Positions 1 through 64,000 of a DNA stretch of 64,000 nt are shown piece by piece. The DNA lies in contig CP102405.1 in the NCBI GenBank assembly GCA_024628785.1, positions 1,426,001 through 1,490,000 of the forward strand, given 5' to 3'. This DNA is from Fusobacteria bacterium ZRK30. Its GTDB lineage: Bacteria; Fusobacteriota; Fusobacteriia; Fusobacteriales; Fusobacteriaceae. Positions within the stretch are counted from its first letter, which is position 1, and the number at the start of each line of letters is the position of its first letter. The notes under the pieces are model-generated. The model was not told where the DNA came from and ran no database searches. It saw nothing but the letters and a program-made list of their open reading frames with translations. A program made the position numbers and the translations under genes.

Positions 1-1
1 T

Positions 2-460
2 TTTGGAGGCCAGATACCTATGCAACCGGAATATACAAAGAATTTGAAAGAAGCAAAAGAGTTAATTGAAGACCCTAATGGAAGATTGGTAGCAGTGGTT
101 TCATGGGAAGAATATGCAGGAATAAACAATGGAGGATATTCTTATTTCACTGAAAAAGGTCGTATACCGGGATCTGTATTCGGGTATGGTGGTTCAGATG
201 GATATCACTCAGAAGATTTTGTGGATTCAGACGGAACAATGAGGGACTATACTCAAATAAAAAAAATGTGGAAAGAATGGGATATCAAAGCTGAAAATGT
301 ATCTGCTTTTTTCTGTGCTACAGGATGGAGAGGAGCACTAGCTTTCTTTGACGCATATTTGATGGGCTGGGAAAATGTAAGTGTATATGATGGAGGATTC
401 TACGAATGGATACAGGATCCTACAAACCCTATCGCTACAGGAGATCCTAGGGTAAATTAA
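2..460 (+). CDS. Rhodanese-domain sulfurtransferase, C-terminal part (cut by window start)
   Basis: The reading frame is open to the first base of the window, so the gene begins upstream. An internal ATG lies at base 20, but residues before it (FGGQIP) align with the same point in the rhodanese lipoprotein at 1827-3170, so it is not a start. The visible part is one rhodanese domain with an active-site loop of the CxxGxR form (CATGWR), followed by the usual VYDGGFYEW end. Rhodaneses move sulfane sulfur from a donor through a cysteine persulfide. It lies 23 bases before the double-cubane-cluster gene with an AAGGGGGG-type ribosome site between them, so the two are probably co-transcribed. Confidence 0.9.
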   Translation, partial: FGGQIPMQPEYTKNLKEAKELIEDPNGRLVAVVSWEEYAGINNGGYSYFTEKGRIPGSVFGYGGSDGYHSEDFVDSDGTMRDYTQIKKMWKEWDIKAENVSAFFCATGWRGALAFFDAYLMGWENVSVYDGGFYEWIQDPTNPIATGDPRVN

Positions 461-483
461 AAACTATAAAAAGGGGGGCAGCT

Positions 484-1641
484 ATGAAAGATATTAATAA
501 ATTACCAGAAAATTTTCAAGATTTTGAAGAAGCAAGACGAGACGGATTTTTAACTATAAAAGAACTCAAAGACAGCGGAAAAAGCATAGTAGGGACATTT
601 TGTACCTATACACCTAAGGAATTAATCTATGCAGCAGGAGCTGTCCCGGTATCACTTTGCTCGCTAAGTGAAGAAACTATACCGGCGGCAGAAAAACACC
701 TGCCAAAAAACTTATGTCCATTGATAAAGGCCAGTTATGGTTATGCTCTTACAGATAAATGCCCGTATATGTATTTTTCGGATATGATTGTAGGAGAAAC
801 AACGTGTGACGGGAAAAAGAAGATGTACGAACTCTTAGGAGAGTTAAAAGACACCTATATAATGCAGCTTCCCCAGACACAGGATAAAGAGAGGGGAATG
901 GATCTTTGGAAAGAAGAGATATCCAGATTTAAAGATAAATTAGAGAAAAAATTTAATGTATCTATCTCAAAGGAAAAAATTTCAGAGGCAATCTCCCAGA
1001 TTAATGATGAAAGAAAACTTCTAAAGGAGTTTTATAGTCTGGGGAAATTAACTCCGCCGCCTCTTTCAGGATATGAGATGCATAAGGTTTTAAATGGTGT
1101 AAGTTATACCTTTGATAAAAAAATTCAAAATGAAAAAATTAGAGAAATAATAGAAAATTTAAAGGAGATTGACAGGAATAATAATTCCAAGGTTTCTGTG
1201 AAAGCACCGAGAATATTAATTACAGGATGTCCTATAGGAGGAGTAGCAGAAAAAATAATAAAGCCTATTGAGGATGCAGGAGCTGTGGTAGTTACATATG
1301 AAAATTGTGGGGGAGCTAAGAACTTGGACAGGCTTGTAGATGAAACAATAGATCCTATTCAGGCACTTGCAGAAAAATATATATCTATTCCTTGCTCTGT
1401 TATGTCACCAAATACAGACAGGGAAGATCTTTTAAAGAGACTTATCGATGAATATCAGGTAGATGGAGTTGTAGAGTTAATTCTTCAAGCTTGTCACACC
1501 TATAGTGTAGAAACTCACAAGATAAAAAGGGTTGTGACCAAGGAAAAAGATATTCCATATATATCCCTTGAAACAGATTATTCAACAGGGGATACAGGGC
1601 AGATAAAAACAAGGATAGAGGCATTTATAGAGATGTTGTAG
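484..1641 (+). CDS. Double-cubane-cluster / 2-hydroxyacyl-CoA dehydratase subunit D family protein
   Basis: The 385-residue protein matches the HgdB/FldC-like 2-hydroxyacyl-CoA dehydratase family, and more closely the stand-alone double-cubane-cluster proteins (YjiM type). Cysteines fall at residues 40, 59, 78, 93 and 108 in the N-terminal half (FCTYTP, LCPL, KCPY, TTCDGKKK). More lie in the C-terminal half (TGCPIGG, ENCGG, IPCS, QACHTYS). Family members bind iron-sulfur clusters and are fed low-potential electrons by a separate ATP-dependent reductase, which is not in this window. It sits between two rhodanese genes. The substrate cannot be read from sequence. Confidence 0.85.
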   Translation: MKDINKLPENFQDFEEARRDGFLTIKELKDSGKSIVGTFCTYTPKELIYAAGAVPVSLCSLSEETIPAAEKHLPKNLCPLIKASYGYALTDKCPYMYFSDMIVGETTCDGKKKMYELLGELKDTYIMQLPQTQDKERGMDLWKEEISRFKDKLEKKFNVSISKEKISEAISQINDERKLLKEFYSLGKLTPPPLSGYEMHKVLNGVSYTFDKKIQNEKIREIIENLKEIDRNNNSKVSVKAPRILITGCPIGGVAEKIIKPIEDAGAVVVTYENCGGAKNLDRLVDETIDPIQALAEKYISIPCSVMSPNTDREDLLKRLIDEYQVDGVVELILQACHTYSVETHKIKRVVTKEKDIPYISLETDYSTGDTGQIKTRIEAFIEML

Positions 1642-1670
1642 AAAACTAAAATTTCGACAATTGAATAAGG

Positions 1671-1782
1671 TTATGTACACTATACCTAAATAGTGCAAAT
1701 TATACCTTTGATAAAATAGAACAAAATGATAGAATAATAGATATAACTGCTAAAATGAAGAGAAAGTATAAAAATGCATAAA
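1671..1782 (+). pseudogene. Decayed fragment of a second double-cubane-cluster gene
   Basis: One frame reads YLNSANYTFDKIEQNDRIID, which aligns with VLNGVSYTFDKKIQNEKIRE of the intact gene at about 1088-1150. DNA identity is obvious around TATACCTTTGATAAAA. The frame has no start and ends soon after at TAA. The likely history is a tandem copy that was mostly deleted, leaving about 100 bases between the two genes. Confidence 0.6.
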
Positions 1783-1826
1783 ATTTTAGAAGTTGAGACA
1801 TAAAAATATAAACTGGGGTGAAGATC

Positions 1827-3170
1827 ATGAAAAAATTGTTTGTTATACTGACACTGGCGATTGGTTTAATAGGATGTGGCAGTAAAGTAGAGGAACCAAA
1901 AAGTCAAGTAACTAAGGAAGGTTCTGTTAGTGTAAAGGAAGTACAAAAAGCAGAAAAAGATAAAAATATAGTTTTAATGGATACCAGAAGTTATGATGAA
2001 TATAATGGGTGGGATTTAGATGGAAAAGGAGTTAATGGTCATATTCCTGGATCAGTAAATTATCCTACCAGTGCTATAAAAGACGGAGATGTAGAAAAGG
2101 CTCTTGAGAGAAAAGGAATTGTAGCGGGGAATGAGATAATTCTTTATGGTAAAGAGTCTAAAACTATGGCAGCAGCTCTTACAGAAAAAGGGTATACAGT
2201 ATCTATCTTTGACGGAGGAGTAGAAAAGTGGGCAGAAAATTCATTATCTTTTGAAAAATTAAAAAGATATGAAACTATCGTACCTGTGAGCTGGGTTAAA
2301 GATCTTTTAGATGGGAAAAAAGTAAATCATTATGATGGAAGACCTGTAAAAGTATTTAATGTAGGATGGGGTGAAAAAGGAAAATCTCATAAAGAGGGAC
2401 ATATTCCTGGATCTTACTGGATGCATACAGGATGGGTAGAGGAAGGGCCTCTTTGGAACAGAGTTGATGATATGAAAATTAAGACTGAGATGGAAAAGCA
2501 GGGAATCACAACTGATACTCTTGTACTTATCTATGGTGATCCTATGGCTGCTGCAAGATTTGGAGTTATAGCTAAGTATGCAGGGGTAGAAGATGTAAGA
2601 ATGATAAATGGCGGACTTAAGGGATGGAAAGAAGCAGGGTATCCTGTGGAAACAGAGATGAAAACTCCAGAGTCAGTAAAAGAATTCGGTGCAGAGGTAC
2701 CTCAAAACCCGGAAATTATCGTAGATCTACCTGAAGCTGTAGAGTTATTGAAGGCTGAAGATGGGGATCTTATCAGTATTAGAAGCTGGAGAGAGTACTT
2801 GGGAAAAATCAGCGGTTATGATTATATCAAGCCGAGAGGAAGAATCGAAGGAGCAAAATGGGGGATGGCAGGATCGGACCCTTGGCACTTAGAAGATTAT
2901 AGAGGAATGGATCAATTTCATATGAGGCCATATACTGAGATCCAAAAAATGTGGGAAGGATTGAAAATAAATTCTGAAAATCATTTGGCATTTTATTGCG
3001 GAACAGGATGGAGAGCAAGTGAAGTATGGTTCTATGCACAGGCTATGGGTCTTGAAAGAATATCTGTATATGATGGCGGATGGAAAGAATGGTCTGAAAC
3101 AAAGGAAACAAAGAAGAAGGTTTTAAAAGGTGAACCTAAGGTATTAAACGAAGAAAGTTTTGTTGATTAG
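1827..3170 (+). CDS. Lipoprotein with three rhodanese-like domains
   Basis: The start is taken at ATG 1827, six bases after GGGGTG. A GTG at 1818 would overlap that ribosome site. A lipoprotein signal peptide ends in a lipobox (LIGC, then GSK). Three rhodanese-like domains follow. The first two have GHIPGS substrate loops, but the catalytic position is replaced (YGKES, YGDPM). Only the third has a CxxGxR loop (CGTGWR, Cys391). The third domain is the closest relative of the truncated gene at 2-460. Probable role: membrane-anchored extracytoplasmic sulfurtransferase; the sulfur donor is unknown. Confidence 0.87.
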   Translation: MKKLFVILTLAIGLIGCGSKVEEPKSQVTKEGSVSVKEVQKAEKDKNIVLMDTRSYDEYNGWDLDGKGVNGHIPGSVNYPTSAIKDGDVEKALERKGIVAGNEIILYGKESKTMAAALTEKGYTVSIFDGGVEKWAENSLSFEKLKRYETIVPVSWVKDLLDGKKVNHYDGRPVKVFNVGWGEKGKSHKEGHIPGSYWMHTGWVEEGPLWNRVDDMKIKTEMEKQGITTDTLVLIYGDPMAAARFGVIAKYAGVEDVRMINGGLKGWKEAGYPVETEMKTPESVKEFGAEVPQNPEIIVDLPEAVELLKAEDGDLISIRSWREYLGKISGYDYIKPRGRIEGAKWGMAGSDPWHLEDYRGMDQFHMRPYTEIQKMWEGLKINSENHLAFYCGTGWRASEVWFYAQAMGLERISVYDGGWKEWSETKETKKKVLKGEPKVLNEESFVD

Positions 3171-3180
3171 AAAATAGAGG

Positions 3181-3215
3181 ATGACTTCTGCATTATGCAG
3201 GAGTCATTTTTTTTT
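3181..3215 (+). terminator. Rho-independent terminator after rhodanese lipoprotein
   Basis: A 12-bp stem with a 3-base loop (ATGACTTCTGCA / TGCAGGAGTCAT, one G-U in RNA) is followed by eight T. Confidence 0.85.
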
Positions 3216-3278
3216 ATTCTACAAAATTACAAAACTCATGCAACTAAATAAAAGATTATAAAAATTTAGAGTATGCCG

Positions 3279-3308
3279 ATCTGAATGCAACATCATGTTG
3301 TTTTTTAT
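3279..3308 (+). repeat. Short palindromic intergenic repeat, copy 1
   Basis: ATGCAACATCATGTTG followed by TTTTTT. This is one of three diverged copies (others at 10087-10116 and 12022-12055) of an element whose consensus core is GCAACGTCACGTTGC plus a T run. It could act as a second terminator. Confidence 0.5.
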
Positions 3309-3337
3309 TTTACAAAAATAAATTTAAATGCTAAAAT
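3309..3337 (+). promoter_or_regulatory. Candidate promoter for LysM-M15 gene
   Basis: TTTACA and TAAAAT are separated by 17 bases, about 50 bases upstream of the ATG at 3389. Confidence 0.5.
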
Positions 3338-3388
3338 TTATTAAAAAATATTAATATAAAAATGACAACAATAAGGAGTTACTAGTAA

Positions 3389-4234
3389 ATGAAAAATAAG
3401 AACAATTATCTAAGTTTAAGAAAACTGTATAAAAAAACTACTATATTATTAATTTTACTGAGTCTAACTACTATTTCTTTTTCAAAGACACATCGTGTAA
3501 GACCAGGGGATACTTTAGATGTGATCAGCAGAAAATATAATATAAGTATTAGTCAGCTCCAGGCAAGAAATGATTTGGCTGCAAATAAAATTATTGCAGG
3601 AACAAATCTTGATGTTGGTGGAGATGGGTATCATATTGTTGTATATGGTGAAAATCTTTCATTGATAGCATCCAGATACAATCTGACTCCTTCAAAAATA
3701 ATGGCTCTAAACAATATGAAAAATCAAACTATTCATCCTGATATGAAGTTGAGAGTTTCAGGAAATTCCAGGCAGAAGAATGTAGTTAAACCTATTTCAA
3801 CTAATAGATCAAAAACTTCTAGCCATAAAAATTATTTTACCATTAAAGAGTTTGTCGATAGAGAAACTTATCGAAAATATGGGTCAAGAAGTATTTGGTT
3901 TGTAGATAAAGAACTTATTGATCAAATGAATCAGTTAAGGGAATTGTTTGGCCGTGAAATCACAATTAATAACTGGGCAACTGGAGGTCAATTCCAGTGG
4001 AGGGGATTTAGAACTTCCAGATCTCCAGAATATACGTCTTATTCATCTCATTCTTTTGGAAGAGCTGTAGATTTTGATGTCAAAGGACTCTCGGCTGCCC
4101 AGGCCAGGAAAAAAATTATTGGGTGGTATAATGAAGGGATTTTAATCTCTAAATCAATAAGTCTTGAAACAGAAGTCTCATGGGTGCATCTAGATATTAG
4201 AAATGGAGGGGGACTGAGAACCTTCAAGCCATAA
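3389..4234 (+). CDS. Secreted LysM (x2) - M15-type peptidoglycan peptidase
   Basis: A signal peptide covers about residues 1-33 (KKTTILLILLSLTTISFS). Two LysM modules follow at about 35-77 (HRVRPGDTL) and 81-123 (YHIVVYGENL), then a Zn-peptidase domain of the M15A/DUF882 type. Metal ligands are visible as His221-x6-Asp228 (SHSFGRAVD) and His267 (WVHLD). LysM modules bind peptidoglycan, and M15 enzymes cleave its peptides. The gene stands alone between two terminators, with AAGGAG ten bases before the ATG. Probably a housekeeping cell-wall remodelling enzyme. Confidence 0.85.
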   Translation: MKNKNNYLSLRKLYKKTTILLILLSLTTISFSKTHRVRPGDTLDVISRKYNISISQLQARNDLAANKIIAGTNLDVGGDGYHIVVYGENLSLIASRYNLTPSKIMALNNMKNQTIHPDMKLRVSGNSRQKNVVKPISTNRSKTSSHKNYFTIKEFVDRETYRKYGSRSIWFVDKELIDQMNQLRELFGREITINNWATGGQFQWRGFRTSRSPEYTSYSSHSFGRAVDFDVKGLSAAQARKKIIGWYNEGILISKSISLETEVSWVHLDIRNGGGLRTFKP

Positions 4235-4255
4235 AAGTGGATACAGGTATTTTTT

Positions 4256-4286
4256 AGGAGACGACAGAGCTGTCATCTCCTATTTT
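4256..4286 (+). terminator. Terminator after LysM-M15 gene
   Basis: AGGAGA-c-GACAG / CTGTC-a-TCTCCT hairpin followed by ATTTTG. The T run is weak. Confidence 0.65.
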
Positions 4287-4492
4287 GTATTTAACTAATA
4301 AATTTTATATTACAATAATTTTATCTCTATATTTCACCACTGTTCACATTGAAGCGACATTTTTTATGTTATTTTGCATATATTTTGCGTTATTTGTCGT
4401 GAAAATGGACGTAAGTAAATGGGAAATATAGGAGGGTAATCATGATAAAAATAAAAATGAAATAAGTAAGTATTATATTTTAAAATATAACA
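4287..4492. other. Gene-poor gap before hpt, with a possible 7-codon leader ORF
   Basis: The 323 bases between 4234 and 4558 hold no normal gene. A strong ribosome site (AGGAGGG, 4430-4436) is followed by a seven-codon frame at 4442-4465 (MIKIKMK). It may be a leader peptide or chance. The hpt promoter lies at 4493-4522. Confidence 0.3.
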
Positions 4493-4522
4493 TTGAAAAA
4501 AACTAAGAATTAATGGTAAAAT
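4493..4522 (+). promoter_or_regulatory. Promoter for hpt operon
   Basis: TTGAAA, 18-base spacer, TAAAAT, with an extended -10 (TGG before TAAAAT). It lies 36 bases upstream of the hpt start. Confidence 0.6.
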
Positions 4523-4557
4523 ATGAGGTAAATTATTAACTTTAGGAGGAAATAAAA

Positions 4558-5121
4558 TTGAATAAAAAGCCTTGGGATAAAGGAATTGCAACAAAAATGC
4601 TTACAGAGGACCAAATCGCTGCAAGAGTGGCTGAGTTAGGAGCTCAAATCACAAAAGATTTTAAAGATAAAGAGGAAGATATAATCGTAGTGTGTTTATT
4701 AAAGGGATCGATTATATTTATGGCAGACCTTTGTAGAAAAATTGAATTACCACTAAAGATGGATTTTATGACTGTATCTAGTTATGGAAATGAATTTGTA
4801 TCAACAAGAGAAGTAAAGATCAAAAAAGATTTAGATGAAAATATCATGGGGAAACATGTAATCGTAGTAGAAGATATAATCGATTCAGGAAATACATTGA
4901 AAACTGTATTAAAGATGTTAGGACACAGAGGACCTAAGTCAGTATCATTATGTACACTTTTAAACAAGCCTTCTAGAAGGGAAGTTGAGATTGACGTACA
5001 ATATATTGGTTTTGAAATAGAGGATGAGTTCGTATTAGGTTATGGATTAGACTATATGCAGGAATATAGAAATATTCCTTACGTAGGTATCATGGGGAAT
5101 TTAGAAGAATTAGAAGACTAA
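4558..5121 (+). CDS. hpt: Hypoxanthine phosphoribosyltransferase (copy 1)
   Basis: A 187-residue type I phosphoribosyltransferase. The PRPP-binding loop is VIVVEDIIDSGNTL with the acidic pair preceding SGNT, and the conserved LLKGS and SSYG loops are present. It salvages hypoxanthine/guanine with PRPP to IMP/GMP. It starts at TTG 4558, supported by AGGAGG eight bases upstream; no ATG is suitably placed. It is followed 14 bases later by a paralogue of the same family. Confidence 0.9.
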   Translation: MNKKPWDKGIATKMLTEDQIAARVAELGAQITKDFKDKEEDIIVVCLLKGSIIFMADLCRKIELPLKMDFMTVSSYGNEFVSTREVKIKKDLDENIMGKHVIVVEDIIDSGNTLKTVLKMLGHRGPKSVSLCTLLNKPSRREVEIDVQYIGFEIEDEFVLGYGLDYMQEYRNIPYVGIMGNLEELED

Positions 5122-5135
5122 GGAGATAATAGGGA

Positions 5136-5669
5136 ATGAAATATTCAGTAGATGTAATGATCTCAAAAGAAGAGATCGCAGGTAAAGTAGCAGAATTAGG
5201 AGAAAGAATAAATAAAAAATATAAAGACAGTGAAGAATTAGTATTGATCGCTCTTTTACGTGGATCAGTAATATTTATGGCAGATATTGCCCGTGAATTA
5301 AAATTAGAGAATGTAAGATTGGACTTTATGACTGTATCTAGTTATGGAAATTCTATGACTTCTTCTAGAGATGTAAAGATCAAAAAAGATATTGAAGATT
5401 GTATCAAAGGTAAAGATGTTCTTATTGTAGAAGATCTAATAGATACAGGATTTACTTTGAGTAAAGTTGTTGAGATATTAAAGATCAGGGAACCAAAGTC
5501 TCTTAGTATTTGTACACTTTTAGACAAACCGGCTAGAAGAGAAGCAAATGTTGATGTGGAATTTTCAGGATTCCAAATTCCAGATGAATTTGTAGTAGGA
5601 TATGGAATCGATTATGCAGAAAAACATAGAGAACTGCCGTTTATCGGAAAAGTAACTATAGAAAAATAA
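5136..5669 (+). CDS. hpt: Hypoxanthine phosphoribosyltransferase (copy 2, tandem paralogue)
   Basis: 177 residues, the same architecture as the upstream gene: PRPP loop [19 protein letters not shown] and SSYG. Many blocks are shared ([28 protein letters not shown]). The pair is a tandem duplication that has diverged. Different base preference (hypoxanthine versus guanine or xanthine) is possible but cannot be decided here. AAGGAG precedes the ATG. Confidence 0.88.
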
Positions 5670-5691
5670 ACTATAGGAAAGCAGGTGAAAG

Positions 5692-6486
5692 ATGGGATTT
5701 AAACATAAGAAAAAATATGGACAAAACTTTTTGACCAATGCAGGTCAGGTTTTAGACAGAATTATAGAAGTTTCAGATGTAAATTCTGAAGATGCTATAG
5801 TAGAGATAGGACCTGGTGAGGGAGCACTTACAGAGCTATTATTGGAGCATGGAAAAAAAGTTACATGTATGGAGATAGATACAGATCTAGAAAAAATACT
5901 AAGAAGAAAATTTGAAACCAACCCGAAGTTTACTTTACTTATGGGAGACGTTTTAGAGCAGAATTTTCAAGAAAAAATAGGAGAACCTATAAAGGTAGTA
6001 GCTAATATTCCTTACTATATCACTTCTCCAATTATTCATAAATTGATAGAAAATAGAAATATTATAAATCAAATTTATATAATGGTGCAAAAAGAAGTGG
6101 CTGAAAGAATATGTGCAAAATCAGGAAAAGAGAGAAGTGTTCTTACACTATCTGTTGAATACTTTGGTGATGCAGAATATCTATTTACTATTCCAAAGGA
6201 AGATTTTGATCCGGTACCTAAGATTGATTCGGCATTTATGTCAATTAAACTTCGTACTGATAATAAGTATGAAAAATTAGTCGATGAAGCTACATTTTTT
6301 AAATATGTAAAGGCAGCCTTTGCTAATAAGAGAAAAAATATACTGAATAACTTATCTAATTTAGGGTTCAGTAAAGCTGAATTAAAAGAAAAATTAGAGA
6401 CTATAGGTATAGAGGGAAATAGAAGAGCCGAAGCTATAAGCATCGATGAATATATGGAACTTATCAGAGTCTTAGAGGAAAAATAA
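5692..6486 (+). CDS. rsmA: 16S rRNA (adenine1518/1519-N6) dimethyltransferase
   Basis: 264 residues, the KsgA/Dim1 family. It starts with the family hallmark KKKYGQNFL and carries the SAM motif EIGPGEGALT and the catalytic NIPYY motif. It dimethylates two adjacent adenines near the 3' end of 16S rRNA during 30S maturation. The gene lies 22 bases after the second hpt, with AGCAGGTG as ribosome site, probably in one operon. Confidence 0.95.
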   Translation: MGFKHKKKYGQNFLTNAGQVLDRIIEVSDVNSEDAIVEIGPGEGALTELLLEHGKKVTCMEIDTDLEKILRRKFETNPKFTLLMGDVLEQNFQEKIGEPIKVVANIPYYITSPIIHKLIENRNIINQIYIMVQKEVAERICAKSGKERSVLTLSVEYFGDAEYLFTIPKEDFDPVPKIDSAFMSIKLRTDNKYEKLVDEATFFKYVKAAFANKRKNILNNLSNLGFSKAELKEKLETIGIEGNRRAEAISIDEYMELIRVLEEK

Positions 6487-6500
6487 TAATTAAAGGATTG

Positions 6501-6533
6501 AGAATGGAGATAAAAATCCATTCTGAATTTTTT
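6501..6533 (+). terminator. Hairpin terminator after rsmA
   Basis: AGAATGGA / TCCATTCT stem with an eight-base loop, followed by GAATTTTTTT. Confidence 0.6.
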
Positions 6534-6580
6534 ATTAAGGGGATAATAGATCGCCACAGGCGTAAAGGAGGTAAAAAATT

Positions 6581-6823
6581 ATGATGAGAAGTTACGAGTT
6601 TTTCATTCAAACAGAAAGAAAACACATCGATTTTATAAATAAAGTAATGGAAGCTTATGAAGGTCTGGGAATAGTCAGAACTTTAGATGCTAAATTAGGA
6701 ACAATAAAGATTATATCTACTGAATTTTATGCTGATGAGGTTAGAGTTGTAGTAGAAGACCTGGATGCAAACGGGGTATATGCCAAGATAACCTATGAAG
6801 GACCTTGGAAGGGTGTATTATAA
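6581..6823 (+). CDS. DUF4911 family protein
   Basis: 80 residues, resembling the small DUF4911 family of Fusobacteriota and Clostridia (RSYEFFIQT near the start; an ACT-like alternation of strands and helices). The molecular function is unknown. AAGGAGG lies nine bases before the first of two adjacent ATGs. It sits between rsmA and the thioesterase, in the same order as the translation genes that follow. Confidence 0.7.
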   Translation: MMRSYEFFIQTERKHIDFINKVMEAYEGLGIVRTLDAKLGTIKIISTEFYADEVRVVVEDLDANGVYAKITYEGPWKGVL

Positions 6824-6858
6824 AAAAAGTGTAAAATAAAGGTCAGAAGGAGGCAATA

Positions 6859-7266
6859 ATGGAAAAAAATTGTCATACGATAGATCACAGAGTCTACTAT
6901 AACGAAACTGACCAAATGGGAAGGGTATATCATTCGAACTACGTTATCTGGATGGAAAAAGGAAGAACTGAGTTTATCAGGACTAAGAAGATCTCCTACA
7001 AATCTCTGGAGGAAGATGGAATCTTTCTTCCTGTATCGGATATAGATATAAAATTTTTTAAAGCCATAGAATACGATATGGAATTAAAGATAAAAACTAT
7101 CCTGACGGAGATAAATAGAATTAAAGTTAAATTCAGATATGAATTTTATGATAGTAGGATGGAGACTCTTTTTGGAGTTGCAAATACCACAAATATCTTT
7201 ACAGACAGGGATGGAATACCTAAAAGAGTCAGTAAAGAACTAGTAGATAGGATAAAAAACAATTAA
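6859..7266 (+). CDS. Acyl-CoA thioesterase, YbgC/4-hydroxybenzoyl-CoA thioesterase hot-dog family
   Basis: 135 residues. The family signature is clear near the N-terminus: VYYNETDQMGRVYHSNY, with the catalytic aspartate in the TDxMG segment. Hot-dog thioesterases hydrolyse acyl-CoA or acyl-ACP. AGAAGGAGG precedes the ATG. Confidence 0.85.
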   Translation: MEKNCHTIDHRVYYNETDQMGRVYHSNYVIWMEKGRTEFIRTKKISYKSLEEDGIFLPVSDIDIKFFKAIEYDMELKIKTILTEINRIKVKFRYEFYDSRMETLFGVANTTNIFTDRDGIPKRVSKELVDRIKNN

Positions 7267-7347
7267 AAATTGATAGATATTGCACAGATAATTTAATTAA
7301 AAGATAAAAGTTATCAATTTGGCCAAAAGCCAGGGAGGAATATAAAG

Positions 7348-7587
7348 ATGGAAAAATTAGAAGCACTATTAAAATATATAGTTTCAGAAATGGTAAAAAC
7401 ACAAGATGCAATCGATATTACATATGAGGAAAAGAAAGACCTTATTGTTTTTAAAATAAGAGTAGCTGATGGTGAATTAGGAAAAGTAATAGGTAAAAAC
7501 GGTCTGACTGCAAATGCTATCAGAGGAGTAATGCAGGCAGCAGCAGTAAAAGATAAATTAAATGTAAATGTAGAATTTTTAGATTAA
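7348..7587 (+). CDS. khpA: KH-domain RNA-binding protein KhpA
   Basis: 79 residues, a single type II KH domain with the GxxG RNA-contact loop in VIGKNG. The size and its place directly before rimM-trmD are typical of KhpA, which acts with KhpB in RNA metabolism in many Gram-positive bacteria. GGGAGG lies before the ATG. Confidence 0.9.
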   Translation: MEKLEALLKYIVSEMVKTQDAIDITYEEKKDLIVFKIRVADGELGKVIGKNGLTANAIRGVMQAAAVKDKLNVNVEFLD

Positions 7588-7602
7588 TTAGGAGGTAAGA
7601 AT

Positions 7603-8106
7603 ATGGACTTGATTTCAGTTGGAAAAATTTCAGGGACTCATCACCTAATGGGAACGGTCAAGGTTTCTTCAAATTTTGAAGACCTAAGTATAATAGTAGG
7701 GTCAAAAGTTATTATAAAAAATGACAGTGGGATGAGTAGAATACTGACAGTAACAAATATAAAAAAAATAAGTCCTAAAAGATTAGCTTTTGACTTTGAA
7801 GAGATAACTAATAAAACCGAAGGAACTGCTCTATCTGGATATTCTATCTATGTGAGAAAAGATATCTTAGGATTGGAAGAGGATGAATATTATGCCTCTG
7901 ATATCATTGGGATGATGGCTGTCACTGTAGAAGGAGAAGAGTTGGGAGAGATCACTGATTTAATGGAAACAGCAGGTCATGATATCTATGTGATCGGTAA
8001 GGGTAAGGAAGAGATTATGGTTCCTTCAGTAGACGAATTTGTAAAAGATATTGATTTTGAAAAGAGGGTAGTTACTTTTAAACTGATAGAGGGAATGAGA
8101 CCATGA
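7603..8106 (+). CDS. rimM: Ribosome maturation factor RimM
   Basis: 167 residues. An N-terminal RimM barrel (VGKISGTHHLMGTVKV) is followed by a PRC-barrel (YYASDIIGM, VPSVDEFV). RimM assists 30S head assembly around S19. Its last four bases overlap the trmD start (ATGA), the usual coupling. Confidence 0.93.
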   Translation: MDLISVGKISGTHHLMGTVKVSSNFEDLSIIVGSKVIIKNDSGMSRILTVTNIKKISPKRLAFDFEEITNKTEGTALSGYSIYVRKDILGLEEDEYYASDIIGMMAVTVEGEELGEITDLMETAGHDIYVIGKGKEEIMVPSVDEFVKDIDFEKRVVTFKLIEGMRP

Positions 8107-8816
8107 AAATAAATATTTTGACTCTTTTCCCTGCTATGTTTGCCGGTTTTAAAAGTGAAAGTATAATAAAAAGAGCTATAAACAGCGGGTCACTGGAGAT
8201 AAATATCATAGATATAAGAGATTACACCTTTGATAAACATAATACTGCTGATGATACTCCATTTGGTGGAGGAGCAGGGATGGTGTTAAAAGCTGAGCCT
8301 ATATTCAGGGCATTGGAAAATACATCTGGTAAGGTAATCTATACCTCTCCTCAAGGTGTGACACTGAACCAGAATTTATCCAATGATCTTAGTGCTGAAG
8401 AGGAAATAACTATAATAGCAGGTCATTATGAAGGTATAGATGAAAGGGTTATAGAGGAAAAAGTAGATTTAGAGATCTCAATTGGGGATTTTGTATTGAC
8501 TGGAGGAGAGCTGCCAGCTATGGTTATAGCTGATTCCATAGCCAGACTCCTGCCCGGTGTAATAAAAAAAGATTCCTATGAACAGGATTCATTTTATAAT
8601 GGCCTGTTAGATCATCCTCACTATACTCGTCCGGCAGAATTTGACGGATTGAAAGTACCGGAAATATTACTTTCGGGACACCATAAAAATATAGAGTTGT
8701 GGAGAAAAAAGGAAAGTCTCAAAAGAACCTATCTGAGAAGACCGGATCTATTAGAGGGAAGGGAATTTACCAAGGAAGAGAAAAAGTTATTAAAAGAGAT
8801 AGTAGAAGAACTTTAG
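8103..8816 (+). CDS. trmD: tRNA (guanine37-N1)-methyltransferase
   Basis: 237 residues, a SPOUT-class enzyme. Motifs seen: LTLFPAMF at the start, DDTPFGGGAGM, the trefoil-knot cofactor loop (GHYEGIDERV, EISIGDFVLTGGE) and YTRPAEF. It makes m1G37 in tRNAs and so prevents +1 frameshifting. It is translationally coupled to rimM. Confidence 0.96.
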   Translation: MKINILTLFPAMFAGFKSESIIKRAINSGSLEINIIDIRDYTFDKHNTADDTPFGGGAGMVLKAEPIFRALENTSGKVIYTSPQGVTLNQNLSNDLSAEEEITIIAGHYEGIDERVIEEKVDLEISIGDFVLTGGELPAMVIADSIARLLPGVIKKDSYEQDSFYNGLLDHPHYTRPAEFDGLKVPEILLSGHHKNIELWRKKESLKRTYLRRPDLLEGREFTKEEKKLLKEIVEEL

Positions 8817-8883
8817 GTCTCTAAGCTTTTTTGTTTATCTAAAATTAATTCTTTAGGAAATTATAAAAGGAAGGTATAAATAT

Positions 8884-9405
8884 ATGATATATTCTTTAAA
8901 AGATAAAAAACCAGAGATTGGAAAAAATAACTATATAGCTCCCAATGCTACCTTAGTAGGAGATATTGAATTAGGTGAAGATGTAAGTATATGGTTTGGA
9001 GCTGTACTACGTGGAGATATGAGTAAGATCACCATTGGAAATGCCTCTAATATCCAGGATAACTGCACAGTTCACGGAGATGCACCTTATCCTGTTACTT
9101 TAGGAGAAGGTGTTACAGTAGGACATAATGCTATTGTTCACGGATGTACTATAGGAGATAATTGTGTGATTGGTATGGGGTCTATTTTATTAAATGGTGC
9201 AACTATACCTAAAAATTGCCTTGTAGGAGCCGGATCTGTTGTAGGAGCTAACCTAGAGATTGAGGAGGGAAGCTTAGTAATAGGAAACCCTGCCATAGTT
9301 AAGAAAAAATTATCGGATAAATATATTGAATATCTAAAGTATGCAAAGGATGTATATATAAATGATATTGATATCTATACAAAAGAGTTGGAAGAACTGA
9401 AGTAA
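8884..9405 (+). CDS. Gamma-carbonic-anhydrase-like hexapeptide-repeat protein
   Basis: 173 residues, left-handed beta-helix hexapeptide repeats (for example IGDNCVIGMGS). The three metal-ligand histidines of the gamma class are placed as expected: His64 (TVHGD), His81 (VGHN) and His86 (IVHG). YrdA/PaaY-like proteins share this layout, and not all have measurable carbonic anhydrase activity. AAGGAAGGT precedes the ATG. Confidence 0.85.
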   Translation: MIYSLKDKKPEIGKNNYIAPNATLVGDIELGEDVSIWFGAVLRGDMSKITIGNASNIQDNCTVHGDAPYPVTLGEGVTVGHNAIVHGCTIGDNCVIGMGSILLNGATIPKNCLVGAGSVVGANLEIEEGSLVIGNPAIVKKKLSDKYIEYLKYAKDVYINDIDIYTKELEELK

Positions 9406-9430
9406 AAAAACAGAAAAAAGGAGATAATAA

Positions 9431-9994
9431 ATGAGAGAAAAAATATATTTAGGGCTAGTACACTATCCTGTATACAATAGAAACCAAGAAACAGTAGCTA
9501 CATCGGTAACAAACTTTGATATCCATGATATATCTAGAAGTTGCAAAACATATGATGTAAAGGGATATCATATAATAACTCCAGTAGATGCTCAGGTAGA
9601 GTTAACTAGTAGAGTAATCGGATACTGGAAAGACGGATTTGGTAGAAACTTCAATAAAGACAGAGAAGAAGCATTTTCTAGTACTTATGTTACTGAAAGT
9701 ATTGAAAAAGCTATGGAAGAGATTGAAAAGGCTGAAGGTAAAAAACCGGTAGTTATCACAACCTCTGCAAGAGTATATGATAATTCAATTTCATATGAAG
9801 ATATGAGTGAAAAGATCTATAATGATGACAATGTTTACTTATTATTATTTGGTACAGGACATGGTTTAGTAGATGAGATCATGGATAGCTGTACTCATAT
9901 CTTAGACCCAATAAGAGGTAAGACAAAGTATAATCATCTGTCAGTAAGATCAGCAGTAGCTATAATCTTAGATAGATTATTAGGAGAAAAGTAG
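9431..9994 (+). CDS. RNA methyltransferase of the PF09936 (TM1570-like SPOUT) family
   Basis: 187 residues. The start (YLGLVHYPVYNR) and later segments (TSVTNFDIHDISR, LLLFGTGHGL, NHLSVRSAVAIILDRL) are typical of the SPOUT family found after trmD in Thermotogae, Fusobacteria and Firmicutes. The RNA target is not known. AAGGAG precedes the ATG, and a strong terminator follows. Confidence 0.85.
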   Translation: MREKIYLGLVHYPVYNRNQETVATSVTNFDIHDISRSCKTYDVKGYHIITPVDAQVELTSRVIGYWKDGFGRNFNKDREEAFSSTYVTESIEKAMEEIEKAEGKKPVVITTSARVYDNSISYEDMSEKIYNDDNVYLLLFGTGHGLVDEIMDSCTHILDPIRGKTKYNHLSVRSAVAIILDRLLGEK

Positions 9995-10000
9995 AATTAA

Positions 10001-10031
10001 AAATCCCCCTATTAGAATAATAGGGGGATTT
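10001..10031. terminator. Bidirectional terminator
   Basis: A 14-bp perfect stem (AAATCCCCCTATTA / TAATAGGGGGATTT) with a GAA loop. T-rich runs lie on both sides, so it can end both the trmD operon and the converging aminopeptidase transcript. Confidence 0.85.
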
Positions 10032-10086
10032 CTTTTATTCTTTAAAAGATTGTACCCACAGAGGGCATAATCAAAATTTTAGGTTT

Positions 10087-10116
10087 ATCTGGATGCAACG
10101 TCACCTTGCTATTTAT
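10087..10116 (+). repeat. Short palindromic intergenic repeat, copy 2
   Basis: Reads ATCTGGATGCAACGTCACCT followed by TGCTATTTAT, about 80 percent identical by eye to copy 1 at 3279. It overlaps the last codon of the aminopeptidase gene on the other strand. Confidence 0.5.
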
Positions 10117-11879
10117 ATTTGCTTAGTTTTTTCTCTTAACCAGTTTGTTTCATCTTCATTTAAATATGGAGACAGTTTAGCAAATGTAGCAGCATGGTAG
10201 GAGTTGATCCATTCTAATTCATCACTATTTAACAGGGCAGGATCGATAGAATTTATATCAATCGGGAAGAATGATATAGTCTCAAACTCATAAAAAGTCC
10301 CGTTTTCATTGGTAAAAGCTTCCTTTACTATAACTGTATTTTCAGTACGAATACCATGTCTGCCTTCTTTATATACACCAGGTTCAACAGTTAAATTCAT
10401 ACCTACTTCTAAAGGAAGATCGTGACTTTTTCTAACAGAAAAACCTTGCGGACCCTCGTGAATATTTAGGAAAAACCCAACCCCATGACCAGTTCCACAC
10501 TTATAATCTATCCCTTCTAACCATAGGGGATATCTGGCTAACATATCTAATTTATAACCGGTAGTCCCCTTTAAGAATTTAGCCCTGCTGAGGTTAATTA
10601 CACTTTTTAGTACCAGAGTAAAGTCTTTTTTCTGCTCAAGTGTGATATCTCCTAATGAAAATGTTCTGGTAATATCGGTAGTCCCATTGAGGTATTGTCC
10701 CCCTGAATCTACCAATAAAAACCCACAAGATTCCAGAGTGTATGTATTTTTTTCATTGGCTTTAAAATGCATAAGAGCTGCATGGTCTTTATGCCCTGCA
10801 ATAGTATCAAAACTTATCCCTTTAAACCCGTCTATCTTTGATCTTTCATTTTTGATAATATCTTCTACATCTAATTCAGTGATAGGAGTTTTTTTGAAAT
10901 TTTCTTCAATATGTTTAAACCCTTTTAGGAGAGCTATAGAATCATTTAAATAGCATTCCCTTGAATTTTGTATCTCTACCTCATTTTTAACAGCTTTTAA
11001 ATGGGTAGTGATCTCTTTATTGTGGATAATTTTATTATTTTTAAGCAATGACTGGATAAAAATACTTGTTCTTTCCGGGCTGAGATAGATATTTTTATTC
11101 TCTAAATTAGATAAAATATCAGTGATCTCATCGTAGGATTTTAAAATTACATTGTTTTCTTTAAGGTATGATTTAGTTTTTTCATCTAATTTATCCTGAT
11201 CTATAAATATAGTAGTCTTATCATCTTCAATAAGTGCATAGGCATAGAAAGTAGTATTGTTCAGTACATCGCTTCCTCTCAGGTTAAAAGTCCATGCAAT
11301 GTCATCTAAAGAACTCAGAATATAGCTGTCAGCTCCATGGGAGTGATAGATTTCCCGAATAATATCAATCTTTTCCAATGTAGACTTACCAGCATAACAG
11401 AGGTCATGAACAAATATATTTTCCTTTGGAAAACTAGGCCTGTCATCCCAAATAGATTCCAATAGGTCATACTGGATTTTAAAGTTGTCATCCTCGAACC
11501 CTTTTTTTAATTCATTATAGGCAGAAACAGAGATTACTTTCCCGTCAAATCCAATAATACCATCTTCTTTGACAACACTTTTTAACCATTCAGGGTAGGT
11601 AGGTACTCCCTCTTGAGCCATTTTAAAAAGATCAAAGCCACTTCCTTCAAGTTCTTTTTCAGCCTGGATAAAGTATCGTCCGTCTGTCCAAAGACCAGCA
11701 GAATCAGAGGTAATAACAGCAGTTCCAGCACTCCCTGTAAAGTTACTGATCCATCTTCTGCCTTTAAAATATTCTGCTACATATTCACTCTGGTGTGCAT
11801 CTGAACTGGGAATAATATAAGCGTCTATCCCATTTTTACTCATTTCATCTCTAAGTTTTAAAAGTTTATCATTTAACAT
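10113..11879 (-). CDS. Xaa-Pro aminopeptidase (aminopeptidase P, M24B)
   Basis: 588 residues. Two creatinase N-like domains precede the pita-bread M24 catalytic domain. Metal-site segments are visible: DSGGQYLNGTTDITRT (two Asp), GHGVGFFLNIHEGP (His) and EPGVYKEGRHGIRTEN (Glu). It removes an N-terminal residue before proline, in the cytoplasm. No signal peptide is seen. GGGAGGT lies before the ATG, and a promoter is found just upstream. Confidence 0.93.
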   Translation of the reverse strand: MLNDKLLKLRDEMSKNGIDAYIIPSSDAHQSEYVAEYFKGRRWISNFTGSAGTAVITSDSAGLWTDGRYFIQAEKELEGSGFDLFKMAQEGVPTYPEWLKSVVKEDGIIGFDGKVISVSAYNELKKGFEDDNFKIQYDLLESIWDDRPSFPKENIFVHDLCYAGKSTLEKIDIIREIYHSHGADSYILSSLDDIAWTFNLRGSDVLNNTTFYAYALIEDDKTTIFIDQDKLDEKTKSYLKENNVILKSYDEITDILSNLENKNIYLSPERTSIFIQSLLKNNKIIHNKEITTHLKAVKNEVEIQNSRECYLNDSIALLKGFKHIEENFKKTPITELDVEDIIKNERSKIDGFKGISFDTIAGHKDHAALMHFKANEKNTYTLESCGFLLVDSGGQYLNGTTDITRTFSLGDITLEQKKDFTLVLKSVINLSRAKFLKGTTGYKLDMLARYPLWLEGIDYKCGTGHGVGFFLNIHEGPQGFSVRKSHDLPLEVGMNLTVEPGVYKEGRHGIRTENTVIVKEAFTNENGTFYEFETISFFPIDINSIDPALLNSDELEWINSYHAATFAKLSPYLNEDETNWLREKTKQI

Positions 11880-11920
11880 TTGTACCTCCCTTAATTATTT
11901 TTAATATTTTATTCAATCCA

Positions 11921-11948
11921 AGTATACTCTATTTCCTAAAAGAAGCAA
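11921..11948 (-). promoter_or_regulatory. Promoter for aminopeptidase P
   Basis: On the minus strand TTGCTT, 16 bases, TATACT, ending about 40 bases before the start codon. Confidence 0.6.
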
Positions 11949-12021
11949 GTCAAATTCTAATAATAAATTAAAAAAACAAATTTTATTTTATGGAAATGAA
12001 ATTTGATAAAATAAAGCTATA

Positions 12022-12055
12022 AAAAAGCAACGTGACGTGGCATCCTCGACTATAA
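12022..12055 (-). repeat. Short palindromic intergenic repeat, copy 3 (inverted)
   Basis: On the minus strand GGATGCCACGTCACGTTGC followed by TTTTTT. It matches copies 1 and 2 and has a hairpin plus T run in its own orientation. Confidence 0.5.
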
Positions 12056-12083
12056 AAAAAATGATCTTTTCTTTGAAAAGACC
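12054..12083 (-). terminator. Terminator of the leftward chalcone-isomerase-like operon
   Basis: On the minus strand GGTCTTTTC-AAA-GAAAAGATC (one G-U) followed by ATTTTTTT. Confidence 0.7.
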
Positions 12084-12106
12084 ACTTTAATCTACTCTAT
12101 TTAATA

Positions 12107-12670
12107 TTATATATCTGAATCTCCTAAAATTTCAGTTTTTAGTTTTTTATCCACAGGAGTATCTCCTATCCATAGCTGGATCAGCCTTTTACTGAATAGA
12201 TCTCCATGTATAGATTTGATCAGTTTGTTATTTTTATAAACTTCGACTCCTATATCTGGGATTATATTAAAGATGAATTTATCTCCCTTTTTAATCTCTT
12301 CGTCGAATGTAGATAAAAAAATATCTATCTCATCCTGGAGTTGTTCCATCTCTTCTTTGGTGGAAGAGTTTTTCAATTCAGACCGAAGGGCACTTTTTAA
12401 TAACCTGCGATTGATCCAGCTAGAGACAATATAAAGGTGCATACTTTTAATGGTATTAGAGTTAATTATAGATACGGCATCATTTGCAGGAGATGTAACA
12501 TATAAAGATCCCACATATATATCCATAAAAAATTTATTCCTGGTACCGGCACCGTTTAAAACAAGATCCTGGCCATGGACTTTAATTTTATTCTTTAGAA
12601 CTACATCATTGATTGTCTGGGTGTATGAAAGGTTAGAAAAAATAAAAAAATATAAGATGATTTTCTTCAT
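12107..12670 (-). CDS. Secreted chalcone-isomerase-like protein
   Basis: 187 residues with an N-terminal signal peptide (KKIILYFFIFSNLSYTQ). The body resembles the bacterial chalcone isomerase-like family (PF16036): VLNGAGTRNKFFMDIYVGSL, HLYIVSSWINRR, WIGDTPVDKKLK. Bacterial members are periplasmic, and flavonoid chemistry is not implied. It is the last gene of a leftward cluster and shares no obvious function with its neighbours. Confidence 0.8.
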   Translation of the reverse strand: MKKIILYFFIFSNLSYTQTINDVVLKNKIKVHGQDLVLNGAGTRNKFFMDIYVGSLYVTSPANDAVSIINSNTIKSMHLYIVSSWINRRLLKSALRSELKNSSTKEEMEQLQDEIDIFLSTFDEEIKKGDKFIFNIIPDIGVEVYKNNKLIKSIHGDLFSKRLIQLWIGDTPVDKKLKTEILGDSDI

Positions 12671-12687
12671 ATAAAACTCCTTAAACT

Positions 12688-13224
12688 TTACTTGAAAGTC
12701 ATGCCCATAACATGTGAATCATAATATTTACCGTCAGCAAAGAAATTTTTTCTGATTGTTCCTTCCAATTCAAAACCTAATTTTTTATATAAAGCAATAG
12801 CACTTTTATTATCTTCCCGGACTTCCAGATTAATTTTCTTGATTGCCTTGTTGTCTTTAACCCATTCAATGAGGTGAGAGAGCAGGTTGTATCCAATCCT
12901 GTTTCCCCAATAATCTTTTAAAACACTTATTCCAAATTCACCTGCATGTTTGGTTCTCTGACGATTTCCTCCTCTAAATTGGAGGTTTCCTATGATAATC
13001 TCATCCAGCTCAGCAACAATAGAATATTGGTTGTCATAATTTATAAAATTTTCGATAGATCTATCCTGATCTTCTAAATTGAGGTTTAATTCCGATCTAG
13101 AAGCCCTCATATAAGTGGTTTCATCTGCTAAAGTAGTTCTATAAGTTATAAAATTTTTAGCATCTTCAGGAGTTATCTCCCGAATCAGATAGTTTTTTTT
13201 ATTTTTTAAATTGTATTTTTTCAT
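12688..13224 (-). CDS. GNAT family N-acetyltransferase
   Basis: 178 residues, Acetyltransf_3-like. The acetyl-CoA loop region is WGNRIGYNLLSHLI, and the family end pattern is NLEVREDNKSAIALYKKLGFELEG. RimJ/RimL-like proteins acetylate N-termini or small amines; the substrate here is unknown. It lies 17 bases before the next leftward gene. Confidence 0.88.
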   Translation of the reverse strand: MKKYNLKNKKNYLIREITPEDAKNFITYRTTLADETTYMRASRSELNLNLEDQDRSIENFINYDNQYSIVAELDEIIIGNLQFRGGNRQRTKHAGEFGISVLKDYWGNRIGYNLLSHLIEWVKDNKAIKKINLEVREDNKSAIALYKKLGFELEGTIRKNFFADGKYYDSHVMGMTFK

Positions 13225-13241
13225 ATTAGTATTCCTCCAAA

Positions 13242-15056
13242 TTAGTTTTGTGACATTAATTTTGATTCTTTATCCCGGGTAAATTGGTGGGTGTAAAGGG
13301 TGAAATAACTTCCTTTTTTATCCATTAAAAAATTATGATTACCCTCCTCTATAATCTCGCCATCCTTTATAACCAAGATTCTGTCAGCGTTAATAATGGT
13401 CGAGAGTCTATGGGCAATTATAAAGCTGGTTCTTCCGTGTAAAAGGATATCGGTAGCATCCTGAATCATCTTTTCACTCTCTGCATCTATAGAGGAGGTA
13501 GCCTCATCTAAGATAAATATACTGGGATTTTTTAGGATAGCCCTGGCAAAGGAGATCAGTTGTTTTTGTCCTGTAGAAAGGTTATTTCCTCCCTCTCCTA
13601 CTTCTGTATCGTAACCATGTTTAAATTTATGAATAAAATCATGTGCCTTTACTAATTTGGCTGCGTCTACAATCTCTTCAAATGCAGCGTCCCTCTTCCC
13701 ATAGGAAATATTATCTTTGATTGTACCGCTGAACAGATGGGGGGTCTGAAGAACATAACCTAGATTATGGTGGAGCCAGCTCTGGGATCTGTTCTTATAA
13801 TCGATACCATCTATAAGAACACTTCCCTCTGTGGGTTCATAAAACCTGCATGCAAGATTTACAATTGTGGATTTTCCAGATCCTGTTTCACCTACCAGAG
13901 CTATGGTTTCACCAGAAGATATCCTGAGGTTAAAGTTTTTGAGGATAGGTTCCCCGTTATTATATTTGAAGTCAACATTTTTAAATTCAACATCACCTTC
14001 TATTTTTTCCCAGTTATGAATTTTTTTTTCACATATATCCCCGTATTTTTCAATTATTTCTTTAGAATCTTTAATTTCAAGATCTGAATGAATGAGCTCT
14101 AATACTCTTTCGAAGGAGGCATGAGCTGACTGCATCTCTGTAAAGACACGGGAAAATTGTTTTATAGGATCAAAGAACATGGTAGTATAGTTGATAAAAA
14201 GAACCAAGGTTCCTATACTGATAGCTCCATTTAAAATAAAATTCCTGCCGACTCCTAAGACCGCTATAAGTCCTACACTATTTAGTCCTATTATCATAGG
14301 AAGGTACAGTGCAGTAATAATAGCTGCTCCAACAGATGTTCTATTCATTCGGGAGCTTAAGTTTTCAAATTCATCGATATTTTTTTCTTCATTTACCAGG
14401 ATCTTAGATGTTTTGGCTCCTAAAATACCCTCGTTGTATGCTCCGGTAATAAGGGAATTAATTTTTCGTACATCTCTCTGGCTTCTTAAAATTTTTCTTT
14501 GAAAATAGATACTTATGGCAACTAAAATTGGGAGTAAAAGGGTAAGGATCAGGGCCAGTTTATAGTTTAATTTAAACATCATGATCAAGATACCACTAAG
14601 AAATCCAATGCTCCAGATCATATCTACAAATCCCCAGGCTACAATTTCACCTATTTTCCTGATGTCAGAGGTCATTCTTGCCATGATCCATCCATCGGCA
14701 TTGGTATCAAAATATGAAAATGACTGATATTGTAATTTTTCAAAGGCTTTTTCCCTGAGAGAGTAAACCAGTGCCATCTCGACTTTTCCCCCAAAGGAGA
14801 TAAAAATGTAGATTAAAATTAATAAACTTATGGTAATTCCGATATATTTTATTAAAAATAAATCTATTCCCTGGGTGCTCTCCCGGAGGATAAAGTCATC
14901 TATGGCAATTTTTTGCATAACAGGAAGATAAGCTTCCAAGCCGGAAATAATAATTATACTGATAAAGATGACAGCGATCTTTCCCTTAAAGGGTTTAAGA
15001 AAGAGCAAGATATTTTTTATGATATTTATAGATGATTTTTTATTTATTGTTTCCAC
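13242..15056 (-). CDS. ABC exporter half-transporter, catalytically canonical subunit
   Basis: 604 residues: six membrane helices (about 1-330), then a nucleotide-binding domain with Walker A GETGSGKST and Walker B ILDEA (catalytic Glu present). The signature is LSTGQ instead of LSGGQ. With the partner encoded two bases upstream (in transcript order) it forms a heterodimeric type IV exporter like TM287/288 or LmrCD. Its altered signature would complete the degenerate site of the partner. It starts at GTG 15056 after GAAGGGG. Confidence 0.9.
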   Translation of the reverse strand: METINKKSSINIIKNILLFLKPFKGKIAVIFISIIIISGLEAYLPVMQKIAIDDFILRESTQGIDLFLIKYIGITISLLILIYIFISFGGKVEMALVYSLREKAFEKLQYQSFSYFDTNADGWIMARMTSDIRKIGEIVAWGFVDMIWSIGFLSGILIMMFKLNYKLALILTLLLPILVAISIYFQRKILRSQRDVRKINSLITGAYNEGILGAKTSKILVNEEKNIDEFENLSSRMNRTSVGAAIITALYLPMIIGLNSVGLIAVLGVGRNFILNGAISIGTLVLFINYTTMFFDPIKQFSRVFTEMQSAHASFERVLELIHSDLEIKDSKEIIEKYGDICEKKIHNWEKIEGDVEFKNVDFKYNNGEPILKNFNLRISSGETIALVGETGSGKSTIVNLACRFYEPTEGSVLIDGIDYKNRSQSWLHHNLGYVLQTPHLFSGTIKDNISYGKRDAAFEEIVDAAKLVKAHDFIHKFKHGYDTEVGEGGNNLSTGQKQLISFARAILKNPSIFILDEATSSIDAESEKMIQDATDILLHGRTSFIIAHRLSTIINADRILVIKDGEIIEEGNHNFLMDKKGSYFTLYTHQFTRDKESKLMSQN

Positions 15057-15058
15057 TA

Positions 15059-16831
15059 TTAAACCCCTTCCTTCATTCCATCTTCCTGGATCTTTAAAAT
15101 TCTTTTGTAGAGACCATCCCTACTTTTTAACTGATTATGAGTTCCATAACCGGTAATTTTTCCATCCTCCAAGATCATTATTTTATCGGAGTCCATGATC
15201 GAGGATATTCTGTGAGAAATTATTATTGTTGTTGAAGAATCATGCTTTTTCTTCAACTCCTGTCTGATTGACGCATCGGTTTCTATATCCACTGCACTGA
15301 GGGAGTCATCAAAGATCAATATCTTATGGTTATTAATGATCGTTCTGGCTATGGCTATCCTTTGTTTTTGACCTCCAGAGAGGGAAACTCCCTTTTCTCC
15401 TACCTGGGTGTTGTATCCCTCTTTAAAATTTAAAATTCCCTCATGGATAGATGCAGTTTTGGCAGCAGCAAAAATATCACAGTCATCTAAGATTCTTTTA
15501 GTGATGCCGATATTTTCTTTGACATTCTTTGCAAAAAGAAATGTTTCCTGCAGAACCAGTCCAACGTTTTTTCTGATCCATTTTTTATCTATCTCCTTTA
15601 ATTCTATGCCATCAATCTTTATAGAGCCGCTATCATAGTCGTATAACCTTGTGATTAGGTGGATAAGAGAGGATTTTCCGCTTCCTGTAGGTCCTAGTAT
15701 ACCCAGGGTCTCCCCTATCTCCAAATTAAAGGAAATTCCATTTAATACCGGTTTATCCACATAGGAAAATTTAACATCTTCAAAAACTATCTTTCCATTT
15801 ATTTCAGGTTTCTTTAAGTTTTTCTCTCCATTAAAATCACTTTCAATGTCTAAGATCTCCTCTATCCTCTCAAAGGAAACGGCAGCCTTACCAAAATCAC
15901 TTAATACCCGTCCTAAATTTCTCACAGGAAATTCTAACTGCCATACATACATTCCAAAGGCAATTACAGTACCAATGGTAATGGTTCCAGCAACAGCCCA
16001 TCTAATACCTAAAAATAGGACTAACCCCATCTGTATAAAGGAAAAAAATGATGAGACAGGCCAATAGTAGGCAAATAACTGGATGAGTTTATAGGTGACA
16101 TCACTATAATGTTTATTGGAACGATGGAATTTTTTTATCTCTAAATCCTCACTGGCAAAAGCTTTGACTACCCGGACACCATGGATGTTCTCCTGGAGGA
16201 TGGTCGATAATTTAGCTTCAGCTTCATCGGAAACTTTAAAATATTTTTTCACTACAATAAAAAAATATAAGGAGAATATAAACATCAATGGAACTATCGA
16301 CAGTACAATGATGGAAAGTTTAAAATTTAAGTTGATCAGGGTGAAAAAAATAATTGTAATCATTAAAATTATATTTACTACTTCAACTAATTGTATAGCT
16401 AAAAATTTTCGAATCGTCTCAACGTCAGAAGTACACCTTTGGAGGAGATCTCCTGTTTCTATATCATTAAAATAGCTATATTTAACATTTTGAAGCTGGG
16501 TATACAGTTTGTCTTTGATGGTTTTTGCCATCCCTTCAGATGCCACACTGGATAATTTTCCTTTAAGATATAGACAGCACCCCTGAAAAACAGCAATAAA
16601 AATTATAAGAATGCACGCATTTAAAAGACTTTTGCCTATAAAAAAATCCATAGATTTCTCAAAAAAAGAGCCGGATAGATCGGAATTTTGTATGATGATA
16701 TCTACTGTATATTTAATAATAAGGGGATTCAACAGGGAAAATAGAGTTGCTCCAAGAACAGTAAGGGTGGAAAGTAAATAAACTCTGCGGTATCCCTTTG
16801 TATAAGTATAGATTTTGTTTAAATAATTCAT
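15059..16831 (-). CDS. ABC exporter half-transporter, subunit with degenerate Walker B
   Basis: The start is set at the ATG ending at 16831 (MNYLNKIY), because AAGGAGG lies within the codons of the longer reading. 590 residues: six membrane helices, Walker A GPTGSGKSS and signature LSGGQ. Walker B ends in DD (IFDDS), so the catalytic glutamate is replaced by Asp. This asymmetry is the mark of heterodimeric multidrug-type exporters. The substrate is unknown. Confidence 0.9.
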   Translation of the reverse strand: MNYLNKIYTYTKGYRRVYLLSTLTVLGATLFSLLNPLIIKYTVDIIIQNSDLSGSFFEKSMDFFIGKSLLNACILIIFIAVFQGCCLYLKGKLSSVASEGMAKTIKDKLYTQLQNVKYSYFNDIETGDLLQRCTSDVETIRKFLAIQLVEVVNIILMITIIFFTLINLNFKLSIIVLSIVPLMFIFSLYFFIVVKKYFKVSDEAEAKLSTILQENIHGVRVVKAFASEDLEIKKFHRSNKHYSDVTYKLIQLFAYYWPVSSFFSFIQMGLVLFLGIRWAVAGTITIGTVIAFGMYVWQLEFPVRNLGRVLSDFGKAAVSFERIEEILDIESDFNGEKNLKKPEINGKIVFEDVKFSYVDKPVLNGISFNLEIGETLGILGPTGSGKSSLIHLITRLYDYDSGSIKIDGIELKEIDKKWIRKNVGLVLQETFLFAKNVKENIGITKRILDDCDIFAAAKTASIHEGILNFKEGYNTQVGEKGVSLSGGQKQRIAIARTIINNHKILIFDDSLSAVDIETDASIRQELKKKHDSSTTIIISHRISSIMDSDKIMILEDGKITGYGTHNQLKSRDGLYKRILKIQEDGMKEGV

Positions 16832-16855
16832 TGTAACCTCCTTGTCCATAAACAG

Positions 16856-16883
16856 AGTATACTATGTTTTTTTATCCCTTCAA
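16856..16883 (-). promoter_or_regulatory. Promoter for ABC exporter operon
   Basis: Minus strand TTGAAG, 16 bases, TATACT, just upstream of the ribosome site of the first subunit. Confidence 0.6.
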
Positions 16884-17063
16884 AATTTAATGATTTGAAT
16901 AGAAATTACCTCATTTTATAAAAGACCGATAATTGATAGATATAATATTTAAATTAAAGATAAAAGTAAGAAAAATTAATTTTGAATTTTTTAATTGTTA
17001 TGTAATAATAAATATAATAAAAAAAACTAAAATATTTTAAGTAAGAATATCAGGAGGGGTAAG

Positions 17064-17849
17064 ATGTCAGCAGATGTTATAGATTATGAAATTAAAGGTG
17101 AAGGAATCCAGTTAGTGGAAATAGAGTTAGACCCTAGAGAGGGAGTGAGAGCAGAGGCAGGAGCTATGACCTACATGGAAGATGGGATAGACATGCAGAC
17201 AAAAAATAAAGGCGGCCTCTTTGGAGGTTTCAAGAGGATGATAACTGGAGAAAGTTTCTTCATCACAACATTTTTAAATGAAGGGAATCAAAAATCAAGA
17301 GTTGGATTTTCTGCACCATACCCGGGACAGATAATTCCTATAGATCTAAAAAAATTTAATGGTGAATTTTTATGTCAGAAAGATTCCTATCTGTGCTCGG
17401 CAAATGGGATAGATATAGATGTGGCTTTCACTAAAAAATTAGGAGCTGGATTCTTTGGAGGAGAAGGATTTATCCTTCAAAAATTAAGAGGAGATGGAAT
17501 GGCTTTTATCCATGCAGGAGGAACCATAGTTGAAAAAAAATTAGCTCATGGGGAAACACTGAGAGTAGATACAGGGTGTGTTGTAGGATTTGAATCTAGT
17601 GTAGACTATGATATTAGATTTGTAGGGGGCTTTAAAAATGCTATGTTCGGTAAGGAAGGGCTGTTTTTGGCGACTTTACAGGGACCGGGAACTGTATATA
17701 TACAGTCTATGCCAATATCAAAATTAGCTGAAAGATTAGGTGCAGCAGTAGGAAGTAACAGGGGACAGAGTAATAGTGGCGGAGACATGCTGGCAGGAGG
17801 AATAGCAGGAGGCATATTAGGAAGTATGTTTGGTGGAGACAATGATTAA
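17064..17849 (+). CDS. AIM24 / TIGR00266 family protein
   Basis: 261 residues. Features of TIGR00266 proteins: EAGAMTYMEDGIDMQTK, RMITGESFFITTF, FLATLQGPGTVYIQSMP, and a glycine-rich C-terminus. The fold is a beta-sandwich like the mitochondrial AIM24 protein, and the biological role is unsettled. CAGGAGGGG precedes the ATG. Its end overlaps the next gene by eight bases. Confidence 0.88.
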   Translation: MSADVIDYEIKGEGIQLVEIELDPREGVRAEAGAMTYMEDGIDMQTKNKGGLFGGFKRMITGESFFITTFLNEGNQKSRVGFSAPYPGQIIPIDLKKFNGEFLCQKDSYLCSANGIDIDVAFTKKLGAGFFGGEGFILQKLRGDGMAFIHAGGTIVEKKLAHGETLRVDTGCVVGFESSVDYDIRFVGGFKNAMFGKEGLFLATLQGPGTVYIQSMPISKLAERLGAAVGSNRGQSNSGGDMLAGGIAGGILGSMFGGDND

Positions 17850-18747
17850 TACTCATAAAAAAAAAATTAAAGCTGTGATCGATATTGGAACTAATTCATG
17901 CAGGCTATTTATTGCCTGTATAGAAAATGGAAAAATTACAGATAAAATATTAAAATTAATGGAAATAACAAGGCTCGGACAAGATGTAGATAAAACAAGA
18001 ATTTTAAGGCAGGATGCTATGGATAGGACCGTAGAAGCTCTAAAACTATACAGAAGAAAGATAGATGAATATGGTGCAGAGGAGATAAAAGTTACTGCAA
18101 CTTCTGCTACCCGTGATTCCAAGAATAGAGAGGAATTTATCTCCCGGGTAAAGGCCGAAACAAATCTCGAGATCCATTGTATTACAGGAGAAGAAGAGGG
18201 AAGGTTGAGTTTTTCCGGAGCGGTATCTGAATTTGATGAAAAAATTATGGTGTTTGATATAGGCGGAGGAAGTACAGAATTTATCTTAGGGGATAAAAAC
18301 AATATTGAATATATAGAGAGTTTCAATGTAGGTGCAGTAAGACTAGGAGAAAAATTCTTTAAGGGAAAAGAAGATCTTTTAAATGGTGAAGTTTGGGTGA
18401 AAGAAATTTTGAAAAAACTGTCTAAGTATAAAGATCAGTCATTCAGGCTGGTAGGGGTAGCCGGTACTGTTACTACTCATGTCAGTGTACTCCTGGAGAT
18501 GGAGGAGTATGATACCGACAGGGTACATATGTATAAGCTGACTAAAAAAGATATCTTAAAAAATCTGGATAAATTTTCAAGACTGTCACTGGAGGAGAGG
18601 AAAAAAATAGTGGGGTTACACCCAAAGAGAGCTGAGGTAATTATTCCAGGAACCTATCTCCTGTTATGGATAATGGAGGTTCTGGAAAGGGATAAAATTA
18701 TAGTTTCAGAGTCAGATATCTTAGAGGGAATGATGACCCATGAGTAA
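17842..18747 (+). CDS. Exopolyphosphatase / guanosine pentaphosphate phosphatase family
   Basis: The start is ATG 17842, within the end of the previous gene, with GGTGGAG upstream (an earlier TTG is less likely). 301 residues. ASKHA-fold motifs: AVIDIGTNSCRLF (phosphate 1), FDIGGGSTEF (phosphate 2), and TGEEEGRLSF. Short Ppx/GppA proteins hydrolyse polyphosphate or pppGpp. The gene lies near an independent RelA/SpoT-domain gene. Confidence 0.88.
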   Translation: MINTHKKKIKAVIDIGTNSCRLFIACIENGKITDKILKLMEITRLGQDVDKTRILRQDAMDRTVEALKLYRRKIDEYGAEEIKVTATSATRDSKNREEFISRVKAETNLEIHCITGEEEGRLSFSGAVSEFDEKIMVFDIGGGSTEFILGDKNNIEYIESFNVGAVRLGEKFFKGKEDLLNGEVWVKEILKKLSKYKDQSFRLVGVAGTVTTHVSVLLEMEEYDTDRVHMYKLTKKDILKNLDKFSRLSLEERKKIVGLHPKRAEVIIPGTYLLLWIMEVLERDKIIVSESDILEGMMTHE

Positions 18748-19000
18748 TAGATATATTGTTTATGGTCGTGTACAGGGAGTAGGGTTCAGATATTTTGTTT
18801 ATCAATTGTCTGAAAAGTTAAAATTTAATGGAAGTGTAAAAAATTTGTCTGATGGAAGTGTAGAAATAATCATAGATAGCAGCAGACAGGGAGAGATCCT
18901 AAATGAGATTAAAAAAGGTAACTTTTTTAGTCATGTGGAAAAAATCATAAAAACAGAGACGTTGGATCTCAGTTATGATGATTTTAAAATTTTATACTAG
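18740..19000 (+). CDS. acyP: Acylphosphatase
   Basis: 86 residues. The phosphate loop GRVQGVGFRYF carries the catalytic arginine, and the catalytic asparagine lies in GSVKNLSDGSV. It hydrolyses acyl phosphates. It overlaps the previous gene by eight bases (translational coupling) and ends the operon before a terminator. Confidence 0.93.
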   Translation: MSNRYIVYGRVQGVGFRYFVYQLSEKLKFNGSVKNLSDGSVEIIIDSSRQGEILNEIKKGNFFSHVEKIIKTETLDLSYDDFKILY

Positions 19001-19010
19001 CAGATTGACA

Positions 19011-19041
19011 AAAAAAGGCTCCTAAATTAGGAGCCTTTTTT
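19011..19041. terminator. Bidirectional terminator between converging operons
   Basis: AAAAAAGGCTCCTAA / TTAGGAGCCTTTTTT, usable on both strands. Confidence 0.85.
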
Positions 19042-19059
19042 TATTGAAAAAATTATATT

Positions 19060-20127
19060 TTAGTTAGATTCACCCGATAAAATGATTTTTCTAAGTTCCT
19101 TAATCTTTTCTAAACTAGAATCTGTCAGTTTATAGATCTTTTGGATCTCTGAAATATCCTCATTGAGTAGGAGCAAAAATGTTAAGACAAAAGAACAGCT
19201 GGAATTAACCAGATAATTTATTTTTTTCAAGGTATTTTTATCTAACTTTTCCAGGATAAGATCGGTATTTTTATAGATTCTATTAACTAATTCTTCGATA
19301 TAGATAATCCTATTTTTATTGAATTGAAGTGCAAATTTAATCAATTTTTTCTCTAAATGTTCCTCTTTTGCTACTTCAAAATTATTGAAATGAAAGACTC
19401 CTAATTTTTTGCAGATAGATCTAATAAACCTGTCGTTGTACTTCAGGTAAAAATTGATACTTGAAAGATCCAGACGAAGGCTGTATTCTTTTTCATTAAA
19501 TCTGTCCTTATAAAAATTCTCAACTACCTGAACATCATGTTTAATAGAATCGAATTCATCATCGATACTCTCTAACATGGCACTTATTCTAAATAGTTTT
19601 CTTTGAACTTTATTTGGGATATTGGCAAGAGTTTTATATCTTAATTGGTGGTCTATTTGAGCCCAGATATGCTGTAGTGCCGTTCGTATCTGTACTTCAA
19701 ATTTAAAATCTGTGCACCCATAAAGATTTTTTTGGCTGGGTTTACATTTACAGATATAGTGAAGAGACAGGTAGCCCATCTCGTTATATTTTAAACTTTG
19801 AAGTTTGTTTGTTGAGTTTTTATAATCAATCTTGAAATTTTCTTTGAGAAGTTTTAAAATTCCATCGAGGTCTTCCCTGTAGTATGTAATTATACGAATA
19901 CCCAGGATATCGGTCATCTCTTCCAATGGGTTTTTATATTTATTTTTTTTCATCTCTAACTTTCTTTTAAAACTATCCAGACTTTTTACACGAGCTTCTG
20001 TCTTTACATAGAATATATTATTGTCTTTTAGAATTCTTTCAATTTTTTGCTGGAGGTGAAATATAAATATTTCGTATTCCTGCATATTATCTTGAAATTC
20101 TTCAACCCAGTGGGAAAGATCATCCAT
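19060..20127 (-). CDS. RelA/SpoT-domain protein (small-alarmone-synthetase-like, extended C-terminus)
   Basis: 355 residues. The RelA_SpoT nucleotidyltransferase domain occupies about residues 20-190: RVKSLDSFKRKL, DILGIRIITYY, FEVQIRTALQHIWAQIDHQLRYK. No HD hydrolase, TGS or ACT domain is present. About 160 extra helical residues follow that I cannot assign. Expected activity is pyrophosphate transfer from ATP to GTP/GDP, but this longer class is not well characterised. The start follows AAAAGGAG. Confidence 0.8.
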   Translation of the reverse strand: MDDLSHWVEEFQDNMQEYEIFIFHLQQKIERILKDNNIFYVKTEARVKSLDSFKRKLEMKKNKYKNPLEEMTDILGIRIITYYREDLDGILKLLKENFKIDYKNSTNKLQSLKYNEMGYLSLHYICKCKPSQKNLYGCTDFKFEVQIRTALQHIWAQIDHQLRYKTLANIPNKVQRKLFRISAMLESIDDEFDSIKHDVQVVENFYKDRFNEKEYSLRLDLSSINFYLKYNDRFIRSICKKLGVFHFNNFEVAKEEHLEKKLIKFALQFNKNRIIYIEELVNRIYKNTDLILEKLDKNTLKKINYLVNSSCSFVLTFLLLLNEDISEIQKIYKLTDSSLEKIKELRKIILSGESN

Positions 20128-20190
20128 TCTGTCTCCTTTTGTTAACTTATAGATACGGTATCTATTATAAAAAAATTGAGTTACATCTTA

Positions 20191-20219
20191 TTTATACACC
20201 ATAATGTGAAAAATGGCAA
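20191..20219 (-). promoter_or_regulatory. Promoter for RelA/SpoT-domain gene
   Basis: Minus strand TTGCCA, 17 bases, TATAAA, about 65 bases upstream of the start codon. Confidence 0.55.
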
Positions 20220-20363
20220 GAAGGGTAGTTTTATGAGTAGCTCAAATGAAAGGTGTTTTCTATTTATATTGAAGAAAAATATATAGTATACTCTGGTGGT
20301 TTGGCAGAGTGTTTGCTATTAAATAGAAGAGGGAGACTGAAGGCAACTAAAAAAATTTAAAAC
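20220..20363. other. Intergenic stretch with one hairpin
   Basis: Between divergent genes (20128-20437) I see no ORF with a ribosome site. The only structure is ACTCTG / CAGAGT at about 20289-20311, without a T run. It is otherwise unassigned. Confidence 0.3.
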
Positions 20364-20392
20364 TTGTGTAGAAAGATGAAAAAGGATAAAAT
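20364..20392 (+). promoter_or_regulatory. Promoter for short-chain dehydrogenase
   Basis: TTGTGT, 17 bases, TAAAAT, 45 bases before the ATG. Confidence 0.55.
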
Positions 20393-20437
20393 AAAAAAGA
20401 ACATAAACAAATTTTAAATTTTATATAGGGGGTAAAA

Positions 20438-21223
20438 ATGAAAAAAATTGTTTTAATTACAGGAGCCAGTTCAGGAATAGGAAGAGCTGCAGCACTTAGA
20501 TATGCAGAAAAATCCTATGATTTAATCTTGGTGGCAAGAAGGGTGGATAAATTAGAGGAACTTAAAGATGAGATACTTGGATTTAAAAATATTGATATTA
20601 AACTTCTGCAGATGGACATATCCAGTTCAGAAGATGTAGAAAAGAGTATCAATTCATTGGAAGATAAGTGGAGAAAAATAGATATATTAGTAAACTCAGC
20701 CGGCTTAGCATTGGGGATGGATAAGATCCATGAAAGTGAATACAGTTCATTTGATAATGTCATAGATGTAAATGTAAAGGGGTTATTATATATGTCTAAA
20801 AAAATAATTTCTCTCATGTTGGAAGCCAAAGTAAATGGACATGTGGTGAATTTAGGATCTACAGCAGGAAGAGGAGCATATCCAGGAGGGGGAGTTTATT
20901 GTGCCAGTAAAGCGGCGGTAAAAACATTATCCGATGCAATGAGGATAGATCTTATAGATACTCCTATCAGGGTAACAAATATAGAGCCGGGAATGGTGGA
21001 AACTCCATTTTCAAATGTCAGGTTTAGAGGAGATGACAAAAAAGCTGAAAATGTATATAAGGGGATAGAAGCCCTGACTTCAGAAGATGTAGCTGAAGTT
21101 ATTGTATATACGACTTCATTACCGCAGAATATACAGGTGTGTGAGCTGATGCTGACTCCGAATAAGCAAGCTACGGGGCGAGATATTCACAAGCTCACAC
21201 CCCAGTACGAAAATGAAAAATAA
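20438..21223 (+). CDS. Short-chain dehydrogenase/reductase, YdfG-like
   Basis: 261 residues. Rossmann motif TGASSGIG, then NSAG, and the catalytic Ser-Tyr-Lys set (GST, YCASKAAV). EPGMVETPF and the C-terminal LTPNKQATGRDIHK resemble the NADP-dependent 3-hydroxy acid dehydrogenase YdfG. The physiological substrate is unknown. It is the last clear host gene before the prophage. Confidence 0.9.
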   Translation: MKKIVLITGASSGIGRAAALRYAEKSYDLILVARRVDKLEELKDEILGFKNIDIKLLQMDISSSEDVEKSINSLEDKWRKIDILVNSAGLALGMDKIHESEYSSFDNVIDVNVKGLLYMSKKIISLMLEAKVNGHVVNLGSTAGRGAYPGGGVYCASKAAVKTLSDAMRIDLIDTPIRVTNIEPGMVETPFSNVRFRGDDKKAENVYKGIEALTSEDVAEVIVYTTSLPQNIQVCELMLTPNKQATGRDIHKLTPQYENEK

Positions 21224-21258
21224 CCAGTAAAAATTAATCACTAATATAATCTGATTTA

Positions 21259-21267
21259 TGGTATAAT
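21259..21267 (+). promoter_or_regulatory. Extended -10 promoter
   Basis: TGGTATAAT with no good -35, 28 bases before the next ATG. Confidence 0.5.
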
Positions 21268-21294
21268 TGAGTAACTTTAAAAGGAGGAATTATT

Positions 21295-21504
21295 ATGACT
21301 AAAAATAAAAAAAGTTTATTAAGTGGCTTAGGATTTATAGTAGAATCATTCTCTTTGTCTTTTCATTCTGAACCTTTAAAGTATGGAGAATCTATTTTAA
21401 GGGATAAACAATTATTAAAAAATGATTGGACTAACGTTGGAAATAGTATTAGAGGAGGAATTGATGAAATCAAAAACTCAACAAAATGCTGTAAAGACTT
21501 CTAA
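21295..21504 (+). CDS. Small hypothetical protein upstream of DUF2335 gene
   Basis: 69 residues, not recognised. AAAGGAGG lies before the ATG. The 3' end overlaps the DUF2335 gene by 41 bases in another frame, so the two look translationally coupled. Whether it belongs to the host or the prophage edge is unclear. Confidence 0.6.
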   Translation: MTKNKKSLLSGLGFIVESFSLSFHSEPLKYGESILRDKQLLKNDWTNVGNSIRGGIDEIKNSTKCCKDF

Positions 21505-21856
21505 TGAATCAGGAGAAATGCAAGCGCGTCACGAAGCTTATGAAGGGCCGATACCACACCCAAATATTTTAAAAGGACTTAAAGGAATTGATGAAACATT
21601 TCCTGAAAGAGTTTTTATAATGGCAGAAAAAGAACAGGCTCACAGACATGAAATGGATACTAAACTAATGAAAAACCATTCTTTTATGTCAAAGACAGGA
21701 TTGATTTTTGGGTTTTTAATTGCAATTTTATGTATAGGAGCAGGTTTGTACTTGGTAATTTCTGATAAATCTGTAAAGGGATTCACTTTGATTTTAACAC
21801 CTATTGCAGGAATTATAGCTTCTTTTATGTTTAAAAATAAAACAGAGAATAAATAA
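21464..21856 (+). CDS. DUF2335 family small membrane protein
   Basis: The start ATG 21464 is chosen because GAGGAGG lies seven bases upstream; a longer reading starting at 21422 lacks a site. 130 residues. The DUF2335 signature region is GPIPHPNILKGLKGIDETFPERVFIMAEKEQAHRH, split here only for description. Two membrane helices follow (GLIFGFLIAILCIGAGLYL and FTLILTPIAGIIASFMF). The function is unknown; relatives occur in both chromosomes and prophages. Confidence 0.8.
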   Translation: MKSKTQQNAVKTSNESGEMQARHEAYEGPIPHPNILKGLKGIDETFPERVFIMAEKEQAHRHEMDTKLMKNHSFMSKTGLIFGFLIAILCIGAGLYLVISDKSVKGFTLILTPIAGIIASFMFKNKTENK

Positions 21857-21862
21857 TAAATT

Positions 21863-21893
21863 AAAAGCAGGATGGGCTTCATCCTGCTTTTTT
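21863..21893. terminator. Bidirectional terminator at the prophage left edge
   Basis: AAAAGCAGGATG / CATCCTGCTTTT stem with a five-base loop plus T run. It overlaps the stop codon of the leftward gene at 21879. Confidence 0.8.
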
Positions 21894-22442
21894 AGTTCTT
21901 ATGTATTCAGCTAGGCAGCCGTTAAAGGCAAGATGCCAGGACTTTCTGTATGGCTCATACCAGAGCTCCCATTTGATTCCGTATCTATTCCTGAAGTTTT
22001 CCAGATCCTCTTTTTTCCCAAAGAGTTCTATATGAGTTTTATAAAGATCCACTGTGAAAAGTGAAATATCAACTACTATTCCTAGAGGGTCAAAGGCAAG
22101 ATGCATATTTCTAGTAACACCATTATAATCAAAACCCCGGATTAAATATGCATATATTTGGGTTTCTAAATTGAATTTTTTCTTTATATCATTAATTTTA
22201 AAGCCGTTTATGAAAAGCTGATAATACATCTCTTTTTCAAGATATTTATCAATGATTTCTTTGTAATCTTGGCTAAATTCTTCTATTGTGTAGTTTAGTT
22301 TTCGTAAATTTATTTTGGAACTAATAGAAGTAGGAAGAATATTTTTCTCTTCTCTCCATAGTCTTCTACCTGTTGGATCTCCTAAAAATTCTTTTACCTC
22401 ATCTTTACTATATTTTGCTTTAATTTTATCATATAAGATCAT
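21879..22442 (-). CDS. Hypothetical protein next to integrase
   Basis: 187 residues, not recognised. Charged, mixed alpha/beta, no membrane segment, with the segment LGDPTGRRLWREEKN near the start. It is transcribed after the integrase with an eight-base gap and AGGAGG before the ATG, so it is the last gene of the leftward early operon. Confidence 0.65.
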   Translation of the reverse strand: MILYDKIKAKYSKDEVKEFLGDPTGRRLWREEKNILPTSISSKINLRKLNYTIEEFSQDYKEIIDKYLEKEMYYQLFINGFKINDIKKKFNLETQIYAYLIRGFDYNGVTRNMHLAFDPLGIVVDISLFTVDLYKTHIELFGKKEDLENFRNRYGIKWELWYEPYRKSWHLAFNGCLAEYIRTKKAG

Positions 22443-22450
22443 GGCTCCTC

Positions 22451-23794
22451 CTAAATAAGGTTAGTGATAACTACAGCTCTAAAATTATTAACATACTTAA
22501 TTTCATAAATTATCAAATTTAAGATCTTCTTTATCTTTTTTCGGTCCTTTTCATTTTTAATTTTTTTCAGGTACTTTTTTAACAGAGTTTTGTTATCTAT
22601 ATTAATAGTATTAGGTTTGTACTCTTTTAATGACTTTATTTCTTCCTGGATCCCTTCCTTTGTCTTGGATAATTCTGAACTGGTGGAATCAAAAAGGGAT
22701 TCTGAGACTTTGTTATCCAGGTATTTAGTTAACAAGTTTTTTTCCTTGGTTATAATTTTTTTTAGTTCATTTTCATAGAGGGTAATTCTTACTTTTGGAT
22801 TATTTGGGTCGTCATCTTCTAAGGTCATCTTTTCCATCTCTTTTTCTAAAATATCGATTACCTGCTCTTCTAGCATAGCACCACTATGCCAGTGTACATG
22901 ATTTTTACAATCATATGTTAGGTGACCCCGTTTATTCCTGCAAGGATAGGCTTTTTTTCCACATTGGCAGATTACATTATTGAATAGATAATGATCTTTA
23001 TAACTCTTAGGTTTATTACTTTTCCTGATTTTGTTAATGGAATAGAATAATTCTTCAGAGATGATGGGTTCATGCAGTCCATCTATTAGTTTAGGGGGAT
23101 TATATACTTTAGTTTTCCCATTGACAGATTCAGTGGCGATAACAATTTTACCGGTATATAATGGATTTTTTAATATTCTGCCAACTTTTTTTCTATCATT
23201 CATTCCAAATTTTCTAGCTATGGCTGCTATGGATTCACCTTTTGAATAGAGATTAAAGATCTCACGAACTAAGGGAGCATCCTCATTTATAAATAACTCA
23301 GGACCATTACTGGAGTATCCAAGGGGAGTTCTTCCTCCTCCCCATTTACCGGAATACCTGAGGGAGTCTTTTCTTATTTTTATCCTACGGCCGACGATCT
23401 TTCTTTCCCTTTCGTTTAGGAGAGCCATGATGTCTATACCAAAGTTTTTATCTATATCATCATCTGTAGCCAGGATCCCTTCCTGGAGGGAGTGAAGTTC
23501 TATATCGGCTTCTTTTAGACTTTGGAATAGAAGTCGATAGGTTATGAAATCCCTGGTAGCACGAGAAAGTTCCCATAGGATTAAGATATCAAATTCCTGG
23601 TTTTTTATATTATCCTGAAGCTCAAGAAACCCCTTCCGGTCGTTCCTGGCTCCGGACATCTGATCGACATATTCCTTTACAACTTCGATTCCTAGTTTAG
23701 CAGCATAATTTCTACATTCTATAAGCTGTGCTTCCCAGTCCTGGTCTTTGGTGGATTCTCTGACATAAATTATTCCTTTTTTATTCTTCATCAT
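22451..23794 (-). CDS. int: Large serine recombinase (phage integrase)
   Basis: 447 residues. The N-terminal resolvase domain has catalytic Ser14 in YVRESTKDQDW, and the active-site region ends in LWELSRATRD. A recombinase domain follows (GGRTPLGYS, YSKGESIAAIARKFG). A zinc ribbon is next (CQCGKKAYPC, YDCKNH), then a coiled-coil tail (about 310-430). It carries out site-specific phage integration between short, non-identical att sites. It is shorter than many 500-600-residue members but complete. The first of two adjacent ATGs overlaps an upstream 31-codon gene. Confidence 0.93.
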   Translation of the reverse strand: MMKNKKGIIYVRESTKDQDWEAQLIECRNYAAKLGIEVVKEYVDQMSGARNDRKGFLELQDNIKNQEFDILILWELSRATRDFITYRLLFQSLKEADIELHSLQEGILATDDDIDKNFGIDIMALLNERERKIVGRRIKIRKDSLRYSGKWGGGRTPLGYSSNGPELFINEDAPLVREIFNLYSKGESIAAIARKFGMNDRKKVGRILKNPLYTGKIVIATESVNGKTKVYNPPKLIDGLHEPIISEELFYSINKIRKSNKPKSYKDHYLFNNVICQCGKKAYPCRNKRGHLTYDCKNHVHWHSGAMLEEQVIDILEKEMEKMTLEDDDPNNPKVRITLYENELKKIITKEKNLLTKYLDNKVSESLFDSTSSELSKTKEGIQEEIKSLKEYKPNTINIDNKTLLKKYLKKIKNEKDRKKIKKILNLIIYEIKYVNNFRAVVITNLI

Positions 23795-23876
23795 CTAATT
23801 CCCTTAAAAGTTCCATGACCCTTTTGGAGATCTCCCTCTTTTGTTTTTTAGTTAGTTTTTCATTTCCTAATAGCAT
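23781..23876 (-). CDS. 31-residue leader gene coupled to the integrase
   Basis: AGGAGG lies seven bases before an ATG at 23876. The product is a short charged helix (MLLGNEKLTKKQKREIS...) that ends 14 bases inside the integrase start. The overlap suggests translational coupling controlling integrase dose. No family is recognised. Confidence 0.6.
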   Translation of the reverse strand: MLLGNEKLTKKQKREISKRVMELLRELDDEE

Positions 23877-23902
23877 ATTTTATACCTCCTAATAAATTTT
23901 AT

Positions 23903-24100
23903 TTATTCTGGATAACTATCTTTAAACTTTTTCTCTATTTTAATAAGTTCAGATCGAAGTACTAATAATATTGTAGCTGTAGTCCAGGCTATTGAACCTA
24001 TGATGTAACCTAAATTAAGTTTTCCAAGATAATTAGCTAGGGCTATACTTAAAATTACAATGATATAAGCTGAAATATAAAACTTTGTTGATAACTTCAT
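23903..24100 (-). CDS. Small two-TM membrane protein
   Basis: 65 residues with two predicted membrane helices (FYISAYIIVILSIALANYL and IIGSIAWTTATILLVL) and a charged tail. The ribosome site GTAGGAGG overlaps the stop of the upstream 55-residue gene. Function unknown. Confidence 0.6.
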   Translation of the reverse strand: MKLSTKFYISAYIIVILSIALANYLGKLNLGYIIGSIAWTTATILLVLRSELIKIEKKFKDSYPE

Positions 24101-24109
24101 TTAATCCTC

Positions 24110-24277
24110 CTACATCTTAAATTTTATTGCTTCTCTCACTAAATACGATTCTCTTGCATATTTTTTTATGTTCTTTTCATCTGTATAGGTCTCTCCCATA
24201 AATTGAAGCTCTTTTATACTCTCAAGCATGATAGTGCTGAATTTTACCCAGTTTGAGATAGTTCCTTGAAATTCCAT
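24110..24277 (-). CDS. 55-residue early phage protein
   Basis: Found by reading the minus strand: AGGAGGG, then ATG at 24277 and a frame of 55 codons (MEFQGTISNWVKFSTI..., ending AIKFKM). It is followed at once by the ribosome site of the next gene. No family is recognised. Confidence 0.6.
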   Translation of the reverse strand: MEFQGTISNWVKFSTIMLESIKELQFMGETYTDEKNIKKYARESYLVREAIKFKM

Positions 24278-24351
24278 CTTTATCCCTCCTAAATTAAATA
24301 CAATTTATATATTAGCTGCTATAATCCAGGTAGATCATTAGCACTCCTAAT

Positions 24352-24443
24352 ATTTTTTCTTTGGTCGGAAATTTTAATTTTGTGCTATAATTTACCTGCA
24401 GGAGTAGTTTTCATACCTCTATTTTTTTCTTTGGTCGGACAAA
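24352..24443. repeat. Two direct copies of a 17-18-bp sequence
   Basis: ATTTTTTCTTTGGTCGG occurs at 24352-24368 and, with one extra T, at 24421-24438, each followed by an AATTTTA-like stretch. One copy is intergenic; the other lies in the tail of the 89-residue gene. Confidence 0.5.
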
Positions 24444-24654
24444 TTTTAGATGTTGATTGCTCCTGCTTTTTTAATTCCTTTTTAGACTTCCAATTTTTTA
24501 TTGCCCAAAAGAATGTTTTTTCTGTAATTCCCAGAGCATCGCAGTACATTTTGATTTCGTATCCCGGGAGATCTCTTCTAAGCTCTATAATACTTATTTT
24601 AAAGCGATCCTTCAGTTCATCAATTAAACCATTCGGTGTCATAATTGCATCCAT
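24385..24654 (-). CDS. Small helix-turn-helix-like protein
   Basis: 89 residues from the ATG at 24654, which overlaps the stop of the upstream gene by one base pair step (TGATG). GGGGG lies upstream. The segment YCDALGITEKTFFWAIKNWK looks like a helix-turn-helix. The C-terminus is lysine-rich. It could be a DNA-binding accessory of replication or regulation. Confidence 0.55.
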   Translation of the reverse strand: MDAIMTPNGLIDELKDRFKISIIELRRDLPGYEIKMYCDALGITEKTFFWAIKNWKSKKELKKQEQSTSKICPTKEKNRGMKTTPAGKL

Positions 24655-25748
24655 CAATTCCCCCTATGAAGCTTGTTATATCTCCTGCAAAAAATGTTTT
24701 CTAACTCGGTATTTACTATATTTTCATCACTTTTATTCAGGTTATTATATTCTTCATACCCAAATGATTTAGCTATCTGGTTACATAGGTCATCAATTTC
24801 ATCCTGTGTAGTGATTTTCAGCATATGGGCTACTTTATCAGCCTTAGGAACCTTTTTTATGTCTACCGGCTCAATCACCTTATGGTCTCCATCTTTGAGA
24901 ATCGCTACTAAGGTTTTAGAATTTATAGCCTTGCTTTTAAGTTTCATAAATTCTATTACTTTTATTACCTCTTCAAGAGATCCCTTTGAATAATTTTTTA
25001 TGTTTTTCAGAGTTTGGGAATTATAGTTTTTAAAATTATTTTTTACGAGAAGATCTTTTAGGTTTTGAAAAAAAGTATCTTCAGAAGTAGCAGTAGGATT
25101 TTCCTCTATTGCTACTACTGTTTCTTTATTCTTTGTTTCTAGGTTCTTAGTTTCTTTATTTAGCGGGATATAGCCGTCACTGGTTACGGATATATCGGTC
25201 ACTAGTGACGGGATTTCCCTGTCATTAGTTACAGGATTTTCCGGTAACTGTAGAAAGTCAATAAGATTGGCAACTAAGATAGATTTTTTATCTTTACCGC
25301 TGTATTTAATCCCTAATTTTCGACTTAAAAGTCTGATATTATCACGACTGATTTTTAAGATATTTTCTCTAGTAAACTCTATGTCACCAACTTCTCTACC
25401 ATAAGCTAAATCACTTACACTATCATCGCTTGATATTTCTTCTAAGATCACTTTGTGATTGATATAGTAATAGCTAGATATTGGCATTCCCTTTCTTACA
25501 ATTTTAAATAATCCTTTCTTTACTCCTAATTTTTTTATAGTAGAGATTCTTTCAATATTAATCCCTGTATATAGTTTTATTGATGTATCATGACAATAGA
25601 ATTCTTCTCCTTCATGGTATCTCTCTTGATCTATTAGATAAGCTACAAGAGAAGCTAATTCTATTCCATATTTAGCCATAAGTTTTTTATTAACCATTAA
25701 TGTGGCTTCTTGAGATAGAGTATTTTGTAAAATATTTTTATAATTCAT
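24654..25748 (-). CDS. Replication-initiator-like phage protein
   Basis: 364 residues. The N-terminal ~110 residues read as a winged-helix replisome-organiser/initiator (LMAKYGIELASLVAYLIDQE, YTGINIERISTIKKLGVKKG). This is followed by a low-complexity linker and a helical C-terminus. The linker is encoded by DNA iterons (25176-25250), as in lambda O, where the origin lies inside the initiator gene. ATGA overlap couples it to the upstream gene. The assignment to replication rests on the fold guess plus the iterons. Confidence 0.6.
   Translation of the reverse strand: MNYKNILQNTLSQEATLMVNKKLMAKYGIELASLVAYLIDQERYHEGEEFYCHDTSIKLYTGINIERISTIKKLGVKKGLFKIVRKGMPISSYYYINHKVILEEISSDDSVSDLAYGREVGDIEFTRENILKISRDNIRLLSRKLGIKYSGKDKKSILVANLIDFLQLPENPVTNDREIPSLVTDISVTSDGYIPLNKETKNLETKNKETVVAIEENPTATSEDTFFQNLKDLLVKNNFKNYNSQTLKNIKNYSKGSLEEVIKVIEFMKLKSKAINSKTLVAILKDGDHKVIEPVDIKKVPKADKVAHMLKITTQDEIDDLCNQIAKSFGYEEYNNLNKSDENIVNTELENIFCRRYNKLHRGN
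25176..25250. repeat. Iterons inside the initiator gene: candidate prophage origin
   Basis: Three direct repeats: GTCACTGGTTACGGAT (25176), GTCACTAGTGACGGGAT (25198) and GTCATTAGTTACAGGAT (25221), spaced 22 and 23 bases. Each core is itself a near palindrome (the second perfect). A partial inverted copy, GGTAACTG, is at 25243. Confidence 0.65.
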
Positions 25749-26206
25749 AGTTTGCCTCTCTTTTTTCCTAAATTTTCTTTGATAAGTTTTTTCTCGATAT
25801 TAGAATTTTCTATCTTCAGTTTCTCCCGGCAGCTGACAGAATATTCCAGAAGCCACACTCTCACTTCATCATCTAGTGCTTCATACTGGACCTCTAAAGC
25901 ATCTATTTGCTTTCTTTTTTCAAAATATGTTTCATTAAATTCATTGATCTTTTTATCCAAATCTTCCAGGGCTTTTTTCATAGACATAAGATCTTTTAGC
26001 TTTAGAATCTTGGATCTGGTTTTAGAAAAGGATTTCTGCATATCCTCATTCCATTTATTCAGATTAAAACTCTTAACTCTTCTTTCATCATCGAGATCGT
26101 CTATCACTCTTGCATGCCTCAGATGTTCTTCAAATGTTTCTACCCTTACCTGCATATTCATACTTCTTTCTAGCTCTAATGACAGAGCTGAGTCTGGTCT
26201 AGCCAT
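25745..26206 (-). CDS. Coiled-coil early phage protein
   Basis: 153 residues, mostly charged helix (about 60-150 coiled coil). It begins MARPDSALSLELERSMNMQV, a terminase-small-subunit-like opening, but I cannot assign it. AGGAGG precedes the ATG, and the end overlaps the initiator gene (ATGA). Confidence 0.6.
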   Translation of the reverse strand: MARPDSALSLELERSMNMQVRVETFEEHLRHARVIDDLDDERRVKSFNLNKWNEDMQKSFSKTRSKILKLKDLMSMKKALEDLDKKINEFNETYFEKRKQIDALEVQYEALDDEVRVWLLEYSVSCREKLKIENSNIEKKLIKENLGKKRGKL

Positions 26207-26271
26207 GTGTTACCTCCTGGTTTTGATATAAATTTTTGATTTTTCTTATTTAAAAGTTATTCTTAGAGGGT

Positions 26272-26577
26272 TTATTTACTGTTTTTCCTTTTGAAGTTCC
26301 GATTCTTTTTAGAAAGACGATTGCATTTTTGGCAGAAGTAATAGCAATATTTAATTTCTTTGTTGGAATTTTCCCAAAATTTAGGGATTTCATTGATAAT
26401 ATGTATATTGCGATCTCGAAGTTCTTTTAGAATAAATTGCTCTTCTAACTCAAGTTTTGATCTTTGAGGTTTAAAGGTTTTTATAATTGCTAAACGGTAT
26501 AAATAATCTAGACATACGATTACAGAAATTAATAATCCTAGTATTATTAAAGAATATATAATTAACTTTTCGTTCAT
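26272..26577 (-). CDS. Single-TM protein with C-terminal cysteine motif
   Basis: 101 residues. One membrane helix (IIYSLIILGLLISVIVCL) is followed by a charged region and a CYYFCQKC cluster that may bind metal. AGGAGG precedes the ATG. No family is recognised. Confidence 0.6.
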   Translation of the reverse strand: MNEKLIIYSLIILGLLISVIVCLDYLYRLAIIKTFKPQRSKLELEEQFILKELRDRNIHIINEIPKFWENSNKEIKYCYYFCQKCNRLSKKNRNFKRKNSK

Positions 26578-26703
26578 TGTTATTTTCCTCCTAAATAGCT
26601 TAATACTTTAAGGGTAGATCTGCTTCTACTCTTTTTATTTTTTAAAATTTCTTGAATAAAACTTTCCTCCTCCCTCCTAAAATTACCTATTCTGATGTGC
26701 CTA

Positions 26704-26731
26704 CTTATATGTTATAATTTGATCACCACAA
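26704..26731. promoter_or_regulatory. Overlapping divergent promoters
   Basis: Plus strand: extended -10 TGTTATAAT (26710-26718) for the gene at 26759. Minus strand: TTGTGG, 16 bases, TATAAG (26731 back to 26704) for the leftward genes. The two overlap, so transcription should be mutually exclusive. Confidence 0.5.
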
Positions 26732-26758
26732 TAAAATTAATCACAAGGAGGCACAAAA

Positions 26759-27280
26759 ATGAAAGCTGATATAACTGAAGTACAATATATGATGATGAAT
26801 CACATTAATGGTAACGAGGCTTTATACATCCAAGTTGCACCGGAAAAGCATTCTACAGTTTCCAATTGTTTTGATAATGTAGCTACTAAATGTAAAAAAG
26901 ATGGTGGGAAACCATTATATGGATGGATAATATGGGATAACCCTTTATATGTAGAAGCAGAGTTTCATTGCATTTGGTCATCTGATGATGGACAAAAATA
27001 CAAAGATATTACTCCGCAAAAAGATAAAAAAGATAAATTTATACTTTTTTTACCTGATGAAACTGTCACTTATAATGGTATTACTTACCCAACTAAATAT
27101 ATTTCTAAATATAATGAACCAAAATTACTAAATTATATTTCTGCTTTAAGTGAATATCAAAATTTTTTACTTTCTATAAGAGAACCATATTCAAATAAAA
27201 TTTCTATAAAAGGGGAACATTTAAAAAAATATAAAGAACTATCATTTAATTTAGATCAAGCTAAATCAGCTCTTTCATAG
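26759..27280 (+). CDS. Unrecognised protein encoded against the early operon
   Basis: 173 residues with a central segment NCFDNV...GGKPLYGWIIWDNPLYVEAEFHCIW, then DITPQKD. I recall similar YGW-IW-EAEFH segments in scattered bacterial proteins but know no function. It has its own promoter and AAGGAGG, and lies opposite to the surrounding leftward operon. That is typical of a lysogenically expressed cargo gene (moron). Confidence 0.65.
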   Translation: MKADITEVQYMMMNHINGNEALYIQVAPEKHSTVSNCFDNVATKCKKDGGKPLYGWIIWDNPLYVEAEFHCIWSSDDGQKYKDITPQKDKKDKFILFLPDETVTYNGITYPTKYISKYNEPKLLNYISALSEYQNFLLSIREPYSNKISIKGEHLKKYKELSFNLDQAKSALS

Positions 27281-27467
27281 TCTCTTGAAGAAGTTCTTGA
27301 AATAGAACTTCTTCTTTTTTTAGTTCGCTTTTAATAAATTTTAAAGTAGATAAACTTGGGAATTCATCTTTTATTTTTTTATATAAAATCTCAATTTGTT
27401 CAGCTTTAATTATTAATTTTTTATGGTTATCCATTCCATCGTAAGTTATTGCTTGAATATTTTTCAT
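27261..27467 (-). CDS. 68-residue early phage protein
   Basis: A charged helical protein, not recognised. GGAGGAGGAG precedes the ATG. Its 3' end overlaps the convergent gene by 20 bases, so the two transcripts are antisense there. Confidence 0.55.
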   Translation of the reverse strand: MKNIQAITYDGMDNHKKLIIKAEQIEILYKKIKDEFPSLSTLKFIKSELKKEEVLFQELLQETMKELI

Positions 27468-27482
27468 TCTCCTCCTCCTCCC

Positions 27483-27623
27483 TTAAAATAATTTATACTG
27501 CTTCTCCCCGGTAGGAGTCACATCATAGGTCAGCTTCTTTATTTTCTTTATAAATTCATTCTTTTTTATCTTATCTTTATTCCTAAATACAGTTTTTATA
27601 ACCTTGGCATTTGAAATTTCCAT
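27483..27623 (-). CDS. 46-residue basic early phage protein
   Basis: Read directly from the minus strand: AGGAGG, five bases, ATG at 27623, then 46 codons ending QYKLF. It is very lysine-rich (KTVFRNKDKIKKNEF). No family is recognised. Confidence 0.55.
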   Translation of the reverse strand: MEISNAKVIKTVFRNKDKIKKNEFIKKIKKLTYDVTPTGEKQYKLF

Positions 27624-27647
27624 AGTTTCCTCCTATTATTAAATAAA

Positions 27648-27698
27648 AATTTGAAATTTGAGTGTAGAATTATTCTTAATTTCAAAATTTGAAATTAA
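27648..27698. promoter_or_regulatory. Operator-like AATTTGAAATT palindromes downstream of the AbrB-like gene
   Basis: A perfect inverted repeat with 11-base arms around one central A lies at 27676-27698 (half-site TTTGAAATTAA). Another AATTTGAAATTTG lies at 27648-27660. The half-sites match those in the repressor operator region at 27894-27939. Confidence 0.45.
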
Positions 27699-27859
27699 AG
27701 CTTTAAAAAAATTTCAAGTTTATTTTCTTTTTCATGATAATACATTTTGACAGTATCCCCTTTTTTTATGTCTAATGCCTTAGTTAATCTAGAAGGGATT
27801 GTAATCCCAGCAGAATTTCCAGTCCTCCAAATTTTAAACAATCCTAGAAGCATAACCAT
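27695..27859 (-). CDS. AbrB/MazE-type (SpoVT-AbrB) DNA-binding protein
   Basis: 54 residues from ATG 27859, with GGAGGTG seven bases upstream. The family core is plain: FKIWRTGNSAGITIPSRL, then LDIKKGDTVKM and NKLEI. These swapped-hairpin proteins dimerise and bind DNA; they act as transition regulators or as antitoxins. It is the first gene of the leftward operon. No MazF-like toxin partner is adjacent. Confidence 0.8.
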   Translation of the reverse strand: MVMLLGLFKIWRTGNSAGITIPSRLTKALDIKKGDTVKMYYHEKENKLEIFLKL

Positions 27860-27883
27860 AAATAATCACCTCCAATTTCTTTT

Positions 27884-27912
27884 AGTATAATTCCTAATTT
27901 TGAAATTGTCAA
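27884..27912 (-). promoter_or_regulatory. Main early leftward promoter
   Basis: Minus strand TTGACA, 17 bases, TATACT: a consensus -35 and near-consensus -10. A palindromic operator lies in the spacer, so repressor binding would block it. Confidence 0.75.
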
Positions 27913-27939
27913 TATTATTTTTTCAAATTTAGAAATTTG
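27894..27939. promoter_or_regulatory. Two repressor operator candidates
   Basis: O2 at 27924-27939 is CAAATTT-AG-AAATTTG, a perfect 7+2+7 inverted repeat just upstream of the repressor promoter. O1 at 27894-27909 is CTAATTT-TG-AAATTGT, an imperfect version within the leftward promoter. The spacing (30 bases) and position recall a lambda-type switch. Confidence 0.6.
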
Positions 27940-27941
27940 TA

Positions 27942-27970
27942 TTTACATAAGTCAATAAAATAACTAAAAT
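27942..27970 (+). promoter_or_regulatory. Repressor (rightward) promoter
   Basis: TTTACA, 17 bases, TAAAAT, 24 bases before the ATG. O2 ends two bases upstream of its -35, a position suited to activation or autoregulation. Confidence 0.65.
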
Positions 27971-27993
27971 AAAGTAGTAGGAGCGTGATAAGA

Positions 27994-28692
27994 ATGAGTG
28001 TAACTAAGGTGTCAGATAATAAATTAAAAGCCCTTGGAATATTTTTAAAAAAAACTAGAGAAAGAGTTAAATTAGGAACAAATCAATTAGCAGCTAAAAT
28101 TGGAATAAGTCCAAGTTATATAACTAAATTAGAAAAAGGTCATATAGCAACAGTACATCCATATCTACTACGTCGTGTAGCTGAAGGTTTAAGAATAGAC
28201 TATAAAGAATTATATAAAATAGTAGATTATTTAGACGAAGAAGAACCAATTGAAATGACCTCAAATGGAAGAAGAATTGAAACAATAAAAATTCCTATGT
28301 ATGGAACTGCTAGTGCAGGACCAGGGTACTATAATCTTCTAGATGAATTAGATGAACAATTTCAAATTCCTATTGAGGATTATAAAGAAGGAAGATTTAC
28401 AGTCAAAATAGAGGGTGATTCAATGACTGGTATCGGAGGGAAATCTATACCATGTGGATCAATTGCATTAGTAGATCCTATGATGTGTAGTAATATAGGA
28501 GAGTTATTGGGAAAGGTTTGTGTATTTACTTATAATGACTCTACTTATATCAAACAATTACAAATAGATGAGCAAGAGATAATACACCTAGTTTCATTTA
28601 ATCCAAATATCTCAGATATTATTATCCTTAATGAAAATGAATTAAAGTGTGAAGGAAGAGTAATTAAAACTTATTTTGAGCAGAAGTGGTAA
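27994..28692 (+). CDS. CI-like repressor with S24 self-cleavage domain
   Basis: The start is ATG 27994 (TAGGAG ten bases upstream; a GTG at 27985 is too close). 232 residues. An XRE-type HTH lies at about 11-70 (LGTNQLAAKIGISPSYITKLEKG). A LexA-like peptidase domain follows, with cleavage site Ala108-Gly109 (TASAGPG), Ser143 (EGDSM) and Lys187 (TYIKQL). It should hold the lysogenic state and be inactivated by RecA after DNA damage. Transcribed away from the early operon. Confidence 0.93.
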   Translation: MSVTKVSDNKLKALGIFLKKTRERVKLGTNQLAAKIGISPSYITKLEKGHIATVHPYLLRRVAEGLRIDYKELYKIVDYLDEEEPIEMTSNGRRIETIKIPMYGTASAGPGYYNLLDELDEQFQIPIEDYKEGRFTVKIEGDSMTGIGGKSIPCGSIALVDPMMCSNIGELLGKVCVFTYNDSTYIKQLQIDEQEIIHLVSFNPNISDIIILNENELKCEGRVIKTYFEQKW

Positions 28693-28702
28693 GGAGAAAA
28701 TT

Positions 28703-28891
28703 ATGAATAAAGTGTTTTGGATCTTTAGAATAATTTTGTGTTATTTTCTATATCAAAATATAGAGTTTTTCGGTTATTCAATTGAACTTATAATAACTAT
28801 GATAATTATATATTTTATGCCTAATATGACTTTTAAACTAATAAGTTCAATGAATGAAGTCGAGAGATATACTAAAAAAAGGGGAAAATAA
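28703..28891 (+). CDS. Small membrane protein downstream of repressor
   Basis: 62 residues with two hydrophobic helices and a basic tail (YTKKRGK). AAGGAG lies seven bases before ATG 28703. Probably co-transcribed with the repressor; function unknown. Confidence 0.55.
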   Translation: MNKVFWIFRIILCYFLYQNIEFFGYSIELIITMIIIYFMPNMTFKLISSMNEVERYTKKRGK

Positions 28892-29153
28892 GTTAAAATT
28901 ATTAATTAACCAAGAACTTGATGTGTATTCTATATTTCCATTTTTTGAAGACAAGGATGTTATTCTTGCTATTTCCATGGGGAAGTTATTAGAAAACGGA
29001 AATATACAGTGGTCTAGTGCTCTTAGATTTCCAATTTCAATCCCTTTTAATCAATTAAAATTAATTTTAGATGAATATGAAATAGATAATGCTTATCGAA
29101 CTACTTGGGATTATTTTAAGATTGTAGAAGAAGAGGATGTAAAAAATGACTAA
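28854..29153 (+). CDS. Hypothetical protein, overlaps neighbours
   Basis: 99 residues, not recognised. It starts at ATG 28854 inside the previous gene without a clear ribosome site, so the true start could be internal. The end overlaps the GIY-YIG gene by eight bases, pointing to coupling of the two. Confidence 0.5.
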   Translation: MKSRDILKKGENKLKLLINQELDVYSIFPFFEDKDVILAISMGKLLENGNIQWSSALRFPISIPFNQLKLILDEYEIDNAYRTTWDYFKIVEEEDVKND

Positions 29154-29613
29154 AAAAAAATTAGATTTTTTATCAGGAGAGTCGGTTATAAATTGTGGTA
29201 AATTATTAAATTTTGGATGTGATAATAGCCGATATTCGAAAGAAGTAAAGAATACAATAGGAGCAAAGGGTGTTTATATAATAATTTCAGATAAACAAAG
29301 ATATATTTATCCTAAAAAAGACTCTAAAGTAATATATATAGGGAAAGCTGTTAATCTATTTAGTCGTATTGAACGACATAGAAAAAGACTTGAGTGGAAC
29401 ATCTCTAAAAACGATTCTGAATTAAAATATATTTGGGATAATGACAGATATTTATATATGAGAAATCATGGTGCAAATGTATATTATATTAAAGCTAAAA
29501 CTAATAAACCTGCTATGAAACTTGAATCAGAAATTATGTTAGAATTTTACAGAAAGTACCAAGCTACTCCTATTGGAAATGGTGCTAGATCTTTAAAAGT
29601 TGTCGCCCAATAA
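29146..29613 (+). CDS. GIY-YIG nuclease domain protein
   Basis: 155 residues. The domain is compact: GVYIII at 42, VIYIGKAVNLFSRIERH at 62-78 (Tyr64, Arg74 and His78 in the expected places) and a later acidic residue in KLESEIMLEF (Glu127 or Glu129). No extra DNA-binding domain is visible. Such stand-alone nucleases occur in phages as homing or cargo nucleases. Target unknown. Confidence 0.8.
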   Translation: MTKKKLDFLSGESVINCGKLLNFGCDNSRYSKEVKNTIGAKGVYIIISDKQRYIYPKKDSKVIYIGKAVNLFSRIERHRKRLEWNISKNDSELKYIWDNDRYLYMRNHGANVYYIKAKTNKPAMKLESEIMLEFYRKYQATPIGNGARSLKVVAQ

Positions 29614-29722
29614 ACTAAAGTATCATAGAGAGAGTTGTAGGTATAACAAAAATACTAAGACTATGAGTGTAGGAGAGGCTAGAGGGTTAGGATTAGAAGC
29701 TTGTAAGGTTTGTGGGGAATAA
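29612..29722 (+). pseudogene. Remnant of a YHxxxCRY-type cysteine-motif domain (first)
   Basis: In the frame after the GIY-YIG stop the DNA reads KYHRESCRYNKN...MSVGEARGLGLEACKVCGE then stop, without a start or ribosome site. It matches the C-terminal motif common in phage and nuclease proteins. A similar remnant lies at 31338-31466. Confidence 0.5.
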
Positions 29723-29735
29723 AAAAGGAGTGATA

Positions 29736-30359
29736 ATGGAAACAGTAATAATATTAGTATTTGGGGTATTAATAGGAAGTTTTTTGCCTTTTAACAATCA
29801 AAATAAAGAACATATTGAAGGAAAAGTACCGGGAAATAAAAAACAAATAATTATGATTGATGAACTAGTAAAACCAGAAGAAATATTAGATGAAAATGAT
29901 GAACCAGTAAAACCAGAAGAAATATTAGATGGAAATGATGAACCGGTAAAACCAGAAGAAATATTAGATGAAAATGATGAACCAGTAAAACCAGAAGAAA
30001 TATTAGATGGAAATGATGAACCGGTAAAACCAGAAGAAATATTAGATGAAAATGATGAACCAGTAAAACCAGAAGAAATATTAGATGAAAATGATGAACC
30101 AGTAAAACCAGAAGAAATATTAGATGAAAACAATGAACCAGCAAAACTAGAAGAAATATTAGAACAAAATGAAACTTTAATTGAGAATAAAGGGGGAGAA
30201 AATGTGCCAGCTGTAGAAAATTCTGCAATAAATAAAGCTCAAGAGTTACTAACAACTAAAGTTATTACCGTAGGAACAACGATTGCATTAGTAATAATAT
30301 TCTTATTAATAGTAATAGGATTGTTAAACTATCGAAAAGAAGAAAAAAAGGTTCTTTGA
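29736..30359 (+). CDS. Membrane protein with 13-residue acidic tandem repeats
   Basis: The start is ATG 29736 after AAGGAG. 207 residues. An N-terminal membrane/signal helix (VIILVFGVLIGSF) precedes seven full copies and one partial copy of KPEEILDENDEPV. A second membrane helix near the C-terminus (VGTTIALVIIFLLIVIGLL) is followed by a basic end. The repeat region is strongly acidic and may form a rod. The stop overlaps the next start (four bases), so the next gene is its likely partner. No known family. Confidence 0.65.
   Translation: METVIILVFGVLIGSFLPFNNQNKEHIEGKVPGNKKQIIMIDELVKPEEILDENDEPVKPEEILDGNDEPVKPEEILDENDEPVKPEEILDGNDEPVKPEEILDENDEPVKPEEILDENDEPVKPEEILDENNEPAKLEEILEQNETLIENKGGENVPAVENSAINKAQELLTTKVITVGTTIALVIIFLLIVIGLLNYRKEEKKVL
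29871..30173 (+). repeat. 39-bp coding minisatellite
   Basis: Seven units of 39 bases plus a partial eighth. Units 2 and 4 share GGA for GAA and the following CCG, showing a 78-base higher-order duplication. Length is likely to vary between strains. Confidence 0.9.
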
Positions 30360-30742
30360 AAAAAATAGAAGAATTTATTGAAGAGTTTGGAAATTTTTGG
30401 TGGAAGTATATAGCATGGATAGTGGGTGTTTCATTGACAGGACTTTTCTTACTTTCTTTTATATTAGATAAGGATGTTCAAGTTCAAAATATAAATAATT
30501 GGGTATCAATAATGGTAGGTATTACTGCATTTTTTGTTTCTGTTGGAGGAATTGCTTTAAGTTTTTATAACTTAGAAACTACGAGAGAAAGTGAAAAAGA
30601 AATAAAAGCTTTTATTGAAAAGTCATTAGAAAAAACAGAAAACAGTATAAAAGCAAGTGTCGAAAAGGAGAAAAAATATAGTATAGTAAAACAAGAAACT
30701 GGTAGCGAAATAATTGGTAACATACAAATAGATGAAAATTAA
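30356..30742 (+). CDS. Two-TM membrane protein
   Basis: 128 residues from TTG 30356, AAAGG upstream. Two membrane helices (WWKYIAWIVGVSLTGLFLLS and VSIMVGITAFFVSVGGIALS), then a charged coiled coil. It overlaps the repeat protein gene by four bases. Unknown family. Confidence 0.55.
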   Translation: MKKIEEFIEEFGNFWWKYIAWIVGVSLTGLFLLSFILDKDVQVQNINNWVSIMVGITAFFVSVGGIALSFYNLETTRESEKEIKAFIEKSLEKTENSIKASVEKEKKYSIVKQETGSEIIGNIQIDEN

Positions 30743-30765
30743 AATAAATTTTAGGAGGAAAAACA

Positions 30766-31209
30766 ATGAAGATTGATAATTTTATTGTAAGAATACAACA
30801 TGACGGTTTCTATAATGGAACTTCTTCTATTATTGTAAATGAAAATAAAGGACAAAAAAAAATAAAAATAAATACAGGTATAGATTTAATTTTAGATGAT
30901 AATACTATAGAATGTAAAGTAGATGGGACTTTTGAAATACTTATTGGTGAATTAACTGATGGGGATGGAAATATTAAGTGGATCAATAAAAGTAATATTA
31001 ATATACCTTTTTACTCTGAACGATTTATTAAAATAAATGGGAAAAAAAGGTGTTTAGCACAAATTGTATTAGATGACATTTTATTTAATTATAAGATGAA
31101 CCAAAAATATGTGATTTATGGAAAACTTCAATTAAATGAGGAAAAAAGAGGCAGTTGGGATAATTTTAATACTGTATCTCACGACTCTTTTTATAACTCA
31201 TTAAATTAA
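30766..31209 (+). CDS. Hypothetical, probably beta-rich protein
   Basis: 147 residues, soluble, rich in alternating hydrophobic/polar strands (FTIVR-, TIECKVDGTFEILIGEL). I cannot assign it. TTAGGAGG precedes the ATG, and it follows the two membrane genes with a 23-base gap, so all three form one unit. Confidence 0.55.
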   Translation: MKIDNFIVRIQHDGFYNGTSSIIVNENKGQKKIKINTGIDLILDDNTIECKVDGTFEILIGELTDGDGNIKWINKSNINIPFYSERFIKINGKKRCLAQIVLDDILFNYKMNQKYVIYGKLQLNEEKRGSWDNFNTVSHDSFYNSLN

Positions 31210-31337
31210 TTATCTAATTCAAATTACGTAATTCATTAACTCATCTAGAGCTAAATAATATTTGGTGCTAGATATATTTATACTTTAAAAAATATAAAAT
31301 ATACTCCTTTAACATAAGACTAAAGAATCTAGACTCT

Positions 31338-31466
31338 GTAGTATATGTGACTAAAAGCAGTAAGAAGTACCATAGAAAAGGATGTAGGTATCTGAAAAGT
31401 GTAGGAGGGAGTTATCCTCTGAAAGAAGCTGAAGCTTTGGGGTATGAGGCTTGTAGTAAGTATTAA
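31338..31466 (+). pseudogene. Remnant of a YHxxxCRY-type cysteine-motif domain (second)
   Basis: One frame reads VYVTKSSKKYHRKGCRYLKS...PLKEAEALGYEACSKY then stop, with no ATG or ribosome site upstream. It is the same domain type as 29612-29722. Apart from this, a terminator and a promoter, the 458 bases from 31210 to 31667 show nothing. Confidence 0.5.
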
Positions 31467-31518
31467 AAAATTGCAGTTAGTTCAGCACCAAGTGTTATGA
31501 TTTATGATATTAGAAAAG

Positions 31519-31546
31519 AAAAGATAGTGGAAACTATCTTTTTTTA
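31519..31546 (+). terminator. Terminator upstream of reverse transcriptase gene
   Basis: AAAAGATAGT-GGAA-ACTATCTTTT with further T. Confidence 0.8.
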
Positions 31547-31597
31547 TACAAAAAAATGAAAATAATACATTGGATTATAAAAATTAAGTTAAATTAA

Positions 31598-31626
31598 TTG
31601 TAAAAAGGCTAAAAAAAAGTTAAAAT
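31598..31626 (+). promoter_or_regulatory. Promoter of the reverse transcriptase gene
   Basis: TTGTAA, 17 bases, TAAAAT, 41 bases before the ATG. The short leader leaves no room for a retron-type RNA. Confidence 0.65.
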
Positions 31627-31667
31627 AGAGCGGATTAGCGATAAAAAAAATTAATTGGAGGAACAAA

Positions 31668-33221
31668 ATGTGTAGTGCTACTGATATAATAAAAGCAGAA
31701 TTTAAAGAAGATGGTTTTTTTTCAGAATATTTACCATCTAACTTTAATCTTTCAAATAGTCGAATCAATATTTTTAATATTAAACCAAGTAATAAAACAG
31801 ACTACATCGATCCTTATAAATATACCATGAGTAGGTTTTCTAAAGAAGAAAGTAGACGAAGAACGATACACTTACCTGAATTAGCTCCTTATGTATTAGT
31901 TTCTAACTATATTTGTGATGAAGATATTCTTTCTGAACTCATTGATTTTACAGAAACATATGGTGATAATTCATTTTCTAAACTTCTTTATTCGGACAAA
32001 ACTATTTATCGTCATGATAAAGATTACAGTAATTTAATAACTACAACTGATGAATCAGATTTAACATATCTACCAAATATTGAAAAAAAAATTAATAAAG
32101 CAAAAGGAGCAAAAGGAGTATTACATCTAGATATTTCTAATTGTTATGGTAGTATTTATACACATTTACTCCCTTCTATTCTACTTGGTTATGAAAAATC
32201 TTTTTTATGTTTCAGAAATAACGGAAAACCTAATTTAAGTATAACGCCTCAAGAGGCAAATGATTATTGTAAGTATAAAGAATTAGACTCTAAAGTAGGA
32301 TTACTTAATGGAAAACGTACTAATGGATTATTAACAGGAAGTTTAATTTCTTCTTTTCTAGTAGAATCATTTTTGACCCGTATAGATATAGAAATAGAAA
32401 GGTTAGGAATTAACTTCAGTAGATATGTTGATGACTATGAAATATATATATATGATGAAACAAATATAGATGCATTAACAGCACAACTTCGTGAAGTTTT
32501 AAGCAAATACCATCTTGATTTCAATAATGAAAAAGCAAAATTTCTAAAATTCCCATACTATGTAGTAGAAAATTTACAACAAATCTATTCAAAGTACACT
32601 AGGAGTAAAATGACTAATAGTGAACTTATGAAACTTTTTAATAAATACTTTGAATTAGAAAATTCTGGGATTAAAGGTGCAATTAGATTTCTAATCAAAA
32701 GTATCGATGATAAATTAGATTTAGATAATAAAGTTTTATATTCATCTTTTCTTTTAAATGTTTTAGTAAATGACAAAAGGTCTTTAACTAAAGTCTGTGA
32801 GTTGATAATAAGTGAAAATATAGAGGTAGATGAAAAATATTTTGAAATAATTATTAACTTATTACATCAAAATATTAAGAATAAAAATGATTTAGAAGTA
32901 ATTTGGTTAATTTATCTTTTAAAAAGTTTAAGAAAAGTTACATTAGGCAAGGATCTTTTAAGCAAAATTATTGAAAGTGAAAATGAATTAGCTATAATAA
33001 TGTTAATGGAAGAGTACGGTCAAGAAATTAATGATTATAATTTGAAAGAAGATATTATAAATTTAAATTGTTCTTGGATTTTATCAGCTCAATTATATCT
33101 TAAAGATTACATAACTAAGGAGGAATTTAGTTTGAAATCTGAAATTAAATTTAATCTTCCTTTTTATAGTCGGCTAAGAGCTAAAAAATTTACTTTTTAT
33201 AAGCCAATTGGAACTCAATAA
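31668..33221 (+). CDS. Abi-type reverse transcriptase (phage-defence RT)
   Basis: 517 residues. RT motifs: motif A LHLDISNCYGSIYTH (Asp155), motif B NGLLTGSLISSFL, motif C RYVDDYE (YVDD at 253-256) and motif D NEKAKFLKF. The SIYTH sequence after motif A and the long alpha-helical repeat C-terminus (about 300-490) are typical of the AbiK / AbiA / Abi-P2 group, not retrons or group II introns. Abi RTs make DNA without a template and cause abortive infection. AATTGGAGG precedes the ATG. It has its own promoter, which fits cargo expressed in the lysogen. Confidence 0.8.
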   Translation: MCSATDIIKAEFKEDGFFSEYLPSNFNLSNSRINIFNIKPSNKTDYIDPYKYTMSRFSKEESRRRTIHLPELAPYVLVSNYICDEDILSELIDFTETYGDNSFSKLLYSDKTIYRHDKDYSNLITTTDESDLTYLPNIEKKINKAKGAKGVLHLDISNCYGSIYTHLLPSILLGYEKSFLCFRNNGKPNLSITPQEANDYCKYKELDSKVGLLNGKRTNGLLTGSLISSFLVESFLTRIDIEIERLGINFSRYVDDYEIYIYDETNIDALTAQLREVLSKYHLDFNNEKAKFLKFPYYVVENLQQIYSKYTRSKMTNSELMKLFNKYFELENSGIKGAIRFLIKSIDDKLDLDNKVLYSSFLLNVLVNDKRSLTKVCELIISENIEVDEKYFEIIINLLHQNIKNKNDLEVIWLIYLLKSLRKVTLGKDLLSKIIESENELAIIMLMEEYGQEINDYNLKEDIINLNCSWILSAQLYLKDYITKEEFSLKSEIKFNLPFYSRLRAKKFTFYKPIGTQ

Positions 33222-33324
33222 TCATTTTGAATTATAATCTAGAAAAACACGAGATAAAGATTGATTATAGTGAAATATATAGATTCACAGATAAAGTTTT
33301 TTATAGGCAATTATATAGATTTAG

Positions 33325-33333
33325 TGATATAAT
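33325..33333 (+). promoter_or_regulatory. Extended -10 promoter for the two small genes after the RT
   Basis: TGATATAAT without a clear -35, about 85 bases before ATG 33421. Confidence 0.45.
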
Positions 33334-33420
33334 ATATACAAAGATTATTGTAGGAAATTATTTGAAATATTCGTAACTCTTTAGTATAGGTTTTTTTATT
33401 CCTTAAAAAAGGAGGTTACT

Positions 33421-33645
33421 ATGTCAAATAAAAATAAGAAGGAGAAAAGTATGCCAAATAAATTTTTAAGAGGGTTAAAAATTTTGGGTTATGGTAAAGC
33501 AACAGTTGAAGCTAACGAAACGGCAGAAATTACTTCTGAGGAAGCTGAAAAAATAGCCGAAAATAACCAAAAAAAAATAGAAAATTTTAAAAAAAATTTT
33601 TCTAAAGTAAAAAAAGATAGTAAAAATTTAAATATAAAGTGGTGA
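33421..33645 (+). CDS. Small lysine-rich hypothetical protein
   Basis: 74 residues, highly basic, mostly helical, with a central acidic stretch (ANETAEITSEEAEKIAE). AAAGGAGG precedes ATG 33421; a second ATG at codon 11 after AGGAG is also possible. It lies between the RT and a one-TM protein gene, four bases upstream of the latter. Confidence 0.6.
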   Translation: MSNKNKKEKSMPNKFLRGLKILGYGKATVEANETAEITSEEAEKIAENNQKKIENFKKNFSKVKKDSKNLNIKW

Positions 33646-33649
33646 AACT

Positions 33650-34105
33650 ATGCAAATAATATTATCAAATGATTATACAGCTATAAAAGAAGGTCTACTT
33701 GCGATTGCTTCACCTAACTGGGCAACTAAAGTTTTAATAGGTTTAACTATTATATTTTGGTTGTTAGAAAGGCACTCTGAACGTTCATACAAAAATTCTA
33801 TTAAAAAAGATGAAAGAGCTAGAAATACTTCAATTAATTACGAAATAGATCGAAGTATTTTAGATTGTATGTATGAATTGATAGATCCAGATCCAGATCC
33901 AGAGATTATAGTTAATGCAGTAGCTTTAAAAAAACAAATCGGCAATTATGTACATTTAATTAATAATCACTCTAGTATTTATAAAAATTTAAACATTCTA
34001 AATTTTTTACATAAGTTTAAAGTAGAATTAGAAAACCAAAATAATGACGCACTATTTGATTTGGCTTTTCTAATCGTTGATATTTTAGAGTCTAAGGAAA
34101 ATTAA
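33650..34105 (+). CDS. Single-TM hypothetical protein
   Basis: 151 residues. One membrane helix (WATKVLIGLTIIFWLLE), then a charged cytoplasmic helical domain with DPDPDPE. Not recognised. It follows the 74-residue gene almost directly and is closed by a terminator. Confidence 0.6.
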   Translation: MQIILSNDYTAIKEGLLAIASPNWATKVLIGLTIIFWLLERHSERSYKNSIKKDERARNTSINYEIDRSILDCMYELIDPDPDPEIIVNAVALKKQIGNYVHLINNHSSIYKNLNILNFLHKFKVELENQNNDALFDLAFLIVDILESKEN

Positions 34106-34127
34106 ATCTAAAACTAAAAAATATGGG

Positions 34128-34157
34128 AGAACTCATAAATTAATGAGTTCTTTTTTT
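34128..34157 (+). terminator. Terminator before the IetAS pair
   Basis: AGAACTCAT / ATGAGTTCT stem followed by seven T. Confidence 0.85.
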
Positions 34158-34203
34158 ATTACTTTATCATTTTTTCAATTTAATGATTGATGATAAAAAA
34201 CTT

Positions 34204-34232
34204 TTGTAACTACAATAAAATGGTGGTACAAT
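34204..34232 (+). promoter_or_regulatory. Promoter for the ATPase-protease pair
   Basis: TTGTAA, 17 bases, TACAAT, with TGG before the -10. Confidence 0.65.
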
Positions 34233-34267
34233 AGATTATCAAAAATAAATAACGAAAGGAAATGATA

Positions 34268-35359
34268 ATGAAAATAAAAAAAATTATATTGGCTCTGATT
34301 AGAGCAGGGTTTGAAAAGGATATTAAAGCGATAGAATCTCTGTCATTATCTTTACTGAGACTTAATAAAAAGGAAGATCCGTTATTAGCTGAAGAAATAG
34401 CGTCAATATTAGCTCAAAAAAAAGTTGGAGCTTCAAGTTATAGAAGCATAGGATTCAATTCAAGTCCAGTAGATGAAGGTAGTCAAACTGCACTAGTCCA
34501 AATAAGAGAACCTATTAGTATAATAAAACCTGTCTTCAATGAAAATATTGAAGAAGAATTTCAAAATTTTATTAAAGAGAGAAAAAAGATTTCTGAATTA
34601 TTAAAGTATGGAATTAAACCTTCTAATAGTATCATCCTTTATGGAGAGCCCGGAGTAGGAAAAACATATTCAGCAAAATGGTTATCTTATAAACTAGACA
34701 TGCCTTTAATAACGTTAGATCTTTCAGCAACTATATCTAGTTATTTAGGAAAAACAGGGCAAAATATTAAACAAGTTCTTGAATATGCGAAATCATTTAA
34801 CTCGATTTTGTTTTTAGATGAATTTGATGCTATTGCTAAAAAAAGAGATGATCAAAGTGATATTGGTGAGCTTAAGAGAATAGTAAATATATTACTTAAG
34901 GAACTAGAAGAATGGCCGGCAGATAATATTGTTATAGCGGCTACTAATCACCCAGAAATATTAGATAAGGCTATCTGGAGAAGATTTGATAAACATCTTG
35001 AATTAAAAAATCTAGATAAAAAATTAACTGTAGATATAATCAAAAAAGAACTAGAATTGATTAAAAATATAAATAAAGAAGATTTAGAAATGATTTCTTA
35101 TTTTGTTAAAAATCAAAGTCCCGCTAATATAGTTAAATTATGCGATTCTATAAAAAGACGATATATTTTGTCAGAAGAAAAAGATAACTTTAGAAAACAC
35201 ATTTATACGGAGCTTAAAAGAAATAATTATAACGGATTAAAAGATAAAGAAATTTGTCATTATTTAAAAAAAATAATACCTAATATTACAGTTAAAGAAA
35301 TTGTTAAAATAACAGGAATTTCTCAAGCAACTATATACAGATATTTAAGAGAAGATTAA
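34268..35359 (+). CDS. ietA: AAA+ ATPase, IetA-like
   Basis: The second ATG (34268) is preferred: AAAGGA lies seven bases before it but only one before the first. 363 residues. Walker A GEPGVGKT at 126-133, Walker B ILFLDEFDA (Asp184, Glu185), sensor ATNHPE, and arginine finger region WRRFD. The C-terminus ends in a helix-turn-helix (IVKITGISQATIYRYL). The AAA ATPase plus subtilisin-like protease pair matches IetAS, first described as a plasmid stability toxin-antitoxin system and later as an anti-phage system. Confidence 0.82.
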   Translation: MKIKKIILALIRAGFEKDIKAIESLSLSLLRLNKKEDPLLAEEIASILAQKKVGASSYRSIGFNSSPVDEGSQTALVQIREPISIIKPVFNENIEEEFQNFIKERKKISELLKYGIKPSNSIILYGEPGVGKTYSAKWLSYKLDMPLITLDLSATISSYLGKTGQNIKQVLEYAKSFNSILFLDEFDAIAKKRDDQSDIGELKRIVNILLKELEEWPADNIVIAATNHPEILDKAIWRRFDKHLELKNLDKKLTVDIIKKELELIKNINKEDLEMISYFVKNQSPANIVKLCDSIKRRYILSEEKDNFRKHIYTELKRNNYNGLKDKEICHYLKKIIPNITVKEIVKITGISQATIYRYLRED

Positions 35360-35379
35360 AAAATTAAGGGGGAGAAAAA

Positions 35380-37596
35380 ATGAAAAAACTACCTATTTTA
35401 TCAAAAGGTGAAAAATTAGTTGAACCTATAACTAAAAAATTTGCACCAAATAATGAGACTTTTAATTTAACTGTAGAAGAAGCTAAATTAGAAAGAACTC
35501 GAGAAATAGAAAAAATAATTTCTGAAATTGAATGTAATAGTGAAAAATATGATAAAGAAATAATTGTAAGTGTAAGAATGGGTAAGCATATAGCTAAGAG
35601 CTATAAACCTACTAGTTTTTTGCCAAAAACTTTAGGAAAGATAATTGGAGGAAGAAGGTATACTTCTGAAATAGAAGGAGTGTCAAAACTTTATTTTTTT
35701 AGAACAACTACCGAGAAATTAAATAACTTAAAAAAAACAGTTAACACTATAACAGTTCCTAGTCAAGCTTGGGAAAAAGACATAAAAAGAATAGAAAAAA
35801 TAGACTTTTTAAGCAACAAAGAAAAAATAGATGGATTTGAGAAAAATTGGAAAATTGGAACAGTTGAAATTGTAATACATCCTACTGAAACAGCAAAAAC
35901 AGACGTATTAAAGAAAATTAAAAGAATATTAGAAGGGAAAAAATATAAAATAAAAGAATATAAAAATGGACCAATCTTCATATCAACTCAAATAAATAAG
36001 ACTTTATTAAATAAAATATTAGATTATAACTTTCTAAGAACCATTCATCCAATTGGAGATGTAGAAATCCCAACCTCTATTGAAGTAAAAGAAAAAAAGT
36101 CGATTTTAAGAAATTTTCCACTTTATAAACCGTCTGTTTTAGTAGGTGTATTTGACGGAGGAGTAAAAGAGGATAATCCTTTATTCAAGGGGTTAGTAAA
36201 AAATTATGATTGTGTTTCAACAATTGAAGACAGTGGTAGTCTTGAACATGGAACTGGAGTTTGTGGAGCAATTCTATATGGAAATTTAGACACTACTAAT
36301 AAAAATATCATAGATGTTTCACCTAAAATAGGAGTAGAAAGCTTTAGAGTTTTTCCACCACTAGATATCAATGATAATGATTTGTATGAAGTAGTCGATA
36401 CAATTGAAGAAACAGTAGAAAATAGAAAGGACATAAAAGTTTACAATCTTTCTTTAGGGCCCTGTGGCCCAATTTTACAAGATGATATAAGTAGGTTTAC
36501 ATATGCACTAGATACTCTATCTTATGAGAAAGATCTTATATTTTGTACAGCTGTAGGTAATGATGGAGAAGAAACTTTTAATAGAATTCAAAGTCCTTCA
36601 GACATGGTAAATGGTTTAGGAATTGGAGCATATAGCTATAATGATCAGGGAGTAAAAGTAAGAGCTCCTTATAGTTGTATTGGAGAAGGGAGAGAAGGCG
36701 CTAAGGTAAAACCTGATCTATTAGCTTTTGGTGGTTGTGAAAATAACCCTTTTGAATTAATTTCTACAGATGGAACAGACATAAATTTTAGTGTAGGAAC
36801 AAGCTTTGCTGCACCTATAGTTGCAGGGAAAATAGGTCGAATGATGGCTGAATCTCAAGAAATATCTCCACAGTTAGCAAAGTCGTTACTAATTTTGAAT
36901 TCTGATAACAATGGCAACATAAAACCTACTTTAGAAACTGGGTACGGCTTTTTAAATAAAACAGAAGATGATATTTTAAATTGTTCTAATAACAATGAAG
37001 TAATAATCGTTTATAATGGAGAAATATCTCCAGGTAGTCAAGCAAAATTAAAAATACCATATCCTGAAACAAATCATAAAGGAAAAGTAAAAATAACTTG
37101 GTCATTAAGTTTAGCAACCCCTGTAGATGGTTTAGATACTGATGGATACACTAAATGTTGTATCGTTGATACTTTTTATCCACATAGTGAAAAATTTAAA
37201 TTTTCAAAAAATAAAAAAAATAGAATTGTAAATGTTAACAAAGATAGAGAAAAGGTTGAGGAATTAATATCACAAGGTTTTAAACAAAGTGCTCTTCCTG
37301 ATACAGAATCAGGAAACCTTTATAAATGTGAAAGAGAATTGAGAAAACATATGAAGTGGGATACGACAGTTAAAAGGCACGTATCAAAACTTAACAAATC
37401 ATTAAAAGATCCTTTTCTTGTATTACACGGAATGGAACGAGAAGCATCAGAAAGTGATAAAATTAAATACGCATTATCTGTAAAAGTTGAATTTATTAAA
37501 TATGCAGGTAATCTATATAGTGAAATTAGAAATCAATATAAAATACTCTCACCTCTACAACTAAGAACACAACTTCAAACTCAAATAGAAGTTTAA
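35380..37596 (+). CDS. ietS: Subtilisin-like (S8) serine protease, IetS-like
   Basis: 738 residues. A catalytic triad of the S8 type: Asp259 (GVFDGGV), His290 (LEHGTGVCG) and Ser475 (GTSFAAP), with oxyanion Asn394 (AVGNDGEE). A 230-residue N-terminal region and a 230-residue C-terminal region flank it. There is no signal peptide, so it acts inside the cell, as expected for a protease held in check by the ATPase encoded 20 bases upstream. GGGGGAG precedes the ATG. Confidence 0.85.
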   Translation: MKKLPILSKGEKLVEPITKKFAPNNETFNLTVEEAKLERTREIEKIISEIECNSEKYDKEIIVSVRMGKHIAKSYKPTSFLPKTLGKIIGGRRYTSEIEGVSKLYFFRTTTEKLNNLKKTVNTITVPSQAWEKDIKRIEKIDFLSNKEKIDGFEKNWKIGTVEIVIHPTETAKTDVLKKIKRILEGKKYKIKEYKNGPIFISTQINKTLLNKILDYNFLRTIHPIGDVEIPTSIEVKEKKSILRNFPLYKPSVLVGVFDGGVKEDNPLFKGLVKNYDCVSTIEDSGSLEHGTGVCGAILYGNLDTTNKNIIDVSPKIGVESFRVFPPLDINDNDLYEVVDTIEETVENRKDIKVYNLSLGPCGPILQDDISRFTYALDTLSYEKDLIFCTAVGNDGEETFNRIQSPSDMVNGLGIGAYSYNDQGVKVRAPYSCIGEGREGAKVKPDLLAFGGCENNPFELISTDGTDINFSVGTSFAAPIVAGKIGRMMAESQEISPQLAKSLLILNSDNNGNIKPTLETGYGFLNKTEDDILNCSNNNEVIIVYNGEISPGSQAKLKIPYPETNHKGKVKITWSLSLATPVDGLDTDGYTKCCIVDTFYPHSEKFKFSKNKKNRIVNVNKDREKVEELISQGFKQSALPDTESGNLYKCERELRKHMKWDTTVKRHVSKLNKSLKDPFLVLHGMEREASESDKIKYALSVKVEFIKYAGNLYSEIRNQYKILSPLQLRTQLQTQIEV

Positions 37597-37739
37597 AAAT
37601 TATTTTTATTTTTTTGTAGTTCCCTATGTATAATAAAACTTAACCAAAGAATTTTATTTTATACTTAACAAAAATATATAAAATATGTTACCTTAAAATA
37701 AGACCGAAGAAAAAAGTTTAATTGAGGAGGGTATTTTAT

Positions 37740-37886
37740 ATGGATAAAAAAAACAAAGACAAGACCGAAAAAATGTGTGAAGTTATAAAAAAGCAAAAGA
37801 TCAATAAATTCACCGGGAAAATGGAAATTAATTTTTTTAATGGTGTTCCTGAAACAATAAAAAAGACAAGTTGTGAAAAAGTTTAG
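37740..37886 (+). CDS. 48-residue protein, resembles YezD/DUF2292
   Basis: GAGGAGGG lies before ATG 37740. The product has the pattern KFTGKMEINFFNGVPETIKK, similar in layout to the small DUF2292 proteins, though I cannot confirm membership. Otherwise the 37597-38176 interval holds the RNA described next and no other gene. Confidence 0.5.
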   Translation: MDKKNKDKTEKMCEVIKKQKINKFTGKMEINFFNGVPETIKKTSCEKV

Positions 37887-37915
37887 TTGCGAACTGGATT
37901 AAAATAATGTATATT
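37887..37915 (+). promoter_or_regulatory. Promoter pointing into a gene-free stretch
   Basis: TTGCGA, 17 bases, TATATT, starting one base after the stop codon of the 48-residue gene. Confidence 0.5.
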
Positions 37916-37921
37916 TAAATT

Positions 37922-38093
37922 GTAGTAAATAAAATTAAATAATTAAGTGGAAGGTTGAATTTCAAATTGAGCTAATCGATAAAAAGAAAGCAGATTTGTC
38001 AGCATAAAACCTTTGACCATGAACCAAACGTATAAAGCCGGGGTACATGATATAGACGATATAAGTCTATACATGTACTTCGGCTTTTTTTAT
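37922..38093 (+). ncRNA. Candidate small RNA of about 170 nt
   Basis: A promoter at 37887-37915 and a very strong terminator at 38034-38093 enclose about 170 bases without any ORF that has a ribosome site. This is an inference from signals only. Confidence 0.4.
38034..38093 (+). terminator. Long-stem terminator
   Basis: About 23 paired bases: AAAGCCG, two G-U pairs, GTACATG, one bulged A, TATAGAC, then the mirror arm and CGGCTTTTTTT. Unusually stable for this window. Confidence 0.85.
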
Positions 38094-38176
38094 TTTTATA
38101 GGGATAATATTCTATCAGATTTGGGAATATTTACAAATTAAGTCGGTGGGGACTTGATACCCAATAGGGGGTGCTT

Positions 38177-38425
38177 ATGAACTGGAAAGATCAAAGAAAG
38201 CTAAGACAAACTCAAATGAAAGCCCTGGAAGATGAAAGAAAGGATCTTGCCAAAATAGGATGGCTGGCTATGAATAAAACAGAAAGAGAGCAGCTAAGAA
38301 AACTAATAAATTTTAATTGGGATAAAATGCCAGACTATGCCAAAGCTAAGATCTCAAAAGATGATTATATTAAATTTGAAACTCAGGAACAGTGTGCAAA
38401 ATTTGCTGAGAAATTAAAAAAATAA
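38177..38425 (+). CDS. Small phage protein
   Basis: The start ATG 38177 has AGGGGG five bases upstream (a GTG at 38171 overlaps it). 82 residues, charged, helical (MNWKDQRKLRQTQMKALEDE). Not recognised. It lies alone before two hairpins. Confidence 0.6.
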   Translation: MNWKDQRKLRQTQMKALEDERKDLAKIGWLAMNKTEREQLRKLINFNWDKMPDYAKAKISKDDYIKFETQEQCAKFAEKLKK

Positions 38426-38448
38426 TTATACAGTTTATGTATTTTTAA

Positions 38449-38545
38449 AGATATTGCAATGAAGTGGACCTCCTAAAACAAATCACTGTTGCAATATCTC
38501 TATGAGTATATAAAAAGGCTCTTAAAATAGTCGTTTAAGAGCCAA
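38449..38545 (+). ncRNA. Two-hairpin structured element with an anti-Shine-Dalgarno loop
   Basis: Hairpin 1: AGATATTGCAA (38449-38459) pairs with TTGCAATATCT (38489-38499), and inner AGTG with CACT. The apical loop contains GACCTCCT. Hairpin 2: GGCTCTTAAA / TTTAAGAGCC (about 38518-38542), no T run. There is no ORF with a ribosome site on either strand. Confidence 0.45.
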
Positions 38546-38685
38546 TTTATAAAATGGTTGTAATGAATTCTCTTGGGGAGAGAACGGCATTTGGTTAAAT
38601 ACAGTAATATCATCACATAAACATTTTACATTTGTTTAGTTCTTTAGTCAACTTAAGAATTGATAAAATTTTAAAAGGAGGGGAT

Positions 38686-39822
38686 ATGGTAGGGCTAGAT
38701 AGAGCTTCTATATGGGTATTAGTAAATGCTCATATTGAGTTAATAGACATAGGGATACGAAAAAAATACCGTCATATCCTAGGCAGAAAAGTATTAGGAG
38801 ATACACAAAATTACTCCATAGGAAAGGAAAACATAAATGAGATCAAGGTTATAAGTCATTTAAATAAGACTTCTACAATAAAAATAGATTTTTCTTATCC
38901 CAGGAGTAATGCAGCAACTAACCTGTATCCACTAACCTCAGAGGTAGAAAAGAAAATTGTAGATGATAAAATCTTAAATTTAGTAAAAGAGATATCCTTG
39001 GACAATGAGATAACTATCCATGATCTATTCTATGATTACTTTGAATTAGCTATCCAGGAATATATAAGTTCATTCTATAAGTTTAACAATCTAATTATGA
39101 TATTTTATAGGGCCTTAGCCAGGGAATACGATACTAAAGACAGCCTGGTCTATTCAAACTACAGAACAACTATAGACAGGTTTTATTCTACAGGATTTCT
39201 ATTTAAGATCATGGTTGGATGGCAGATCAGATTATATTCAAAAGCACATGAACATAATAAGAAAAACCTAGAGAAGCAAAAAGGTGCATTGATTAAGTTA
39301 GAACATAAGATAACCCAATCTATAATCAAGAAAGTATGCCAGACAAATAGCGTCTATGATCTCACAATAAGAGATATAGCAAATTCAGTTAAAAATCATA
39401 TTGGAGAGAAACTATTTAAATTAATAGCAAATGAATTATCCCGGAACGATGAGATCTTAAAAAGGAGATTCTCTAATTTTGATTCCAGGGAACTATCTAA
39501 CCTGGTCAGAGACTATGAGGAGTGGATCTATGATGAAAAGATATTAAATGCAATCATAACCCGGAACAGTAAGAGGTCTAAAGCACAGATAGAAAGATAT
39601 CGAAGGACAGTTAAGATAGCATTGAGGGAAAGCCAAATAAGAAGTTCTCCATATAGAGATAATTTTAAAAATATAGAACGACTAGAGTTATTTATAAATA
39701 AATTACTCCTAATCGAATGTGAAGTTAAATGTAATTACAAGAAACATTTAACTTTTAATCAGCTTAAAAACCATCATAAACATGAGGGTTTTTTGATAGA
39801 AAAAAAAGTAACATATCAATAA
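38686..39822 (+). CDS. Unrecognised 378-residue phage protein
   Basis: The start ATG 38686 is preceded by AAGGAGGGG. It is charged and mostly helical, with no membrane segment, Walker motif or visible catalytic motif. Segments include IDFSYPRSNAATNLYPL and a basic C-terminus. Its position between the cargo genes and the packaging genes suggests a late regulator or a replication function, but nothing in the sequence decides this. Confidence 0.65.
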   Translation: MVGLDRASIWVLVNAHIELIDIGIRKKYRHILGRKVLGDTQNYSIGKENINEIKVISHLNKTSTIKIDFSYPRSNAATNLYPLTSEVEKKIVDDKILNLVKEISLDNEITIHDLFYDYFELAIQEYISSFYKFNNLIMIFYRALAREYDTKDSLVYSNYRTTIDRFYSTGFLFKIMVGWQIRLYSKAHEHNKKNLEKQKGALIKLEHKITQSIIKKVCQTNSVYDLTIRDIANSVKNHIGEKLFKLIANELSRNDEILKRRFSNFDSRELSNLVRDYEEWIYDEKILNAIITRNSKRSKAQIERYRRTVKIALRESQIRSSPYRDNFKNIERLELFINKLLLIECEVKCNYKKHLTFNQLKNHHKHEGFLIEKKVTYQ

Positions 39823-39964
39823 AAACAATGCCTAGAGACGTTTGCCTCGCGTAATAATAAATAGAAAGCATCTAAGTCCTGAAAGAGTATTTAATATTAA
39901 AAAGATTTTAGCTAAAACAAGTAACGACATTTTACGAAAATGGAGGTGGGAGTATGAAGAAATT

Positions 39965-39987
39965 AAAAAGAGCCAATAAATGGCTCT
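39965..39987 (-). terminator. Terminator of the leftward 73-residue gene
   Basis: Minus strand AGAGCC-ATTTATT-GGCTCT followed by TTTTAATTT. Confidence 0.6.
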
Positions 39988-40002
39988 AATTATTATTACA
40001 AG

Positions 40003-40224
40003 CTACCATTCCACCAAGTTACAACAGCAAGAATCGGCACTAGCATTAATATAACCTTTATTTATAGCCTTTAGTACTGCGGATTCTAAATTCTTATGGA
40101 GTCCTAAACTAAGATAAAACCTAAGTTTAGTACGAAGGGCTAACGGTAAATCAAGGTACCTTATCAGTTGTAGACATTTGTTAGTGTGAATCTTTTGGGT
40201 TTTCATATCGATGTAAAAAAGCAT
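40003..40224 (-). CDS. 73-residue hypothetical protein, opposite to the late genes
   Basis: AGGAGG precedes ATG 40224, and an extended -10 promoter lies upstream. It ends with a cysteine-rich tail (SADSCCCNLVEW). The middle (LRTKLRFYLSLGLHKNLESAVLKAI) may be ribbon-helix-helix-like, but this is uncertain. A leftward single gene ahead of the late operon could be a regulator or moron. Confidence 0.55.
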   Translation of the reverse strand: MLFYIDMKTQKIHTNKCLQLIRYLDLPLALRTKLRFYLSLGLHKNLESAVLKAINKGYINASADSCCCNLVEW

Positions 40225-40254
40225 ATTTGTTCCTCCTATGTATTGTTTGCTGAA

Positions 40255-40263
40255 AGTATAACA
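40255..40263 (-). promoter_or_regulatory. Extended -10 promoter of the 73-residue gene
   Basis: Minus strand TGTTATACT. Confidence 0.45.
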
Positions 40264-40334
40264 TGAAAACCAAAGTAAAACTTAAGAAACTTATACCAAT
40301 TTTAAGTATATAGTTGAGAATTAGGAGTAAATAT

Positions 40335-41018
40335 ATGGCCAGAAAGAAGATAGATAAACTAACTAAAGATCAATTAGCAGCACTGGAACTATATGTGCAG
40401 CTTACAGCTAATAAGTTTGGCAAGACTAAGAAGGCTAAATATCAAGAGATATCTAAGAGGATGAAGTTACCAGTAAATACAATCACTGCCTGGATTTATA
40501 GACATGAAGTTCATTACAGAGAATATATAGCAGAGATAGTAGAAGAAAAAAATGCAATTAAATGCACCTTTGATGGGTTGACAGAAAAACAGACCAAGTA
40601 TGTCAAAGCCAGGCTGGAAGGAAATGGGACAGAGGAAGCTAAGAAGATAGCTGGCTATTCAGAAAAGACTAAGACCTATGATGTGGAACGATCTAGAAAT
40701 CTAACTCAAACCATAGAAGAGCTGAGAAAAGATCTTATCACTGATACAAAGCTAGGAGCATATGCACAGATCAATGACCTAAGAGATATCAAGAGAAGAG
40801 CCAAGGAAGGTGTCACTGAGACAGAGTATGTGGAGGAGAATACACCAGATGGAAGGAAGACAAAGAAAGTTGTAAAGAATAAGAAGTCATTGGATACAGA
40901 GATCAGTGCCATAAGGGAGATCAACAATATACTTGGATATAGTTATGCAACAGAGAAGAAGCACAGCGGAACAACAGCTTCAGGCAAAGAAGTAGTTAGG
41001 ATAGATGAGGAAGATTAA
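40335..41018 (+). CDS. Terminase small-subunit-like DNA-binding protein
   Basis: The start ATG 40335 follows AGGAG. 227 residues. An N-terminal HTH region (KYQEISKRMKLPVNTITAWIYRH) is followed by LTEKQTKYVKARLEGNGTEE, as in Terminase_2 family small subunits. A Nu1-like small subunit is encoded just downstream, so the roles of the two must differ. Confidence 0.6.
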   Translation: MARKKIDKLTKDQLAALELYVQLTANKFGKTKKAKYQEISKRMKLPVNTITAWIYRHEVHYREYIAEIVEEKNAIKCTFDGLTEKQTKYVKARLEGNGTEEAKKIAGYSEKTKTYDVERSRNLTQTIEELRKDLITDTKLGAYAQINDLRDIKRRAKEGVTETEYVEENTPDGRKTKKVVKNKKSLDTEISAIREINNILGYSYATEKKHSGTTASGKEVVRIDEED

Positions 41019-41124
41019 AAAAGGTACTGTGAGCGTTCTATAGAGAGCTTTGCGGGGATAATTTGCGAAAGTTTTTTCGTAACAAAATTTTTATTTGGGA
41101 CTTCCAAAATTTTTAGGAGGATAT
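41019..41124. other. Possible cos/packaging region
   Basis: The non-coding stretch ahead of the Nu1-like gene contains a more GC-rich segment (GAGAGCTTTGCGGGG) and a CGAAA/TTTCG hairpin near 41065-41079. Lambda-type phages place cos directly before nu1. Position is the only support. Confidence 0.25.
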
Positions 41125-41580
41125 ATGGGGCAGACAATTTTAATCGGTGAAAAACAATTAGCTAAGCAGTTTTTAATCACTGAAAGGCAGGTAAGATCTC
41201 TATTTAAAAATTTCAAGTATGCTCCTGGAGAATATTTGTATAAAGAGTGTGTCAAAGAGTATATCAAGCAGATAAAAAGTAAAAATGGAGATCACAACCT
41301 TGAAGATCAGAAATTGAAAAAAGCAAAAAGAGAAACTCAGGAATTTAATCTAAAAATCTTGAAAGATGAATATTACCCAGATCATATAGTCAGAGGGGCC
41401 TTGGCTGATATGCTCATAAAATTTAAATCACAGTTACTGAGTACCAGTAGGAAAATAACTATTGAGTTAGAGCAAAATGAAAATCCAGATGTAAAAAAAA
41501 TTGTAGAAAAACATGTACTAAAAGCCCTGGAAGAATTGGAAAAATATGATCCTCCAAGTAATAAAGGTGATAAGCGATGA
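41125..41580 (+). CDS. Terminase small subunit, Nu1-like
   Basis: 151 residues from ATG 41125 (AGGAGG upstream). An N-terminal winged-helix typical of Nu1 (IGEKQLAKQFLITERQVRSLFK) is followed by a long helical region. It recognises the packaging site and partners with the GpA-like large subunit, whose start it overlaps (ATGA). Confidence 0.78.
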   Translation: MGQTILIGEKQLAKQFLITERQVRSLFKNFKYAPGEYLYKECVKEYIKQIKSKNGDHNLEDQKLKKAKRETQEFNLKILKDEYYPDHIVRGALADMLIKFKSQLLSTSRKITIELEQNENPDVKKIVEKHVLKALEELEKYDPPSNKGDKR

Positions 41581-43364
41581 ATGAAAGAAAAAAAGTAAAA
41601 AAATTATTCAAAGAGTGCCTGGAGTTATTGAAGCCGCCAATTAATTTAAGTATCAGTGAATGGGCAGATGCAAATAGGATCTTATCTTCAGAAGGGTCTA
41701 AAGAGATAGGGGCCTGGGAAACTAAAAGAACTCCATACATGATAGAGATCTATGAAAGATTAGAATCTGGAGAAGTTAGAGAAGTAATCCTTAAGATGGC
41801 TTCACAACTGGCTAAATCAGAATTCATAAATAATATCTTCGGGAAATATGCACACCTGGCTCCCTGTCCAATGCTCTTGGTACAGCCCACAGATACCATG
41901 GCAATAGCATATTCAAAGGAGCGGATAGCTCCAATGATAAGAGATACCTACGTATTAAAAACCAGAATCAAGGATGCAAACTCAAAGAACTCAGGGAATA
42001 CAGTTACACACAAGATGTTCCCGGGAGGATACCTTGCCTTTATAGGATCTAATTCACCAAGTAAATTAGCAGCCAGGCCGATCAAGATAATTTTCTTTGA
42101 TGAGGTAGACAGATATCCCGAGTCTTCAGGGAGGGAAGGAGATGTAATATCTCTTGGACGAAAAAGATTAACTACCTATGGGGATGAGAGTAAGTGTATT
42201 ATCACAGGAACCCCTACTGTTAAAAATAAAAGTGCCATAGAAAAAGAGTTTGCAAATGGATCACAGGCAGTATGGAAGCTCCCTTGTCCCCATTGCGGGG
42301 AATATCAGGTATTAGATTTTAAAACCCTGAAGTGGATAGATGATGACCATGAAACTGTAGAGATGGTTTGTAATGAATGTGGAGTGTTATCCCATGAGAA
42401 AGAATGGAAGAGAGGAAATCAGTCTAAAGGGAAATGGGTACATAAATTTCCTGAAAAGAAAAAGAAGTTAAGTTATCACTTAAACGCTTTAGCCAGTCCA
42501 TGGAGAACATGGGAATCAATAGTTGAAGAATGGATAGAATCCCAGGGAGATATGGAAAAGATAAAGACATTTAAAAATACTGTCCTGGCAGAAACATGGG
42601 AAGAGCAGAATATTAAAACTATCGACTATATGACTTTATACAAGAGAAGGGAAAGCTATAAAGCGGAAGTTCCTGAAGGAGTTTTACTCTTAACAGCAGG
42701 AGTAGATATTCAGCATAACAGAATCGAAGTAGAAGTTAAAGGCTGGGGATTAGGCCGTGAAAGCTGGGGAATTATATACCAGGTATTTTATGGGAACCCA
42801 TCAAAAGAAGAAGTCTGGAATGAACTGTATGAATTTTTAAAATCTGATTTCTATTTTGAATGTGGAACTCCCTTAAAGATCTTTGCAACTTGTATCGATA
42901 CTGGGTACAACACACAAAATGTTTATGATTTTGTCTCTGATAAGGAGCACGAAAGGATCTTCGGTATTAAGGGGCAGGGTGGAATAGTTCCAATAAATAA
43001 TGGATTTAGAAGAACTAAGCATAATGAAATTAATCTTTATTCCATAGGGGTCAATGCATTAAAAGATTCAACTATGAGTAAATTAAGGATCAAGAAAAAA
43101 GGAAAGGGATATTGTCACTATCCTAAAAACCCGACAAGAAACTATACTGAAAAATATTTTATGAGTTTAACAGCCGAGGTAAGAGATCCTAGCAGCAATA
43201 AATGGATAAAAATAAGAGATAGAAATGAAGCGTTAGATCTACACAACTACAATGAAGCAGCATTAGAAATATATAATTACGACATGAAAACTTTAGCAAA
43301 ATTATCCAAAGAAGATTTAAGTTTATTATCTAAACTTGGATATCTAGAAAGGGAGGCAGAATGA
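41577..43364 (+). CDS. Terminase large subunit, lambda GpA family
   Basis: 595 residues. ATPase motifs: deviant Walker A region MASQLAKSE, Walker B IIFFDEVDR (Asp175-Glu176). A zinc finger follows (CPHCGE, CNECG). The C-terminal nuclease has AGVDIQHNRIEVEV and ATCIDTGYNT. It cuts and translocates phage DNA into the prohead. Confidence 0.93.
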   Translation: MNERKKVKKLFKECLELLKPPINLSISEWADANRILSSEGSKEIGAWETKRTPYMIEIYERLESGEVREVILKMASQLAKSEFINNIFGKYAHLAPCPMLLVQPTDTMAIAYSKERIAPMIRDTYVLKTRIKDANSKNSGNTVTHKMFPGGYLAFIGSNSPSKLAARPIKIIFFDEVDRYPESSGREGDVISLGRKRLTTYGDESKCIITGTPTVKNKSAIEKEFANGSQAVWKLPCPHCGEYQVLDFKTLKWIDDDHETVEMVCNECGVLSHEKEWKRGNQSKGKWVHKFPEKKKKLSYHLNALASPWRTWESIVEEWIESQGDMEKIKTFKNTVLAETWEEQNIKTIDYMTLYKRRESYKAEVPEGVLLLTAGVDIQHNRIEVEVKGWGLGRESWGIIYQVFYGNPSKEEVWNELYEFLKSDFYFECGTPLKIFATCIDTGYNTQNVYDFVSDKEHERIFGIKGQGGIVPINNGFRRTKHNEINLYSIGVNALKDSTMSKLRIKKKGKGYCHYPKNPTRNYTEKYFMSLTAEVRDPSSNKWIKIRDRNEALDLHNYNEAALEIYNYDMKTLAKLSKEDLSLLSKLGYLEREAE

Positions 43365-43597
43365 GTGTTACAGGAATAACTTTGGAGATGTGCCAGGAAA
43401 AATTAAAGATGTATTTAAAAGCTGAAGAAAAAGTATTGTTAGGCCAGGCATATAACATAGATGGAAAAGAAGTCACAAGAGCAGACCTGGGGAGAATACA
43501 ATCAGGAATTAAACTCTGGGAAGAAAGGTGCAGAAAATACGGTAATCCCGGTAATACAGGAATGACAATAGAGAATGTAATACCAGGGAGACATTAG
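43361..43597 (+). CDS. DUF6148/gpW-like head-tail joining protein
   Basis: 78 residues with GITLEMCQEKLKMYLKAEE, then VLLGQAYNIDGKEVTRADL, the pattern of DUF6148 proteins that sit between terminase and portal in many phages. Overlaps the terminase gene by four bases. Confidence 0.75.
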   Translation: MSVTGITLEMCQEKLKMYLKAEEKVLLGQAYNIDGKEVTRADLGRIQSGIKLWEERCRKYGNPGNTGMTIENVIPGRH

Positions 43598-43606
43598 GAG
43601 GAGCAG

Positions 43607-45118
43607 ATGGAAATATCATTTAAGAAAATGGTTTCTGGAATGGGATCTATGAAGATAAGAGCAGAGACGTTTTTACATAAAAGTAAAGAAGTTTTTCAGT
43701 ATCATAACCATGGGGCAGGAACACAAAATGCTATGGATTATGATGATGAGATAAATAGTGCTGATGTGGATATAGGAGAATCAAAAGAAACTCTTATGGC
43801 TAGATCTAGAGATGAATATATGGGTAATGCCATAGCAAATGGAGCTATCAAGAGAATTAGATCCAACGTTGTAGGTGTAGGGATAAAGCTAAAAGCATCT
43901 ATAGACAACAATATTCTAAACCTGGAGCAAGAGAAAAAAGAAGAGATAGAAAAAAATATAGAGAATTTATGGAGAATGTGGGCGGAATCAACTGAATGTG
44001 ATTGGGGAAGGCAATCTAAACTAAGTCATATTCAATCATTAGCTATCTTAACAGCATTAATAGATGGTGAATGTTTCGCAGCTTTATCATTTAAACTTAA
44101 TCCAGGAGAGCTATTTGGATTAAAAGTAAGGTTATTAGATCCGGCTAGTTGTATTAATCCTTCAGATGTTGGAGATAAAGACATAAAAAACGGTGTAGAA
44201 AAGGATAAAAACGGGATAATAACAGCTTATCACTTTAAAAAGAATAAAACTGGTTCTGAAACTACTAAGATCCAGGTCCATGGGAATAAAACTGGAAGGA
44301 AAAATTTGTTGGTCCTTATGGAAAAAGAGAGGATAGGTCAGAGAAGAGGAGTTCCATTAATAGCACCAGTCCTTGAGATTCTCCATCAAATGAGAAAGTT
44401 TACCCATGCAGAACTTATGGCAGCTACTGTTAATTCATATTTTGCAGCCTTTGTAGAAAATGAAACTGAAGAAACCAAACAGCAAAGTCCTTTTAGAATC
44501 ATAAATGGTAAACATGCAACTTTAAAAAGCGGGATTATAAGTCAAATGGCTCCCGGGCAAAAGATTAAATTTCCTGATTCTAACAGGCCTAATTCAGGAT
44601 TTACCAAGTTTATGGAAACTATGAGTACTCATATAGGCGCTTCTTTAGAGTTAGCACCAGAGCAGCTATTACTAAAGTTTTCTAATAACTATTCAGCTTC
44701 AAAGGGAGCTCTATTAGAATCATGGAAGATGTTAAAAGCTAAAAGACAATGGTTTACAGATGATTTTATGCAGCCTATCTATGAGGAGTTTTTAGACTAT
44801 TGTGTAGCCATGGACTATATAGATCTTCCTGGATATGAAGATCCCTTTAAAAGAAAGGCATATCAGAAAACCCAGTGGTTTGGACAGGCTCAGGGGTCAT
44901 TAGATCCTTTAAAAGAAGTTAAAGCTGCAGAACTTAGAATTAAAAACAATCTAAGTACAAGCGGACGAGAAAGTATGGAGATCAACGGCAGTGATATTGA
45001 TGATAACATCGAGCAGAGAGGTCGAGAGGTAAAGAAGATGAAAAAATATGGATTAGTAAATAATGGAAAATCTAAAAAAGATAAAACAAAAGGAGGTGAA
45101 ACAAATGAGCTTACTTAA
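43607..45118 (+). CDS. Portal protein, lambda family
   Basis: 503 residues, PF05136-like. Segments include MARSRDEYMGNAIANGAIKR, LIDGECFAAL, QRRGVPLIAPVLE and SNNYSASKGALLESWK. It forms the dodecameric portal vertex for DNA entry and exit. AGGAGG precedes the ATG. Confidence 0.92.
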   Translation: MEISFKKMVSGMGSMKIRAETFLHKSKEVFQYHNHGAGTQNAMDYDDEINSADVDIGESKETLMARSRDEYMGNAIANGAIKRIRSNVVGVGIKLKASIDNNILNLEQEKKEEIEKNIENLWRMWAESTECDWGRQSKLSHIQSLAILTALIDGECFAALSFKLNPGELFGLKVRLLDPASCINPSDVGDKDIKNGVEKDKNGIITAYHFKKNKTGSETTKIQVHGNKTGRKNLLVLMEKERIGQRRGVPLIAPVLEILHQMRKFTHAELMAATVNSYFAAFVENETEETKQQSPFRIINGKHATLKSGIISQMAPGQKIKFPDSNRPNSGFTKFMETMSTHIGASLELAPEQLLLKFSNNYSASKGALLESWKMLKAKRQWFTDDFMQPIYEEFLDYCVAMDYIDLPGYEDPFKRKAYQKTQWFGQAQGSLDPLKEVKAAELRIKNNLSTSGRESMEINGSDIDDNIEQRGREVKKMKKYGLVNNGKSKKDKTKGGETNELT

Positions 45119-46223
45119 TGTACTAATGTTAGGAAATAAGAAAGCAGAGATGAGAATCTATGGTGTCATAGGGGAAGGTTGGATGGCTGATGTAACCTCA
45201 GAAGATGTTAATCGGGAGTTAGATCAACTAGAAGATATAAATGAGATAGATGTTAGGATCAACTCTCCTGGAGGCGGAGTATTTGCCGGAGCAGCTATAT
45301 ACAATAGTTTGAAAAGACATAAAGCTAAAAAAAATATATATGTAGATGGAATTTGTGCATCTATTGCTACTGTAGTAGCTATGGCAGGAGATACGATCAA
45401 CATGGGAAGAACTGCCATGATGATGATCCATAATCCTTATTCACCATCAATTAGCGGAGGTGCCAAGGAACTTAGAAAGAAAGCAGATGATCTTGATAAA
45501 TTAAAAGAACTTTCCATTGGCGCATATCTAACCAAAGTAAACCTCACACGGGAAGAGTTGATAGAAAAAATGGATTATGAAACTTGGATGACTGCTGATG
45601 AAGCTAAGGGCTTTGGATTTATTAGTCATATAGAAGATGATATTGAACCTCAAATGTATTTTGATAAAAATATCCTAATGTGTGGAAAGAATATATCTGT
45701 AGATGTTTCTAAATTTAAAAATCTAAATAGTTTTTTAGAAAAGAAACATATACCTAAGACTAAACCAGTAAACCAAAATAATTTAAATAAAAAAGGAGAT
45801 GTGAAGATGGATTTAAACCAATTAATGCAACAATACCCAGATCTATATAAGCAAATAGTTCAGGTAGGAGTTAACCAGGAAAGAGAAAGGATTCAAAATT
45901 TAGAAACAATAGAACAAAGAGCAGGAAGATCATTAGAATGTATCCAGAAAGCCAAATTTGAAACTCCTTTAGAAGCGACTAACCAGGAATTAATGACTGA
46001 TATCCTTCAGGAGATGGCAGCTCAGCCTAAAAATACTGAAACTCAATCTAAAGCTGAAAATAAGATGCAGATCTTACTAAATAAAATTGATGATGCAAAA
46101 GATGGGGGAGCCCAAGATCAAGTATTAGATGGAATGACTAAGCAAGAGATTGCTGATAAACAAGAAGCAGATGAAATTGATGAAATAGTAGCGTTAGCCA
46201 ATGGAGAAGAATTAGGAGAGTGA
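45105..46223 (+). CDS. Head maturation protease (ClpP/S49-like) with scaffold region
   Basis: The start ATG 45105 follows AAGGAGGTG. 372 residues. A ClpP-like fold with INSPGGGVFAGAAIYN, Ser86 (GICASIA) and His109 (MIHNP). A linker and a scaffold-like helical C-terminus follow (from about residue 235). It processes capsid assembly proteins inside the prohead. It overlaps the portal gene by 14 bases. Confidence 0.9.
   Translation: MSLLNVLMLGNKKAEMRIYGVIGEGWMADVTSEDVNRELDQLEDINEIDVRINSPGGGVFAGAAIYNSLKRHKAKKNIYVDGICASIATVVAMAGDTINMGRTAMMMIHNPYSPSISGGAKELRKKADDLDKLKELSIGAYLTKVNLTREELIEKMDYETWMTADEAKGFGFISHIEDDIEPQMYFDKNILMCGKNISVDVSKFKNLNSFLEKKHIPKTKPVNQNNLNKKGDVKMDLNQLMQQYPDLYKQIVQVGVNQERERIQNLETIEQRAGRSLECIQKAKFETPLEATNQELMTDILQEMAAQPKNTETQSKAENKMQILLNKIDDAKDGGAQDQVLDGMTKQEIADKQEADEIDEIVALANGEELGE
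45807..46223 (+). CDS. Internal in-frame scaffold protein, Nu3-like
   Basis: Inside the protease gene AAAAGGAG (45792-45798) lies eight bases before ATG 45807 in the same frame, giving a 138-residue protein (MDLNQLMQQYPDLY...) that equals the scaffold tail. Lambda C/Nu3 uses the same arrangement. Confidence 0.7.
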   Translation: MDLNQLMQQYPDLYKQIVQVGVNQERERIQNLETIEQRAGRSLECIQKAKFETPLEATNQELMTDILQEMAAQPKNTETQSKAENKMQILLNKIDDAKDGGAQDQVLDGMTKQEIADKQEADEIDEIVALANGEELGE

Positions 46224-46229
46224 TTTTAA

Positions 46230-46553
46230 ATGGTTAAAGAAGTAATAACACCTGAGAACCTGAAAGCCGGAGGAGTAGTTCCCTATCTGGTTGAGTCTAT
46301 GGGATTTACCCCGGGAACTTATACCAGAGGAATGCTCTTAGAACTGGATCCTGCCACTTTGAAACTATCAAAGTGTACAGATGAGACTAAGTTCTTTGGA
46401 GTATTAAGTGAGGATGTAGTAGTAACAACAGCTGAAACAGCAATGGTTTATGTTAGCGGAATGTTCTATAAAAATGGAGTTATCAAAGAAGAGGCTACAG
46501 ATATAGAAAAGATAAGAATACATGGTATTCCTAAAAATATCTATATGAGATAA
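46230..46553 (+). CDS. Head decoration protein, lambda D-like
   Basis: 107 residues of the HDPD family: PYLVESMGFTPGTYTRGMLLEL, FFGVLSEDV, AMVYVSGMFYKNGV. It trims and stabilises the expanded capsid. Gene order protease-D-E is as in lambda. Confidence 0.88.
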   Translation: MVKEVITPENLKAGGVVPYLVESMGFTPGTYTRGMLLELDPATLKLSKCTDETKFFGVLSEDVVVTTAETAMVYVSGMFYKNGVIKEEATDIEKIRIHGIPKNIYMR

Positions 46554-46583
46554 AAATTTAAATAACAAAAGGAGTGATTAGTA

Positions 46584-47612
46584 ATGGCAGGACCATATAG
46601 CGCAAGAAAGATAACAGCAACAATAGAGAGAATAAAAAGACCAGTTAATTTCCTGTGGAATATCATGATTGGTAAAGAAATAGAGGAGGTAGTCCAGGAG
46701 ATAGAGATCCACTCAAAGGATAATGGAAGGGTAAGAGCAGCATTTGTAGGTCCTATGTCTAACGGAATTCTTATTGAAAGAGAAGGGTTTGCAGTTGAAA
46801 GATATAAGCCTCCCTTTATTACGTTAAAGATACCTGCAAGTGCTGAATCAGCATATCAACAGCAATTTGGCGAGGGTATCTATGTTACCGGAAAAAAAGA
46901 TCTGAATAAGATCATAAAGAAACAGGTAGCAGATGATTTAAAAACTTTAAAGAGTATTACTCATAGAACTAAGATATGGGCGCTGTCTAAACTATTGATA
47001 AGCGGTATCTATCCCATGGGAGATGGTAAAGAAGGTATTAAATATGGAGATTTTGCTTTAAAAGTATTAACAGGATCAGATAAGTTCGATGCGGAAGATT
47101 CAGATATCTCTGGATGGTTAAGTCAGCAAAAATTAGAAGTTCAAAAAAATACAGGGAATGTTGTGGATACTGTGATAGTTACACCAGATGTAGCTAGATG
47201 TATTATTAATAACAAAGTTCTTATGGAAAAGATAAAGGTTCTGAATAGTACTCTGATTGATCTTAACCCAAAGGAGAAGGAACCGGGGGTTTCATATATT
47301 GGGTATATCCCAGAGATAGATACTAAGATCTATTCATATATGGACTGGGCAAAGGAGCATGGGAAAACAACTGAAGAACCAATCTTACCGGCTGGAACAC
47401 TTTTATACTTTAAAGCTAAGAGCTTTAGAGTAAATTATGGAAGTTTTCCATTCAGAGAGAAGCTAACAGATAAATCTAAGATCTTTGTTGGTAAAGAAGC
47501 AGTAAAAACGGTTCCTTCATCTGAAGGAAATACAGACCTGTTAGAATTAAAATCTTCACCATTAATCATACCGGAAGATGCTCAAGGCTGGGTTGCAGCT
47601 AAAGTAATATAG
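46584..47612 (+). CDS. Major capsid protein, lambda E family
   Basis: 342 residues, PF03864-like. KPPFITLKIPASAESAYQQQ matches the conserved P-domain start, and RVNYGSFPFREK and KTVPSSEGNTDLLELKSSPL are near the end. HK97-type fold expected. AAAGGAG precedes the ATG. Confidence 0.92.
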   Translation: MAGPYSARKITATIERIKRPVNFLWNIMIGKEIEEVVQEIEIHSKDNGRVRAAFVGPMSNGILIEREGFAVERYKPPFITLKIPASAESAYQQQFGEGIYVTGKKDLNKIIKKQVADDLKTLKSITHRTKIWALSKLLISGIYPMGDGKEGIKYGDFALKVLTGSDKFDAEDSDISGWLSQQKLEVQKNTGNVVDTVIVTPDVARCIINNKVLMEKIKVLNSTLIDLNPKEKEPGVSYIGYIPEIDTKIYSYMDWAKEHGKTTEEPILPAGTLLYFKAKSFRVNYGSFPFREKLTDKSKIFVGKEAVKTVPSSEGNTDLLELKSSPLIIPEDAQGWVAAKVI

Positions 47613-47622
47613 GGAGGTAACA

Positions 47623-47934
47623 ATGAAAAAATGTAAAGTTAAATTAACAGCAATTGAATATAAAGGGAAAAAGTATAAGCCAGGTGCGGTTATAGAGTTA
47701 GATGATAAAGATGCAGCAGATCTAATTAAAAATGATTTTGTAAGAGAGATAAAATCTCTTCCTCTAGAAAAGAAAACTCCTGAAGAACTAGCGGAAGAAA
47801 AAAGAAGAAAAGAATTAGTTGACTTAACTATTCCGGAATTAAAAGAAAAGGCAGCGGACATGGAACTTCAATTAGAGGTAACTAAAAAAGCTGAGATCAT
47901 AGAAGCCATCATGGAAGCTGAAGATGAACTTTAA
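47623..47934 (+). CDS. Head-tail region protein with HeH/LEM-like C-terminus
   Basis: 103 residues. The C-terminal segment LVDLTIPELKEKAADMELQ...TKKAEIIEAI is a HeH/Rho-N-like helix-extension-helix motif often found in small phage joining proteins. The N-terminal half is a small beta region. GGGAGG precedes the ATG. Confidence 0.65.
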   Translation: MKKCKVKLTAIEYKGKKYKPGAVIELDDKDAADLIKNDFVREIKSLPLEKKTPEELAEEKRRKELVDLTIPELKEKAADMELQLEVTKKAEIIEAIMEAEDEL

Positions 47935-48253
47935 AGAGATGATGGATGAGGATCTAGACCTTCTATTTGACCCGGATGAAATAGGAGAAAAGGTTACCTT
48001 TGAAGGAAATGAGATTATAGCTGTAAAATCATCTGAAGAATTCAATAAAAAGTATGAAGGAAAGAATAATGATAGATACAGTGAAGCAGGTATCTATCAT
48101 GGAGGGATTACTCTTTCAATGAAAAAGGAAGATTTCCCAAATGATGTTTATATAAACAGTACGGTAAATTTGAACGATGAATCATATGAAGTCATAGACA
48201 TTGAAGACAAAGGAAATACCTTTAGGATATCTCTTATTACTAATTATAAATAA
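47924..48253 (+). CDS. Head-tail joining protein, lambda FII-like
   Basis: 109 residues: DLDLLFDPDEIGEKVTFEG, then a beta-rich body ending in ISLITNY. Size, place and pattern agree with FII (Phage_attach). It overlaps the previous gene by 11 bases. Confidence 0.7.
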   Translation: MNFKEMMDEDLDLLFDPDEIGEKVTFEGNEIIAVKSSEEFNKKYEGKNNDRYSEAGIYHGGITLSMKKEDFPNDVYINSTVNLNDESYEVIDIEDKGNTFRISLITNYK

Positions 48254-48257
48254 TCAA

Positions 48258-48310
48258 TTTCGTAACTCCCGAAATTAGTTTTATTTTTTAATTTCGAAAG
48301 TTACGAAATA
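48258..48310. repeat. Inverted repeat between FII and Z genes
   Basis: TTTCGTAACT...CGAAATTA pairs with TAATTTCG...AGTTACGAAA around a T-rich loop. The TTTCGTAAC motif recurs at 41075-41083 and, as TTTCGTTAC, near 58129. Confidence 0.55.
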
Positions 48311-48325
48311 CAAGAGGTGAAACCT

Positions 48326-48880
48326 ATGATTGAATTCGAGAGCGAAGCATTAGAGAAAATTATAGAAGAATTAGAAGGTATCACAGATGGTGTTGAAGAA
48401 GTGGTTTCTAAGGCATCAAATCAAACTGCTAAAAGAGCGAAAAGGTACATAGTAGATAGGATTATAGAAGATTTCTATATCAATAAAGATAAAGTTAATC
48501 CAGGGATCTCCATGAAGAAGGCTACTTTGCAGAAGACAACAGCTGAGTTAACAAATAATAGAAAGAAAGATCATTACGGCTTACAAAACTTTAGGGTAGA
48601 TGTCCCGGATGATGGACCAATTAAAATTGGATTGAGAAGAAGCGGGGGATTGGTAGATCTAAAAAGAGCATTTCTTCGGTCTCCTAGGAATCAGCCAGGA
48701 AATATAATGGTATTCAGGCGTTTATTTACAGAATCTAAATTCAGAAAAGCTATTGAAAGGCAGTATGGATACAGTGTTGGCGGAATGATAGAACACAACC
48801 CGGAACTTATAGAAAAATTTATCAATGAAGACTTAGAGAATGAATTTGAAATTAAATTAAATGATTTCTTTGAAGAATAA
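48326..48880 (+). CDS. Minor tail protein Z-like
   Basis: The start ATG 48326 has AAGAGGTG six bases upstream. 184 residues matching lambda GpZ: TAKRAKRYIVDRIIEDFYI, LRRSGGLVDLKRAF, VFRRLFTESKFRKAIERQYG. It connects the tail to the head. Confidence 0.78.
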   Translation: MIEFESEALEKIIEELEGITDGVEEVVSKASNQTAKRAKRYIVDRIIEDFYINKDKVNPGISMKKATLQKTTAELTNNRKKDHYGLQNFRVDVPDDGPIKIGLRRSGGLVDLKRAFLRSPRNQPGNIMVFRRLFTESKFRKAIERQYGYSVGGMIEHNPELIEKFINEDLENEFEIKLNDFFEE

Positions 48881-48898
48881 AAAATTAGGAGGACAAAA

Positions 48899-49792
48899 AT
48901 GATAGTTGATGGAAAAAAGTTTAGCGCAGTAGTAGTGATAGTAATTATGGCCATATTAATGACGTTTAAATCATGTCACAGAATATCTGCAGGTTATGTA
49001 GGTGTTGTTTACAGCCCTAATGGAGGAGTCCAAGAAAAGGTATTAACACAAGGATACAACTTTATCAATCCATTTAAAAATGTAACTGAATATACCATAG
49101 GAACAGAACAGGCATATTTATCTGCAGATGAAAGGGATGGATCTGAAGATAATGATTCGTTTATGGTCCCTACCTCAGATGGAAAGATGGTTAATGTAGA
49201 TTTAGAGTATTCATATAGATATGATGAAAATAAGGTGGCTAAGATCTTTACAAGGTTTAAAGGTAAAAGCGGAGACATTATTCAAAACACATATACCAGA
49301 GTAAAGATAAAAGCATATGTATCTGAAGTAACTTCTAAATTTAGTGTCCTTGATATTTATGGTTCTAAGCGGGCAGAGTTAAATTTAGGGACCTACCAGC
49401 ATATCAAAGATAAGTTTGCTAAAGATGGGATAATCATTGAATCTGTAAATTTCTCAAGAATAGGGTTAGATCCTGCTACAGCAACTGTTATACAGCAAAG
49501 AGTAAATACCCAACAAGAGTTAGAAAGACAAAAGATAGAGAAACAAAAAGCTCAAATTGAAGCTGAAAGAAATGCTATCCAGGAACAAGGAAAAGCTAAA
49601 GTTAAATTAATTCAAGCAACAGCTGAAGCAGAGAAAATATTAACTGTAGCTAAAGCCCAGGCTAAAGCTAACGATCTTAAGAAAAAATCTTTATCCAGTG
49701 AATTAATTAAATATGAACAAACCTTAAGGTGGGATGGGCAGCTGCCTAAAGTAACTTCTGGAGGTAATCCACTAATAGATATTAGAAACTAA
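48899..49792 (+). CDS. SPFH/band-7 (prohibitin-like) membrane protein in the tail operon
   Basis: 297 residues. One N-terminal membrane helix (VVVIVIMAILMTF) precedes the SPFH domain (GYVGVVYSPNGGVQEKVL, GYNFINPF, RVKIKAYVSEVTSKFSVLDIYG). A coiled coil follows, rich in Ala/Glu/Lys/Gln (ERQKIEKQKAQIEAERNAI). Host band-7 proteins form ring scaffolds with membrane proteases such as HflKC-FtsH. This one is inserted between phage joining genes and has AGGAGG. It could modulate lysogeny or shape the membrane; unproven. Confidence 0.85.
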   Translation: MIVDGKKFSAVVVIVIMAILMTFKSCHRISAGYVGVVYSPNGGVQEKVLTQGYNFINPFKNVTEYTIGTEQAYLSADERDGSEDNDSFMVPTSDGKMVNVDLEYSYRYDENKVAKIFTRFKGKSGDIIQNTYTRVKIKAYVSEVTSKFSVLDIYGSKRAELNLGTYQHIKDKFAKDGIIIESVNFSRIGLDPATATVIQQRVNTQQELERQKIEKQKAQIEAERNAIQEQGKAKVKLIQATAEAEKILTVAKAQAKANDLKKKSLSSELIKYEQTLRWDGQLPKVTSGGNPLIDIRN

Positions 49793-49802
49793 GGAGGCGT
49801 TT

Positions 49803-50282
49803 ATGTCTATAAGAAATTTAGAACAAGAAATTAAAAAGAGACTTGAAAATGCGATAAAAGGTATTCAGTTAATAGATGATGAAGGGAATCCTGTTATTCC
49901 TATAGTTGTTACCGGTATATTACCAATGGACACAGTGAGAGGGAAACCATATATACTAATCCAAACAACTAATGTCCAGGATGAACAAATGAGCGGTAAT
50001 GTCGATGTTAGTATCCTATACGCAACTATTGGAGCTAGTAGAAAAGGCAGAAATGATCCAGAGATAGAAAAAGAAGCACTATCAACGGGACACTGGGATA
50101 CCCTCTCAGTAATAGATAAGATCAGGGAAGATTTCTTTAAAGATACAAACTTTGAATTTGGAATTCTCAAAAGATCTATGAAACATGAAGTCTTTGGTGC
50201 AGTGAAAACACCATACTATCTTGGTGAGACTAAATGTTCATTTGAAATAGCAGTAACGCAGCCACAAGATGACTATTTGTAG
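49803..50282 (+). CDS. Tail completion/terminator-like protein
   Basis: 159 residues, in the place and with the pattern of small tail-terminator proteins (DUF1834/gp37-like): ILPMDTVRGKPYILIQTTNVQDEQ, HWDTLSVIDKIREDFF. AAGGAGGCG precedes the ATG. The family call is by context and weak similarity. Confidence 0.6.
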   Translation: MSIRNLEQEIKKRLENAIKGIQLIDDEGNPVIPIVVTGILPMDTVRGKPYILIQTTNVQDEQMSGNVDVSILYATIGASRKGRNDPEIEKEALSTGHWDTLSVIDKIREDFFKDTNFEFGILKRSMKHEVFGAVKTPYYLGETKCSFEIAVTQPQDDYL

Positions 50283-50291
50283 GGAGGAATG

Positions 50292-50582
50292 ATGGCAGTA
50301 AAAAAAGTAACCAAAAAGAAAAAAATAGAAGAACCAAAAGAGATAAAAAAAGAAAGTATATTTTATGTGGGACCAGGAGTTCAAAGAGGTATTTTAGATA
50401 AGGGGACTGTATTTATAGGAGATCTTCCTGAAGAAGTAGAAAAATTAAAAGTAAAATATCCATCTATAGTTCCTATGTTTGTTACAGAAGATGAATATGT
50501 AACAGCTTTTAATGAAATAAATCAACCAGGAACTGTAATAAATATCCTTTTTAATAAGGCAGTAGAGGAGGTAATGAACTAA
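50292..50582 (+). CDS. Small protein preceding the tail sheath
   Basis: 96 residues. The second of two adjacent ATGs (50292) is better spaced from GGGAGG. A lysine-rich N-terminus is followed by a compact domain (YVGPGVQRGILDKGTVFIGDLP). Such genes regularly precede sheath genes, and the function is not settled. The stop overlaps the sheath start. Confidence 0.6.
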   Translation: MAVKKVTKKKKIEEPKEIKKESIFYVGPGVQRGILDKGTVFIGDLPEEVEKLKVKYPSIVPMFVTEDEYVTAFNEINQPGTVINILFNKAVEEVMN

Positions 50583-52030
50583 TGGGAACTATAAATCATG
50601 GAGTAAAAACAAGTGAAACTTCTACCTCTATGGCTAGTGTAATAGAAAGTGGTAATTGTGCAGTAATTATAGGAACTGCACCAGTAAATTTAGCAAAGTC
50701 ACCTAAGATAAATACCCCGGTTCTCTGCTATTCAGAAAAAGAAGCAATAGAAGCCTTTGGGTATTCAGATGATTGGGCCAACTATACTCTTTGTGAAGCT
50801 ATAGATGTGTTCTTCAGGCTATTCAAAGTAGGACCGGTAGTTTTTATAAATGTCTTAGACCCTGCTACTCACAAAGAAGCAGTGGCAGATACAGCTATTA
50901 CATTTACTAAGAAAAAAGGAACCATCACAGATAAAGGGATCCTATTACCTAGTTTAGCTTTAAAGCAATCTGATGATACTGTGGTTCCTAAAGATAAATA
51001 TACAGCGGTATTTAACGAGGATGGCTCTGTGAGCATCATAATTACAGATACTGCTTTAGCAGGGACACTTAACACAGGAAAGGTCAGCTATGACAAATTA
51101 AAACCAAGTTTAGTAACTGAAACAGATATTATCGGTGGGATTGATACAACTACTCTTGTTACTAAAGGGATATCTTTAATAAATCAAATATTCCCTAAAT
51201 ATAATAAAGTCCCTAATATCGGATTAGCCCCTGGATGGACAGATAAGAGTAAGGTAATGACATCCCTGGTATCAGCTATGAAAAGTATCAATGAGGTCTT
51301 TACCGGCATAGCATTAGCCGACATAGATTCAACTACTATAGATAAGTACAACAAGGTCACAGCATGGAAAAACGATAATAGTTATATTCATGAAAACTTG
51401 TATAACTTCTGGCCAATGGGATTAATAGATAAAACTCTTTATCATATTTCTACTTTAGCAGCCGCTTCTATGTATGCAGTAGATACTAAAAATGGAGATA
51501 TTCCTTATGAATCACCATCAAATAAACCTCTTAATATCACAGGGATCTGTCTGAAGAATAAAACCGAAGTAGATCTTCTATTAACCCAGGCTGATTACTT
51601 AAATGATAATGGAATAGCAACTTCTATTAATTTTAATGCAGGTTGGAGACTATGGGGAAATAGAACTGGGTGTTACCCGGCTAATAGAGATATCAAAGAT
51701 AATACAATCTCTTGTAAGAGAATGTTTATTTGGGATAACAATAATTTTACTCTGACTTATTGGTTAGATGTAGATAAGCCGGCAAATAATAAGCTCATGG
51801 ATAAGATAGTAGACAGCTATAACGATTACTACAATGGATTGGTAACTACAGGAGCTATTTTAGGCGGAAGGATAGAGTTTAATAAGCAAGATAATCCTAC
51901 TACTAAGTTAATGGATGGAAAGTATAACTTTAAAAGATATATGACACCAGTTGGAGTAGCAGAAAAGATAGAATCAGCTCTAGAGTATGATACAGAATAC
52001 TTAAAGAAACTATTTGGAGGTGGTAAGTAA
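50582..52030 (+). CDS. Contractile tail sheath protein (P2 FI-like)
   Basis: 482 residues, Phage_sheath_1. It begins with a GTINHGVKTSE-type N-terminus. Conserved segments: VFINVLDPATHK, NIGLAPGWTDKSKV, WRLWGNRTGCYPA, CKRMFIWDNNNFTLTYWLDVDKPAN. It shows the phage is a myovirus type with a contractile tail. Confidence 0.94.
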   Translation: MGTINHGVKTSETSTSMASVIESGNCAVIIGTAPVNLAKSPKINTPVLCYSEKEAIEAFGYSDDWANYTLCEAIDVFFRLFKVGPVVFINVLDPATHKEAVADTAITFTKKKGTITDKGILLPSLALKQSDDTVVPKDKYTAVFNEDGSVSIIITDTALAGTLNTGKVSYDKLKPSLVTETDIIGGIDTTTLVTKGISLINQIFPKYNKVPNIGLAPGWTDKSKVMTSLVSAMKSINEVFTGIALADIDSTTIDKYNKVTAWKNDNSYIHENLYNFWPMGLIDKTLYHISTLAAASMYAVDTKNGDIPYESPSNKPLNITGICLKNKTEVDLLLTQADYLNDNGIATSINFNAGWRLWGNRTGCYPANRDIKDNTISCKRMFIWDNNNFTLTYWLDVDKPANNKLMDKIVDSYNDYYNGLVTTGAILGGRIEFNKQDNPTTKLMDGKYNFKRYMTPVGVAEKIESALEYDTEYLKKLFGGGK

Positions 52031-52545
52031 TGAATGGATTTCCAATATCCCTACAGGGATTTAGTATGTATATGAATGCATTAAGAGAAGTGGGAGTTGT
52101 AGATTTAGAGCTCCCTAATATCCAATTTATGACCGATACAGTTACAGGTTCTGGAATAGCAGGAGAGTTAGAAGTTCCTATTGCCGGGTTAACTAAATCT
52201 ATGGGGATGAAAATAAAGAAAAGAGCAGTTAACAGCCAATTTACAACACTTCTTGCCCCCATTACTCATCAGCTTGCTTTTAGAGGTAATCTTCAAATGG
52301 CTGATCCAGGAAGCCCAATAGGAAGGATGAGAAATAGAAAAATTAGAATTATGGCTAAGGTGACTCCTAAGAATAAAAACTTAGGGAAAGCAGAGACAGC
52401 TAAAGCTATGGATACAGAGAGTGAATTTGAAGTAATTAGTTTAAGAGTATTTATAGATGAGGTAGAAACACTTCATATAGATAAACTTAACAATAAATTT
52501 GTAGTAGATGGGATCAATTATCTTGATAATGACGATTTTCTATAA
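52030..52545 (+). CDS. Tail tube protein (P2 FII-like)
   Basis: 171 residues, Phage_tube: VVDLELPNIQFMTDTVTGSGIAGE, LEVPIAG, VTPKNKNLGKAETAKAMDTE. It forms the inner tube under the sheath. One-base overlap with the sheath gene. Confidence 0.92.
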   Translation: MNGFPISLQGFSMYMNALREVGVVDLELPNIQFMTDTVTGSGIAGELEVPIAGLTKSMGMKIKKRAVNSQFTTLLAPITHQLAFRGNLQMADPGSPIGRMRNRKIRIMAKVTPKNKNLGKAETAKAMDTESEFEVISLRVFIDEVETLHIDKLNNKFVVDGINYLDNDDFL

Positions 52546-52611
52546 AAGACCGATAATTAAATAATATAAATTAAAAAAAACAAAAATAATTAAAACCATT
52601 AAGGAGGTCAA

Positions 52612-52986
52612 ATGGAAAATGTAATAACTGAAAATAAAGAAGTAGAAGCAAAACAAGAAATAAAAGAAGTCAAAGGAAAAACAAACTTAGAGATAAAAAA
52701 TGAGATTGTAATTATTACTCTGGGAACTTCTATTAATTTTAATGATGAAATAATAAAGAAGCTTGAATTAAATTTCAATGGTCTTACTGGAGTTGATATC
52801 TGTGAAGCTGAAAGTGATGCATTAGGAAGATTTTATACTCCATTACCAGATACAAATTATTCAACGGCATATCAAGGAGCTATTGCAGCGAAAGCTTCAG
52901 GATTACCATTTGAAGCAATTTTAGAATTAAAATCTAAAGACTTTAAAATAGTAACAGAATGTACCAAGGGTTTCTTGCTAGGGTAG
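52612..52986 (+). CDS. Tail assembly chaperone, P2 E-like (zero-frame product)
   Basis: 124 residues in the position of P2 gpE between tube and tape measure. The N-terminus is charged, followed by a small domain resembling Phage_TAC_7. AAGGAGG precedes the ATG. The gene ends shortly after a slippery heptamer, so a longer -1 frameshift product is expected. Confidence 0.8.
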   Translation: MENVITENKEVEAKQEIKEVKGKTNLEIKNEIVIITLGTSINFNDEIIKKLELNFNGLTGVDICEAESDALGRFYTPLPDTNYSTAYQGAIAAKASGLPFEAILELKSKDFKIVTECTKGFLLG

Positions 52987-53132
52987 ATCTCAACTCCAAA
53001 GAAAAGATTAAGAACTTAAGAGAATCTATCCTAATGGCAGGTAAACTAACAAAGAGTGGAGCTGATTTTTTCTATAGGATGAGATTAGAAGAATTGGTTA
53101 ATTGGTTGGAGGCGATCCCTAATGAGCAATAG
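52612..53132 (+). CDS. Tail assembly chaperone E-E' fusion by -1 ribosomal frameshift
   Basis: The heptamer G_GGT_TTC at 52968-52974 is in the right phase (X_XXY_YYZ) 10 bases before the zero-frame stop. After a -1 shift translation runs on through LARVDLNSKEKIKNL... to WLEAIPNEQ and stops at 53130-53132, giving about 173 residues. The downstream frame has no ribosome site of its own and overlaps the tape-measure start by 11 bases, as in P2 E+E'. Confidence 0.78.
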
Positions 53133-56034
53133 AAATTTTGTAATAGAAATAGGAGGGAAGGTTGCCTCCTCATTAAAAACTAGTTTTACTAAAAGTTCAC
53201 AAGAAGTAAAAAAGTTAAGCAACCATATGAAAAAGTTAAAAAAAATAAATTTTAACGAAAACTCAAAAGGGATTAGAAATCTCAGTGAAGAACAAAAAAA
53301 GCTTAACAAACACATGAAAAATTTTAGAGCTAATAATATCACAGAAGTACGATATGAAATAGGAAGGTATCAAAAAGAATTATCTAAAATTAATAACAAG
53401 AAATTATCTGAATCAGCTGAGGAAGTAGAAAAATTAAGTATAGAGATGAAAAAACTTAAAACTACCAGCCGTGAGATCTCAAAGTTAGAAACCAAAAGTA
53501 AAAAGCTGGAAACTCAATTCATTCAAGGGAGAAAAACTTACTCAGAGCAGCAAAGGTCTTTACTTGAGGCAGCAGAAAAAACTAAAAGATTGAAGACAGT
53601 AATAGAAAAAACATCTAACCCTACCAAGAAAATGATTAATGAGTTTAAAAAGGCTAAATTAGCTGAAGATAAACTAAGGGATAGTACAGAGAAAGAACGA
53701 AAATCATTGACTGATATGATGCGTGAAATGAAGTCAGTTAAACAGGAAACAAATAAATATGGCAGAAGCCAAGAAGAGCTTTCTAAGCAAATAAGCCAGG
53801 TCTCCAAAAGACAAAATACTTTGGCTAGAAGTAATGAGATGACCAAAAGATATAAGGAACAGATTCGATTATCAAAAGAGATGAAAAAAGCCTTATACCA
53901 GGAAAACCAAGAAAGATTTAAAAAGTTTAGAGCCTCCAATAAGGAAAAAGGAAGAAATTCTCTTTATAGAGGTGTCGGCCAGGCAGTAGCTCTTGGTGTA
54001 GGAGTTAAGTTTGCAATAGATGATGAATCTGCCTTTGCAGATGTAAAGAAAACTACCGGATTGCAAGGTGAAGCAGCTCTTAAATTTAAAAGAGATATTC
54101 TTAGTGCAACAAAGGAACTACCTTTATTTAATAATCAAATTTATGAGATAGCAGCTGCAGCAGGTCAAGCCGGTATAAAGATGGATGAACTGACAAAGTT
54201 TACTAAAGATACAGCCATGGTATCTGTAGCCTTTGATATGGAGACAGGTCAGGCAGGAGATATGCTGGCTACCTGGAGACAATCATTTAAGATGACCCAG
54301 GGTGAAGTAATAAATCTTGCTGATAAGATGAACTATCTGGGAGCTCAGATAAAAGCTTCTCCTGCACAGATTGCAGAGCTGACAACAAGAGTTGGAAGTT
54401 TAGGTAAGATAGCTAATTTTTCTGAAGCTGAAACAGCAGCTTTAGGGGGAACTTTAGTAGCATTAGGAGTTTCTGATACTGGAAGAGCAGCCACAGGATT
54501 ACAAAAGGTATTTAGTACTCTAAGTGCAGGGGCTTCAGCTAGCGGGGAGAAACTTAAAGCTTTACAAAAGCTAGGTTTAGATCCAGTAGATCTAAGTGTA
54601 GAACTACAAGATGATGCTACCGGAACGATGTTTAAAGTATTTCAACAGATAAAACAATTAGATAAATCAGAACAGCTGGCAGTAACCAAGCAGCTATTCG
54701 GTGAAGAGGCTCTGTCTACAGTTCCCCTCTTAACAGACAATTTAAAATTTTTAGGAGAGAATCTAAAACTAGTTAAAGACAAAGCCGGGTATTCCGGCAG
54801 TTCCATGTCGGAACTAAAAAATAAGATGGATACAACTGCCAGTTCAATGAAAGTAGCTATAAGATCTAGTAGACAACTAGTTATGTCATTTACAAGTTTA
54901 ATGTTACCGGCTATTAAATCTACTACAGCCGGGATAACTTCCCTAACTGATGGTATCAATTCTTTTACAGATGAACACCCCCAAATGTCTAAAGCAGTAG
55001 CCTATGGTATTACAGGATTAGTAGGATTAAGATTAGCTTCAGGTGGAGCCAGGTTAGGGTTAGAACAGGTATTTAAAATGAAAGATGACTATAAGGCTTT
55101 TATGTCTGCAGGTAAAAAAATTAAAGAATGGAAACAATGGGGTCCTATACTTAATAAACATAAGACTAAATTTAAATCCTTATTTACTGGAATTAAAACC
55201 CATGGTGGTACTGCTTTGAACTTCCTAACAACTAACAGTAAAAGATATTTTGAAGCATTAAAAGCAGGTGCTTCTATAGCAGGGAGCTCATTAAAAACTT
55301 TAGGAAGCGGGATGTTATCTTTAGGGAAGTCAGGAATGGCACTTTTATTCTCCCCATGGGGATTAGCCTTTGTAGCATTAGCAGGAGGAGTATATTTAAT
55401 ATACAAAAACTGGGATAAAGTAAAGGCTGGATTGAATAAAGTAAAAATTAAAACTGTAGAGTTATGGAATAAATTCAAAGAAAGTCCAATAAGTAAGATC
55501 TTTGAATATTCTCCTTTAGGAATGTGGATTAAAGGTATAAAAAAACTTTATGGTTATTGGAAAAAAATTAAAGGGGAAAAATCAAATGAGATGCCTCCTC
55601 TTAAGCAAGTTAAATCATCAAACTCTTCTTTATCTGGTAACTGGAAAGGTCCTGCCTATGCAAAAGGCGGAGTAGTAAGTAATCCTCATTTAGCATTAGT
55701 AGGGGACGGGAAAACTCCTGAATCAATTATTCCTCATGATGGCAGTAAGCAATCTAAAAATCTATGGTATAACGCAGGAAATAAGTTAGGTATGTTTGCA
55801 GGGAAAGGAATTCCTGCCTTAGCTTCTACCGTTAAAGAAAAAATACTAAAGACAAGTATAGAGAATAAATTTGAACTTAATATTGAGAACAAACCTACAA
55901 TCATAGGGAACATGGAAAACATAGGCGAATTATTAAAAAGCTCAAATGAAGATCTAGCGAAATTAGTAAAAAAAATGGTGAAAGAAGCAATAGCAGAAGG
56001 AATTAAATTTGAAAGGAGGACAGCTTTTGACTAG
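53122..56034 (+). CDS. Tail tape measure protein
   Basis: 970 residues. A coiled-coil N-terminal third (1-280) is followed by a TP901-type core (FNNQIYEIAAAAGQAG, MLATWRQSFKM, GRAATGLQKVFSTLS, GEEALSTVPLL). Membrane-like helices lie near 660-760. The C-terminal segment YAKGGVVSNPHLALVGDG is typical of tape-measure proteins. It sets tail length; 970 residues would suggest a tail of about 145 nm by the usual 0.15 nm per residue rule. Confidence 0.93.
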   Translation: MSNRNFVIEIGGKVASSLKTSFTKSSQEVKKLSNHMKKLKKINFNENSKGIRNLSEEQKKLNKHMKNFRANNITEVRYEIGRYQKELSKINNKKLSESAEEVEKLSIEMKKLKTTSREISKLETKSKKLETQFIQGRKTYSEQQRSLLEAAEKTKRLKTVIEKTSNPTKKMINEFKKAKLAEDKLRDSTEKERKSLTDMMREMKSVKQETNKYGRSQEELSKQISQVSKRQNTLARSNEMTKRYKEQIRLSKEMKKALYQENQERFKKFRASNKEKGRNSLYRGVGQAVALGVGVKFAIDDESAFADVKKTTGLQGEAALKFKRDILSATKELPLFNNQIYEIAAAAGQAGIKMDELTKFTKDTAMVSVAFDMETGQAGDMLATWRQSFKMTQGEVINLADKMNYLGAQIKASPAQIAELTTRVGSLGKIANFSEAETAALGGTLVALGVSDTGRAATGLQKVFSTLSAGASASGEKLKALQKLGLDPVDLSVELQDDATGTMFKVFQQIKQLDKSEQLAVTKQLFGEEALSTVPLLTDNLKFLGENLKLVKDKAGYSGSSMSELKNKMDTTASSMKVAIRSSRQLVMSFTSLMLPAIKSTTAGITSLTDGINSFTDEHPQMSKAVAYGITGLVGLRLASGGARLGLEQVFKMKDDYKAFMSAGKKIKEWKQWGPILNKHKTKFKSLFTGIKTHGGTALNFLTTNSKRYFEALKAGASIAGSSLKTLGSGMLSLGKSGMALLFSPWGLAFVALAGGVYLIYKNWDKVKAGLNKVKIKTVELWNKFKESPISKIFEYSPLGMWIKGIKKLYGYWKKIKGEKSNEMPPLKQVKSSNSSLSGNWKGPAYAKGGVVSNPHLALVGDGKTPESIIPHDGSKQSKNLWYNAGNKLGMFAGKGIPALASTVKEKILKTSIENKFELNIENKPTIIGNMENIGELLKSSNEDLAKLVKKMVKEAIAEGIKFERRTAFD

Positions 56035-56242
56035 AGAAGTGGATATATACAAAACTATCCAGGGAGATACTTGGGACAATATTAGTTTCAAAGTATATGG
56101 AGAAGATAAATTCTCTAAATCATTAATAAGATCTAATCCCAGATATATGAATATAGCTATCTTCAGTGGTGGGATAGAACTGATATGTCCAGATATTCCT
56201 AATACTAAAAACTTATCCCTTCCACCTTGGAGGCAGCCATGA
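56027..56242 (+). CDS. Tail protein X (P2 GpX-like, LysM-like)
   Basis: It starts at TTG 56027, nine bases after AAGGAGG. 71 residues: DIYKTIQGDTWDNISFKVYG, then NPRYMNIAIFSGGIEL. Overlaps the end of the tape-measure gene. It is a hub protein of the baseplate/tail tip. Confidence 0.85.
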   Translation: MTREVDIYKTIQGDTWDNISFKVYGEDKFSKSLIRSNPRYMNIAIFSGGIELICPDIPNTKNLSLPPWRQP

Positions 56243-57273
56243 TATCCAGGAGAACATATTTAACTATAACCTATGAAGGAAAAGACATCACAGGAGATAT
56301 CTCTTCATATATCAAAGGATTCTCATACACAGATAACCTGGATAAAGGGGATAGTGTGACTCTTAATCTCTCAGGTGATAGATGGATTAAGGAATGGGCT
56401 ATCTTAAAGGGAGATAAACTAAAAGTTGAGATAGGAGTAATTAACTGGAGAAATGAAGGAGATAATAGGAGTTTAAAATGTGGGACATTTACCATAGATG
56501 ACCTTTCTTTTTCTGGAACTCCAGATACCATGAGTATCTCAGCAACTTCTATAGATATAACTAAAGATCTTAAAGGAGTAAAAAAAGATAATACTTGGGA
56601 GAATGTATCCCTAAGAGAAATAGCACAGGAAATATCAAAGAATTATTCCATGGATCTATTCTATGACTGTCCTGAAGAGTTTACCTTTGATAAGGTAAAT
56701 CAATTAAAAGAATCAGATGCTAGTTTACTAGCCAGGCTCTCAAAAGAACAGGGGATGGCCTTAAAGATAACTATGGATAAAATTATCCTTTTTGATGAAA
56801 AAACATATGAAGATAAAGAAACGGTTATTACTTTTAATAAATCAGATCTGGAGAGATATGATCTTCAATGTGATGACCTAGAGGTCTATGACGGATGTGA
56901 ACTCACATTCTATGACCCAATTTTAGGAGAGCTCTTAAAGGGTAAATATGAAGCCCCTACAAGTTCTTTCTATAAAGTAAAAACAGGTAAGATTCTCTAT
57001 AAGAATATAGATACAAAAGTTACAGGGACAACAAAGGAAGAGAAAGAAAAGTTTTTAAATGAACGAGCAAAAAAGATACTTAGGAACATGAATAAAAATG
57101 AAACAAAAATGAAAATATCTCATATGGGAGATCCGGAATACTTAGCAGGTCTTACAGCTAAAAATTTAGGATTTGGAAGGTATGATGGGGTGTATCTAAT
57201 AACTTCAGTTACTCATGATATTACCAGAGAATATATCTGCAGTTTAGAAATGAGAAGGAGGTTGGACTTTTAA
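56239..57273 (+). CDS. Baseplate hub / late control protein D (P2 GpD-like)
   Basis: The start ATG 56239 follows GGAGG and overlaps the X gene end. 344 residues: YEGKDITGDISSYIKGFSY, KLKVEIG, LLARLSKEQGMALKI, GVYLITSVTHDI. Corresponds to the gp27-like hub. Confidence 0.9.
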   Translation: MISRRTYLTITYEGKDITGDISSYIKGFSYTDNLDKGDSVTLNLSGDRWIKEWAILKGDKLKVEIGVINWRNEGDNRSLKCGTFTIDDLSFSGTPDTMSISATSIDITKDLKGVKKDNTWENVSLREIAQEISKNYSMDLFYDCPEEFTFDKVNQLKESDASLLARLSKEQGMALKITMDKIILFDEKTYEDKETVITFNKSDLERYDLQCDDLEVYDGCELTFYDPILGELLKGKYEAPTSSFYKVKTGKILYKNIDTKVTGTTKEEKEKFLNERAKKILRNMNKNETKMKISHMGDPEYLAGLTAKNLGFGRYDGVYLITSVTHDITREYICSLEMRRRLDF

Positions 57274-57872
57274 TGGAGTTTAGGTTTTTAAGGACTGGAA
57301 AGGTATCATCTATAAGTTATAGGGATACTACAGCAAGGGTAGAGTTTGATGATACTCCTGGAGAAATATCTAAACCTTTACAAGTTTTAACAGATCACAC
57401 TAACAAAGAAAGAAGTTACTCAATGCCCAGTCTTAAAGAAGATGTAGTTTGTATATTCTTACCAGGCTCAAATGAAGCAGCAGGCTTTATTTTAGGGAGT
57501 TATTCAACTGAAAAGAATTTACCTAAAGATTCCGGGAAGATGAAATATATTATCTTTCCAGATGGAACTAAGATTAAATATAACTTCGAAAGCCACCTAT
57601 TAGAAGTTGATTGTGTAGGAGATATAGATATAAAGGGAGCTAATAACGTAAATATATCTTCTAAAAATATAGTGATGACTACAGACAAACTAACTATTAA
57701 TTCAAAAGCTACTTCTATTGCAGGAACTTCATTAAATATAGATGCAATAACAACTGCCAAGAATGTCACAGCTGAAGAAGTAGGAGTAACAAAACTTACT
57801 ACTCCTAAAGGAGATGTAGACCTCCATAAACATAAAGATGCAGAAAATAGACCAACTACAGTACCAGAATAG
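57273..57872 (+). CDS. Baseplate assembly protein V (spike)
   Basis: 199 residues, PF04717-like. An OB-fold start (FRFLRTGKVSSISYRDTTARVEF) and VCIFLPGSNEAAGFILGSY precede a beta-helical repeat region (INSKATSIAGTSLNIDAI) and DVDLHKH near the end. It forms the membrane-piercing spike. One-base overlap with D. Confidence 0.9.
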   Translation: MEFRFLRTGKVSSISYRDTTARVEFDDTPGEISKPLQVLTDHTNKERSYSMPSLKEDVVCIFLPGSNEAAGFILGSYSTEKNLPKDSGKMKYIIFPDGTKIKYNFESHLLEVDCVGDIDIKGANNVNISSKNIVMTTDKLTINSKATSIAGTSLNIDAITTAKNVTAEEVGVTKLTTPKGDVDLHKHKDAENRPTTVPE

Positions 57873-57886
57873 TATTTTTACATAGC

Positions 57887-57940
57887 AAAAGCCCTGATAA
57901 AGTCAATCAAGGCTTTTACTAGAAGGAGGTGCTTTCGCAC
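57887..57940 (+). other. Two hairpins after gene V
   Basis: AAAAGCC-c-TGAT / ATCA-a-GGCTTTT (57887-57917), then GGTGC-TTTC-GCACC (about 57927-57940) that would hide an AAGGAGG sequence. They may end or attenuate the late transcript. Confidence 0.5.
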
Positions 57941-58291
57941 CGAACAAAAAATTATCTTATTCATCTGGATTCTTCACTATAAATAAACAAAAATCAAATT
58001 TATTTTTGTTAAATGTTTTAGCAATTAAAAGTCTTGACTATGAGGTGTCAGGACTTAAAGGAAAGTTGAAACTATGAGTTCATTTAGAGTATTTCTCATA
58101 AATTTCAAAAAGTCAAATTCGCAATTAATATTTCGTTACTTACGAAATCGAGGCGATAACAATATAAAAAATAGAGTAAGGACTTTGACAATTTAATATC
58201 TGAGGAAATTTATATAGGATTAAAATAAATCCCTTTACTAAAGAATAAGAAGCATAGTATTCTATAAATGTAGCAAGGGAGGTGATACTTG
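57941..58291. other. Hairpin-rich non-coding stretch
   Basis: No ORF with a ribosome site. It contains AACAAAAAT / ATTTTTGTT (57984-58012), AAGTC-TTGAC / GTGTCA-GGACTT (about 58029-58057), a TTTCGT / ACGAAA palindrome near 58129-58146, and a TTGACA at 58184 with only poorly spaced -10 sequences (TTTATA 19 bases on). Confidence 0.4.
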
Positions 58292-58387
58292 ATGTGGATA
58301 TCAATTCTTGTAGCTTTAATAGCAGTCTCACCACAAATTTCGAAAGAAATTCGTGCATGGATCGACTGGTTTGAAGCTAGGAAGTGA
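58292..58387 (+). CDS. 31-residue hydrophobic protein, type I toxin-like
   Basis: GGGAGGTGAT lies before ATG 58292. The product is a single hydrophobic helix (WISILVALIAVSPQI) with a charged, tryptophan-containing tail (IRAWIDWFEARK), the general plan of Fst/Ldr/TxpA membrane toxins. A hairpin follows. No antisense RNA gene can be shown from sequence. Confidence 0.55.
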   Translation: MWISILVALIAVSPQISKEIRAWIDWFEARK

Positions 58388-58395
58388 TCACTAAA

Positions 58396-58419
58396 GGATA
58401 GAAGTTGCAGCTTCTATCC
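58396..58419 (+). terminator. Hairpin after the 31-residue gene
   Basis: GGATAGAAG-TTGCAG-CTTCTATCC, weak T run (CTTGCTT). Confidence 0.5.
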
Positions 58420-58454
58420 CTTGCTTAAATTTTAAAATGAGGAGGTTTGATTTT

Positions 58455-58610
58455 ATGAATATAAAATTAACAATTATTTTAGTTTTAGCATTATACCTAA
58501 TTATCGGAGTTATTAGTCCTACTATAAGAAATTATTTTAAATTTAAAAAAGGTAAAGAATTAGAAAAAAATATAGGCGGATTTATTATTAAAAAATTATG
58601 TAAAAAATAA
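58455..58610 (+). CDS. 51-residue single-TM protein
   Basis: GAGGAGG lies nine bases before ATG 58455. An N-terminal membrane helix (LTIILVLALYLIIGVI) is followed by a very basic tail (FKFKKGKELEKN, KKLCKK). It is closed by its own hairpin. Unknown; it could be a second small toxin or a holin-like regulator. Confidence 0.5.
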   Translation: MNIKLTIILVLALYLIIGVISPTIRNYFKFKKGKELEKNIGGFIIKKLCKK

Positions 58611-58640
58611 AAGAGAGAAAGGTTGCAGCCTTTCTCTCTT
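58611..58640 (+). terminator. Hairpin after the 51-residue gene
   Basis: AAGAGAGAAAGG-TTGCAG-CCTTTCTCTCTT, the same TTGCAG loop as the preceding hairpin. Confidence 0.65.
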
Positions 58641-58737
58641 TCTGTAGCAAGTTGTTGATACTCAATTCTCAATGTAATTATAATCCTAAAACTAGGAAAA
58701 GTCAATAAAATCCTATAACAAATTCAATATATAAGTT

Positions 58738-58768
58738 ACCTCAGATATTAAATGTCTGAGGTTTTTTT
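58738..58768 (+). terminator. Terminator before gene U
   Basis: ACCTCAGA / TCTGAGGT stem followed by seven T. It shows that the U gene does not start at the ATG inside this hairpin (58752). Confidence 0.8.
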
Positions 58769-58790
58769 ATTTAAAAATGAGGTGACAACA

Positions 58791-59300
58791 ATGATAGGAA
58801 GATTAGGAGATATTCCCTTTGAAGTCTCCTTTGATGGGAAGAATAAGAAAATATTAAACTTTACCAACTTAAAGTTAAGTGGTGGTGCTAATTATGAGAA
58901 ACATAACCGGAAAGGACAAAAACCTGCTCTGGAATTTATAGATCTAAAAACAGATGTTCTTACTTTTAAAATGACTCTTAGGAGTGACTTTGGAGTAGAT
59001 CCACAGGAACTTTTAAAGAAATTAGATCTATATAAAAATACTGGTGAAACACTAGATTTTAGTCTGGGGAATAAGCCTATAGGAGCCGGCCAGTATGTCA
59101 TCACTTCCTATGATGCAGGATATGAGTATATAACCAATGGCGGGAAGGTTAGAAAAATAGACGTTTCCCTTACATTGGAAGAGTATATAGAGATGATATC
59201 TAAAAATACAGATATAGTTATTAAACCTAAAAAGGCTACCAAGAAAAAAAGTGTTCCTCAAGGGTTTAACCAGGGAATGATAGACAGAGGTGAGGGATAG
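58791..59300 (+). CDS. Tail protein U (P2 GpU-like)
   Basis: The start ATG 58791 follows GAGGTGAC. 169 residues: MIGRLGDIPFEVS, GANYEKHNRKGQKPALEF, IGAGQYVITSYDAGYEYI, RKIDVSLTLEEY. It has moved from its usual place before X to after the inserted hairpin segment. Confidence 0.8.
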   Translation: MIGRLGDIPFEVSFDGKNKKILNFTNLKLSGGANYEKHNRKGQKPALEFIDLKTDVLTFKMTLRSDFGVDPQELLKKLDLYKNTGETLDFSLGNKPIGAGQYVITSYDAGYEYITNGGKVRKIDVSLTLEEYIEMISKNTDIVIKPKKATKKKSVPQGFNQGMIDRGEG

Positions 59301-59600
59301 ATGATCTATAAATTAGAGCCGCAAAATAAGGTTAATTTAAAAGCTGCCGGAATAGATAGGATCCTTCAAAATGGAAGAAATATCCTTTCTGTAGTCATAG
59401 GAGAAGTTATCCTAGCCAGGGGTATTGGAATAGATGGAGATATAGTGGATTCGCCACTGAATAGGAGTGCTGCCTTGATGAATATACAAACACAGTTTAA
59501 GAAATATGAACCTAGATTAAAGATACATAAGATTGAATATATAACAGATCATCAAAGGGGAACTTTAAAGCCCATCATGGAGGTGAGTATTATTGAATGA
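59301..59600 (+). CDS. Baseplate protein W (gp25-like)
   Basis: 99 residues, GPW/gp25 family: RNILSVVIGEVILARGIGIDG, DSPLNRSAALMNIQTQFKKYEPRLKI. Wedge component of the baseplate. Confidence 0.82.
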   Translation: MIYKLEPQNKVNLKAAGIDRILQNGRNILSVVIGEVILARGIGIDGDIVDSPLNRSAALMNIQTQFKKYEPRLKIHKIEYITDHQRGTLKPIMEVSIIE

Positions 59601-60690
59601 TTTAAATATACATAATGAAAGTTCAGAAGAGATCCTCGGAAGGATGGTTAAAAAATATGAAGAATTAAGTGGTGTTTCACTAGGGTTAGCAGATGAAAGA
59701 AGATGGCTACTGCAGACAGTTGCTTATTCTTTATTTATCAGAAATGAGACCACCAATGAAGGACTTAAAATGAATTTACTCAGGTATACAAAGGGAGACT
59801 ATGCCACTGAGATGGGAGCCTTTACAGACACAGAAAGGTTAGGTGCTAAAAAAGCAAGCGTGCTCTTAAAATTTGAGATAGAAGAAGCAAAGGAGCATCT
59901 TTTAGGAGTTAATCCAGTAAGAGTTACACCGGGGAATAATATGTATTTCTTAACACCATATTTTGAATTTAAACCGGGAGAAACTATTAAAGAAGTTATT
60001 GCTATTTGTACTGAAGAGGGGATAGTCGGGAACGGATATCTCCCGGGAGAAATTAATAAAATAGTTGATCCTTTCCCGTTTTTTAAATCGGTAATAAATA
60101 TGGAAATCTCCCAGGGAGGAGCTGAGATAGAATCAGATGAAAGTTTAAAAGAAAGGATCCGAACTGCTCCAAGTAAATTTTCAACTGCAGGTCCAGGAGA
60201 TGGGTATATCTATTGGGCCAAGACTGCTAATCAGGAAATCATCGATGTAAATGTAGAGATGACTACACCAGGAACAGTCAGGATAACACCTCTAATGAAG
60301 GGAGGAGAACTTCCTACTGATAGTGTTCTCCAAGATGTATTTGATACTTGCAATGCAGATAAGAGGAGACCTTTAACTGATAATTTAGTAGTAAATAAAC
60401 CTACCCAAATAGATTATGATATAGATTTTACCTACTATATTTCTAGTCGAAATGTAGGATTAGTAAATGAGATCCAGGAACAGGTTAATAAGGCAGTTAG
60501 TGAATATGTTACCTGGCAAAAAGGAGCTCTAAAAAGAGATATAACTCCTACTGAGTTAGTATATTTAGTAAGAAGCGCAGGAGCTAAAAGAGTTACCATT
60601 GTATCTCCAACTTTTAAAATTGTTAACTCATTTGAAGTGGCCAAGGAAATAAATTTAAATATCAGATATGGAGGAGTAGAAGATGATTAG
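59593..60690 (+). CDS. Baseplate protein J
   Basis: 365 residues from TTG 59593 (GGAGGTGAG upstream). PF04865 pattern: GAFTDTERLGAKKASVLLKFEI, PVRVTPGNNMYF, GGAEIESDESLKERIRTAPS, STAGPGDGYIYWAKTA. Wedge arm of the baseplate. Overlaps W by eight bases. Confidence 0.92.
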   Translation: MNDLNIHNESSEEILGRMVKKYEELSGVSLGLADERRWLLQTVAYSLFIRNETTNEGLKMNLLRYTKGDYATEMGAFTDTERLGAKKASVLLKFEIEEAKEHLLGVNPVRVTPGNNMYFLTPYFEFKPGETIKEVIAICTEEGIVGNGYLPGEINKIVDPFPFFKSVINMEISQGGAEIESDESLKERIRTAPSKFSTAGPGDGYIYWAKTANQEIIDVNVEMTTPGTVRITPLMKGGELPTDSVLQDVFDTCNADKRRPLTDNLVVNKPTQIDYDIDFTYYISSRNVGLVNEIQEQVNKAVSEYVTWQKGALKRDITPTELVYLVRSAGAKRVTIVSPTFKIVNSFEVAKEINLNIRYGGVEDD

Positions 60691-61288
60691 AATAGATGAT
60701 ATTTCAATTCTGAGACTTCTTCCTAATTTTCTTCAGGGAGATAAAGAGATAAAGCTTTTAATCCAGGTTATCCAGGAAGAATTAGATCTGATTAACACCA
60801 GGGAAAAGAGTCTTTTTCTCTATGGTGATTTTAAGGTATTGGATGAGCCTATCCTAGATGAACTAGCTTATCAATGGAGAGTTGAAGGTTATGAACAGAC
60901 ACTATCTAAAGACATTAAACCTAGTTTAGTTGAAACTGCATATATTGTCAGAAAAACCAAGGGAACCAGGTATGCAGTAGAGAAAACAATTAAAGATATC
61001 CATGGTGATTTTGAACTACTGGAATGGTATCAATATGGTGGAGATCCATACCATTTTAAAGTTGTAGGAGATACTGCACCAACAGGTGAAAAGTTAGAAG
61101 AGTTATATAAATCAATTAATAGAACAAAAAATGAGAGAAGTTCTTTAGATGGGATAATAGTCAGCAGTCAGTGGGAAGGAATAAATTACTATTCTGCACT
61201 ATATCATTCATCTATTTTTGAGGAGATCCCATTAGATCCCAATACAGCTTCGAATTTTGAAGAATATTTAGGAGGAATAGATGGCTAA
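60683..61288 (+). CDS. Tail protein I
   Basis: 201 residues, Tail_P2_I: ILRLLPNFLQGDKEIKLLI, LDELAYQWRVEGYEQT, LVETAYIVRKTKGTRYAVE. It joins the baseplate wedge to the fibres. Confidence 0.9.
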   Translation: MIRIDDISILRLLPNFLQGDKEIKLLIQVIQEELDLINTREKSLFLYGDFKVLDEPILDELAYQWRVEGYEQTLSKDIKPSLVETAYIVRKTKGTRYAVEKTIKDIHGDFELLEWYQYGGDPYHFKVVGDTAPTGEKLEELYKSINRTKNERSSLDGIIVSSQWEGINYYSALYHSSIFEEIPLDPNTASNFEEYLGGIDG

Positions 61289-62465
61289 ATATACAGGAAC
61301 AATACTTACAAATAAAGGTAAAGAACTATTAGCCCGAGCTATATTAGGTGAGGTTATCACTATAACCAAGGCAGAAATAGGAAAAGGGATTATTCCTGAA
61401 GAAACAAATAAAGAAGATTTAACCTCCCTTGTAGAAACTTTTAAAACTTTAAGTATTACAAGTACAACAGTTTTAGAAGCAGGTAATTACAGGGTAAGGG
61501 TAGCCTTTAATAATAAGGGGATAACTGAAGACACTTATTTGAGAGAAATAGGGATCTTTGCCAGGGGTGAAGACGGTATAGAGGTGCTATATTCCTATTG
61601 TGATACAGCTGCTCCGGATCTTATTCCAAGGGAATCCAGCGGAGCATTAGAGAGAGTAGAAGATATTATCACCTATATATCAAATGCTTCAACTATCAAT
61701 GCAGTTATAGACCAGAGTAACGTCTATGCAACTATAAAAGATCTTGTAGATGGACTTGCAACTAAGGAAGATAAGTTTACTAAAAACGATGGATTCAATA
61801 AAAATAAGAGCGATGCAGTAAACTCAGATGATTCAAATACATTGGCTACCAGTAAAGCAGTCAAAGTAGCTTATGATAAAGCCGTAGAATGTAAATATGA
61901 TGTAGGAGATTACTGGATAACGGAATCTACCTCTAATCCTGCAACTAAGTGGACAGGGACCACATGGACAAAATTGGAAGGCCGGGTGCTGTTGGGTACT
62001 TCTAATGGTTATGCTTTAGGAACAGAAGGGGGAAGATCAACAGTCGCACTGACACTGGCTAATATGGCAGCCCATACCCACGGGTTTTACGGGACTACCA
62101 ATACTACCGGGAATCATTATCATAAAGGTGGAAATCACAGGCACAGAGTAGATAACCATGCCCATACACAGCCAGCACATACACATGGGATAAATGTAGA
62201 TTATTACGGAAGTTCTAGAAGAACTACTACAAGTAGACATAATGGGGCAACAAGGGCTGGGTTCACTACCTACATGTGTAGTAGTGCTGGAGGAAATAAT
62301 ACTGGGGCTTCAGCTCCATATACAAATTATCAAAATCCCAATACTTCTACAACAGGTAACCATAGCCATACAATTTTTGGGACTACAGGAAGCAGTGGAA
62401 GTGGATCAGCATTTAATATCATGAACCCATATAGAGTAGTTAATATTTGGAGGAGGACAGCATAA
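61281..62465 (+). CDS. Tail fibre protein with His-rich tip
   Basis: 394 residues. The N-terminal attachment domain resembles P2 GpH/DUF3751 (YTGTILTNKGKELLARAI, YLREIGIFARGEDG). A middle collar-like region contains GDYWITESTSNPATKW. The tip holds repeated HxH motifs (AHTHG, NHYHKGGNHRHRVDNHAHT, NHSHT), which in T4 and P2-like fibres bind iron in a trimeric needle. The receptor-binding tip probably sets host range. Confidence 0.88.
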   Translation: MAKYTGTILTNKGKELLARAILGEVITITKAEIGKGIIPEETNKEDLTSLVETFKTLSITSTTVLEAGNYRVRVAFNNKGITEDTYLREIGIFARGEDGIEVLYSYCDTAAPDLIPRESSGALERVEDIITYISNASTINAVIDQSNVYATIKDLVDGLATKEDKFTKNDGFNKNKSDAVNSDDSNTLATSKAVKVAYDKAVECKYDVGDYWITESTSNPATKWTGTTWTKLEGRVLLGTSNGYALGTEGGRSTVALTLANMAAHTHGFYGTTNTTGNHYHKGGNHRHRVDNHAHTQPAHTHGINVDYYGSSRRTTTSRHNGATRAGFTTYMCSSAGGNNTGASAPYTNYQNPNTSTTGNHSHTIFGTTGSSGSGSAFNIMNPYRVVNIWRRTA

Positions 62466-63052
62466 TGAAAAATTACATATATCTTGATAGAGAAAAGGCA
62501 AAAGAGGGTGTCTCTTTAGTGTATGAAGTTTCAGAAACAAAAATTGAAAACTACGAGGAATATTTTGAAGGGAATGCAGTGGAATTTTACGGGGAAGATC
62601 TCCCTCATTTCATTACTTATTTAGAAGAAACAGATTCTATAAGGGAAGCTACTGAAGAAGAAAAACTAAAAAGAGGAGATAGGGTCCTTAATGACGGAGA
62701 AGTTCTTATGAATGGAAAGATAGTTTCATATGACAGCTACTCCCAAAAGATTGTAGATGATCAAATAGTTGAAAAAACCAGGCAAGACTATATTACTGAA
62801 GGGGAGATTACTCTGGAAAGTGAGAAGGAAAAAGCCAGGACTCAAAGGGAAAAAGAATATGCTGCCTATCATAAACTTGCTAATAATATATTTATGGGGA
62901 TAGAGGAGGCATTAACTGAAGATGATAGTGCTAATATAAAAGTATGGCATAAAGCCTGGAAAGATGTCCCTGGCAATTATACTAATATAAATATCCCTAT
63001 AGAAGGAATGTACCCTAAGAGATCAGATCGAATTAATTACTACTACAATTAG
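62465..63052 (+). CDS. Tail fibre assembly-like protein
   Basis: The start ATG 62465 overlaps the fibre stop (TAATG). 195 residues: an N-terminal domain followed by EATEEEKLKRGDRVLNDGE and a helical C-terminus, in the place of fibre-assembly chaperones. The family call is mostly by context. Confidence 0.6.
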   Translation: MKNYIYLDREKAKEGVSLVYEVSETKIENYEEYFEGNAVEFYGEDLPHFITYLEETDSIREATEEEKLKRGDRVLNDGEVLMNGKIVSYDSYSQKIVDDQIVEKTRQDYITEGEITLESEKEKARTQREKEYAAYHKLANNIFMGIEEALTEDDSANIKVWHKAWKDVPGNYTNINIPIEGMYPKRSDRINYYYN

Positions 63053-63060
63053 GAGGTATT

Positions 63061-63312
63061 ATGTTACCAGACACAACTATAGCTGCCAATTGGATTATAG
63101 GTGGCTTACTAGCAATTAACTTAGCTAAACCTCTTTGGGAAAGAACTTTTAAAAGAGTTGATAAAGGAAGTGATCGAATAGATCGTATTGAAAGAGAAGT
63201 AGAAGAGATTAAAATAAAACTAGCTGAAAAAGTAAGCAGAGAAGAATTTAATAAACTGATGATGAAGCTATCTGAGATCGAAGGATATCTAAAAGCTAAA
63301 AAGGAGGGGTAA
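63061..63312 (+). CDS. Membrane-anchored coiled-coil protein (holin-associated type)
   Basis: 83 residues. One N-terminal membrane helix (AANWIIGGLLAINLA) is followed by a long coiled coil (DRIDRIEREVEEIKIKLAEKVS). BhlA/XhlA-like proteins with this plan help phage lysis, though the orientation differs. AGGAGG precedes the ATG. Confidence 0.6.
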   Translation: MLPDTTIAANWIIGGLLAINLAKPLWERTFKRVDKGSDRIDRIEREVEEIKIKLAEKVSREEFNKLMMKLSEIEGYLKAKKEG

Positions 63313-63317
63313 GAATA

Positions 63318-63692
63318 ATGAATAAAATATCGAGTAGAAGCATAAAAAATATTCAAGGGATAGATTCCAGGTTGTCTCTAATAGTTGGGATGGTATTAGC
63401 CAGAGGGAAGGTAGACCTGACTATTACGTGTGGTTTAAGGAGCTTAGAGGACCAGCAAAAAGCATTTAAGAATGGATTCAGTAAATTAGATGGAGTCAAC
63501 AAGAAATCTAAACATCAAACAGGGAAAGCTATAGATTTTATCCCGTACCCGTTTAATGGATGGAATGACATAGAAAGCTTTAAAAAAGTCGGTGATGAAT
63601 TAAAACTTTGTGCTGACTATCTGGGTATAAAAAATAGTTATGGTGGTGACTGGAAGAATTTTAAAGATTATCCGCATTTCCAGTTGGATTAG
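63318..63692 (+). CDS. M15 endolysin (L-alanyl-D-glutamate / D-Ala-D-Ala peptidase type)
   Basis: 124 residues, VanY/PF13539-like. Metal site His66-x6-Asp73 (KHQTGKAID) and His120 (YPHFQL); GLRSLEDQQKAFKNG is the usual lead-in. No signal peptide, so release needs a holin. AGGAGGGG precedes the ATG. Confidence 0.9.
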   Translation: MNKISSRSIKNIQGIDSRLSLIVGMVLARGKVDLTITCGLRSLEDQQKAFKNGFSKLDGVNKKSKHQTGKAIDFIPYPFNGWNDIESFKKVGDELKLCADYLGIKNSYGGDWKNFKDYPHFQLD

Positions 63693-63700
63693 GAGGCAAT

Positions 63701-64000
63701 ATGAATAAGATTATAAATTTTTTTAAAGATAAAGGACTCCCGGCACTAGCACAGGCAGTCATGGGGAACCCTGTAGGAGCATTAACAACTCTTACAGGAC
63801 TTACCGGGTCATCTAACGAAACAGGAATTTTAAAAACCTTACAGGGAGATCCCCAACTGGTTTTGAAATTAAAAGAAAAGGAAAATGAATATGTAAAATT
63901 TATCTTAGATGATAAGAAAAATGCCAGAGAGATGAACTTTAAAATAAATAACTCCGATAATTCATCCTGGCTCCAAAAGAATATAAGTGCCCTGATTGCC
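63701..64000 (+). CDS. Holin-like protein (GTA_holin_3TM type), cut by window end
   Basis: AGGAGG lies before ATG 63701, and the frame is open to the last base. The 100 codons seen have the layout of 3TM holins: amphipathic start, KNAREMNFKI segment, then SWLQKNISALIA beginning the first membrane helix. The C-terminal membrane part is outside the window. Confidence 0.65.
   Translation, partial: MNKIINFFKDKGLPALAQAVMGNPVGALTTLTGLTGSSNETGILKTLQGDPQLVLKLKEKENEYVKFILDDKKNAREMNFKINNSDNSSWLQKNISALIA

Follow-up and report, generated by a model that had tools for sequence, protein, structure and literature searches.

A prophage-borne UG31 reverse transcriptase, probably a single-gene defence enzyme, next to the antiphage pair IetAS

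We identified an intact reverse transcriptase (RT) of group UG31 in the variable cargo of a prophage in Fusobacteria bacterium ZRK30, and we consider it probable that this enzyme is a single-gene class 1 UG/Abi defence RT that synthesizes DNA without a template, in the manner of DRT4. The window analysed here, a stretch of 64,000 nucleotides of contig CP102405.1, had been described in an earlier note as carrying an Abi-type RT with two small companion genes as prophage cargo. Profile and predicted fold place the RT in class 1 of the UG RTs, and its locus is a variable one within the prophage, in agreement with that description. The proposed companionship of the two small genes fared worse, and the antiphage pair IetAS, which stands right after the RT stretch, had been missed. 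The features on which the argument relies are as follows:

31520..31545, + strand: terminator-like hairpin closing the unit upstream of the RT (read in the sequence)
31598..31626, + strand: RT promoter, TTGTAA-17-TAAAAT (scan 9/12; within a block that recurs in the genus)
31668..33221, + strand: UG31 reverse transcriptase, 517 aa, intact (PADLOC, Pfam, relatives, predicted fold)
33421..33645, + strand: ORF74, orphan protein of 74 aa, basic (pI 9.8), preceded by a strong ribosome-binding site (coding score)
33650..34105, + strand: ORF151, 151-aa orphan protein, mostly helical (coding score)
34125..34160, + strand: intrinsic terminator after ORF151 (12-pair stem, then T run)
34262..35359, + strand: IetA, AAA ATPase of the IetAS antiphage system (PADLOC IetA E 1.9e-91; phrog_3757 E 6e-103)
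35380..37596, + strand: IetS, subtilisin-like protease of IetAS (PADLOC IetS E 3.5e-56; Pfam Peptidase_S8 E 5.5e-27)

All three open reading frames of the earlier note are present, and all are coding by codon usage, with scores of 0.28-0.32 per codon; shuffled sequences score -0.5 to -0.6 per codon, and every other frame also falls below the three called ORFs. The RT motifs read from the sequence were located at residues 162-166 (SIYTH) and 253-256 (YVDD), and the protein matches Pfam RVT_1. Its catalytic residues, Asp155, Asp255 and Asp256, are invariant in seven sequences. Among the tyrosines that are invariant in the close UG31 clade are Tyr21, which lies in the loop that follows helix 1, and Tyr500, close to the C-terminus. 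Both UG30 relatives compared (L018 and L043) have a histidine at the position of Tyr21.

The assignment to a class 1 UG/Abi RT of group UG31 is supported by sequence profiles, relatives and a structure model. The top profile is RT_UG31 (PADLOC DRT family PDLC03770), with 391 bits and E 2.3e-117 over residues 11-513; lower PADLOC scores were obtained for UG30 (217 bits), Drt6 (176), Drt4 (140) and AbiK (94). A scan of species genomes yielded six close relatives with 39-47% identity across the whole protein, hosted by Clostridium viride, Clostridium rhizosphaerae and four uncultured Clostridia/Bacillota, and a search of 391 genomes of the class to which C. viride belongs added a seventh (42% identity over 494 aligned positions). 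Since close members occur in only two of these 391 genomes, the group is rare. The earlier note had proposed placing the RT in a tree; in our quick tree, the window RT and the six close relatives form one clade (SH-aLRT 99), apart from UG30, AbiK, Abi-P2, Drt3b, Drt8 and other RTs. Two divergent proteins with UG31 as their best score, L005 from the window's own family and L045 from Proteocatella, lie outside this close clade, although a single clade was not rejected (p-AU 0.47). The tree has no row for DRT4 or DRT6, and the closeness to these two therefore rests on profiles and fold. By these measures, the nearest groups to the window RT are UG31, UG30, DRT6 and DRT4, rather than AbiK or Abi-P2 themselves.

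Scanning viral contigs with the UG31 alignment gave no case of UG31 carried by a phage, phage records contained no relative of the RT, and plasmids gave only distant ones with 25-27% identity. Two arrangements were seen among the relatives. In one uncultured Clostridia genome (L039), a UG13b RT (4512-5588) stands directly upstream of the UG31 RT (5980-7479), so that two RT systems are stacked. Separately, guaA, encoding GMP synthase, adjoins both divergent UG31 genes, L005 and L045, in two phyla, and this position looks like a shared island site.

The predicted fold points in the same direction as the profiles. An AlphaFold2 monomer model built from seven UG31 sequences (mean pLDDT 79.7, pTM 0.82) comprises an RT core followed by an all-helical part at approximately residues 299-505. 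Compared with solved UG15/DRT4, the model gives Z 28.7 (rmsd 4.0, 465 residues) and Z 28.4 (rmsd 3.5, 454 residues); DRT6 follows with Z 27.3, AbiK with 23.3 and Abi-P2 with 18.8, and the alignments to DRT4, DRT6 and AbiK are nearly full-length. The next RT in the ranking is DRT2, with Z 12.6 and an alignment restricted to residues 6-340, and no retron or group II RT exceeds 12. The helical C-terminus had been likened to that of AbiK/Abi-P2. The helical domain is there in the model and the class was right, but within that class the predicted fold is nearer to DRT4 and DRT6. By NCBIfam score, the RT misses the Drt4 cut-off (130 bits against a curated 450); thus, while it most likely works like DRT4 by analogy of fold, it falls short of assignment to DRT4 itself.

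Grouping with retrons or group II introns had been named beforehand as the outcome that would contradict an Abi-type RT, and we rejected both identities, as the scores lie far under the cut-offs. The retron St85 model gives 24 bits against a cut-off of 235, and the leader of about 35 nt and the UG31 family also speak against a retron; for a group II intron RT the score is 39 bits against a cut-off of 300, and the window has no Rfam match. A related possibility is that, like class 2 DRTs or retrons, the RT copies a template RNA encoded in cis. The RT gene is followed by some 200 nt of non-coding DNA, and some DRTs, such as DRT3, have a downstream RNA (PMC13174585), which would fit such an arrangement. 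However, the leader is only about 35 nt long, in line with the earlier view that it is too short for a retron RNA, and is unstructured, with no structure beyond that of shuffled sequences, and the gap behind the RT folds no better than its shuffles (z +1.2). The Rfam search gave no match here either, and no conserved 400-nt flanks were found among the UG31 relatives, even for a pair with 82% identical coding DNA; fold and family both indicate class 1. By computation, a cis-encoded template RNA is thus not indicated, and we give this explanation very little chance compared with an RT that needs no such partner.

The RT gene has a credible promoter of its own, as had been claimed, although the case for it does not come from the consensus match: as a bare match, 9/12 is not above chance or shuffles. 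The promoter belongs to a block of approximately 110 bp (31516-31627) that also contains the upstream hairpin and is found in at least 10 places in genomes of the same genus, with E below 1e-10. Copies of this block, L119-L132 among the loci, precede unrelated genes, and the similarity stops just past the -10 box; it is this recurrence, with its end just after the -10, that makes the promoter credible. The hairpin at 31520-31545 has a perfect 9-bp stem (AAAGATAGT/ACTATCTTT), a GGAA loop and a T run behind it, and is too A+T-rich for the threshold of the terminator scan; many of the other copies of the block in the genus have an equivalent hairpin. In the sister prophage L111, the same block over 300 bp (87% identical, ending at 31629) stands before a Thoeris unit. 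The block may act as a promoter typical of the genus, or as an anchor for the recombination of cargo.

At the other end of the stretch, the terminator scan returned three terminator-like sites where 0.5 were expected, and the site after ORF151 (34125-34154 in the scan) is clear. The earlier note had placed all three genes under this one terminator. The terminator stands, but sharing it does not show one operon, because a gap of 199 nt separates the RT from ORF74 and contains a possible extended -10 promoter at 33304-33333, which does not exceed chance either. ORF74 is basic, as described. ORF151 is a real ORF, but its single membrane segment, near the N-terminus, is only borderline (best 19-residue hydropathy 1.39), and its structure model is unusable (pLDDT 42). 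Family libraries gave no name for either protein. Searches of viral contigs, phage records and 98 genomes of the phylum gave no credible homologue of either protein, and for ORF151 the same holds in plasmids. Weak ORF74 matches (E 0.002-0.1, approximately 20 bits or less), mostly within larger proteins, were discounted; such matches are expected because ORF74 is rich in lysine and glutamate. Matches of ORF151 at E 0.01-0.1 were discounted in the same way.

It had been suggested that the pair might form an accessory or effector module of the RT, and the survey proposed at the time speaks against this suggestion. Neither gene occurs beside any of the seven close UG31 relatives, whose downstream flanks span at least 5 kb each (some upstream flanks are shorter), nor at four distant loci (UG31 L005 and L045, UG30 L018 and L043; flanks at L005 and L043 are shorter). 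Across the clade, the RT has no recurring neighbour family, and guaA at L005 and L045 is the sole shared neighbour that we found. The survey behind our rejection of the companion module covered viral contigs, phage records, plasmids (for the RT and ORF151) and the 98 genomes as well as the seven close relatives and the five sister prophages. Occurrence of the companions elsewhere without the RT had been proposed as counter-evidence; they were found nowhere else. Adjacency is what ties them to the RT, because they are absent beside its relatives and have no credible homologues in these collections, and their membership in an RT system is not supported.

These observations weigh on how the three genes should be read together. 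If the RT, ORF74 and ORF151 formed one operon and one three-gene system, the basic protein might regulate the RT or bind its DNA product, and the membrane protein might be the effector. Adjacency on the same strand, the terminator behind all three genes, the strongly basic ORF74 (pI 9.8) and the possible membrane segment of ORF151 would agree with this, but the absence of the companions from the seven close relatives and from the divergent UG31 and UG30 loci, the lack of homologues in any search, the 199-nt gap and the single-gene precedent of DRT4, as papers citing the DRT4 study describe it, make it very unlikely. Slightly less likely still is the bolder version, in which the UG31 RT of this lineage gained two new partners and became a three-gene class 1 system, with a membrane-anchored effector and a small basic protein that either regulates the enzyme or binds its untemplated DNA product. 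We think it quite likely instead that the RT is a single-gene system and that ORF74-ORF151 are either the phage's own genes, for lysogeny or host adaptation, or a small independent defence or toxin-antitoxin pair. The tight spacing (ORF151 starts 4 nt past the ORF74 stop), the strong ribosome-binding site before ORF74 and other genes for small putative membrane proteins in the same cargo stretch (for example 28676-28891, 29712-30359 and 30356-30742) favour such a pair, although no homologue or usable fold names a function for it. This explanation concerns the pair only and is compatible with the single-gene explanation of the RT.

The genomic setting supports a defence role by association. IetAS (34262-37596) is a known antiphage pair and a separate system right downstream of the RT, ORF74 and ORF151. 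The Asp, His and Ser motifs of IetS can be read in the sequence (VFDGGV, HGTGV and GTSFAAP), and both proteins score below the stricter NCBIfam cut-offs. The variable cargo locus is bounded on one side by a phage repressor (27985-28692) and on the other by a conserved 84-aa gene (38171-38425). Through 92-96% identical terminases, we found five sister prophages (L109-L113), one of them in the same genome and the other four spread over two genomes of the genus; both border genes have homologues in all five, and the genes between them differ. The prophage in the same genome (L109, G000:C1:668139-669923; terminase 92% identical) has other cargo at the same locus. The remaining four carry type I restriction-modification (L110), Thoeris ThsA/ThsB with a TIR-TM protein and a PDC-S20 protein (L111), a DNA methyltransferase (L112) and an AAA ATPase related to several defence ATPases (L113), so that known defence systems (type I restriction-modification and Thoeris) occur in the cargo of at least two sister prophages. 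The exchange of defence cargo at this position among sister prophages supports the cargo interpretation and, together with IetAS as a direct neighbour, speaks by association for a defence role of the RT. On homology and context, the RT probably functions in defence.

The cargo stretch contains further small genes. Remnants of a small gene whose product ends in a Cys/His-rich tail (KYHRKGCRY...LEAC/YEAC) lie between cargo genes at 29618-29712 and 31322-31480; fuller copies occur in L111 and L113, and the one in L111 (8176-8814) stands behind a nuclease-like part. The protein encoded at 29712-30359 has many tandem copies of a EPVKPEEILDEND repeat and a C-terminal membrane segment.

How the RT might act can be proposed from its characterized relatives. 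Class 1 RTs with this helical domain carry out untemplated DNA synthesis (PMC13174585). AbiK forms hexamers, and its priming residue is Tyr44, within a long loop formed by residues 21-57 (PMC9508834). Two papers that cite the DRT4 study describe DRT4 as a single-gene, tyrosine-primed, template-independent polymerase of random DNA; the phage protein ORF55 protects its product and also activates DRT6 (PMC13213688, PMC13314766). The predicted fold and the intact aspartates make action like that of DRT4 the most likely one for the window RT. By this analogy, we infer that the UG31 RT would assemble into a hexamer through its helical domain, as DRT4, DRT6 and AbiK do, and would make DNA without a nucleic-acid template, starting on one of its own tyrosines. 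Tyr21 and Tyr500 are the candidates; Tyr21 is only a candidate because two UG30 proteins have a histidine there. Upon infection by another phage, a single-stranded product may accumulate that is toxic or ties up phage proteins, and the infected cell would fail before phage release. Hexamer, protein priming, untemplated synthesis, trigger and defence are all projected from these relatives. ORF74 and ORF151 would be separate orphan cargo genes between the RT and IetAS.

The kind of RT is already known, and the value of this one lies mainly in its group: UG31 is named, and we found no published test of any member in the open-access literature. The copy described here is intact and compact, resembles DRT4 in predicted fold, and is flanked by a promoter and a terminator, with a known defence pair next to it. 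It thus lends itself well to asking whether class 1 RTs in general synthesize DNA without a template. In the prophage locus, in turn, one phage family can be seen to exchange its defence cargo while the position stays fixed.

Among known systems, Drt3b (UG8) is a class 1 RT whose profile matches the window RT over the RT core, but it works with a second RT and an RNA, neither of which is seen at the window locus, and it is primed by a C-terminal tyrosine (PMC13174585). Abi-P2 is also a class 1 RT, is often prophage cargo and shares the predicted fold (Z 18.8), yet it is 16% identical and falls in a separate clade (SH-aLRT 99). AbiK has the same RT and helical domain, a loop tyrosine after the first helix and a similar predicted fold (Z 23.3), whereas its identity is approximately 20% and its profile reaches only 94 bits. 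RT_UG30 gives the second-best profile (217 bits), its members L018 and L043 are 28% and 26% identical, and these two likewise lack the companions; UG30 differs in forming a separate clade and in the histidine in place of Tyr21. DRT6 has the predicted fold in common (Z 27.3), with a profile match (176 bits) weaker than that of UG31 and 19% identity. DRT4 (UG15), a single-gene class 1 system as papers citing the DRT4 study present it, is like the window RT in predicted fold over nearly the whole length and unlike it in sequence (approximately 20% identity, profile 140 bits). RT_UG31 itself shares the same full-length profile and the single-gene state, with relatives at 39-47% identity in Clostridia/Bacillota; in the RT we saw no difference from this group, and what sets the window copy apart is its place in a prophage of another phylum, with two orphan genes behind it.
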